Positions 1-38,348 of a stretch of 38,348 nucleotides of DNA are shown here, in pieces (within the stretch, counting starts at the first letter, position 1; each line of letters begins with the position of its first letter). A program made the position numbers and the translations under genes. The notes under the pieces were generated by a model. That model worked only from the letters and a program-made list of their open reading frames with translations. It was not told the origin of the DNA and did not search any database. The DNA lies in assembly GCA_016471375.1 (NCBI GenBank), contig WGLZ01000059.1, forward strand, positions 1-38,348. Reading direction: 5' to 3'. The stretch is from Cyanobacteria bacterium RI_101. GTDB lineage: Bacteria > Cyanobacteriota > Cyanobacteriia > Cyanobacteriales > Microcystaceae.

Positions 1-372
1 AGAGGGTTCAACCAAGAAACTATGAAGCCTTTGGTTGGTAAAATCTTCAAGGAAAAAACAAGTAAGTTCACAGCTATTAATAGCCAAGGAACGTAGGGCA
101 TACTTGAACGTGCCAAAGCGGTATAACGTGTTTCGAGATCTCACTCGATCCTATCGTAACCGTTGCGAAGTCGGGTTTCAACCCGCGTAGCAACATCCGC
201 TTAGAATCCCCCGGTTAAAACCGGGGGAGAGTTCAATGTTACAGTTCCCCTCCTTTGGAAGGGTGGCGGGCGTAACCTGACGGGGTGGGAGAAGGGGCTG
301 GGGGATAAGGGCTAACCAACGTCGTTCTCACCCGTCTGCAAACCGGTACATAACAAAAAAGGAGGAATGATA
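1..372. other. Gene-poor left edge, possible remnant of an upstream element
   Basis: No complete gene is seen. Frame 1 on + is open from the window edge to a TAG at 106-108 (about 35 codons, basic, ending SQGT), so it could be the C-terminus of a gene lying to the left, but I do not recognise it. It is followed by a GC-rich hairpin at 208-227 and by G-rich sequence. A hairpin soon after a reading-frame end is reminiscent of IS200/IS605-type element ends, but there is no other support for that here. Confidence 0.3.
208..227. repeat. Perfect GC-rich hairpin
   Basis: A 9-bp arm, CCCCCGGTT, at 208-216 is complementary to AACCGGGGG at 219-227, giving a tight, very stable stem. There is no T-run after it on + and no A-run before it, so it is a poor intrinsic terminator. 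It may be the subterminal hairpin of a degraded mobile element. Function not shown. Confidence 0.5.
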
Positions 373-472
373 TAGCAGTCACAAGTGAGTTGTAAAATTT
401 TAAATCCCCGAACCCTTACGGGTAAAGGCTTTGAGCAGAGAGACAATTTACAACCTAGATGTGACCGCTATA
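371..472. mobile_element. MITE of IS630/Tc1 type with TA target duplications
   Basis: The ~98 bp element (373-470) has terminal inverted repeats TAGCAGTCACA (373-383) and TGTGACCGCTA (460-470), one mismatch. Weaker pairing extends to about 24 bp (TTGTAAA inside the left end, TTTACAA inside the right). It is flanked by TA on both sides (371-372, 471-472), the target duplication of IS630/Tc1 transposons. It encodes nothing. The left end resembles the sequence at about 8923, left of the decayed IS630 transposase, so both probably derive from one family. Confidence 0.7.
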
Positions 473-689
473 TTCACCCCTCCATCGCTTAAGTATAGTT
501 GTAGTTTATTCGGAAACCCACACTCGCAAATTTATTAAAGTTTGTTTGAGCGAGTCCCACTTTACTCTTACAACTTTGCGGGGGTTAAAGTCGGTACGGT
601 TTCAGGCTTAGCCTCTGATTTTAGGGGATCTAAATTGGGACGAGAACAAAATCCAAGGGATTTGAGCGCCTTTACCCATGGGAGATAGA

Positions 690-1388
690 TTAACCTCTCC
701 TAAAGCCTAATAAACGAATAAATTCGCTTTGCACTAATTTATAGCATTCGCAGGAAGTCGCTTCTAAGGCTTGATGATTGAGGATGGTAATTTTTCCCCG
801 GCGATACTGAATAATACCGGCTTTTTGTAGAGCGTTAGCGGCAATGGTGACGCCGGAGCGCCGAACGCCCAGCATATTGGCGACAAACTCCTGGGTTAAA
901 GGCAATTCATCTTCTAGAACACAATCATGGACAGAGAGCAACCAGCGGGCTAGGCGCTCTTCAATATTATGTTGACGGTTACAGGCGGCGGTTTGAGAAA
1001 CCTGGGTCAGGAAAGCCTGGGTATAAAGCAACAACAAGTTTTTAAATTCTTCAGACTCTCTAAACTCGTCTTGGAGAACCTGGGCGCCAATTCTGAGGCT
1101 ATCTCCCGGAACCTGAACAATCGCTCGGCTCAGACTGCGAGGACTTCCGAGAATAATCGGCAAGCCCACCATGCCCTCGTTGCCAATGATGCCAATTTCT
1201 GTGGTGGCGCCGTCTTCCATAATGGAAACGAGGGAAATCATGGCCCGATTGGGAAAATAGGCAAACTCCATAGTCTCATTGGCTTCATAAATAATCTGAC
1301 CGCTTTCTAGACTACAGGTCTGTAGGCAGGGTTCTAGGCGAGAGTAAACTGAGCCGGACAGGGCTGTCAGGAGTTGATTGATGTACAC
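690..1388 (-). CDS. Crp/Fnr-family transcriptional regulator
   Basis: A 232-residue protein with a cNMP-binding-like beta-roll in about residues 15-120 and a C-terminal helix-turn-helix (about 165-205, around ANMLGVRRSGVTIAANALQK), preceded by the dimer-helix region with IEERLARWLL. This is the usual length and order for the Crp/Fnr family. The phosphate-binding cassette is not canonical: around GMVGLPIILGSPRS the FGE...R pattern of cAMP-binding members is missing, so cAMP is unlikely to be the effector, and there is no Fnr-type cysteine cluster. The only in-frame start near the conserved N-terminus is GTG (complement of 1386-1388). It stands alone, divergent from the membrane-protein gene at 1560. 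Target genes are unknown. Confidence 0.88.
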   Translation of the reverse strand: MYINQLLTALSGSVYSRLEPCLQTCSLESGQIIYEANETMEFAYFPNRAMISLVSIMEDGATTEIGIIGNEGMVGLPIILGSPRSLSRAIVQVPGDSLRIGAQVLQDEFRESEEFKNLLLLYTQAFLTQVSQTAACNRQHNIEERLARWLLSVHDCVLEDELPLTQEFVANMLGVRRSGVTIAANALQKAGIIQYRRGKITILNHQALEATSCECYKLVQSEFIRLLGFRRG

Positions 1389-1559
1389 AGAATAACAACT
1401 ACTTAAACAAAAAACTTGATTAAAGTAGTAGGAACTTTAGACTGAAACCATTATTTTATCTGTACGCTCCCGTACTCAGATTAGGATAGATAGCTACGCG
1501 ATAGCCGTTGAATCCTCCGGGCGCCTTCGCTGTTGACTGTTCCTTACCGCCATTCTCCC

Positions 1560-2195
1560 ATGTTCCCTTTCGCGTTTCTCGCGCGCCCTTGTTTTTTTCG
1601 CCTCCTCTGGTGCTTGTTCCTCCTCCCTAGTCTAGGTCTGTTGGCTCAAGTTGGGTTAGACCGTCCTCTAGACCAGCGCCTCCTGACCCTCGGTTTCGCC
1701 CTGCTGGCGCTGGATCAGGGACGGATGGCGGCGCTGGATTTGCGGCAGATTGACCAAGTTAAAGAGGCGTTAACCCCGGCGCCGGAGGTTTTGGGACGAT
1801 TTCATTTATTAATCTGGAGCGCCGTCATTTGGGAACTCATCGGCTTTTACGCCGGACTCTTTTCCCTGGGCTGGGGGATTTTAATCGTCCTCAGCAGTCA
1901 GGTCTGGTTCAACGCCTGGGCGCCGATTCGCCTAGAGCCGGAGCAATCCCCGCTCATCCAAGCCCGTCCCTGGCTAGAAAAACTAGGCGTCCTAGCGGCG
2001 GATTTGCTGGGGTGCGGCCTCATTCTCCTTTGGATTTGGCAGATCGCTCCCTTGACCATCGTCCTCGGGTTGTGGAGCGTCGCCCTCCTCTACGGCGCCG
2101 TTAAACTCTGGCGGGGGCGCTTCCAAATTCTCCACAATACCAACCCAAGCCCGCGTTTACCGCCAGACACAGTAGAGCCAGACTCAGGAGAATGA
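1560..2195 (+). CDS. Hypothetical membrane protein (about 211 aa)
   Basis: I do not recognise a family. The ATG at 1560 is preferred over the upstream TTG at 1533. The protein begins with a hydrophobic segment (about residues 8-30), then has three more likely membrane segments: around FHLLIWSAVIWELIGFYAGLF (two short stretches), around LLGCGLILLWIWQIAPLTIV, and around LGLWSVALLYGAV. It ends in a polar Pro-rich tail. The last ~95 bp overlap the convergent gene at 2101-2436. GGCGCC is frequent in it, as in the rest of the chromosome, so nothing suggests recent transfer. Probably a cyanobacterial conserved membrane protein of unknown role. Confidence 0.6.
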   Translation: MFPFAFLARPCFFRLLWCLFLLPSLGLLAQVGLDRPLDQRLLTLGFALLALDQGRMAALDLRQIDQVKEALTPAPEVLGRFHLLIWSAVIWELIGFYAGLFSLGWGILIVLSSQVWFNAWAPIRLEPEQSPLIQARPWLEKLGVLAADLLGCGLILLWIWQIAPLTIVLGLWSVALLYGAVKLWRGRFQILHNTNPSPRLPPDTVEPDSGE

Positions 2196-2436
2196 AGGTA
2201 ATGGGGGTAACCACTCCCACCCAAAACCAGGTGCCCACGTGGAGAACCATGAGAACGATAGCTAGACCCGCTAAAGCCATCGAACCAGTCAAGGGCCAAC
2301 CCCGGCGCCCAAAATAGACGCAGACAAGGGAGGCTAAGGTGCTCAGGAGCATGAGGGGCACCAGCGCCCCGCAGATGCCGACACAGTAGGTATGGGAAAA
2401 CGTTACGAGAGCGTCGAACAAAGGCATAACAATCAT
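2101..2436 (-). CDS. Small hypothetical membrane protein (111 aa)
   Basis: Almost the whole protein is hydrophobic, with four probable membrane helices (around ICGALVPLMLLSTLASLVCVYF, MALAGLAIVLMVLHVGTWFW, GVVTPITFILLSLALLCL and the following stretch). Sustained hydrophobicity and a polar C-terminus argue for a real gene rather than an antisense shadow, but I recognise no family. The start could be the ATG at 2436 or a second ATG three codons in. It converges on, and overlaps by ~95 bp, the gene at 1560-2195, so the two 3' coding ends share DNA. Confidence 0.55.
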   Translation of the reverse strand: MIVMPLFDALVTFSHTYCVGICGALVPLMLLSTLASLVCVYFGRRGWPLTGSMALAGLAIVLMVLHVGTWFWVGVVTPITFILLSLALLCLAVNAGLGWYCGEFGSAPARV

Positions 2437-2635
2437 CCAGATTCAGGAAGCCGCCCCGCCGCCAAGGACGGAACGCCAATCTAAACTAGCAAATTCTCGG
2501 CGGCGCCGTCTCCCCTTGGCTAGAATCAAACCAACCCCGGCGCCGCGTCCCCTACTCTAGACTGATTACCGCGCCGCGCGCCCCGGCGGACGCCGACTAC
2601 GGTAAGGAGCTATAAGCCCGAGACAACGTCCCCTG

Positions 2636-3691
2636 ATGAAACTGACCCGCCAAATTAAAGTTCTTTTAGTCTCCTTGGCGGCGGCGCCGGTTCTAGGGGG
2701 GCTTTTGCTTTGGAGCGAGGGCGCTCTGACCTCTAGGGAAGCGGCTTGGGAAGCCCTAGAAAACGCCGTCATCACCTTGATGGGCGAATACCCCGATAAG
2801 CCCAGCACCGTAGCCGGTCGTATCGTTCAACTCCTCCTACTCATTTTTGGCACCTTCATCTTCGGCGCTATTGTCGGTAAGATTTCGTCGATATTTGTCA
2901 CCCGCGCCCTCGTTCAGAAAATCGCCATGACATCCTTTAGAAATCATATTATTCTCTGCAACTGGAATAATAAAGCTACCGCCATTGTGCGTCAATTATT
3001 AGAGGCTAACCAAGAAGAACCTCGGGATATTGTGGTCATTTCGGCCTCCGAGATTCCCAATCGCGAGGACTTTGAGACGGAAGACCGAGTTTACTTTATC
3101 CAAGCCGACCCCACCCATCACGCCGCCCTAGAACAATTGCAGGCCACCCAAGCCAAGGCGGTGATTTTGCTAGCCGATGAAGGGAGCGAAAGCCCCGACG
3201 AAAAGAACGCTCTGATCGCTTTGGCCGTCAAACACCTGGAGCAAGACCCCAGTTTGCGTAAAGATATTCACGTTATCGGCGAACTCGTTAACTTAGACCG
3301 TCGTCGCCACCTTCAAGAGGCCGGGGTCGACGAGGTGATCGCCGCCTGCGATTATAGCTCTGGGATTATCGCTCAGAGCGCCGTCTTTAAGAATATGTCC
3401 GCGGTTTACCAGCAGTTGTTGACCTACTCCGACGACTCCAACGAGTTTTACTTTATTGAACCGGGTCGCTACCCCTCCAACTTTTGGGGCAAAACGTTCA
3501 TCGAACTGAGCCATCTAGTCAGCCAGTGCGGTCGACAGCAACGGGATAATCCTCTACTGCTGATCGGCGTCCGCAGAAGGAATGGAGAGATTTTGCTCAA
3601 CCCCAGATCCTACGACTTTGATGTCCTAACTCAGGATGACGCCCTGATCGTGATGGCTTTTCACCCCACTTCGCGAATCAACAGCCCTTAA
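2636..3691 (+). CDS. Two-helix ion channel with RCK/TrkA-N domain (CASTOR/POLLUX-like)
   Basis: A 351-residue protein. Residues 5-28 and about 62-88 are membrane helices flanking a pore loop at about 40-55. From residue 100 there is a Rossmann-type RCK/TrkA-N domain (HIILCNWNN in place of the usual GxGxxG, then LLADEGSESPDEKNAL) and a C-terminal RCK-C-like half (about 270-345). This architecture gates K+ or other cation channels by nucleotide or ion binding on the cytoplasmic ring. The loop reads ITLMGEYPDKP where a K+ channel has TVGYGD, so strict K+ selectivity is doubtful. ILCNWN at the domain start is typical of CASTOR/POLLUX and BK-like RCKs. It stands alone between two strand switches; no good ribosome site is visible before the ATG. 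Confidence 0.82.
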   Translation: MKLTRQIKVLLVSLAAAPVLGGLLLWSEGALTSREAAWEALENAVITLMGEYPDKPSTVAGRIVQLLLLIFGTFIFGAIVGKISSIFVTRALVQKIAMTSFRNHIILCNWNNKATAIVRQLLEANQEEPRDIVVISASEIPNREDFETEDRVYFIQADPTHHAALEQLQATQAKAVILLADEGSESPDEKNALIALAVKHLEQDPSLRKDIHVIGELVNLDRRRHLQEAGVDEVIAACDYSSGIIAQSAVFKNMSAVYQQLLTYSDDSNEFYFIEPGRYPSNFWGKTFIELSHLVSQCGRQQRDNPLLLIGVRRRNGEILLNPRSYDFDVLTQDDALIVMAFHPTSRINSP

Positions 3692-3708
3692 TTTACTTGG
3701 CGCTTAAG

Positions 3709-3724
3709 AAGTCCGCGGACTTTT
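3709..3724 (+). terminator. Possible weak terminator hairpin after the channel gene
   Basis: AAGTCC and GGACTT form a short palindrome 17 bases after the channel stop codon, followed by only a few T residues (TTTTG). The stem is short and the loop minimal, so termination is a guess. The rest of the 205-base gap to modBC holds no other element I can support; I see no molybdenum-cofactor riboswitch fold. Confidence 0.25.
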
Positions 3725-3896
3725 GCGGGACTTACCGCTACCGTACTCGCATCGCAGACCTTCCCCAAATCCTTTTTATCCGGGCCTTGCTCTTCTTTAG
3801 TTAAGACGGATCATTGCCGAGGGAGACGGCGGAAGACTCTTTGCAAGCGGCGCCGAGTATCGGGTCTTACCGTTAACTTAATAGCTTTTAACTCAA

Positions 3897-5855
3897 ATGA
3901 TTGATCCAGCCCTAGATTGGTCTCCCCTCTGGATTTCTTTAAAAATTGCCGGACTGGCGACGGTCTTAACCTTTTTTGCCGGGTTAACCAGCGCCCGATT
4001 GATGTTGGAATACCGCAATAAATTTCGAGGTCTAATTGATACTCTTTTAATTTCGCCCTTGGTTTTACCGCCGACGGTGGTGGGTTTTTTACTCCTGCTA
4101 CTTTTGGGGAAAAATAGCTGGGTGGGGCAACTGCTTAATCAATGGGGAATAACGGTCATTTTCACCTGGCAGGCCGCCGTCGTCAGCGCCGTCGTCGTCT
4201 CCTTTCCCTTGATGTATCGGACGACCCTCGGCGCCTTTGAGCAAATCGACCGCGACTTACTGGCCGCCGCCCGAACCTTGGGGCATTCGGAATGGTCGAT
4301 TTTCTGGCTCGTCATGATTCCCCTGGCCTATCGGGGCATTGTCGGAGGGACGATTTTAGCCTTTGCGCGGGCGCTGGGGGAATTTGGCGCCACTTTAATG
4401 CTGGCGGGCAATATTCCGGGACAGACCCAAACCTTGCCTTTAGCGATCTTTTTTGCGACGGAATCGGGGGATTACGAAACCGCTGGAGTTTGGGTGGCTA
4501 TTTTATTGTTAATCTCCTTATCCATCATCATCACCGTTAATTTTTGGGCCGAGTCTTCCCAAAAACCATCGGGATCGTTTTTAAATCTATTTTTATGGAA
4601 ACTGGCCCAGAAGATCGCTCATATTTCTCAAAATTTAACCCATCCTCTAAACGAGAGACAGGGCGATTATGTTTCGCCTAACTTTGAGGGGCTTTCCCTA
4701 GAGATTGAGAAGACTTTAGCTAACTTTAACCTACGGATTTCCCTAGAAGGAGACCGGCAACCCCTCGGACTTCTCGGCGCTTCCGGCTCCGGCAAAAGCA
4801 TGACCCTACGCTGTATCGCTGGACTCGAAGCGCCGGATCGGGGGCGAATTCTTGTTAATGGAGCCGTTTGGTTTGACGCCCAGCGCCGCGTTAATCTGCC
4901 GCCTTGCCGGCGCCGGGTGGGTTTTGTCTTTCAAAATTACGCCCTCTTTCCCCACTTAACCGCCTATCAAAATATCGCCTTTGGGGTTCAGAATTTACCG
5001 CGCTCGGAACAACGGCGCCGGGTGGAGTTAAAACTGGCCCAAATGCGGCTCCAGGATTTAGCCCACCGTTACCCATCCCAACTCTCCGGCGGACAACAGC
5101 AACGGGTGGCCCTGGCGAGGGCGCTCGCGATTGAGCCGGAAATTTTGCTCTTAGACGAACCTTTTTCGGCGCTGGATAGTCCACTGCGAACCCAGATGGA
5201 AAAAAATCTGCTAGAAACCCTTTCCATCTACCCTGGCGTTGTTCTGATGGTCTCCCATAATTTGGAAGAACTCTATCGGATTTGTCAGAATATTTTAGTG
5301 GTCTCCGCCGGTCAGGTCTTGAGCTATGGGGATAAAGAGCAAATTTTCCAAAATCCGCAAATCTACGAGGTCGCTCGACTGACAGGGTGTAAAAATTTCT
5401 CCCCTATTATTTACTTTAACCCCCAACAAATCTGGGCGACGGACTGGCATTGTCCCCTCACCTTGAGTCGTTCCCTCTCTCCCCAAACAACCCAGGTGGG
5501 TATTCGGGCCCATCATTTGCGCCTTAGAGAATTGGAAACTGGTTCCAGGATTTCCCCTCCTCCCTCCACACCGCCGGAACTGGAATTCACCGAAGACGGT
5601 TTAGCGGCGCTGTCCTCCCCATCCCCAGAGGTTTTAGCCCAAAATTCAATCAACGAGTTTCCCTGCTGGCTTGCGCAAAAAAGCGAAACGCCCCATCGGG
5701 TGACGCTCTACCTCAAACTACACCAGCCGCCGGAGCATGACCAAGACTATCACTTACAAATGGAGCTTTTTAAGGAAAATTGGCGGGTTTTAAGCCAGCG
5801 CCCCCAACCCTGGCGGTTATTCCTTGACCCCGAGCGCCTGTTGCCCCTGGAATAG
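3897..5855 (+). CDS. modBC: Molybdate ABC transporter, fused permease and ATPase (ModB-ModC)
   Basis: One 652-residue chain carries both halves of a molybdate importer. Residues ~1-225 are the ModB permease, with several membrane helices and the EAA-type loop (about DLLAAARTLGHSEW, then ALGEFGATLMLAGNIPGQT, the ModB signature). Residues ~265-480 are the ModC ATPase, with Walker A GASGSGKS, signature LSGGQQQR, Walker B LLLDEPF and switch His in VSHN. The last ~160 residues resemble the C-terminal regulatory (Mop/TOBE-like) part but are divergent and Pro-rich in the middle. ModBC fusions are known in cyanobacteria. No modA (periplasmic binding protein) lies nearby, so it must be encoded elsewhere. 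The next gene starts 77 bp downstream. Confidence 0.92.
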   Translation: MIDPALDWSPLWISLKIAGLATVLTFFAGLTSARLMLEYRNKFRGLIDTLLISPLVLPPTVVGFLLLLLLGKNSWVGQLLNQWGITVIFTWQAAVVSAVVVSFPLMYRTTLGAFEQIDRDLLAAARTLGHSEWSIFWLVMIPLAYRGIVGGTILAFARALGEFGATLMLAGNIPGQTQTLPLAIFFATESGDYETAGVWVAILLLISLSIIITVNFWAESSQKPSGSFLNLFLWKLAQKIAHISQNLTHPLNERQGDYVSPNFEGLSLEIEKTLANFNLRISLEGDRQPLGLLGASGSGKSMTLRCIAGLEAPDRGRILVNGAVWFDAQRRVNLPPCRRRVGFVFQNYALFPHLTAYQNIAFGVQNLPRSEQRRRVELKLAQMRLQDLAHRYPSQLSGGQQQRVALARALAIEPEILLLDEPFSALDSPLRTQMEKNLLETLSIYPGVVLMVSHNLEELYRICQNILVVSAGQVLSYGDKEQIFQNPQIYEVARLTGCKNFSPIIYFNPQQIWATDWHCPLTLSRSLSPQTTQVGIRAHHLRLRELETGSRISPPPSTPPELEFTEDGLAALSSPSPEVLAQNSINEFPCWLAQKSETPHRVTLYLKLHQPPEHDQDYHLQMELFKENWRVLSQRPQPWRLFLDPERLLPLE

Positions 5856-5932
5856 CGCCGGAACCGACGAGCGTCTGGGGCCAAGTTGAGGGATTCCAGT
5901 AAACTAGGAAGGCGTTACCCGAGGACTGCCCT

Positions 5933-6721
5933 ATGGTCTGGTTTCTCCGCCAAGCCCGAACCCTGCTTTCGGTCTATTACGCCCAGATGTTGGAGTTTCG
6001 GGCGGAAATTTTCTTTTGGATTCTCTCCGGGTCTTTGCCCATTATCCTCATGGGGGTCTGGGTGACGGCGGCCCAGAGCGGTAAGTTCGGCTTGTCGGCG
6101 CTGGACATGGCCCGTTATTTTTTCGCGGTCTTTATCGTGCGGCAGTTCACCAATATTTGGGTGATTTGGGAGTTTGAGCGGGAGATCCTGGAGGGTAAAC
6201 TCTCTTTTAAATTGCTCCAGCCCATCGATCCCGTCTGGCACCACGTCGCTCGCCACCTGGCGGAGAAAATCACCCGTTTTCCCATCGCGGTTATCCTCAC
6301 CATCCTCTTTTTCGCCCTCTATCCCCGGGTTTTTTGGATTCCGACCTTGGCCCAAGCCTTTTGGGGGATTGTCGGCATTATCCTTTCCTTTACGCTTTAT
6401 TTTTTAATTCAATACACGTTCTCCCTCTTTGCCTTTTGGACGGAGCGGGCCAGCGCCGTTCAAGACCTCTGGTTTTTGTTTTATATTTTCCTCTCCGGCA
6501 TCATCGCGCCCCTAGACGCCTTTCCCCCCCAAGCGCGGCAGTGGGTTCTGTTGACGCCCTTTCCCTACGGGGTCTATTTCCCGGCGGCCAATTTAGCGGG
6601 GTTTGACGTTCCCATCGGCCCCAGTTTAGCCGTCATCGCCTTTTGGTTAACGGTTTTTTTCCTCGCCAACCGCTGGCTCTGGCGCCGGGCGTTGAAGCAG
6701 TATTCCGGCATGGGGGCTTAA
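5933..6721 (+). CDS. ABC-2 type export permease
   Basis: A 262-residue integral membrane protein with about six hydrophobic segments (for example around FFWILSGSLPIILMGVWVTAA, IAVILTILFFALYPRVFWI, GIVGIILSFTLYFLIQYTF, LWFLFYIFLSGIIAPL and VIAFWLTVFFLANRWLW). Length and the motif region SGIIAPLDAFPPQARQWVLLTPFPY fit the ABC-2 permeases that work as a pair of related permeases with a separate ATPase. Those partners are not next to it, so the substrate cannot be read from context. It follows modBC by 77 bp and ends only 3 bp before the acylase gene, so it is probably co-transcribed with the latter. Confidence 0.83.
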   Translation: MVWFLRQARTLLSVYYAQMLEFRAEIFFWILSGSLPIILMGVWVTAAQSGKFGLSALDMARYFFAVFIVRQFTNIWVIWEFEREILEGKLSFKLLQPIDPVWHHVARHLAEKITRFPIAVILTILFFALYPRVFWIPTLAQAFWGIVGIILSFTLYFLIQYTFSLFAFWTERASAVQDLWFLFYIFLSGIIAPLDAFPPQARQWVLLTPFPYGVYFPAANLAGFDVPIGPSLAVIAFWLTVFFLANRWLWRRALKQYSGMGA

Positions 6722-6724
6722 TTA

Positions 6725-8872
6725 ATGGCGATTTTACAGGCCCTAGTTTTGTTGAGCCAAATGCCCCGGCGCTCCCGTTGGCGCCGCAGAGTTCTCAGTT
6801 TTTGCCTAATTCTAGGATTTATGGCCGCCTGCCTCTGTCATCCCCCCGCCCGGGGGCAAGAAAAAACGGAGATCCTTTGGGACAGTTGGGGCGTGCCCCA
6901 TATTTTCGCCCCGGACGAGCGGTCTTTATTTCGGGCCTTTGGTTGGGCCCAGGCCCAGGGCCACGGCGCTTTACTGCTCAAACTCTACGGCGAAGCCAGG
7001 GGTCGGGCCTCGGAATACTGGGGCATTGAGGGATTGAGTAATGATCAGTACACTCGCCTCATGGGAATTCCCGACCGGGCCCAGGAGTGGTACCGCGGTC
7101 AAAGCCCCGAGATGAAAGGGAATCTGGACGCCTTCGCGGAGGGAATCACGACCTACCTCCAGAGCCATCCCCAAGGATTGCCGGACTACGCCTCCGCCGT
7201 TTTGCCCATCACCGGCGCCGATATCCTCGCCTTGACCCAAAAAACCCTCTGGTTTGAGTTTTTAATCAACCCCCGTCAGGTGGAGGCGCTCAAGCGCCGG
7301 GAACTTCCGCCTCCCGGAGAAAGCGGATCTAACGCCTGGGCTATCGCGCCGAGTCAGACCCGGAACGGCAACGCCCTCCTACTGGCTAATCCCCATACCC
7401 CCTGGGGCGGCGCTTTTCGCTGGACGGAAGCTCAACTCGTCGCGCCGGGATTAAACCTCTCCGGGGCGGCGCCGGTGGGAATTCCCCTGTTGGCGATGGG
7501 TTTTAACGACCGTCTGGGCTGGAGTTTAACGGTCAATTATCCCCATAATGTCGGGATCTATGAGTTGGCGGTAGACAAAGACGGCTACCGTTGGGACGGC
7601 GCAGTCAAGCCCTTTGTCGCCCATCGGGAACGCTTAAAAATTCGCCAAGCCGACGGCGGTTTCCAGACCCTAGAGTGGGACCGCCAGGAAAGCGAAGCGG
7701 GCATTGTGGCGGCCCGACAAGGGAGCCGGGCCTACGTCCTCCAGATTCCGGGGTTGGACCGACCCCAGGTTTTAGACCAATTTTTGGACATGGGAAAGGC
7801 CTGGAATTTAGCCCAGTTTGAAGACGCCTGGCGGCGCGGGCAAGCGCCGATGTTTAACGCCCTTTACGGCGATACCCAGGGCAATATTTTTTACCTCTAC
7901 AACGCCCTGATTCTCCGCCGGGAGGGAACCTGGCAAGCCTGGGGACAACCCCGTCCCCTAGAGCGTTCCCAGGACTTGCCTCGGGAGTATCTAACCTACG
8001 ACGAACTGCCCCGGTTAACCAATCCCGCCAACGGCTGGCTTCAAAACAGCAACGATCCCCCCTGGACCAGCGCTGTTCCCTCCCCTTTAAAGCCGGAGCG
8101 TTATCTCCCCTCCCTGGCGGCGCCGAATTTGGGTCTAGCGCCGAATCTCCTACGAACGCAACGCTCCCTAAAGCAATTGCTAGAGGGCGGCCCCTGGGAT
8201 TTGGAACGTCTGCAAAAGGCGCAATTTTCCTCCCGCTTAGAGTTAGCCGACCGCCTCTTACCCCTCCTGCTCCCCGCGGCGAAATTGTTGGCCAATCCCC
8301 TGGGACTCGAAGCCGCGGAGGTTCTCAAAGCTTGGGACCGGCAGGCGGCGCCCACTAGTCGGGGGGCGGTGCTCTTTTTCTTTTGGGCCTCCGCCCTAGA
8401 GCGCCAAACCCTCTTTTCTAAACCCTGGAACCCCGCCGATCCCCTCAATACGCCCGCGGGCATTCGGGACATCAATCAGGCGCTAGCGGTGTTAGAAGGG
8501 GTCGCGGCCCAGGTGAAATTGCTCTACGGCGCTTTAGACGTCAGTTGGGGCGACGCGGCCCAGATGCAAGCGGGCGCTCGGCGCCAACCCGCCAGCGGCG
8601 CTCCGGGGGACTTGGGCAGTTTCCGGGTCTTGCAGTTTAAAACCACCCCCCAGCAAAAATTAGAGGCTTGGTTTGGGGACAGTTTTATCCAAATCGTCGA
8701 GTTTAGCGACCCGCCCCGGGCCCAAAGCGCGCTGGTTTACGGCAACAGCAGTGAACCGGGTTCCCCCCACAACGGCGACCAGTTGGAATTGTACGCAAAG
8801 GATCGACTCCGGCCCGTCTGGCGGACACCCCAGGAAATCGGCGCTCATCTGGAAAAACGGGAGGTATTCTAA
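6725..8872 (+). CDS. Penicillin/acyl-homoserine-lactone acylase family protein
   Basis: A 715-residue Ntn-hydrolase precursor. An Arg-rich N-terminus and hydrophobic segment (residues ~15-40) form an export signal; MAAC at 33-36 could be a lipobox. The mature part begins near EILWDSWGVPHIFA, typical of the family. The maturation site is Gly201-Ser202 in GSNAW: Ser202 would become the N-terminal nucleophile of the beta chain after self-cleavage, followed by LLLANPHTPWGG. Relatives include the Anabaena AHL acylase AiiC, so acyl-homoserine lactones are a plausible substrate, but penicillin-type amides or other acylated molecules fit equally well. Its start lies 3 bp after the permease stop, suggesting translational coupling. 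Confidence 0.88.
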   Translation: MAILQALVLLSQMPRRSRWRRRVLSFCLILGFMAACLCHPPARGQEKTEILWDSWGVPHIFAPDERSLFRAFGWAQAQGHGALLLKLYGEARGRASEYWGIEGLSNDQYTRLMGIPDRAQEWYRGQSPEMKGNLDAFAEGITTYLQSHPQGLPDYASAVLPITGADILALTQKTLWFEFLINPRQVEALKRRELPPPGESGSNAWAIAPSQTRNGNALLLANPHTPWGGAFRWTEAQLVAPGLNLSGAAPVGIPLLAMGFNDRLGWSLTVNYPHNVGIYELAVDKDGYRWDGAVKPFVAHRERLKIRQADGGFQTLEWDRQESEAGIVAARQGSRAYVLQIPGLDRPQVLDQFLDMGKAWNLAQFEDAWRRGQAPMFNALYGDTQGNIFYLYNALILRREGTWQAWGQPRPLERSQDLPREYLTYDELPRLTNPANGWLQNSNDPPWTSAVPSPLKPERYLPSLAAPNLGLAPNLLRTQRSLKQLLEGGPWDLERLQKAQFSSRLELADRLLPLLLPAAKLLANPLGLEAAEVLKAWDRQAAPTSRGAVLFFFWASALERQTLFSKPWNPADPLNTPAGIRDINQALAVLEGVAAQVKLLYGALDVSWGDAAQMQAGARRQPASGAPGDLGSFRVLQFKTTPQQKLEAWFGDSFIQIVEFSDPPRAQSALVYGNSSEPGSPHNGDQLELYAKDRLRPVWRTPQEIGAHLEKREVF

Positions 8873-8922
8873 TCTTCTTAATGCCGGCGCTGGGTCTTCG
8901 TGCGAGAAGAGTCGGCAGAATA

Positions 8923-9469
8923 TAGCATTGACAGATGAGTTGTGTGTTCAGAGCATGGTGTATAATGAGAAGTGAGAGAAGTTGCAGGAATGTATTATCA
9001 TGATGAGCGAAAAAAGTTTAAATGAGATTAGTAAAATCTTAGAAAGAGAATTACCAGCAATTAAGTCTGGAACCCTTGTTGTATATGCGATTGATGAGGT
9101 TCACCTAGAAGAATGAGACCTAGTTAGTCACTTATGGGGTAAGACTCAAGACAGAGTCAATCTTCAACTGGAAAATCCGAAGAATCGTCAAACCTATTAT
9201 GGGGCATTGAATTTAGTAACTCAAGATCTAGTTCTTGAAAAATATGAAGCAGGGAATGCAGAGTCTACTGTAATTTATTTGCGCCATACTACCCCAAAGG
9301 AAATCCAATTGAGTCAATTTGGCTATCTTTAAAAAGTTTATTGAGAGCGTGTCATCGATTTTGCAAAAATTTCAAAATTATGAAGTCTATATTCGAGCTT
9401 TTTGCTAAAGTCAGACTATACACAGTTCCTAATCTGACAAAGTATAATGCTTTTTCATGTCTCGTTTGA
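8923..9469 (+). mobile_element. Decayed IS630-family insertion sequence
   Basis: The left end (around 8925, TATAGCATTGACAGATGAG) resembles the TIR of the MITE at 371-472. Inside lies a broken transposase (9000-9469). No right terminal repeat was found after it, so the element is incomplete at that side. AT-rich codon use and the lack of GGCGCC set this stretch apart from its neighbours. It is an immobile relic. Confidence 0.72.
9000..9469 (+). pseudogene. IS630 transposase remnant (stop codon plus internal deletion)
   Basis: The first frame reads from ATG 9000 through VVYAIDEVHLEE, holding the first catalytic Asp, to an in-frame TGA at 9114-9116. It continues as DLVSHLWGKTQDRVNL and QTYYGALNLVTQDLVLEKY. 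Near 9282-9296 the frame shifts by +1 to PYYPKGNPIESIWLSLKSLL and runs to TGA 9467-9469 (ending NAFSCLV). NPIES carries the third acidic residue of the DDE triad. The segment normally between these parts, with the second Asp (WDGA-type motif), is missing, and so is the N-terminal HTH. Stop, frameshift, deletion and truncation together make it non-functional. Confidence 0.82.
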
Positions 9470-9665
9470 AAATGCTAAATATCAACACACCGCAAATAAG
9501 TTCACTAGTTCCGCTATTTCGGTCGCTCGATTACGGTCGGATCGGCGCTCTGCAACGAAATGTAACGTCCAGCGCCGCCCTTGGAACCTTTTGACAAGGG
9601 AGTAGACAACACCTTTAGGGCTTGATTTTCTCCCGGCCCCTTTCCCCTGTTTGGGAGCATTCGCC
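9470..9665. other. Intergenic stretch after the IS630 relic
   Basis: Sequence between the transposase relic and the exported-protein gene. It probably holds the promoter of the + strand run that starts at 9666; TTGACA occurs at about 9587 but I see no convincing -10 box at the right distance. An 89-codon open frame on the minus strand here is not supported by any recognisable protein features. Confidence 0.3.
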
Positions 9666-10484
9666 ATGTTGACCCCCGGCCTCGGTCGTTTCCTGTTGTC
9701 TCCTCTGCTCTGCCTCATGACCCTCGCTACCGCTACCCTCGCGCCCCGCACCCTCCTCGCCGCGACGGTGGCGCCCTTAACCGACCCCGCGTTGACCGAA
9801 AGCGCCGATCCCCTGGATAGCCCCTACCCGGCGCCTTGGGCCTGGATTACGGAAACTCAGGCGACCTACGCCGCCAAAAAACAGTCGGGCTTACAGTATT
9901 ATCGCACCCCCGCTCTCCTATCCCCCGACGGGCGCTACGCCGCCTATAGTCGTATCGAAGTCCGGGCCCAGCCCAATTCCTGGGAGTCGAAGGTGCTCAG
10001 CGTCCTGTTTTTGGAAAATTTAGCCACCGGGGAATTACAGGTGATTCGGGCCCAGTCCCCCATCGCCCAATACCTAGAGCGGGCCGGGGAAGACAGCGCC
10101 GAAATGGAGGGGGTGATTTCTGTGCTCCTGCCGGCCTCCTGGTCCCCGGAGGGGGATAAACTGCTGGCCCGGCAACTGGAAGGCGCTCTCAACTCCTCCG
10201 ACATTTCCGACTACGGCGTGGTCTGGCATCCCCAGGAGAAGCGGGCGGAAACCCTGAGCGCCTTGAGCGAGGACGACGGGGATATGAGCGCCACCTTACT
10301 GGGCTGGAATCAACAGGCGCCGGAGGAAGTCCTTTTTCGGGCCGGCGTCCTGGGGGAAGAAGAGAATCTGTGGGTCAGCGTCCATCCCCAGGGCGGCGCT
10401 TCCCAAACCGCGATGGAAACGACGCCCCAAACCTACGGGCGACTCCTGAGCCGCAGTTGGACGGGGGCCCAGTCCATTCGGTAG
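9666..10484 (+). CDS. Exported hypothetical protein with beta-propeller-like repeats
   Basis: I do not recognise the family. ATG 9666 is preferred to the TTG at 9651 because GGGAG lies 9 bases upstream and the protein then begins with a typical signal peptide (LGRFLLSPLLCLMTLATATLA, cleavage near residue 30). The mature part (about 240 aa) has TolB/propeller-like phrases: LLSPDGRYAAYSR, LLPASWSPEGDKLLARQ and VVWHPQEKRAE. These suggest a small beta-rich periplasmic protein, though too short for a full propeller. It leads a + strand run with hemJ starting 30 bp downstream. Confidence 0.65.
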   Translation: MLTPGLGRFLLSPLLCLMTLATATLAPRTLLAATVAPLTDPALTESADPLDSPYPAPWAWITETQATYAAKKQSGLQYYRTPALLSPDGRYAAYSRIEVRAQPNSWESKVLSVLFLENLATGELQVIRAQSPIAQYLERAGEDSAEMEGVISVLLPASWSPEGDKLLARQLEGALNSSDISDYGVVWHPQEKRAETLSALSEDDGDMSATLLGWNQQAPEEVLFRAGVLGEEENLWVSVHPQGGASQTAMETTPQTYGRLLSRSWTGAQSIR

Positions 10485-10514
10485 GATAGGGAAATCTTTT
10501 TTCCCGTTTCCGCT

Positions 10515-11093
10515 ATGGCTTACTACTGGTTTAAAGCCTTTCACTTGATTGGGGTGGTGGTTTGGTTCGCCGGCTTATTCTATCTGGTGCGGCTCTTTGT
10601 CTATCACGCCGAAGCGGCCCAGCAACCGGAGCCGGCCCAGGGTATCCTCAAAACCCAATACACCCTGATGGAAAAGCGCCTCTACGGCATCATCACCACC
10701 CCCGGTATGGTGGTAACGGTGGCTATGGCTTTGGGGTTGCTCTACACCGAGCCGGAGATTCTTAAATCCCCTTGGCTCCACTTTAAACTGACCGCCGTGG
10801 CTCTCCTGCTGGGCTACCACTTCTACTGCGGGCGCCTAATGAAACGGCTAGAGCGGGGGGAGTGCCAATGGACGGGGCAACAATTCCGGGCGTTGAACGA
10901 AGCGCCGACCCTCCTGCTGGTGGTGATTGTCCTGCTGGCGGTCTTTAAAAATAATTTCCCCCTGGACGCCGTCACCTGGCTGATTGTGGCCCTGGTCGTG
11001 GTCATGGCCCTCTCTATCCAGCTTTACGCCAAAAAACGGCGCCGAGATCAAGAAAAACTCGCGGTTCAGGAAAAAAGCCCGGAAGCGGCCTAG
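10515..11093 (+). CDS. hemJ: Protoporphyrinogen IX oxidase HemJ
   Basis: A 192-residue membrane protein of the HemJ (CopD-related) family, which oxidises protoporphyrinogen IX to protoporphyrin IX in most cyanobacteria, the step before the haem/chlorophyll branch. The N-terminus YYWFKAFHLIGVVVWFAG with conserved His10 is characteristic. Further helices follow around GIITTPGMVVTVAMALGLLY, WLHFKLTAVALLLGYHFYC, LLLVVIVLLAVF and VTWLIVALVVVMAL. The C-terminal tail is charged. The 66-codon gene follows after 12 bp. gun4, another tetrapyrrole gene, lies 9 kb away on the other strand and is not in the same unit. Confidence 0.93.
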   Translation: MAYYWFKAFHLIGVVVWFAGLFYLVRLFVYHAEAAQQPEPAQGILKTQYTLMEKRLYGIITTPGMVVTVAMALGLLYTEPEILKSPWLHFKLTAVALLLGYHFYCGRLMKRLERGECQWTGQQFRALNEAPTLLLVVIVLLAVFKNNFPLDAVTWLIVALVVVMALSIQLYAKKRRRDQEKLAVQEKSPEAA

Positions 11094-11105
11094 CCCATAA
11101 CTCCG

Positions 11106-11306
11106 ATGGCCAAAACTCCCCCCCGGCGCTATCCCCCCAACCGTTTTACTCGGCCCTTTCTCTTCGTCCTGGGGCTGACCGCGGCGCTGTACGCCCTGCG
11201 GGGATTTCAGGTGGTCACTTTTTTTCCCGGCGGCGTCCTCGTCGGACTCGCCGCTTTGAGCCTGCTACTCTTTATTGGCTGGGGGTTGACGGCAACTCGC
11301 TGGTAA
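11106..11306 (+). CDS. Small two-helix membrane protein (66 aa)
   Basis: It starts 12 bp after hemJ with a basic, Pro-rich N-terminus (residues 1-17), then two hydrophobic segments around FLFVLGLTAALYALRGFQVV and PGGVLVGLAALSLLLFIGWGL. It has no recognisable domain. The tight spacing and strand suggest co-transcription with hemJ; whether it helps that enzyme is unknown. Confidence 0.6.
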   Translation: MAKTPPRRYPPNRFTRPFLFVLGLTAALYALRGFQVVTFFPGGVLVGLAALSLLLFIGWGLTATRW

Positions 11307-11452
11307 CTCAGTTCTGACCAGCGGTCTTGACTTATGGTTAAACTCTTGTAAGCTGAATCCAAGATAAAAAACTCTGCAAATTGTTCCTAGCTTTTACAAA
11401 TTTTTAACATTTTTCCAATTTTGTCTTTTCGGAGTGAGGAAATTTAAGCCCC
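11307..11452 (+). promoter_or_regulatory. Probable promoter region of the PBP gene
   Basis: An AT-rich 146-base gap in an otherwise GC-rich neighbourhood. TTGACT (about 11327) is followed after about 16 bases by TAAGCT, a fair sigma-70-type pair. A purine-rich GGAG/GAGG site lies about 14-20 bases before the GTG start at 11453. The assignment is by eye only. Confidence 0.35.
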
Positions 11453-13402
11453 GTGTCGTCATCCACCCAGGTTCGTTCCCCTATTCGCCCTCCCCAGTCG
11501 AGTCAACGTCTGGGTTTCCTGCAGGGCGTCCGCCAATCGGCCAACGCCACGGTTTTGGGTTTCGCCCTCGTCAGTAGCGCCTTGTTGGCCGGGGGGCTGG
11601 TGGGCTTGGCGATCAGTTTCCGTAATCTCCCGGACGTGCGGGCGCTTAAATCCTACGTTCCGTCCCAAACCAGCTATATCTACGATGTCAAGGGGCGGGA
11701 AATCCTCAGCCTCCACGACGAAGAAAATCGGCAGATTGTCCCCCTCAGCCAAATCTCTCCCCACCTGAAGCGGGCGGTGTTGGCCATCGAGGACAGTAAT
11801 TTTTATCGCCACGGCGGCATTAATCCCAACAGCATCGGGCGGGCGCTGTTGGCCAACGTCAAGGAGGGCGGGGTCTCGGAAGGCGCGTCCACTCTGAGTA
11901 TGCAGTTGGTCAAAAACGTTTACCTCTCCCAGCAGAGAACCTTTACCCGCAAACTCGCGGAGGCCATTCTGGCTATCCGGGTGGAGCAGATTTTCAGCAA
12001 AGACCAAATTTTGGACATGTACCTCAATTACATCTATTGGGGTCACAATAACTACGGCGTGGAAACCGCGGCCCAGAGCTATTTTGCCAAACCCGCGGCC
12101 CAGCTTAATCTGGCGGAGGCGGCGCTACTGGCGGGAATGATCCAAGCGCCGGAGGCCCACAGCCCCTTTAATAACTTTAAACAAGCCAAAGCTCGGCAGG
12201 AAGTGGTCATCGACCGGATGTTAACCCTAGGTTGGATTACGCCCCAGGAGGCCAAGAGCGCCAAAAACGCCAAGCTGAAATTGGGCAAACCCACCGCCTG
12301 GCAGAGCAGTAAACTGCCCTACGTCACCGACGCCGTTTTGGCGGAACTGAAGGAAAAGCTCGGCGCCGAAGCGGTGCGGAAAGGGGGCCTGCGGGTGCAA
12401 ACCACGGTGGACTATAAAACCCAGAAATTAGCGGAAAACACGGTTTCCTCGGCCTACAAGCGCCTGCGGAACACGATGTATCGAGCGAAGGAACTCCAAA
12501 TCGCTCTGGTTTCCGTGGAACCCAATAGCCACTTTATTACCGCCATCGTCGGCGGGGTGGATTATAAAAAAAGCCAACTGAACCGAGCCTTCCAGTCTCG
12601 GCGCCAACCGGGGTCTTCCTTTAAACCCTTTGTCTATTACACCGGCTTCGCCTCCGGGCGTTTTACCCCGGATTCTCCAGTGCGGGACGTCCCCATGCGT
12701 TTCCGGGACGGCGGCATCTTCTACGCGCCCAAGAACTACGGCGGCGGCTTTTCCGGCGCGATGTCCATCCGCAGCGCCGTGGCCTCTTCCCAGAATATTC
12801 CGGCGGTTTGGCTCGGCTCCCAGGTGGGCATTAACAAAGTCATCGAAGTCTGTCGCCGTATGGGCATTAAAAGCCCCCTCCAGGGCGTCATTTCCCTACC
12901 CCTCGGATCAGTAGACGTGACGCCCCTGGATATGGCGGCGGCCTACGCCACCTTCGCCAGCAACGGCTGGTACTCCGAGCCGACCATTATTCTCCGGGTG
13001 ACGGACAATCAGGGACGGGTCTTGTTAGACCACCGCCCTAAACCCCAACTGGTGTTAGATCCCTGGGCCGCGGCCAGCACCTCCTCCGTCCTCTCCTCCG
13101 CCGTGATGGGGGGAACTGGCAAAGCGGCCTACCTGGGGCGCCCCACGGCGGGGAAAACCGGCACCACGGATAACGAGCGCAATGTCTGGTTTGTGGGCTA
13201 CATTCCCCAGATGGCCACCGCGGTTTGGATTGGAGACGACGCCAACCGTCCTTTAGGCAAAGGCATCACCGGCGGTCAATACGCGGCGCCGATCTGGGGC
13301 GCCTATATGCGCCAGGTGGTGAAGGATCTGCCGGTGGAACATTTCCCGGCGGCTTCTCAGTTTCCCCGCCCCAAAGCCGATAAACCCGCGCCGAAGTCCT
13401 AA
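11453..13402 (+). CDS. Class A penicillin-binding protein (PBP1A type)
   Basis: A bifunctional peptidoglycan synthase of 649 aa. A cytoplasmic tail of ~32 residues and one membrane anchor (about 33-57) precede a glycosyltransferase domain (about 80-260) with EDSNFYRHGG (catalytic Glu113), GASTLSMQLVKN, RKLAE and the LDMYLNYIYWG motif. The transpeptidase domain (about 330-610) has the three active-site boxes: SSFK (nucleophile Ser in QPGSSFKPF), SSQN and KTGT. It polymerises glycan strands and cross-links them on the outer face of the inner membrane. The start is GTG. The Nudix gene begins 3 bp after its stop, so the two are probably one transcript. Confidence 0.95.
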   Translation: MSSSTQVRSPIRPPQSSQRLGFLQGVRQSANATVLGFALVSSALLAGGLVGLAISFRNLPDVRALKSYVPSQTSYIYDVKGREILSLHDEENRQIVPLSQISPHLKRAVLAIEDSNFYRHGGINPNSIGRALLANVKEGGVSEGASTLSMQLVKNVYLSQQRTFTRKLAEAILAIRVEQIFSKDQILDMYLNYIYWGHNNYGVETAAQSYFAKPAAQLNLAEAALLAGMIQAPEAHSPFNNFKQAKARQEVVIDRMLTLGWITPQEAKSAKNAKLKLGKPTAWQSSKLPYVTDAVLAELKEKLGAEAVRKGGLRVQTTVDYKTQKLAENTVSSAYKRLRNTMYRAKELQIALVSVEPNSHFITAIVGGVDYKKSQLNRAFQSRRQPGSSFKPFVYYTGFASGRFTPDSPVRDVPMRFRDGGIFYAPKNYGGGFSGAMSIRSAVASSQNIPAVWLGSQVGINKVIEVCRRMGIKSPLQGVISLPLGSVDVTPLDMAAAYATFASNGWYSEPTIILRVTDNQGRVLLDHRPKPQLVLDPWAAASTSSVLSSAVMGGTGKAAYLGRPTAGKTGTTDNERNVWFVGYIPQMATAVWIGDDANRPLGKGITGGQYAAPIWGAYMRQVVKDLPVEHFPAASQFPRPKADKPAPKS

Positions 13403-13405
13403 GCG

Positions 13406-13954
13406 ATGACCCCCGAATCCGCCCCTGTTGTTCGCCAGCGCCTGTTTTACCAAGGGCGCAAGTTTAATTTCGACGTCAGCCGGCGCCGGTTGCCCAACGG
13501 TATCGAAGGGGAGTGGGAACTGATCCGTCACCCCGGCGGCGCCTTGGCGGTGCCCGTTACCCCGGAGGGAAAACTAGTTTTAGTGCGGCAATATCGCTTT
13601 GCCCTGGAGGCGCGCCTATTGGAGTTTCCCGCCGGCACCGTGGAACCGGGGGAAGATCCTGAGCAAACCATTCGTCGGGAGCTAGAGGAGGAAACCGGTT
13701 ACTCCGCTCGGCGCTGGAGCGTTCTGGGAAAATTCCCCCTGGCGCCGGGGTATTCCGATGAGTTTATTTACGCTTACTTAGCTCAGGATTTGGAAAAGTT
13801 AGCCCAGCCTCCGGCCCAGGATGAAGACGAGGATTTAGAAGTTGTCTTACTCACCCCCGCGGAATTAGAAGCGGCCATTCGGGAGGGGGATCTGGTGGAC
13901 GCCAAGACCATTACCGCTTACTTTTGGGCCCGCTATTTGCTTCAGGCGCTTTGA
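13406..13954 (+). CDS. Nudix hydrolase, ADP-ribose pyrophosphatase-like
   Basis: 182 residues with a complete Nudix box starting at GTVEPGEDPEQTIRREL and continuing EEETGY, matching GX5EX7REUXEEXGU. It binds the divalent metal and hydrolyses a nucleoside diphosphate linked to another group. The N-terminal part (VTPEGKLVLVRQYRFALE, LLEFPAGTVEPGE) and the Pro after the box (FPLAPGYSDEFIYAYLA) match the ADP-ribose pyrophosphatase subgroup. It follows the PBP gene by 3 bp. The true substrate is inferred from subgroup likeness only. Confidence 0.9.
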   Translation: MTPESAPVVRQRLFYQGRKFNFDVSRRRLPNGIEGEWELIRHPGGALAVPVTPEGKLVLVRQYRFALEARLLEFPAGTVEPGEDPEQTIRRELEEETGYSARRWSVLGKFPLAPGYSDEFIYAYLAQDLEKLAQPPAQDEDEDLEVVLLTPAELEAAIREGDLVDAKTITAYFWARYLLQAL

Positions 13955-13970
13955 CAGGTACCAGATAGCA

Positions 13971-13998
13971 GTTATCAGTTATCAGTTATCAGTTATCA
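13971..13998. repeat. Four tandem GTTATCA heptamers
   Basis: Four perfect head-to-tail copies of GTTATCA at 13971-13977, 13978-13984, 13985-13991 and 13992-13998, followed by a partial fifth (GT). Short tandem heptamers between genes are a known cyanobacterial repeat type (STRR). The copy number may vary between strains. Confidence 0.85.
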
Positions 13999-14056
13999 GT
14001 GAATGATGAATAGGCTCCGCTTAGGGCCCTCCCTTCCAAGGCCAGGTACTGAGCTT

Positions 14057-14079
14057 GCTTACCGAACTGCTCGGTAAGC
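14057..14079. repeat. Hairpin between convergent genes
   Basis: GCTTACCGA (14057-14065) pairs perfectly with TCGGTAAGC (14071-14079) around a 5-base loop. It lies between convergent genes, where a bidirectional terminator would be useful, but no T-run follows on either strand. It may instead be a dispersed repeat; AAGCTCACTGTG beside it resembles AAGCTCAGTGTG at 38283-38294. Confidence 0.5.
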
Positions 14080-14262
14080 TCACTGTGACACCTGCCGAAG
14101 TAGGGGGTGGAGGAATTATTGTTAGATTGCGTTCACCGCCTATTTATGCCTGCTATATCACTTGCATCCCATGCCTATACCAACGCCGGAAAGATCAGCT
14201 ACAAGCCCTTGACAGTGAAACTAATATACGATGATCAGCGATCACCAGCTTAAAACAAGCGA

Positions 14263-15813
14263 TTACTCAACAACAAACGCGGGCTTGATTTGGGTAAGAC
14301 AGCGGCTATCGGGCATTTGCCGCGGGTTAGCAAGAAAGTCGGCGGCGAGTTGAGTCACACAGGTTTCCGCGGGCATCCCCTCCGGCGCAAATAACGCCCC
14401 ATGCCCGACGCCGGGGAAGGTGTAAACATAGGCGGTTTTAAAGTTCTTAGCCACGGCTTCCCCGTAGGGAGGGGGGGTGACCGGGTCGTAAGCGCCATTC
14501 AACACCAGAGTGGGAATCTCTGGATTTTCGTAGACAAAGGGCGGTTGCAACTCGACCTGGAGAACTGCACAGGCTTTTGTCACCGCTTCGGCTTCGCGGA
14601 TGCCTAAGGGGATGAGTTGGGGATAGGGCAGAGGCAACGCCTGGGCGGGCGCGACTTGAATCGATTTCGCCCGAGCGCAGAGGACAGTGTGATACATTTC
14701 CCTCGCCCCCGAAGGTTCCAGATCCCCTGAAAGATTTTCCGCCATCCAACTAAAGTTACCCTGACTTGCGGACTCGATAAACTTGGGTAAAGAACTGCCG
14801 CGGGCTGTGTTACCGGAATAGGGTCGGGCTAAATAAGGCTCGATCCCAATGATAAAGGCATTGCCATCGAGTTGGGTTACGAATGTTTTTTTGCTGGAGG
14901 GAATGGTCAAGGTCAAGGAAATTGGTTTCTGGTTGAGTTGATCGACGATGGCCAGAAATTTCTGCTCCAGGTTGGGATAGGCTGAGCCGCATTGTTGATC
15001 TTGGGCGCAGGCGTGAAACACATTCCGCAGGGCGTAGCTGATCGTGTGACCCGACGCCAGATTAAAATCAATATCCGGTCTGACCACGCCATCTAGGATC
15101 ACACTGCGGAGTTTTGCCTTGTGCTTGTCCGCCTGGGCAATGACATATTGCCCCAACAACGTGCCGTAGGAAACGCCATAGTAGTTGAATTGCGAATAGC
15201 CTAAGGTCTCTGCGACAAAATACACATCAGCCGCATTTTCGCGAGTATTGAAAGCGCTGGGGTTAATCCCTTGAGCCTTGAAGCGATCGTTACAGGCCTT
15301 GATCCAGCTTGGATCGGTGTAATTTTGCTGGCCTTGCGCCACAGCAATATTGTGAGCGTTAAGCTCTGGACAGAACAGGAAAGGCTTGGAATACCGTGTC
15401 CCCCGCTCCTCTACGAAGATCAAATCGCGACTCTTTAACAAGGCTGGTAGCTCGGGAAACCGCGGCAAAGCCCCATCCACAATATCGCCGATGGTTGAGT
15501 CACCAGGCCCCCCCTGTTCCACAAACAATGGATCGGCGTCAGGGGCTTTACTGGCGCTACGGGTGCGGATCACGCCAAGTTGGAGGACGCGTCCCCGGGG
15601 TTGGGCGCGCTGTTCGGGGACGGTGACGTAGCCGCAATCTGACTGGGCGGCAATGGCGGCAGGCACGTCAAAGGTTTTGCAGTCAACGGTTTGCCAGGCC
15701 GCGCCAAATTTGGCGCGAGTGGGGGTTGCGCCATTAACGGTACTGCTACTGGCGGCAACAACTGCGACCGCAAGAAGAGTGAATTGGCAAAGATGAGTGA
15801 GCTGGCTGTTCAT
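14263..15813 (-). CDS. Secreted alpha/beta hydrolase of the TAP/prolyl aminopeptidase type
   Basis: 516 residues. A signal peptide (hydrophobic part about 10-28) precedes the mature enzyme. The alpha/beta-hydrolase core has the oxyanion strand with GGPGDS (101-106), nucleophile elbow GVSYG (Ser215), a late Asp in NGAYDPVTPP and catalytic His in GVGHGALF. A C-terminal TAP-like segment carries Cys residues (ETCVTQL, DSRCL) that may pair. Relatives are Streptomyces tripeptidyl aminopeptidases and other exported peptidases; the exact substrate is open. No GGCGCC was found in its 1.5 kb, in contrast with neighbours, suggesting later acquisition. Its start codon lies 13 bp from a MITE copy, so its promoter must lie inside or beyond that element. 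Confidence 0.87.
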   Translation of the reverse strand: MNSQLTHLCQFTLLAVAVVAASSSTVNGATPTRAKFGAAWQTVDCKTFDVPAAIAAQSDCGYVTVPEQRAQPRGRVLQLGVIRTRSASKAPDADPLFVEQGGPGDSTIGDIVDGALPRFPELPALLKSRDLIFVEERGTRYSKPFLFCPELNAHNIAVAQGQQNYTDPSWIKACNDRFKAQGINPSAFNTRENAADVYFVAETLGYSQFNYYGVSYGTLLGQYVIAQADKHKAKLRSVILDGVVRPDIDFNLASGHTISYALRNVFHACAQDQQCGSAYPNLEQKFLAIVDQLNQKPISLTLTIPSSKKTFVTQLDGNAFIIGIEPYLARPYSGNTARGSSLPKFIESASQGNFSWMAENLSGDLEPSGAREMYHTVLCARAKSIQVAPAQALPLPYPQLIPLGIREAEAVTKACAVLQVELQPPFVYENPEIPTLVLNGAYDPVTPPPYGEAVAKNFKTAYVYTFPGVGHGALFAPEGMPAETCVTQLAADFLANPRQMPDSRCLTQIKPAFVVE

Positions 15814-15826
15814 GAGGGATTTTCTT

Positions 15827-15958
15827 GGCTCTCCGGGGATCCAGTAGAGGATTATATCTTGTTATACAATTCTTGCTTGGGTCACCAGCAAGAAAACCTG
15901 ATGCAGTAAGAGTTCCGGCTATTTTACTTCCCTCATACCAGCCTGATTTTTGGAGAGC
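15827..15958. mobile_element. ISL3-like MITE, copy 1
   Basis: About 132 bp, non-coding. The left end is GGCTCTCCGGGGAT, the right end is TTTTTGGAGAGC (right repeat slightly eroded). It is homologous to copy 2 at 17303-17434: both share TATCTTGTTATACAATT near the left, CAGTAAG near the middle and ACCAGCCT before the right end. GGCTCT termini are typical of ISL3 elements. No target duplication is found around this copy, which fits a rearrangement after insertion. Reading leftwards it holds TATAAT (complement of 15850-15855), about 37 bases before the hydrolase start. Confidence 0.82.
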
Positions 15959-16006
15959 TAACTTATCAAAATAACCTGTTAAATTGTAATCAACCAAAAT
16001 AATCAT
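15959..16006 (-). pseudogene. Truncated toxin gene (DUF5615-like), only the N-terminus left
   Basis: The ATG (complement of 16004-16006) overlaps the TGA of the DUF433 gene by four bases (ATGA), the classic layout of an antitoxin-toxin pair. It reads MIILVDYNLTGYFDKLA, like the first strand of PIN-like DUF5615 proteins that accompany DUF433 in cyanobacteria, and then runs into the MITE. The open frame continues through the element as unrelated sequence to a stop at 15746. The rest of the toxin is not found on the far side of the MITE, so it has been deleted. Family assignment rests on ~15 residues and context. Confidence 0.6.
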
Positions 16007-16377
16007 GCCATCAGTCCAAGCTTTGCTTTCCAAGCCTGGAGTTTAGCATAGACTTTTTCTTGCCCTTGCTTTGGTGGCAATTTAGCGATTTGAGCTAAAC
16101 GTTCCCGATTTTTATCTTCCCAATATTTCTGTCTTTCCTGAGTTTCCTGTAGAACAGCATTATACTCCGCTTTTACCGCAGACTGGTTAGCATTAATGTA
16201 GGAAAGCGCTACATTAAGCTGCTCTTCTGTTAAAGGAAGCCAGTTCAGAATTAGCTTGGGTGACCAACCGGCTTCAAGATGCTCTATGACATCGTAGAGA
16301 GTAATGCGTGTACTTGCAATTGTCAAACCATGCTCCGTACGGATAATTTCTGTGTGTTTATCAGATGTTGGAGTCAT
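16003..16377 (-). CDS. DUF433-family antitoxin, orphaned
   Basis: About 124 residues from the ATG at 16377 (longer starts up to 16470 would run over the neighbour's promoter). The N-terminal half, IIRTEHGLTIASTRITLYDVIEHLEAGWSP and onward to WLPLTEEQLNVALSYI, is the DUF433 winged-helix-like domain seen in antitoxins of VapB/DUF433 type. The C-terminal half is charged and helical (ETQERQKYWEDKNRERLAQI). Its stop overlaps the start of the truncated toxin gene. With no toxin left it is expected to be dispensable, or a lone DNA-binding protein. It diverges from the WD40 gene, with 77 bp between starts. Confidence 0.8.
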   Translation of the reverse strand: MTPTSDKHTEIIRTEHGLTIASTRITLYDVIEHLEAGWSPKLILNWLPLTEEQLNVALSYINANQSAVKAEYNAVLQETQERQKYWEDKNRERLAQIAKLPPKQGQEKVYAKLQAWKAKLGLMA

Positions 16378-16454
16378 CTCATTAGCTTTAGTTTGATGGA
16401 ATGTGCCTCTATAATAACTTACAAAAAAACAAGGTGGGCAATACCGACCTCGCG

Positions 16455-18273
16455 ATGAAAGAGCCTTCAATCCCTAACCCCGATATTTACATCCTCGGCG
16501 GTCTCGGCGCCGGAGCCGTTGCGGCTCAAACCGTTGGCGGCGTCGGTCTGGTCGGCTCTTTTGGGGGTCTGGGTCTGGGCGCTCCAGTTTTAATCGGGCT
16601 AGGAGGACTCGGCGGCGCCGCTTGTTATGGCGCGGTTCAGGGCTGGCGGACTGAGGACGGTATGGCCCTAGGCGCCGTTACGTTGGGAGCTTTAGGCGGC
16701 GCGGGCTGGTCTGCCGCCTTTGGCGGCGTTGGGGTAGGGATTGGCGGCGCCGCTTTTGGCGCGGGTTTAGGAACCTTAAGCGCCGCTGGGGGGATTTTCG
16801 GTCTGGGGATCTACGGCGCCGCGCGACTGTTAGGGCAACCTTCGGCGGGACGGAAAGCGGCGGAAAATTTATGTTTTTTGGAGAACTTGACTCAGGAGCG
16901 GACGCTAGAGCACAGTTTTCGCTCTCTAGAAATTGACAAAGAATTACGGCGCTTGCAAGCTCAACTGGGGCGTGAGCCGCAACCCGCCGCGGCTCCGTCA
17001 ACGATGAGCGCTGGAGCAAAACACGCCGAGACCGACGCCTCGGACTGGGAAATTAGCGCCGAACCCCTACTGCACGTCAAACCCGTTACCGCCCTCGCTT
17101 TTTCCTCCGATAGTCGATATTTGTTCAGCGCCAGCCATAGCGGTCAGGTCAAAATCTGGGATCTGTTATTAAGTAACGAGTTTATACCTTCTACTATGGT
17201 CAGAAAGAAATTAACGCTCTCCTGTTTCTTTCCCAACGGGATTTGCTCCTATCTAGCGGCGCCAGTCGCGAGATTTCGGGGTACTTTCTAGAGAAAAAAA
17301 CGGGCTCTCTGGGGATCACGCCGAGACTTGTATCTTGTTATACAATTACGATTTGACATTAACTCAGAAAAGCTCATCCAGTAAGGGTTCTGGCCAATTG
17401 GCTCCCTAACTACCAGCCTCATTCCCGGAGAGCCAAAAAACGATTTTTCTGGGTTTTACTCCGCCCCTTGCGTCCCAAGCCCATACCGGTGCCGTTTTGA
17501 CCTTAACCGGCGCTCCCCGCGGAGAGTGGATTGCCAGCGCGGGCGCCGACCGGACGATCAAACTTTGGTCAAAGGAAGGCAAGTATTTAAAAACCCTAAC
17601 CGGCCATGGCGATAGCGTTTTGGATCTGGCTTTTATTCCCGACTCCCCCTTACTAGCCAGCGCCGACGCCGACGGCGTTATCCGCCTCTGGGATTATTGC
17701 AACGGCGCCCCTAGAGGCGTTTTCGGCCCCCTAACCGCCCCGGTAACTGGCTTAAAAGCGACTCCCGACGGCGCTCGACTGTTTAGCGGCGCCGAGGACG
17801 GAACTGTGGCCCGTTGGAACCTTACTAAGGGGGAAATTGAAGAAACGGCGCTCGCTCACCTCGACCCTCTCCTTTCCTTGGATTTGTCCCCCGACGGTCG
17901 CCTTCTGGTCACCGCCAGCGCCGGGGAGGTCAAACTTTGGGACGCCTCCCGTCTAACCGTTTTACAAACTCTACCCGGCGCCGCTCCGGTTCGATTCTCC
18001 CCGGATGGTCAATATTTAGTCTGCGGCAACCGCCCCAAGGGGCTGAAAATTTGGCGCCGGTTTAATTTAAGCCGTCCTCCCTGGATTTCGATACCGAACC
18101 CCCGCTGGTGGCAAGTTTTGGGGATCGCGCCCACCGCCTCCCCGGCGGAGATTCGGCGGAAATACCATCAGTTATCCCGGCGCTATCACCCGGATCTCAA
18201 TCCGGCGCCGGAAGCGGGAGCGTGGATGAGCGCCGTTAATCGGGCTTATGAGTCCTTTGCGGATCGCGGCTGA
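16455..18273 (+). pseudogene. WD40/J-domain protein gene, broken by a frameshift and a MITE
   Basis: The gene starts at ATG 16455 (MKEPSIPNPDIYILGG). Residues ~10-135 are Gly/Ala-rich with many GxxxG steps, probably membrane-associated, then a charged linker. WD40 repeats begin near PVTALAFSSDSRYLFSASHS and KIWDL. At about 17180-17183 one base appears lost: the frame moves to TFYYGQKEINALLFL and LLLSSGASREISGYFLEKKT. At 17303 a 132 bp MITE with 8-bp duplication intervenes. The frame resumes at 17443 (IFLGFTP, then TGAVLTLTGAPRGEWIASAG and further WD repeats) and ends in a J domain (WWQVLGIAPTASPAEIRRKY, HPD in YHPDLNP). Intact, it would have had ~7 WD repeats, one propeller, plus an Hsp70-recruiting J domain. 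The second part may still be translated from an internal start such as TTG 17497. Confidence 0.85.
17295..17442. mobile_element. ISL3-like MITE, copy 2, with 8-bp target duplication
   Basis: The element spans 17303-17434 (132 bp). Terminal repeats are GGCTCTCTGGGGAT on the left and ATTCCCGGAGAGCC on the right. It is flanked by AAAAAACG at 17295-17302 and again at 17435-17442. GGCTCT ends with an 8-bp, A/T-rich duplication are the hallmarks of the ISL3 family; no transposase is present, so movement would need an ISL3 transposase elsewhere. Element plus one duplication is 140 bp, not a multiple of three, and deleting exactly this joins the two WD40 frames. Confidence 0.9.
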
Positions 18274-18315
18274 AATCTGTTTCAATGGGCCTTATTCAGC
18301 CGGTGACAGGATTTT

Positions 18316-19203
18316 ATGAAGTGGCAAGCCGATAGCAAAATTCTTCTCCAGGGCGTCCACCATCCCCTGGCCCCGACCTATATCCGACAAATGCAAAGCG
18401 CCGGCGCTCGGTTGGTGGCGGGGGTCAGCGCCGGCCACGGGGGAGAAACGGTTCTAGACCTGCCGGTCTTTGACTTGGTGGAAGAAGCCGTCGCCGCCCA
18501 GGGCATGGCGGAGACCACGGTGATCCTCAACCCCTCTTACCGAGTTCTGGACGCCGGTCTAGAAGCTATGGCCGCGGGGGTGCGACAGTTGGTCGTCGTC
18601 TCCGGCGGCGTGCCGCCCTTGGATATGATCCAGTTGCTCCGTCAAGCGAAAGAAACTAACACCTTTGTTCTTGGCTCTGGTAGTCAAGGGGTGATTCGAC
18701 CCGGACAATTCGCCGTGGGCACTCTCATGCCCCATTGCTACGGGCCCGGCGCCGTCGGTTTATTGAGCCATTGGGACGACCTGACGGACGAGGTGGCGGA
18801 TCATCTCACTCGGGGAGGATGGGGGCAGTCCTGGGGCGTGAGCTTGGGAACCGATCCGGTTTTAGGCTCCAGTTTCGAGCAGTGGCTCCAGATGCTAGAA
18901 GAAGACGACGGCACGGAAATCATTGTTTTACTCGGCCATCTCCAGGGACAGGCGGAACTGCGGGCCGCGGACTACATTACTTCGGCGCTGGAAAAGCCGG
19001 TGATCGCCTACTTGGCGGGGAAATACGCCAGTCCGTCCCTAGCGGCGGACAATTCCCTGGGATTCGTGACCCAGCGCCTAGCGGTCGATCCAACGGAGGA
19101 AAATCGGGTCGCGCAAACCCTAACTCTGCTGGCGGAGGCGCAAATTCCCGTGGTTCGCACGCCTTGGGATTTGCTGGCCGCCCTTCAGGCGCTCAAAGCT
19201 TAA
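18316..19203 (+). CDS. Succinyl-CoA synthetase alpha-like CoA-binding protein without the catalytic His
   Basis: 295 residues, co-linear with SucD. The N-terminal CoA-binding Rossmann domain has ILLQGVHHPLAPTYIRQM, VAGVSAGHGG and LPVFDLVEEAVAA, followed by ALLS-type ligase sequence (GAVGLLSHWDDLTDEVADHL, GVSLGTDPVLGSSF). Where SucD has the phospho-histidine loop (G-H-A-G after the APxG stretch) this protein reads YASPSLAADNSLGFV, with no His. GPNCPG is replaced by GSGSQG. It can hardly run the normal phosphoryl-transfer reaction; a CoA-binding or regulatory role is more likely. No sucC-like beta subunit is adjacent. It sits alone between the broken WD40 gene and convergent gun4, 18 bp away. 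Confidence 0.8.
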   Translation: MKWQADSKILLQGVHHPLAPTYIRQMQSAGARLVAGVSAGHGGETVLDLPVFDLVEEAVAAQGMAETTVILNPSYRVLDAGLEAMAAGVRQLVVVSGGVPPLDMIQLLRQAKETNTFVLGSGSQGVIRPGQFAVGTLMPHCYGPGAVGLLSHWDDLTDEVADHLTRGGWGQSWGVSLGTDPVLGSSFEQWLQMLEEDDGTEIIVLLGHLQGQAELRAADYITSALEKPVIAYLAGKYASPSLAADNSLGFVTQRLAVDPTEENRVAQTLTLLAEAQIPVVRTPWDLLAALQALKA

Positions 19204-19221
19204 CGAACGGACTATAGCGCC

Positions 19222-19959
19222 TTACCAGTCGTACTCATTCCAAACCGGGTGGGCGTAGAGAGAAGCCGCGACCCGCACGCCCCGCAGTTGGTTCAACAGG
19301 GGCAAATGACCCGCCGGAGCGCCGAGTTCCCAGGTAAAGCCCTTGGGGTACTTTGTCCAGCTATTGCCGTCTTTCCAGCCGATTTTGGGCCAGAGTTTGA
19401 CAAAATCCTTGCCGGCGCCGAGCCAAATTTTGCGTTGCACCGAGAAGCCAAAACGGCCCTGGGAGTGGAGCCACCAGAGCGCGTTGACTGTGTGCAAGTC
19501 CAAGCTGGGGAACCGTTCCACTTCCGTGAAATAAAGCCATTTCCGTTGTATCGCCCCTTCCCCCGCCAGTTCGCAGAGTTTTTCTCGGGTGAGGGCGTCG
19601 GCTTTCTCAAAGTCCTGCTCCGCCAAGGCCCGTTGTAAAGGGCGATAGTCAATCCGGCACTCGGATTTAAGGGGAAAAATCCCGAGGGGAAATTGTTGGG
19701 AGAGAAAATCCTGAACTCCCTCGTCCTCTAGAGAATAGAGCGCCTGATAGGCTTTCCCCAGCGCCAATTGGGGACGCTCGCCGTAACCGGTTTTCAAAAA
19801 ATCCTGAAGCAGTCGCCATCCCTCTCTGCCCTGAACAAACAGTTGGTCGATAATCTGTAGCTGGGTTTTTTCCGAGGACTGGGACAGTTGACTCCCTAAC
19901 TGGGAAAGATCAAGGGGATTATCAGCCATAGGGGAGGGATGGGCGGGAGCGTTAAACAT
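19222..19959 (-). CDS. gun4: GUN4, Mg-chelatase activator
   Basis: 245 residues. The N-terminal helical domain (about 11-90, LSQLGSQLSQSSEKTQLQII onward) is followed by the GUN4 porphyrin-binding domain (about 100-240): YRPLQRALAEQDFEKADALT, LDLHTVNALWWLHSQGRFGFS, VQRKIWL and FTWELGAPAGHLPLL. GUN4 binds protoporphyrin IX and Mg-protoporphyrin and stimulates the ChlH subunit of magnesium chelatase. Having both domains at this length matches the cyanobacterial housekeeping GUN4 rather than the many GUN4-domain fusions. ATG 19959 has GGGAG upstream; a second Met ten codons in is possible. It is last in a minus-strand run. Confidence 0.93.
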   Translation of the reverse strand: MFNAPAHPSPMADNPLDLSQLGSQLSQSSEKTQLQIIDQLFVQGREGWRLLQDFLKTGYGERPQLALGKAYQALYSLEDEGVQDFLSQQFPLGIFPLKSECRIDYRPLQRALAEQDFEKADALTREKLCELAGEGAIQRKWLYFTEVERFPSLDLHTVNALWWLHSQGRFGFSVQRKIWLGAGKDFVKLWPKIGWKDGNSWTKYPKGFTWELGAPAGHLPLLNQLRGVRVAASLYAHPVWNEYDW

Positions 19960-19993
19960 AATGGTCTATTATCTCCCAGGACGGAAGCCCCGG

Positions 19994-21304
19994 TCATGGC
20001 TCTTCTTCTTTAAGCGCTAAGGGGCTTTCTCGGGGCGGCTCCCCGGCGCCGGGTTTGAGGGCGACGCCGATGAGAATCAGACCCGGCCAGTAGAGGTAGG
20101 CCAAGATTTCTAAATTTTCGCCAAAGGTATAGAGAAAAATGGTGATCAACACTCCTAGGGCGATTTGGGCCGATTCGTAGCGCTGGGATTTAATCACTAA
20201 CACAATAAAGGTGAGCGCCATGGGAATGACAAGAGAATAGAATCCCACCAACCCTTTAACAAACAACAGACCGTACCAGGTGTGATGGGAGCCGATGGGC
20301 ATAAACTCCACCACGTGGGGCCCCGACTCGACGACGCCATGGCCCCAAATCGGCGCTTCGGTTTCCCAACGGTGCCCGGCGATTTCCTTCAACCGGGAGC
20401 GGACTTTACTGGAGGCGGCCCGGGCTTCGGTGAATTTGGTGTAGGCGGTGTCCATGGCGGTTAAGATCTGCGGCGCCAGCGCCCCCGCTACGGTCGCGCC
20501 TAATCCCAGCAACATTAACACCAGAGGTCGGGTCAAACGGGCCAGCACGGAGGTGGCCATGGGGGTAAAGAGGAGAGACACTAAGGCTAACCGAGATTTA
20601 CAGATATAACCCAGATAAAGGGAGCCGATAATGCCATACCAGCGCCATTTGCGGTTTTTTTCCCCCAAAATCAGCACAAAATAAACGCTAGCCACAAACC
20701 CTAAAGCCGGCCCCCAGGGGGTAAAGAGGCGCTGGCGAATCTGGCCGTCAAAGTCCACTTCGTAAAAAGAAACGTCGAAGAATTGGTCGCTGGGGCCCCC
20801 CACGGCCCGCAGGGGGGAAACGTAAAGCACTTCCGGGAAATGGAGAATTGGCGCCGCGATGAGCAACGGCGCTAAAAAGAGGGTTTGCAGGCAGACAATA
20901 CAGGTGGCGCGATAAATGATTTGGGGGCGAATCCGCAAAGCGCCGACCAGGGGATAGAGAGCCAAACTGGCCCAGCCCTTGGCCCAACCGATGGAGGATT
21001 TAATAATCTCCCCCATGGCGAAACGATATTCCACGCTGGCCACCAGAAGCGCCACTTCCATTCCCAGCATCCCCAGAATCCAGACCCCAATCACCGGCGA
21101 AATTTTAATCTTGTCCTCCTCCGGGGTGTCTTCCGTTTGGAGCCAAAGTTTGAGCAGTAAATAGAGGGTTAAAATCCAACCCAGAACCGAGCCGACAATA
21201 TAGGTGGCGCCGAGGAGATAAAAGCCGTAGGTCCAGATAATGCCGTACCAGACGAGGCGCTCGGGGAAATTTTCCGGTTGCGGTTTATCAGCGGTCGGCG
21301 CCAT
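19994..21304 (-). CDS. O-antigen ligase/polymerase-like membrane protein
   Basis: 436 residues with about ten membrane segments and a large polar loop at about 285-340, the topology of Wzy/WaaL-type O-antigen polymerases and ligases. The loop has GHRWETEAPIWGHGVVESGP and ends PIGSHHTWYGLLFVKGLVGF, resembling the conserved H-x-x-W/Y plus helix region of WaaL. Related proteins in filamentous cyanobacteria act in exopolysaccharide export, but no glycosyltransferases are adjacent. It lies 34 bp before gun4 and 20 bp after the MscS gene in the same orientation, so likely one transcript. The substrate is unknown. Confidence 0.7.
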   Translation of the reverse strand: MAPTADKPQPENFPERLVWYGIIWTYGFYLLGATYIVGSVLGWILTLYLLLKLWLQTEDTPEEDKIKISPVIGVWILGMLGMEVALLVASVEYRFAMGEIIKSSIGWAKGWASLALYPLVGALRIRPQIIYRATCIVCLQTLFLAPLLIAAPILHFPEVLYVSPLRAVGGPSDQFFDVSFYEVDFDGQIRQRLFTPWGPALGFVASVYFVLILGEKNRKWRWYGIIGSLYLGYICKSRLALVSLLFTPMATSVLARLTRPLVLMLLGLGATVAGALAPQILTAMDTAYTKFTEARAASSKVRSRLKEIAGHRWETEAPIWGHGVVESGPHVVEFMPIGSHHTWYGLLFVKGLVGFYSLVIPMALTFIVLVIKSQRYESAQIALGVLITIFLYTFGENLEILAYLYWPGLILIGVALKPGAGEPPRESPLALKEEEP

Positions 21305-21324
21305 CCCTATCTCCTCCCGCTGTT

Positions 21325-22767
21325 CTAAAAGTTAAATAAGGACTTGAGACGTTCCTGCACCCAGGTCATCAAACCCGTTTCCGCTTCCGTCTCGCAAATC
21401 AATCCCTTATCAATTAACTCCTGCTTGCGACGCCCCAGTTCCTCTTGATGGCGCTCCAGGGCTTGGAGCAGATCCGCCTGAAAGTCCGGGTGCCGGCGTA
21501 GGAGGCGCTCCAGATGCCCCTGACGAATGGCGAAAAGAAGGGTTTTTTCCATGGCTCGAACGCTGGCGCTGCGAGGGGTTCCGAGTAATAAAGCCAATTC
21601 TCCAAAGACTTCCCCCGGCGCTAACTCCCGCAGAACTCGATTTAATTTTTCCGTATAAACCTCAACCCGACCGCTGAGAATAATATAAAGCGCGTCGCCG
21701 GGGTCGCACTCTCGAAATAAGATTTCCTGGGGACTCAGGGTTTGCAGTTGCCCAATTTCGAGCAGTTGCCGCAACTCCAGTTCGTTGAGATCTTCAAAAT
21801 AGGGAATCGATTGGAGGCTTTTAGCGAGGGAAATCTGGGGGGAAATCGGTTTGGAAACGGGCGCGGCCGGCGCCGGCTCCCGCCCCAAAGCTTGAGCGAT
21901 GGCTTCCGGGTTTTTGAGCCAGAGATCCCGTTGGGGAAAGGCGATGGTAATTTCGTTTTGACGACAATAATAGTCCACCAAAAACCTAAGAGAACTAAGG
22001 ATTTGAAAACGGTCTCCGTAATCCGTCGCGCGAACCCAGACCCAAAGCTCGAAAATTAAAGCGTTGTCGCCAAACTCCGCAAAAATGACCTCGGCTCGGG
22101 GCTTCTGGAGAATCCTCTCGGCGCCGTAGGCCGCCAGCAATAAAGTTTCCGTCACCCGCACAGGATCGCTGCCGTAGGCGACCCCCACAGTTAAAGTCAG
22201 CCGCACAACCTCGGTTTCATAGTAGTAGTTAATAACCTGACTTTCCATTAACTTACTATTGGGAATAATTACCGAAGAGCCGTCGATTAATTTAACCACC
22301 AGCGTCCGGGGAGAAACTTCCCGCACATAACCTTTAACATCGCCAAATTCGACAAAATCGCCAATTTTTACCTTCCGCTCCACCAGCAGGGTAAAACCGC
22401 TGACTAAATTTCGAGTCAGATCTTGTAAACCTAAACCAATCCCAAAACCTAGGGCGCCGCCCAGAACCGCCAGAGAAGAGAGATTAACCCCGGACGTTTG
22501 CAAAACAATCAGGAAAATTAAAAAACCGGCGCTGTAACTGACGGCGTTGGCGACAATCGCCCGCACCCCTTTTTCGAGGATAAAGCCCGTCAGCAGGCGC
22601 TTTTTCAGAAACTCGTTAAAGTAATAGGTGAGAACATAAATGAGCAGAAGATAGAGCAACGTCTGGAGCAGGGCGCCCAAGGACAGATGGGAACTGCCCA
22701 ACTCAAAGCGAATGGAGCTAAAAATTTCCCGAATCTGTCTCAACCAGTCGTTTAAATCTATGCCCAT
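21325..22767 (-). CDS. MscS-family mechanosensitive channel with cyclic-nucleotide-binding domain
   Basis: 480 residues. Membrane helices lie at about 30-50 and 70-92, with the Gly/Ala-rich pore helix at about 98-125 (VLGGALGFGIGLGLQDLTRN). The MscS beta domain (about 128-185, KIGDFVEFGDVKGYVREVS, IIPNSKLMESQVINYYY) and alpha/beta domain (to ~280) follow. A linker leads to a cNMP domain (about 320-440) with a canonical phosphate-binding cassette FGELALLLGTPRSASVRA at 388-405: the Glu and Arg that hold the cyclic nucleotide are present. Channels of this type (bCNG) are gated or modulated by cAMP/cGMP. The C-terminus is helical. It is in a run with neighbours 20 and 34 bp away. Confidence 0.9.
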   Translation of the reverse strand: MGIDLNDWLRQIREIFSSIRFELGSSHLSLGALLQTLLYLLLIYVLTYYFNEFLKKRLLTGFILEKGVRAIVANAVSYSAGFLIFLIVLQTSGVNLSSLAVLGGALGFGIGLGLQDLTRNLVSGFTLLVERKVKIGDFVEFGDVKGYVREVSPRTLVVKLIDGSSVIIPNSKLMESQVINYYYETEVVRLTLTVGVAYGSDPVRVTETLLLAAYGAERILQKPRAEVIFAEFGDNALIFELWVWVRATDYGDRFQILSSLRFLVDYYCRQNEITIAFPQRDLWLKNPEAIAQALGREPAPAAPVSKPISPQISLAKSLQSIPYFEDLNELELRQLLEIGQLQTLSPQEILFRECDPGDALYIILSGRVEVYTEKLNRVLRELAPGEVFGELALLLGTPRSASVRAMEKTLLFAIRQGHLERLLRRHPDFQADLLQALERHQEELGRRKQELIDKGLICETEAETGLMTWVQERLKSLFNF

Positions 22768-22801
22768 CTGATAACTGGCACCTGGTAAAGGATTGCTGAA
22801 A

Positions 22802-23299
22802 CTAGGGAACCAGAATGGTTTTGACGCCTAGACCCTGTAAATTTTGGGCAATTTCCCGAGCGTTAGCCTGGTCGCTAAAGCGCCCCACTTGCAAGGCTCG
22901 TCTGCCCTGGTAAGCCGTGCCGAAGGCGTCGGGAAACAGCGCCCGGATTTGTTGTTCTTGAACCGGACTACTAATCAGCGCCAAAACCCGCAGGGTGGCC
23001 GGGGAAGGGGCGGAGGGCGCGGAATTATAGGGACGAGCGCCGGAGGGGAAGGGCGCGGGCGAAAGTTCGGAAATTCTAGAGGGAAGGGGTTGGGGGGAGG
23101 GGGTTGGGAATTGGGAGGTCGGGGTTAGAGGTCGTCCCAAGGTGTCCGGGGTAATTTGCAGATTCAAGGGCGGCGGATTAAACCGTCCGGGGGGCGGGGT
23201 GGGGTTGGGCGCGACGGGGGGCGGAGGCAGGAGTTGGGCCTGGGCCGGGAGGGCGGCGCTGAGAAGGAGGGTCAGGCTGAGGAGGGGGTTGCGGGTCAT
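22802..23299 (-). CDS. Exported Pro-rich protein with SPOR-like C-terminus
   Basis: 165 residues. A signal peptide (MTRNPLLSLTLLLSAALPAQAQ) is followed by a very Pro-rich linker (about 23-100). A compact C-terminal domain of about 65 residues (VLALISSPVQEQQIRALFPD, then ALQVGRFSDQANAREIAQNL, QGLGVKTILVP) resembles SPOR domains that bind denuded glycan strands; the V-x-x-G-x-F...A...L-x-x-G-x-x core is present. It is probably periplasmic. It is first in the minus-strand run with the MscS channel 34 bp downstream. Confidence 0.7.
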   Translation of the reverse strand: MTRNPLLSLTLLLSAALPAQAQLLPPPPVAPNPTPPPGRFNPPPLNLQITPDTLGRPLTPTSQFPTPSPQPLPSRISELSPAPFPSGARPYNSAPSAPSPATLRVLALISSPVQEQQIRALFPDAFGTAYQGRRALQVGRFSDQANAREIAQNLQGLGVKTILVP

Positions 23300-23400
23300 G
23301 GGTGGGGGAGCGGGGAGGGAAGGGAAGAGGGGGAGGAACGGGGAGAGATTTTAGCGTTTGTTTACGCTCCATAACGGTATTCTCTCGGGTCAGAGACAGC

Positions 23401-23490
23401 CCTTCGGCGTTGCTCAGAGGCCGCTACGCTCAGGGCGCGAGGGCTGAGCGTAGTCGAAGCCCGTACCTCACAAGTCTGCAAACCGTTATA
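23401..23490. repeat. Dispersed palindromic repeat, copy A
   Basis: The core has GCTACGCTCAG (23423-23433) pairing with CTGAGCGTAG (23444-23453) around a 10-base loop, continuing CGAAGCCCGTACCTCAC. The same core and flank occur inverted at the right end of the window. The 3' tail GTCTGCAAACCGT (about 23472) also resembles GTCTGCAAACCGG at about 334. It is an intergenic repeat family in this genome, probably folding in RNA. It lies between the SPOR-like gene and gloA. Confidence 0.75.
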
Positions 23491-23494
23491 ACCC

Positions 23495-23890
23495 CTAATC
23501 GACAAGGGTTTTGGTTTGGATCAATTCAATTTTGTAGCCGTTGGGATCTTCGACAAAGGCGATGACGGTGGCGCCGTGTTTCATGGGGCCGGGTTCGCGG
23601 ATGACTTTGCCGCCCCGTTGTTTAATCCGGTCGCAAGCGCCGTAAATGTCGTCCACGCCGAGGGCGATGTGGCCAAAGGCGTTGCCAAGGTCGTAGTTAT
23701 CGACGCCCCAGTTGTGGGTCAGTTCAATCACGCATTGCTCGGATTCTTCGCCGTAACCCACGAAGGCTAGAGTAAATTCGCCGCTGGGATAGTCTTTTTT
23801 CCGCAGAAGGGTCATTCCCAGCACGTCGCAGTAAAAGCCGAGGGAAGCGTCCAGGTCTTTGACCCGGAGCATGGTATGAATGATTCGCAT
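23495..23890 (-). CDS. gloA: Glyoxalase I (lactoylglutathione lyase)
   Basis: 131 residues, the normal bacterial length. It converts the methylglyoxal-glutathione hemithioacetal to S-lactoylglutathione. All four metal ligands fall at the positions known from E. coli GloA: His5 (IIHTMLRV), Glu56 ([10 protein letters not shown]), His74 (AFGHIALGV) and Glu122 (GYKIELIQT). The absence of the insertions of Zn-type enzymes suggests the Ni/Co class. It has its own unit, because a terminator lies just upstream (23957-23983). Confidence 0.95.
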
Positions 23891-23956
23891 AGGACGGTTG
23901 GAGGGGTTAGGAAGGATTTTACCGCTAGGGGCCCAATGGCGTCCTTATTTTAACGA

Positions 23957-23983
23957 AAAGAAAAAACCCGGCGGGAAGCCGGG
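23957..23983 (-). terminator. Intrinsic terminator of the 65-aa gene
   Basis: On the minus strand CCCGGC and GCCGGG enclose a 5-base loop and are followed by TTTTTTCTTTT. Stem at 23967-23972 and 23978-23983, T-run complementary to 23957-23966. It is placed to end the transcript of the gene at 24061-24258 before gloA. Confidence 0.88.
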
Positions 23984-24060
23984 CCTGTCAAAGGGAGATA
24001 AAAAATATGCTTGTAAATTTTGGCGATTAACTGGCGGCCAACTTAGGCGGCGCCGATGAC

Positions 24061-24258
24061 CTAGGCCAGTAAGCCTAGGGTTTTGCCGTTGTTCTTGGCC
24101 AAACGAATTAATTCTTGGCGCTTTTTGGCGTCGACGCCGACCCAGTTGCAAAAGCGGGTGATGGTCTGGCAGTGGAGGGCGATGGCTTTGCCCCGCAGTT
24201 GGTTGAATTTACCTTGACCGATCTGCTGGCGAACCAAAACGACGACGGGGGCGAACAT
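24061..24258 (-). CDS. Small conserved protein (65 aa), high-light-regulated candidate
   Basis: MFAPVVVLVRQQIG followed by a basic helical stretch (KFNQLRGKAIALHCQTITRF, CNWVGVDAKKRQELIRLAK) and the C-terminal KTLGLLA. I recall near-identical small proteins in many cyanobacteria, often labelled electron transporter without good evidence, but I know no demonstrated function. It is not an obvious membrane protein: only the first ~10 residues are hydrophobic. A clear AGGAG lies 8-9 bases before the ATG. It has its own terminator, and two HLR1-type boxes sit 55-93 bases upstream, so it is monocistronic and probably controlled by RpaB. Confidence 0.85.
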   Translation of the reverse strand: MFAPVVVLVRQQIGQGKFNQLRGKAIALHCQTITRFCNWVGVDAKKRQELIRLAKNNGKTLGLLA

Positions 24259-24312
24259 GGCGAAAACTCCTAGGGGGAAGGTGTGGGGGGAAGAGGGGCG
24301 GTTTCTTTAAGT

Positions 24313-24351
24313 TATGTAACGAATTGTAACAGATCTGTAAAGAATTGTAAA
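24313..24351 (-). promoter_or_regulatory. Two tandem HLR1 boxes (RpaB-binding type)
   Basis: Reading the minus strand, TTTACAAT (24351-24344), TC, TTTACAGA (24341-24334), then three bases, then GTTACAAT (24330-24323), TC, GTTACATA (24320-24313). HLR1 is two (G/T)TTACA(T/A)(T/A) units with a 2-base spacer. The second box matches exactly; the first deviates only in the base after TTTACA. The four units are phased at 10-11 bp, so all face the same side of the helix. They precede the 65-aa gene; the region also separates it from divergent map. Confidence 0.75.
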
Positions 24352-24478
24352 GTTTGCTTGACAAATAAATCCTGGCGACTCCGATTGTCGCGGCTTATTC
24401 AGGGTCGGCGCCTCGGAGAAGGGCGGAAAGGGGTAAGCTAGAAGACTGTTGCCTTCCTTTGTCCTCTACCCCCTTGGA

Positions 24479-25357
24479 ATGAAAAATATTTTTAGCGACT
24501 TGCTGGCGCCCCAGGGTTCCGCCTATCCCCGTCAGGGTAAGAAACACCGGGGCGTCGCCCTCAAGTCGGAGCCGGAAATCGCCATTATGCGGCAGGCCGG
24601 CGCCATCGCCGGGACGGTGTTGGCGGAAGTGCGAGAGCTGGCCCAACCGGGAGTGACCACCGGGGAACTAGACCGCTACGCCGAGGCCCGGATTCGAGAA
24701 CTGGGCGCCGTTCCCAGTTTTAAGGGTTACCGCGGTTTTCCCGCTTCTCTTTGCGTTTCCATTAACGCCGAAGCCGTTCACGGGGTGCCCAACCGGCGCC
24801 GACAACTCCGCTCCGGGGATCTGCTCAAGGTGGATACCGGCGCCTATTTTCAGGGCTATCATGGCGACTCCTGTATTACCATCGCCGTGGGGCAGATTTC
24901 CGCCAAGGCCAAGCGCTTGATGGAGGCGGCGGAAGCGGCGCTGTACCGGGGCATTGAACAGGTGAAGCCGGGGAATCGGCTAATGGATATCGCCGGCGCT
25001 ATTGAAGATTACGTCAAACCTTTGGGCTATAGCATTGTGCAGGACTTTACCGGCCACGGCGTCGGGCGGGATCTCCACGAAGATCCCCATGTGTTTAACG
25101 TCCGCACCCGGGACTTGCCCAACGTCCAACTGAAAGCGGGCATGACCCTGGCCATTGAGCCGATTGTCAACGCCGGCTCCCGCTTTACCCGCACCCTTAA
25201 GGACCGCTGGACGGTGGTCACCTTGGATAACGCCCTCTCGGCCCAGTTTGAGCACACGGTTTTAGTCACCCCCACGGGTTACGACATTCTCACTTATCCC
25301 GACCCGGCTCGTTTACGGACGCCGGAAAAGATCAAGCGCCTAGGGTTAAAGACGTAA
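24479..25357 (+). CDS. map: Methionine aminopeptidase, type I
   Basis: About 292 residues from ATG 24479; a TTG at 24449 would add ten residues. It removes the initiator Met from new proteins. The five metal ligands are in recognisable places: Asp in VDTGAYFQG, Asp in GYHGDSC, His in [14 protein letters not shown], Glu in TLAIEPI and Glu in QFEHTVLV. The N-terminal ~35 residues ([21 protein letters not shown]) precede the catalytic core, which starts at [14 protein letters not shown]. Cyanobacteria usually have several map paralogues. The 3' end overlaps the convergent peptidase gene by 26 bp. Confidence 0.95.
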
Positions 25358-27011
25358 CCACCGTGCCGCAACGCTCCCCGTAGGCGGAAATTTGGATCGG
25401 CGCGCCTTGGGGGCCTTGGAGCACCCATTCTAAATGGCGCCGATGGTCGGTTCCCTCCGCTAGGGATTCGTAGAACTTGTTGGAGCGCCCCTCTAGGTGG
25501 GGTAATTCCTGATGCAGATGGCCGGAAACCAGTTTAACCCCCGGCGCTAGGCTGAGGCTGACTTCGATGGGCCGCACCGCTTTTCGTTCTAGAGCTTTTT
25601 TACTCGTGTAGGTGGGCAGAAAGCCCTCATTTTTCCACTGAACCACCAGATGATAAATATCGCCGCCTTGAGGAGTTAAGCGCACCTGGGACAGCGCCAA
25701 CCGGGGAGACAGCAACGCCAAGTTAATGGCCAGACGGGCCTGCTTTTCGCAAATCTCCGGCAAATACTGAGCCGGCGCGTTTTGCCAGACCGCCTTTTCA
25801 TCCCAGCCGCCGATTTCCACCGGCCCCAGTTGGGGATGCTCAAAGGGCCGCCAAGGGATAAAGCCCTGGCCTTGCAATTCCTCGTCGTTCCAACGCAGAA
25901 GTTGGTAGTCGTCCTCCGGCGCGTGCCAGCGGAACCACTGGATAAAATCGTTCTTTTTAATCCCCGCTTGGGTCGGCGCATCCCACAGTTCCACGGTGAA
26001 ACCGTACCAGCCGTAGTGGTCGTAGCCGTAGTCGTCCATGACCCCGTAGCAAACTTCCTTGGGATGGTAGCGGAAGTCGTGGTAAGAGGAAATACAGGGA
26101 TAACCGGTGTGGGCGGTGGCCTTTTCCCCCAGAAGTTTGTAAATCTCCAAATCCTCCGTGGGGAAATGCTCGTCCGGGTGGGTGCTGTAGGGGCGAATGA
26201 AGACCGCCGAATAGGTGTGGTAGCTCAAAAAGCCGTTAATGTTGCGGTTTTCCTGCCAAAATTCCGCCTCCGCTCGGGTTTCCGGCTCGGAAAAAGGAAA
26301 ATCCCCCGCGCCCTGCTGTTGGTTTTCCGGCGCCCAGAGGTGGGGATAGTTGCGGTTAAAGTCCATGCCTTCCAAGGTCGGCGCCATCCCAAAGCCGTAG
26401 CCGTCGTAGTTGCGAATCAACCCCTCCGGCAGAAGGGTGTAATACTCGCCGCCAAACTCCTCCGGCTCCCGGCGGATCATCACTCTAGGATCTCGCTCGG
26501 AAATTTTCCAACCGCCGCAATCGTCCCGGAGCCGCATGCGCAAAATTAAGCCGTCGCCGTCCACGTCTTCCGGGTAAAGACCGTCCCGCTCTTCGGGGTA
26601 GGGGTAAGGTCGGACGCTGGAGCGCAGACGATAGGGGGTGGTCAGGTATTTTTCGGCGCCGTCCACGGCCAAGCGGGGCAGGATATAAACCGTGTGCTGG
26701 TCTAACAGTCGGGTGATTTGGGGATCGGCGCCGTATTGGGTGACTAATTTATGGAGTAAATAGAGGGCGACGGCGGAGCCGGTCACTTCCCCGGCGTGGG
26801 TGTTGGCGTCCACCCAATAGCCCGGCTTTTTCAGCGCCGCCCCGGTGGCTTGGTGGGTGACCGCCATTACCCAAATATCCCGCCCTTCGTAGCTCTGGCC
26901 AATCACTCGGCGCTCTAGCAGGTGGGGGTAGGCCTTCAGGTGGGCGTCTAAAAACTCGGCGATTTCCCCGTAGGTTAGGTAATGGCTAAAGTCAAAGGCG
27001 AGAACGGTCAT
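25332..27011 (-). CDS. Zinc carboxypeptidase, M14 family
   Basis: 559 residues, with no signal peptide, so cytoplasmic. The zinc-binding HxxE is His72-Glu75 ([11 protein letters not shown]), the third ligand His265 ([10 protein letters not shown]), the substrate carboxylate site has MDFNRNYP (Arg220), and the general base Glu341 is in YGFTVELWD. All M14 residues are in place. The ~150 C-terminal residues form an extra beta-rich part ([20 protein letters not shown]). It is longer than digestive carboxypeptidases and resembles M14 enzymes of unknown substrate common in bacteria. Tail-to-tail overlap with map is 26 bp. Confidence 0.9.
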
Positions 27012-27218
27012 GGGCGGTGGCGCTAGGTCAGTAGAGAAAGGAACCGACAGAGCCTTTCAGTATAGAGCCGAGACCGGGAAACGGGACTAGCGCAAAATAA
27101 CTACGTCATTTAGTCTCGCCTCGGTTTTTGCCAGACCCATTCAAGTTTGAGGCGAGCGGCCCAAACAAGAGCGCTTTATGGGGGGTACGGTAGTCGAGAG
27201 GTTTACGGGGAGCGATCC

Positions 27219-27248
27219 GGGTGTGTTAGGGCTAGGCCGAACACACCC
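27219..27248. repeat. Hairpin downstream of the EF-G gene
   Basis: GGGTGTGTT (27219-27227) pairs perfectly with AACACACCC (27240-27248), loop 12 bases. It starts 17 bases after the EF-G stop codon on the minus strand. No T-run follows on that strand, so it may protect the 3' end of the mRNA rather than act as an intrinsic terminator. Flanking CGGTAG (27188) and CTACCG (27252) could extend the fold. Confidence 0.5.
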
Positions 27249-27264
27249 ACCCTACCGCTGGAAC

Positions 27265-29352
<2,088 letters not shown>

Positions 29353-29475
29353 AGTTATTCAGGGTTTAGCGATCAAAATAACCCCCAATAGGGATTAGGG
29401 GCCGTTTGGGGGAAGTGTTAATTTATTTTAAGATATAGAGCGCTATCTGGCGGAGTCCGGCTCCCTTAACCCACC

Positions 29476-29982
29476 ATGGAAGACTTTCCCGCTTATTTAG
29501 ACCTCCCCGACCTGAGCGCCGCGGCCTTTGTGGCGCCGACCGCCACTGTCATGGGTCGCGTAACCCTCGGCCCCGGCTCCAGTGTTTGGTACAGCGCCGT
29601 AGTCCGGGGAGATGTGGAGCGGATTGAGATCGGCGAAGAAACCAATGTCCAGGACGGAGCGGTGATCCACGGCGATCCGGGAACGCCGACGGTTTTAGAG
29701 CGCTGGGTCACGGTGGGGCACCGGGCGGTGATCCACGGCGCCTATCTAGAAGAGGGCTGTTTAATCGGCATGGGCGCCATTATTTTAGACGGGGTCAGGA
29801 TCGGCGCCGGCAGTATTATCGGCGCCGGCTCGGTGATTACTAAATCGATTCCGCCCCGTTCCCTCGCCCTGGGGGCGCCGGGGCGGGTGATTCGTCCGGT
29901 AACCGAGGAGCAGGCCCGGGACTTAATCCGTCACGCCCAACGCTACGCCCGTCTGGCTCAGGCCCACGCCCAAGCAAAATAG
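29476..29982 (+). CDS. Gamma-carbonic-anhydrase-like left-handed beta-helix protein
   Basis: 168 residues. Hexapeptide repeats form a left-handed beta-helix (about residues 20-125: VMGRVTLGPGSSVWYSAVVR, IGEETNVQDGAVIHGD and on), then a C-terminal helix (EEQARDLIRHAQRYARLAQA). The zinc ligands of gamma-CAs are present: His65 (VIHGD), His82 and His87 (GHRAVIHGA). It is the stand-alone type, without the RubisCO-like repeats of CcmM. Many such proteins are inactive or act on other substrates, so carbonic anhydrase activity is only possible. Confidence 0.88.
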   Translation: MEDFPAYLDLPDLSAAAFVAPTATVMGRVTLGPGSSVWYSAVVRGDVERIEIGEETNVQDGAVIHGDPGTPTVLERWVTVGHRAVIHGAYLEEGCLIGMGAIILDGVRIGAGSIIGAGSVITKSIPPRSLALGAPGRVIRPVTEEQARDLIRHAQRYARLAQAHAQAK

Positions 29983-30076
29983 CCGGCGCCGATTCCCAAG
30001 GGGGCGAGTTTAGGTTATATATGGGGGATAATTTAGAAAACTTAACATTTTTGATTCACCTTCGAGGCAGTAATCT

Positions 30077-30196
30077 ATGGATTGGCGTATTGTAATTGTC
30101 CTAAGTCCCTTGATCATCGCCGCGACCTGGGCGGCCATTAACATCGGCGCCGCCGCCCTCCGGCAGATTAACGAAGTCCTCAGCCGGGAAAGCTAA
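30077..30196 (+). CDS. psbY: Photosystem II protein Y (PsbY)
   Basis: A 39-codon gene easily missed by length filters. The protein is MDWRIVIVLSPLIIAATWAA, then a helix ending INIGAAALRQINEVLSRES. The MDWR N-terminus, a single membrane helix rich in Ala/Ile, and the charged stromal-side tail match cyanobacterial PsbY, a low-molecular-weight subunit near cytochrome b559 in PSII. AGGCAG lies about 8 bases before the ATG and a strong terminator follows, so the unit is monocistronic. Confidence 0.92.
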   Translation: MDWRIVIVLSPLIIAATWAAINIGAAALRQINEVLSRES

Positions 30197-30222
30197 TTTC
30201 TCTCCCTGGAACCGGGGAACCC

Positions 30223-30260
30223 AGCCGACTCGTCCCTAGGGGCGGTAGTCGGCTTTCTTT
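30223..30260 (+). terminator. Intrinsic terminator after psbY
   Basis: AGCCGACT (30223-30230) pairs with AGTCGGCT (30247-30254), followed by TTCTTTT. It sits 27 bases after the psbY stop and directly before the LptF/G-like gene, whose promoter is therefore not obvious. Confidence 0.85.
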
Positions 30261-30277
30261 TGGGTGAATTGTTCGCT

Positions 30278-31459
30278 ATGTATTGGACCGCTCCGAGCCG
30301 TCTTCGTCTCCCCCGTTTAGCCCATTGGCTCTCCCCGCCGCTGATGGACCGCTATTTGGCGGGACAATTGGTTCCTCCGTTTTTATTTAGCGTCGGTTTA
30401 GTGGCCAGTTTCGGGGTGGCCATTGGCTACCTCTCGGATTTGGGCAATAAAATCGTCGAAAAAAATTTACCCCTTGAGCAGGCGCTGGAAATTCTCCTCC
30501 TCAAAGTGCCGGAATTTTTGGCCTACGCCCTGCCCATCGCCGTTCTCCTGAGCGCCTTGCTCACCTTTGGGCGCCTAGGGGGAGATAGCGAATTGGTGGC
30601 GCTCCGGGCCTGCGGCGCCGGCTTATTTCGCTTAGCGGTTCCCGTGGTCTGTTTAAGTCTTGTGGCTACGGGGTTAACCTACGGCGTCGGCGAGTGGGTC
30701 GTCCCAGCGGCTAACTATCGGGCCACGGCGATTTTGGTGGATTCCATCCAGGAAGAACATCCCTTTTGGCAAAATCGCGATATTTTTTACCCGGAATTTG
30801 AGGAGGTGAAAACCCCCCAGGGTAAAACCGAAAGAAGATTAAAACGGTTAATCTACGCCGAGCGCTTCGACGGCAAAACCATGGAGGAGCTAACGGTTTT
30901 ACAGTGGTCTGGCTCCCGTCTCAATAAAATTATTATTTCCGACCAAGCCGCTTGGAATCCCCAGCGCCGGGGTTGGGATTTTTTTGGCGGCGCCGTTTAT
31001 CCTTTGAAAAAAGACGCCTCCTATCAGGAATCGGAACCGTTTCAGAGCCGACTGGTGGAACTGCCCAAATCCGCCTTTGATTTCGCGCTTCAGGGTCGGG
31101 ACCCCTACGAAATGAATATCCGGGAAGCGAGGGCCTATATGGATATTCTGCGCTTAATTGGGGATCGTAAAAAACTAAATTTTTTTCAGGTGCGCACCGA
31201 GCAAAAAGCCGCCTTTCCCTTCGTCTGCGTCGTCTTTGGACTGGTGGGTATGGCCGTCGGCGCTCGGCCCCAGCGCCTGAGTCGGGCTACGGGTTTTGGT
31301 CTCAGCGTTTTTATTGTTTTCGCCTACTATTTAGTCGGGTTCGCGGCGGGCAGTCTAGGCATGGCGGAGATTCTGTCTCCGGCGCCGGCGGCTTGGGCGC
31401 CGAATTTAATCGGTTTAGCCGTAGGTTTAGGCTTGCTTTACCGTTTTAACCAAGGATAA
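30278..31459 (+). CDS. LptF/LptG family permease
   Basis: About 393 residues from ATG 30278 (a TTG at 30260 lies inside the psbY terminator). Three N-terminal helices (around LVPPFLFSVGLVASFGVAIG, LAYALPIAVLLSALLTF and LFRLAVPVVCLSLVATGLTY) lead to a periplasmic beta-jellyroll region (about 130-280), then three C-terminal helices (around FPFVCVVFGLVGMAVGA). This is the LptF/G topology: part of the inner-membrane complex (LptB2FG) that extracts lipopolysaccharide. Cyanobacteria commonly have a single LptF/G-type gene. The downstream kinase gene starts 8 bp later. Confidence 0.88.
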   Translation: MYWTAPSRLRLPRLAHWLSPPLMDRYLAGQLVPPFLFSVGLVASFGVAIGYLSDLGNKIVEKNLPLEQALEILLLKVPEFLAYALPIAVLLSALLTFGRLGGDSELVALRACGAGLFRLAVPVVCLSLVATGLTYGVGEWVVPAANYRATAILVDSIQEEHPFWQNRDIFYPEFEEVKTPQGKTERRLKRLIYAERFDGKTMEELTVLQWSGSRLNKIIISDQAAWNPQRRGWDFFGGAVYPLKKDASYQESEPFQSRLVELPKSAFDFALQGRDPYEMNIREARAYMDILRLIGDRKKLNFFQVRTEQKAAFPFVCVVFGLVGMAVGARPQRLSRATGFGLSVFIVFAYYLVGFAAGSLGMAEILSPAPAAWAPNLIGLAVGLGLLYRFNQG

Positions 31460-31466
31460 GTCGCCA

Positions 31467-33005
31467 ATGCTTGCCGATTTAATCGCTCAACTCCAGAACG
31501 CTCAGGCCTATCCTCACCCGGTTACTCAACCGATTGAAGTCCTGCAAACCCATTGCTCGGCGGTCTTCCTAACAGGAGACTACGCCTATAAAGTGAAAAA
31601 GCCGGTGGATTTTGGTTTTCTCGATTTTTCCACCTTAGAGAAACGGAAATTTTATCTAGAGCAGGAATTGGCGCTGAATCAACCCATCGCCCCGGATATT
31701 TACGATCAAGTTGTTCCCCTTTATCAAGATAGCGAGGGCAGGGTTTGGGTCAATCAACCTTTAGGAAACCTAGCGGACTACGCCCTGAGAATGCGTCAGT
31801 TTCCCCAGTCCTGTTTGTTGATTAATCTCTTTAAAGCGGGGCGATTAACCCCGGAGTTGATCCAGGAATTGGGGCGAACCGTGGCGGAGTTTCACGCTCA
31901 AACTCAAACGAATTCTTACATCCAGAGTTTTGGACAAGTCGAGAAAATTCAAGATGCGATTATGGATAATTTTAAAGCCACGGAAAAATATATCGGCGTC
32001 GCTCAAACTGAGAGTCAGTATCAGGAAACCCGCGCCTTTGACCGGCGCTTCTTCGAGGAAAATTCAGAGCTATTCCAGCGCCGGATTCAGGGGGAGAAAA
32101 TCCGAGAATGCCACGGCGATCTCCATTTACAAAATATTTGTTACTGGCGGGAAAAATTGCAACTGTTTGACCGGATCGAGTTTAACGAACCTTTCCGCTT
32201 TGTGGACGTTATGTACGATATCGCCTTTACCGTCATGGATCTGGAAGCCAAAGAGCGCCGAGATTTGGGGACAATTTTTCTCAATTCCTACCTAGAGCAA
32301 ACGGGGGATTGGGAAGGCGTGTCTTTATTGCCCTTTTATCTCAGTCGTCAGGCTTATGTGCGAGCCAAGGTGACCTCTTTTCTGCTGGACGATCCGCAAA
32401 TTTCCCCCCAGGAAAAAGCGACCGCCTTAGAAACCGCCCAAAATTATTACCGCCAAGCCTGGCGCTATACCCAACCTCAAACCGGGGAAGTGATTTTACT
32501 CTCAGGATTGTCGGGGGCGGGGAAAAGCACCGTCGCCCGTTACCTCGCGCCCCAGATCGGCGCTCTCCATCTCCGCTCCGACGCGATTCGCAAACAGTTA
32601 GCCGGACTGCCCGTAACCGCCCAGGGCGGCGCCGATCTTTATACCCCGGAGCGAACCCTGCAAACTTACCAATATTTACAAAATTGGGGGTTAGAATTAG
32701 CCCGCCAAGGCTGGCGAGTCATTCTCGACGCCAAATACGACCGCCGGGCGGATCGACAAAAAATTCTTAACTTCTGCCAAGCTCAGGGCTTACCCCTAAC
32801 CATGCTTCACTGCCAGGCTCAGTTAACGACCCTAAGGGAACGCCTAGAACAGCGCCGGGGGGATATTTCCGACGCCACCGCGGCGCTATTACGCCAACAA
32901 GTTGAAAACTTTGAAGCTTTCGGCGCCGAGGAATCGCCTTTTCGGGTGAACCTTGATACGGAAACCCTCGCTTGGCAAGACCTCTTAAATCGGCGCTGGC
33001 CCTAA
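31467..33005 (+). CDS. Two-domain protein: APH-like kinase plus P-loop kinase
   Basis: 512 residues. The N-terminal part (about 20-320) is an aminoglycoside-phosphotransferase-like kinase fold with Lys in YAYKVKKPVDFGFLDF, the catalytic loop CHGDLHLQNICYW and metal-binding Asp in FDRIEFNEPFRFVDV (the motif is degenerate). The C-terminal part (about 340-505) is a P-loop kinase with Walker A GLSGAGKST near residue 350, LRSDAIRKQLAG and a lid-type Arg-rich segment (RERLEQRRGDISDA). This domain pair is known in many bacteria, usually annotated as bifunctional kinase or AAA ATPase; I know of no proven substrate. It follows the LptF/G gene by 8 bp. Confidence 0.87.
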   Translation: MLADLIAQLQNAQAYPHPVTQPIEVLQTHCSAVFLTGDYAYKVKKPVDFGFLDFSTLEKRKFYLEQELALNQPIAPDIYDQVVPLYQDSEGRVWVNQPLGNLADYALRMRQFPQSCLLINLFKAGRLTPELIQELGRTVAEFHAQTQTNSYIQSFGQVEKIQDAIMDNFKATEKYIGVAQTESQYQETRAFDRRFFEENSELFQRRIQGEKIRECHGDLHLQNICYWREKLQLFDRIEFNEPFRFVDVMYDIAFTVMDLEAKERRDLGTIFLNSYLEQTGDWEGVSLLPFYLSRQAYVRAKVTSFLLDDPQISPQEKATALETAQNYYRQAWRYTQPQTGEVILLSGLSGAGKSTVARYLAPQIGALHLRSDAIRKQLAGLPVTAQGGADLYTPERTLQTYQYLQNWGLELARQGWRVILDAKYDRRADRQKILNFCQAQGLPLTMLHCQAQLTTLRERLEQRRGDISDATAALLRQQVENFEAFGAEESPFRVNLDTETLAWQDLLNRRWP

Positions 33006-33038
33006 CGCTTGTTTAACGCGGTTCCCCCTAGGAACGAA

Positions 33039-33211
33039 CTACCGTGTACACACAAGTCTTTGGTTTTGTCATTAACCTTATCTCGCCCCCTAAATCCCCC
33101 AATTCTGGGGGACTTTGAACTCAGAAAAGCTCCGAACTCCCCCCAAAATTGGGGGGCTGGGGGGGCAAAACGAGGGTTAGAGGGGGTTCTGACACTTGTG
33201 TGTAACGGTAG
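33039..33211. mobile_element. MITE-like inverted-repeat element
   Basis: About 173 bp. The ends CTACCGTGTACACACAAGT (33039-33057) and ACTTGTGTGTAACGGTAG (33194-33211) are near-perfect inverted repeats (one indel). Inside are two perfect hairpins: CCCCCAATTCTGGGGG (33096-33111) and CCCCCCAAAATTGGGGGG (33139-33156). There is no convincing coding frame and no clear target duplication. The internal G/C-clusters resemble intergenic repeats common in cyanobacteria. Confidence 0.65.
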
Positions 33212-33600
33212 CCCCTGAGTCCCGGCGCCGGGGGAATCCTGCTTTGTCCCGAAATTGAGTCGCCCAGAACCTTCTCCGGGAGAACCTGAGCGGGAATATG
33301 TCAAATTGTAAATTTTTTGCTAATAATGATGGGAGTAGATTTTTGGTAAACTCTACCAACCCCTTGGAGGCTAAGCATTTTTGCTTAGGTCTCTTTTAAG
33401 AAAATGGTGGATCGTCTCCGGGCGCTCCCCGGGGGCGACGGCGAATCGTTAGGGGTCTCGCTTCCCCTCGCCGTTCCTAGTTTGCAAGGGTTCCGTCTTA
33501 TAGGACAATGGACTCTTACCCAACTGGCTCCACATCTTAGCCCGCGTCCCTTTTTGAAAAAATCTTGCCCCTGCTTTCTACCGCAAGAGGATTTGACTCT
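33212..33600 (+). promoter_or_regulatory. psbD upstream region and leader
   Basis: It holds the psbD promoter and leader. From about 33300 it becomes AT-rich (TAATAATGATG near 33322 could include a -10 box). A small hairpin CTAAGC/GCTTAG lies at 33371-33388, followed by GTCTCTTTTAAG. A 66-codon open frame starts at ATG 33404 and stops at TGA overlapping the psbD ATG by four bases (ATGA); its predicted protein resembles nothing known, so it may be chance or a coupling leader peptide. I found no double HLR1 box here; only a single TTTACAAT-like half-site on the minus strand near 33310. Confidence 0.4.
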
Positions 33601-34659
33601 ATGACCATCGCAGTCGGACGCGCCCCGGTCGAAAGAGGATGGTTTGACGTCCTCGACGACTGGCTTAAGCGCGATCGTTTCGTTTTTATCGGCTGGTCCG
33701 GTATTCTGCTCTTCCCCTGCGCCTTTCTGGCTCTAGGGGGCTGGCTCACCGGCACCACCTTTGTCACCTCCTGGTATACCCACGGGTTGGCTAGCTCCTA
33801 CCTCGAAGGCGCCAACTTCCTAACGGTGGCGGTCTCTTCTCCCGCCGACGCCTTCGGCCATTCCCTGCTCTTCCTCTGGGGCCCCGAAGCCCAGGGCAAC
33901 TTTACCCGCTGGTGCCAAATCGGCGGTCTCTGGCCCTTCGTGGCGCTCCACGGCGCTTTTGGCTTGATTGGCTTTATGCTCCGCCAGTTTGAAATTTCCC
34001 GACTGGTGGGCATCCGTCCCTACAACGCCATCGCTTTCTCCGGCCCCATCGCGGTCTTCGTCAGCGTCTTCCTGATGTACCCCTTGGGACAATCTAGTTG
34101 GTTCTTCGCCCCCAGCTTTGGGGTGGCGGGCATTTTCCGCTTTATCCTCTTCCTGCAAGGCTTCCACAACTGGACCCTCAACCCCTTCCACATGATGGGC
34201 GTGGCGGGCATCCTCGGCGGCGCTCTCCTTTGCGCGATTCACGGCGCCACGGTGGAAAACACCCTCTTTGAGGACGGCGACCAAGCCAACACCTTCCGGG
34301 CTTTTGAACCCACCCAAGCGGAAGAAACCTATTCCATGGTGACGGCGAACCGCTTCTGGTCCCAGATCTTTGGCATCGCTTTCTCCAACAAACGCTGGTT
34401 GCACTTCTTTATGCTGTTTGTTCCAGTGACGGGCCTGTGGATGAGTTCCATCGGCATCGTCGGTTTGGCGCTGAACCTGCGGGCCTACGACTTTGTCTCT
34501 CAGGAACTGCGGGCGGCGGAAGATCCCGAATTTGAGACCTTCTACACCAAAAATATTCTGTTGAACGAAGGGATGCGCGCTTGGATGGCGCCCCAGGATC
34601 AACCCCACGAGAACTTCATCTTCCCTGAAGAAGTCCTGCCTCGGGGTAACGCCCTCTAA
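33601..34659 (+). CDS. psbD: Photosystem II D2 protein
   Basis: 352 residues from ATG 33601 ([20 protein letters not shown]), exactly the usual D2 length; the upstream TTG start would add a non-conserved 12-residue tail. D2 binds, with D1, the P680 chlorophylls, pheophytin, the non-haem iron and plastoquinone QA. Landmark stretches are present: the five helices, [20 protein letters not shown] with the chlorophyll- and iron-ligand region, and [18 protein letters not shown]. No psbC follows: a strong terminator comes next. In cyanobacteria one psbD overlaps psbC and a second copy (psbD2) stands alone, so this is probably psbD2. Confidence 0.98.
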
Positions 34660-34686
34660 GTTAAGGCGAACATTTTAAAATCAGAA

Positions 34687-34711
34687 GGGGGGAAATTTCC
34701 CCCCTTTTTTT
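34687..34711 (+). terminator. Strong intrinsic terminator after psbD
   Basis: GGGGGG (34687-34692), AAATTT, CCCCCC (34699-34704) then seven T. The perfect stem and T-run, 27 bases after the psbD stop codon, indicate that psbD is monocistronic. Confidence 0.93.
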
Positions 34712-34866
34712 CGTTGAACATCCGACCCAGCGCCGGTTAAGGGTATAGCCTTCCCAGGCGTTAGGACAAATCGAGCGCAATGGCCTTTTCCCCAAAACGT
34801 TACCCTGAATCTACCGGCCAGGGGCTAGAAAAATCTTGAGTCATCCGCTAAGATAAAGTGCCACAT

Positions 34867-34910
34867 CTAGGGCGAGACCGTCGAGTAAAACGCTAAATAT
34901 ACCGCCCTAG
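34867..34910 (+). promoter_or_regulatory. Inverted repeat in the nrdA leader
   Basis: CTAGGGCG (34867-34874) and CGCCCTAG (34903-34910) are perfect complements 28 bases apart, ending 27 bases before the ATG. This could be a leader hairpin or an operator with a wide spacer. It is not a match to the NrdR box consensus. TAAGATAAAGTG at about 34849 may contain the -10 region. Confidence 0.35.
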
Positions 34911-34937
34911 CCCCCTTTCCCCCATTTTCCAGACCCT

Positions 34938-37241
34938 ATGCAACCCACCCTTACCCCGGCGCCGGTTTCCTCCGCTCCAGTCCACGGCTCCCTCCCTACC
35001 CAGGGTCTTGGCGGAACGACTCACAAAATTCAGGTGATTCGCCGGGACGGCTCCAGCGCAGCCTTAAACATCGGCAAAATCCGAGCGGTGGTGGATTGGG
35101 CTTGCGCGGGGTTAGAGGTCAATTCCATCGCCCTAGAGGCGGGGCTGACCACCCGACTGCGGGACGGCATTAGCACCCGAGAGATTCAGGATAATTTGAT
35201 TAGTTGCGCTCTGGAGATGTGCAACCCGGAGCAACCCGATTGGCGCTACGTGGCGGGGCGGCTCCAGATTTGGAGTCTGTGGAAAGACACCCTAGTCAGT
35301 CGGGGCTACCAGTACGGACATTACCTCAAAACCGTTAAAAATAAAGTCGCCGGGGGGCAGTACGACGAGCGCCTGCGGGTCTATAGCGACGAAGAGCTGA
35401 AGGAGGCCGGCTGTTGGATCAACTCCGATTGGGACACCGATTACGACTACGCCGGCGCCGTGCTCCTCGTCAGCCGTTACCTCCTCCCCAACGAATTGCC
35501 CCAGGAGGCGCTGTTAACCTGCGCCCTGTTGCTGGCCTCGGTGGAAAAACCGGAAGCCCGTCTCAAGTGGGCCCGGCGCTTTTACGAAGCCATCGCCGCC
35601 CGCAAGATTTCCCTAGCGACGCCCATCCTGGCTAATCTGCGGGTGCCGGGGGGGTCTTTAACCTCCTGTTTCATCACCGCCTTTGACGACGATCTGGAAA
35701 GTATCTTTGGCGAAATTACCAACGCCGCCCGGATCTCCAAAAATGGCGGCGGCGTGGGCACTAACCTGAGCCGCATCCGGGCCACTGGCTCCTGGGTCAT
35801 GGGCAAACCCAACGCCTCCGGAGGGGTGATTCCTTGGATTAAGCTCCTCAACGACACCGCCATCGCCGTCAATCAAGGGGGCCGCCGGGCCGGCGCCGTG
35901 ACGGTGGGTCTGGACGTCTGGCACTTGGACGTGCCGGAGTTTCTGGAAATGCAGGCGGAGAACGGCGACCAGCGCCGGAAAGCCTACGACGTGTTTCCCC
36001 AGTTGGTGATCGCCGACGAGTTTATGCGCCGGGTGGTCAATAAACAGGATTGGATTCTCGTCGATCCCTACGAAGTGCGGACTCAGTTGGGTCTGGAGCT
36101 AGCGGAACTCTGGGGGGAGGCTTTCGAGCAGGCCTACGCTCAAATCGAAGCGGAGCTAGACCGGAAAATTCACCTCTATAAACGGGTCAACGCGCGGGAG
36201 TTATTTAAACAAATCATGCGGGCCCAGGTGGAGACGGGGATGCCCTATTTGGCTTTTAAGGACGCCATTAACCGAGCCAATCCCAATAAACACGAAGGCT
36301 ATATTCCGGGGGTCAATCTCTGCACCGAAAGTTTTAGTAACGTCAAACCCGGCGCCGAGGCTCATTCCTGCAATTTAGTCAGTTTAAACCTAGCCAACCT
36401 AGACGACAAAGAAGTCCCCGTCATTAGCCAAATCGCCGTCCGCTTGCTGGACAACACCATCGAGATTACCCGCTCGCCCTTTGAGGACGCCCAGCGCCAT
36501 AACAACAAATACCGCACCATCGGCGTCGGCGCGATGGGCTTGGCGGATTGGTTGGCCAAGCGGCGCTTGAGTTACGACCATTTGTCGGAAATCAGCAACC
36601 TCTTTGAAGAAATGGGCTATTGGTGCACCCAAAGCTCCATGGAACTGGCGAAGGAGCGCGGCGCTTATCCCGCCTTTGCCGGTAGCGACTGGAGCAAAGG
36701 ACTTTTAATCAACTCCCGCCCCGTGGACTGGTTCCAGCGCCGGGCCGCCAAACCGGAGCGCTGGGTCAAACTGGCGGAGGAAATCCAAACCCACGGCATT
36801 CGCAACTCCCACATCACCGCCATCGCTCCCAACACCTCTTCTTCCCTAGTGCAGGGCTGTACCGCTAGCATCTTGCCCGTCTATAGCCGCTTTTTCTACG
36901 ATAAATGGGCCAAAGGCGCGGTTCCCATCGCTCCGCCCTTTATCAATAATTGTTTCTGGTTTTATCCCGAAAACAAAACCCTGCATCAAGAAAAGGTGAT
37001 CCGGGCCGTCGCGGCCATTCAAAACTGGATCGATACCGGCATCTCCATGGAGCTTTTGTTTAACCTCAACGAAGGGATTTACTTCCCCGAAGAACCGGAG
37101 CGGGCGCTGAACGCCAAGGATATTTTCGACGCCCTGATCCTTGCCTGGGAAATCGGCTGTAAGGCCATTTATTATATCCGCACCGTCCAGCGGGACAACT
37201 TTAAGGAAGGGGAAGAGGGGTGTGTCGCCTGCGCCAATTAG
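34938..37241 (+). CDS. nrdA: Class I ribonucleoside-diphosphate reductase, alpha subunit
   Basis: 767 residues. An ATP-cone (about 29-120, KIQVIRRDGSSAALNIGKIR) gives allosteric control. The catalytic barrel has Cys244 (GGSLTSCFITAF) and Cys478 (AHSCNLVSLNLANL) as the redox pair, NLCTES with Asn460, Cys462 (thiyl radical) and Glu464, Tyr745-Tyr746 (AIYYIRT) for radical transfer, and C-terminal redox cysteines in CVACAN (762 and 765). Tyr-Tyr marks it as class I, which needs a separate radical-bearing beta subunit; none is adjacent, so nrdB is elsewhere. It makes deoxyribonucleotides. psbD upstream is separated by a terminator, so it has its own promoter. Confidence 0.95.
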   Translation: MQPTLTPAPVSSAPVHGSLPTQGLGGTTHKIQVIRRDGSSAALNIGKIRAVVDWACAGLEVNSIALEAGLTTRLRDGISTREIQDNLISCALEMCNPEQPDWRYVAGRLQIWSLWKDTLVSRGYQYGHYLKTVKNKVAGGQYDERLRVYSDEELKEAGCWINSDWDTDYDYAGAVLLVSRYLLPNELPQEALLTCALLLASVEKPEARLKWARRFYEAIAARKISLATPILANLRVPGGSLTSCFITAFDDDLESIFGEITNAARISKNGGGVGTNLSRIRATGSWVMGKPNASGGVIPWIKLLNDTAIAVNQGGRRAGAVTVGLDVWHLDVPEFLEMQAENGDQRRKAYDVFPQLVIADEFMRRVVNKQDWILVDPYEVRTQLGLELAELWGEAFEQAYAQIEAELDRKIHLYKRVNARELFKQIMRAQVETGMPYLAFKDAINRANPNKHEGYIPGVNLCTESFSNVKPGAEAHSCNLVSLNLANLDDKEVPVISQIAVRLLDNTIEITRSPFEDAQRHNNKYRTIGVGAMGLADWLAKRRLSYDHLSEISNLFEEMGYWCTQSSMELAKERGAYPAFAGSDWSKGLLINSRPVDWFQRRAAKPERWVKLAEEIQTHGIRNSHITAIAPNTSSSLVQGCTASILPVYSRFFYDKWAKGAVPIAPPFINNCFWFYPENKTLHQEKVIRAVAAIQNWIDTGISMELLFNLNEGIYFPEEPERALNAKDIFDALILAWEIGCKAIYYIRTVQRDNFKEGEEGCVACAN

Positions 37242-37448
37242 GGTTGATCCGAAAGGGATGTTTAATGGTTCAATTTGTTCTTTAAACTAAATTACTCTTC
37301 TTTCTGGGAATGGCAGAGTTTAAGAGTCCGGATCGAACCATTAAGCCCGAGGGACATTTGCTATGTCTCTGATTTCATAAGGCTTTCAGAAAAAATAAGC
37401 TGGGCTTATTACCCTGATCCCCTAATACCGGTGAGGTTAATTATCAAG

Positions 37449-38228
37449 TCATTGGCGCTTTGACGCGATATGCTTGAGATCTCCGGCGCTTAATCCAGTT
37501 ATGCTGATCACTTCTGAAATAGGCAATCCTCTCTCAAGTAGTCTTTGAGCGACTTCTAACTTGCCTTCCCGCTTCCCTTGAAGGAGACCTCTTTGTTCTC
37601 CTTCCTGCAAGATTTCCTGATAAATGGCGGACTCTTTCATGATGTCGCTCTGTAAGATTGTTCTAATTAATTCTGGCTTAACCAATAGTCCCCCAAAGAC
37701 GGCGGAAGCGGTGGTTAAGTTGGCTTTCGCTCTTCTGTCCTCTATTGTACCCAGAGCTAACGCCACTTCCCGCAATCGTTCCGTCGGATCCTGGCTTTGA
37801 GTCAAGACGGCTAGGGGTAAAAGTCCCGGACTGTTCAAAAACGGCGCCGCAGATTCTTCCCACAGGCGAATGACGCAATAGCGGTGGCGGGTTTCCCCCA
37901 GTTGAAAAGTATCTTGGTAAACCAAGGGAGAGCCGGTTTTCTTCAGGTAAACGACCACTTGGCGCATAGTCTTGTTCGGAAAGCGCCGATGAACCCGGAC
38001 TCGGTAATCCAACATCCGAAAACCCATGGTTTCATCGGGTTCGGTTTGAAATTCGAGGTGGAGGACGAGATCGTCGGATTGCTCCAAAATGAGGGAGTCG
38101 GCCCGAATTGGTTCTAAGGAGAGTTCTTTAGGACTCAGAGTAGTCAGGGCGACGGGTTTGCCGAGGAGCCAAGCGGCATAGTCTTCGGAAAAGGTTTCCG
38201 CAAGATATTTACAGACGTTGTCAAACAT
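37449..38228 (-). CDS. Rpn-family PD-(D/E)XK nuclease
   Basis: 259 residues of the Rpn/PDDEXK-transposase-like family widespread in cyanobacteria. The nuclease core is in the first ~130 residues: PIRADSLILE (Asp), then LVLHLEFQTEPDETMGFRMLDY, where HLEFQ is the E-x-Q motif, and the helical R-rich stretch RVRVHRRFP. The C-terminal half is helical, with a repeat-like GEQRGLLQGKREGKLEVAQR and a short closing domain LLERGLPISEVISITGLS. RpnA-type proteins are DNA endonucleases that promote recombination. It is convergent with nrdA. Such genes are often present in many copies per genome. Confidence 0.85.
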   Translation of the reverse strand: MFDNVCKYLAETFSEDYAAWLLGKPVALTTLSPKELSLEPIRADSLILEQSDDLVLHLEFQTEPDETMGFRMLDYRVRVHRRFPNKTMRQVVVYLKKTGSPLVYQDTFQLGETRHRYCVIRLWEESAAPFLNSPGLLPLAVLTQSQDPTERLREVALALGTIEDRRAKANLTTASAVFGGLLVKPELIRTILQSDIMKESAIYQEILQEGEQRGLLQGKREGKLEVAQRLLERGLPISEVISITGLSAGDLKHIASKRQ

Positions 38229-38265
38229 CCCAGAATTCTATAGCGGTAGGCCGTCAAGTGAGATA

Positions 38266-38336
38266 CGGGCTTCACTTCGACAAGCTCAGTGTGGCACGGC
38301 TACGCTCAGCCCTCGCGCCCTGAGCGTAGCCGAAGG
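38266..38336. repeat. Dispersed palindromic repeat, copy B (inverted relative to A)
   Basis: The core GCTACGCTCAG (38299-38309) pairs perfectly with CTGAGCGTAGC (38320-38330). The loop is CCCTCGCGCC, the complement of the copy A loop. The left flank ATACGGGCTTCACTTCGAC is the complement of the flank of copy A (about 23455-23470) with a short insertion. It lies beyond the Rpn gene start. Confidence 0.75.
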
Positions 38337-38348
38337 GCAACCCTAGAT

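Follow-up and report, generated by a model that had tools for sequence, protein, structure and literature searches.

A broken gene in Cyanobacteria bacterium RI_101 belongs to a conserved family of WD40–J-domain proteins with apparent kinship to PspA/IM30

The window analysed here, a stretch of 38,348 bp, comes from a draft genome assembly of 3.75 Mb in 102 contigs. At 16455–18273 it carries the pieces of one gene, which codes for a Gly-rich module, a linker, a seven-bladed WD40 propeller and a C-terminal J domain with the HPD motif. The reading frame of this copy is interrupted by a frame switch and by a MITE. The features are the following:

16455–17178, plus strand: 5′ piece with Gly-rich module, linker and first WD40 blade (ORF list, Pfam WD40, N-module profile)
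16488–16832, plus strand: Gly-rich hydrophobic N-module, two tandem repeats of ~57 aa (alignment with 21 other copies; 104.8 bits)
16833–17072, plus strand: linker (7.7 bits with the PspA/IM30 C-terminal profile, best shuffle 7.3; no Pfam match)
17177–17302, plus strand: part of the second blade in a shifted frame (translation in the frame continuing into the 3′ piece)
17295–17302, plus strand: target-site duplication AAAAAACG, left copy (sequence)
17303–17434, plus strand: MITE-like element of 132 bp with terminal inverted repeats (ends GGCTCTC.../...GAGAGCC; repeat matches)
17435–17442, plus strand: target-site duplication AAAAAACG, right copy (sequence)
17443–18270, plus strand: 3′ piece with the remaining WD40 blades and the C-terminal J domain (Pfam; stop at 18271–18273)
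18106–18264, plus strand: J domain (PF00226, 48.2 bits)
18187–18195, plus strand: HPD motif of the J domain (sequence; invariant in alignments A1 and A2)

The 5′ piece lies in an ORF at 16401–17291 that holds an in-frame ATG at 16455, and residues 207–236 counted from this codon match a single Pfam WD40 repeat (32.5 bits). Pfam searches of the 3′ piece gave WD40 in four stretches (129.8 bits) and DnaJ (44.9 bits, cut-off 27.8), so the C-terminal J domain with HPD reported in the preliminary description of this DNA is recovered. The same piece matched a profile of the last blades and J domain over positions 3–140 of 140 with 170.7 bits, the profile itself including the window copy. The preliminary description had also assigned the Gly-rich, WD40 and J parts to one gene. 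We queried the 5′ and 3′ pieces separately in 58 genomes (own included) and, since both fell in the same proteins, we regard them as pieces of one gene. At least 11 of the 58 genomes (G001, G008, G009, G010, G012, G014, G018, G025, G033, G038 and G044) contain the three parts in an uninterrupted ORF of 558–630 aa.

The insertion was previously described as a MITE plus an 8-bp duplication, 140 bp together, and this is what the flanks show: a 132-bp element bordered on both sides by the duplicated octamer. The element is short, present in many copies, and has terminal inverted repeats and a target-site duplication, as expected of a MITE. It has 21 matches in its own genome (itself included), and those spanning its full length are 68–99 % identical to the window copy. 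Among the best-scoring eight distinct copies of the 21, seven have an 8-bp target-site duplication, read by eye from the flanks (scripted offsets gave 7–9). The frame break had been reported near 17181; we place the switch between about 17174 and 17187, after which the homologous reading runs in another frame to 17302, and in a draft assembly this switch could be an assembly error. Whatever its cause, the MITE by itself breaks the gene, and the window copy is a pseudogene.

We consider it very improbable that assembly artefacts account for the breaks and that the living cell has an intact copy. The draft state of the genome, the single place of the frame switch and the third-position GC of the two pieces (0.58 and 0.62, inside the range of the neighbours) would be compatible with such a reading. 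It is opposed by the multi-copy nature of the MITE with its target-site duplication and by the state of the gene in the window's genus, where among five genomes one copy is intact, two are broken (the window's and another without the 5′ half) and two genomes have no match at E 1e-30. The window row is also the longest branch of the family tree (1.87), a value to be read with its odd letter make-up in mind.

Intact orthologues with the same three parts, which the preliminary description had suggested looking for, were found. We recovered 32 full-length three-part proteins, 31 of them with HPD, and these 31 represent one per genome. Snowella sp. ULC335bin1 has the same family label (f1) as the window, and its locus L089 gives a 621-aa protein identical to that of genome G008. 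In an alignment of 12 proteins, WW, HPD, N, M and AY of the J domain are invariant; the window copy keeps all of these but has I for V, R for K and S for Q at three positions that do not vary in the 12. The NCBIfam DnaJ model TIGR02349 was matched only at positions 2–55 of 354 in the window piece and at 2–51 in three other loci (L068, L069 and L203), and because the match covers the J part only, the proteins are taken to be without the G/F region, the zinc finger and the class A/B C-terminal domains. Judged by its predicted domains, this is a class C (type III) J-domain protein family conserved in cyanobacteria.

Of 386 genomes sampled across the phylum, 34 carry the WD40-J junction, all of them in the window's order, Cyanobacteriales; decayed copies are counted in. 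Above 120 bits the profile had 35 matches, of which 34 extend to position 139–140 of 140; the next match (91.8 bits) was WD40 only. The fusion, previously called rare, is thus limited in distribution, but the family is better described as patchy than as very rare. Some members have no detected N-module (G043, G053, G192, the last at a contig edge, and the second copy of G038). This second copy (L077:5307–6434, minus strand, 375 aa) stands in tandem beside the full one. Outside the order and within the class, G220 has the module and WD40 without J. A scan of named genomes matched on the J-domain peptide, and 77 of the 80 matches listed were loci other than WD40-J in one ORF. None of 308 matching plasmid records covers 80 % of the query. 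The portions consulted of the open-access literature, including PMC4365693, PMC5851275 and PMC7281324, hold no description of a J domain fused to WD40 or to PspA.

The structure of the Snowella protein was modelled by AlphaFold2 (6 rows, mean pLDDT 63.8, pTM 0.51). The model contains 28 propeller strands, mostly of high confidence, at 252–547 (7 × 4), which agrees with the about seven repeats estimated for the broken gene; in another member (L202), Pfam finds seven WD40 stretches. The J domain has a pLDDT of about 53–77, a long helix runs through residues 133–197, and the N-module, hydrophobic and nearly uncharged, shows low-confidence helices below pLDDT 50. WD40 propellers lead among the Foldseek matches listed for this model. 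In PADLOC, one model hits the WD40 repeats in three of four queries, with one weak match besides, and we judged this incidental.

In a quick tree of 41 rows, members of f25, f1 and f2 each fall on one side of a branch (support 83, 83 and 100), and the family labels need seven changes, which is the minimum. Such a tree is compatible with a single fusion that was passed on for the most part vertically and lost in places. The two f5 copies stay apart, 14 of the 38 inner branches are left open, and rooting was by midpoint only. The window row stands apart from its genus mates, and its C-terminal piece is only 36 % identical to that of G001; holding the window, G001 and G004 together was neither shown nor rejected (p-AU 0.163).

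Nine copies, window included, look decayed, some perhaps through assembly faults. G015 has an in-frame stop and a J domain cut after HPD, and the J domain is cut also in G293. The 5′ half is missing at a contig start in G004, in whose genome no N-module was found, and the 5′ part is missing in G122 and in G186, the latter with HTD in place of HPD. Nostoc sp. 106C retains two ORFs, 403 and 190 aa long; Sphaerospermopsis kisseleviana NIES-73 has a stop-containing remnant whose J part scores 83.2 bits, and the G077 copy (256 aa) ends after the first blade. The copy of Planktothrix sp. UBA8402 (L088) was dropped from this list because its interruption coincides with undetermined bases. Since decay is repeated, the WD40-J protein is dispensable. 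The frequent loss, the HTD of the decayed G186 and the large number of WD40 proteins in the genomes searched (among the matches listed) could be taken to mean that the J domain is a mere leftover without an active role on the WD40 scaffold. We give this reading very little credence, as HPD is kept in 31 of the 32 full-length proteins and is invariant in both alignments.

The N-terminal module was aligned in 22 copies; of the 15 columns that are invariant, 11 are Gly. Up to the module end, the 32 full-length proteins contain 20–29 % Gly, 1–7 K/R and 2–6 D/E; a 19-residue segment averaging 1.6 or more in hydropathy occurs at least once in the N-terminal region of every protein. Seven module sequences gave no Pfam family above the cut-off. 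A pore-forming domain for one stand-alone N-module (Pfam 15.7 bits, cut-off 27) was judged a chance match, and the best PDB match of the N-module (E 0.042) was not accepted. The module is present in some form in 37 of 291 genomes (E 1e-6). Among 18 scanned module ORFs outside full WD40-J genes, four are PspA/IM30 paralogues, and in all four the module follows an alpha0-like start and precedes helix alpha1. Our own PspA/IM30 profile gave 225.8 bits for the paralogue of G194, 191.5 for G220, 175.1 for G159 and 62.9 for the C-terminally short one of G204; two were above the Pfam cut-off of 33.9 (G204 with 47.1 and G159 with 119.5 bits). G194, G159 and G204 also carry WD40-J. The shortened paralogue of G204 (L199:9266–10069, minus strand, 267 aa) lies directly upstream of the full WD40-J gene on the same strand, at ~0.3 kb, and in G194 (L269:157–1944, minus strand) a stand-alone module ORF (183 aa) adjoins the module-bearing PspA/IM30 (382 aa). 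Found inside PspA/IM30 paralogues and alone, the Gly-rich module is a candidate new domain.

PspA/IM30 (Vipp1; PF04012) is the bacterial ESCRT-III, a membrane-remodelling protein. With a profile built from 15 cyanobacterial PspA/IM30 C-termini, we tested 33 linkers preceding the propeller, 32 from the intact proteins and that of the window, and 23 of them resemble the PspA/IM30 C-terminal region at 10 bits or more (best 43.8). The ten below this value are those of the window (7.7), G038, G012, G014, G009 and five g7 genomes. None of 660 shuffled linkers reached 10 bits (524 reported, best 7.3), nor did any of the 33 reversed ones (best 5.9), and, of the ORFs kept from the loci, those passing E 0.01 with this profile all belong to the WD40-J family. 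Profile-profile comparison of 16 linkers, picked by eye for the motif with most of those lacking it left out, against 13 PspA/IM30 domains gave a probability of 98.2 % and E 2.7e-14; the aligned part, 53 columns at the extreme C-terminus, is 47 % identical. Against the PDB, the nine distinct best chains for the linker profile were all Vipp1/PspA (E 1e-10 to 1e-7, residues about 161–217), and the next match had E 0.064. Single linkers scored 12.6–20.8 bits with PF04012, below the cut-off of 33.9, in five of seven intact linkers, and one WD40-J protein matched PF04012 in a whole-genome search (21.6 bits, E 6.7e-4).

The shared segment corresponds to Vipp1 residues about 161–217. In three aligned WD40-J proteins the alpha5 region is kept, the hairpin helices alpha1–alpha3 and alpha0 are absent, and WD40 and J domains are added. 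Because of the absent hairpin, the protein is not a member of PspA/IM30 and is only part-derived: the family appears, from its sequences, to derive partly from PspA/IM30, with which four paralogues also share the Gly-rich module. A membrane location of the WD40-J protein, raised as a possibility in the preliminary description, perhaps gains some indirect support from this kinship.

A comparable arrangement is known from Chlamydomonas chloroplasts, where CDJ2 with HSP70B and CGE1 acts on VIPP1 (PMC6882379, PMC13051332, PMC3720927), and IM30 rods are disassembled by HSP70-CDJ2-CGE1 with ATP (PMC6882379). In Synechocystis, DnaK2 and DnaK3 interact with Vipp1 (PMC4297356, where DnaJ is unmentioned in the part consulted). 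The window's genome, searched for a partner Hsp70 as the preliminary description had suggested, encodes four full-length Hsp70 proteins and one full-length PspA/IM30 (237.6 bits). From these observations we propose a class C J protein of partly PspA/IM30 origin; it would dock on PspA/IM30-type polymers, or on the same membrane, and bring a DnaK to remodel them, a reading to which we give about even chances. The PspA/IM30-like segment, perhaps with the Gly-rich module, would do the docking, the propeller would hold a partner, and the J domain would trigger a DnaK, so that polymers are taken apart or rebuilt. We infer such docking, membrane attachment and Hsp70 stimulation from the shared domains and by analogy to CDJ2, which sends Hsp70 to IM30/VIPP1 polymers. 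As far as the descriptions consulted go, which are compared here as text, WD40 and a Gly-rich module are unmentioned for CDJ2. A CDJ2 homologue is stated to be absent from cyanobacteria in PMC3720927, whose search, in the part consulted, covered Synechocystis PCC 6803. As the WD40-J junction occurs in only 34 of the 386 genomes, the protein is not a general J partner of Vipp1.

Other known proteins share single parts of this architecture. In Synechocystis PCC 6803, the class C J proteins Sll0909, Sll1011, Sll1384 and Sll1666 have in common with WD40-J a J domain without class A/B parts, and the role suggested for class C is to localise Hsp70; compared by description only, they are given no WD40 in the consulted part of PMC7609799. 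Prokaryotic WD40 proteins, which include propellers in cyanobacteria, have DnaJ among their gene neighbours, not fused, and fused kinases are reported (PMC5587647, as far as consulted). DnaJ fused to FNIII-repeat proteins is described in conflict systems (PMC7159879).

The class C protein might instead send Hsp70 to some other client bound by the WD40 propeller, the PspA/IM30-like segment being left over from a fused gene as no more than a spacer or a helix for oligomerisation. This is a serious possibility, somewhat short of even chances. The propeller and J domain stay in the ten linker variants where the segment is lost or unrecognisable, and in the family holding Nostoc 17 of 19 loci have a neighbour gene downstream, three of them with a short intervening ORF. 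Two scanned members of this neighbour are GH100 invertases, at a gap of ~0.8–0.9 kb in the two loci measured, and may be mere synteny. Such a client does not account for the PspA/IM30 pattern (F-RMEEK ... KFAALE ... ELQALKAK) kept across several host families where the segment is present, nor for the same Gly-rich module inside PspA/IM30 paralogues.

For action on PspA/IM30-type polymers, the kept alpha5 region is of interest, as alpha5 binds the hairpin tip of a neighbouring subunit (PMC8281802). Having lost the hairpin, the part that polymerises, the protein could bind the end or side of a polymer without extending it. More tentatively, and in our view rather doubtfully, it could be a disassembly adaptor for ESCRT-III-like polymers, a hairpin-less PspA/IM30 relative whose alpha5 segment would cap or insert into polymers, first those of the Gly-rich-module paralogues, and whose WD40-J head would call DnaK. 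Such an adaptor would take the place that Vps4 has in eukaryotes. The matter bears on how cyanobacteria take apart PspA/IM30 polymers, a task for which the consulted portions of the literature report binding of Vipp1 by DnaK2 and DnaK3 and name no J protein. A conserved protein that combines a J domain with a putative docking segment of PspA/IM30 type opens this question to experiment, at least in lineages possessing such a protein.

Regarding the gene neighbourhood, consistent synteny between the window and the first 20 orthologue loci is absent. Among 41 loci, some neighbour clusters span families, at varying places. One (cluster 11, six loci) includes the window ORF 11453–13402, a penicillin-binding protein by Pfam, and another (cluster 4, eight loci) was assigned the window ORF 3897–5855 (ABC transporter) by length. 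Both were provisionally taken as common families rather than as partners of WD40-J. Divergently upstream of the broken gene lies a small minus-strand ORF (16003–16470) with a DUF433 domain (33.1 bits). The stretch 15860–16454 is AT-rich (40.7 % GC) and free of GGCGCC, a hexamer which we take to be perhaps a HIP1-like repeat of the source genome and which occurs at ~7 per kb in the gene pieces (16455–18273) against 2.6 per kb in the window. A diverged relative of the MITE (73 % identical) is located at 15827–15961, just upstream of an alpha/beta-hydrolase ORF (14263–15813, minus strand).
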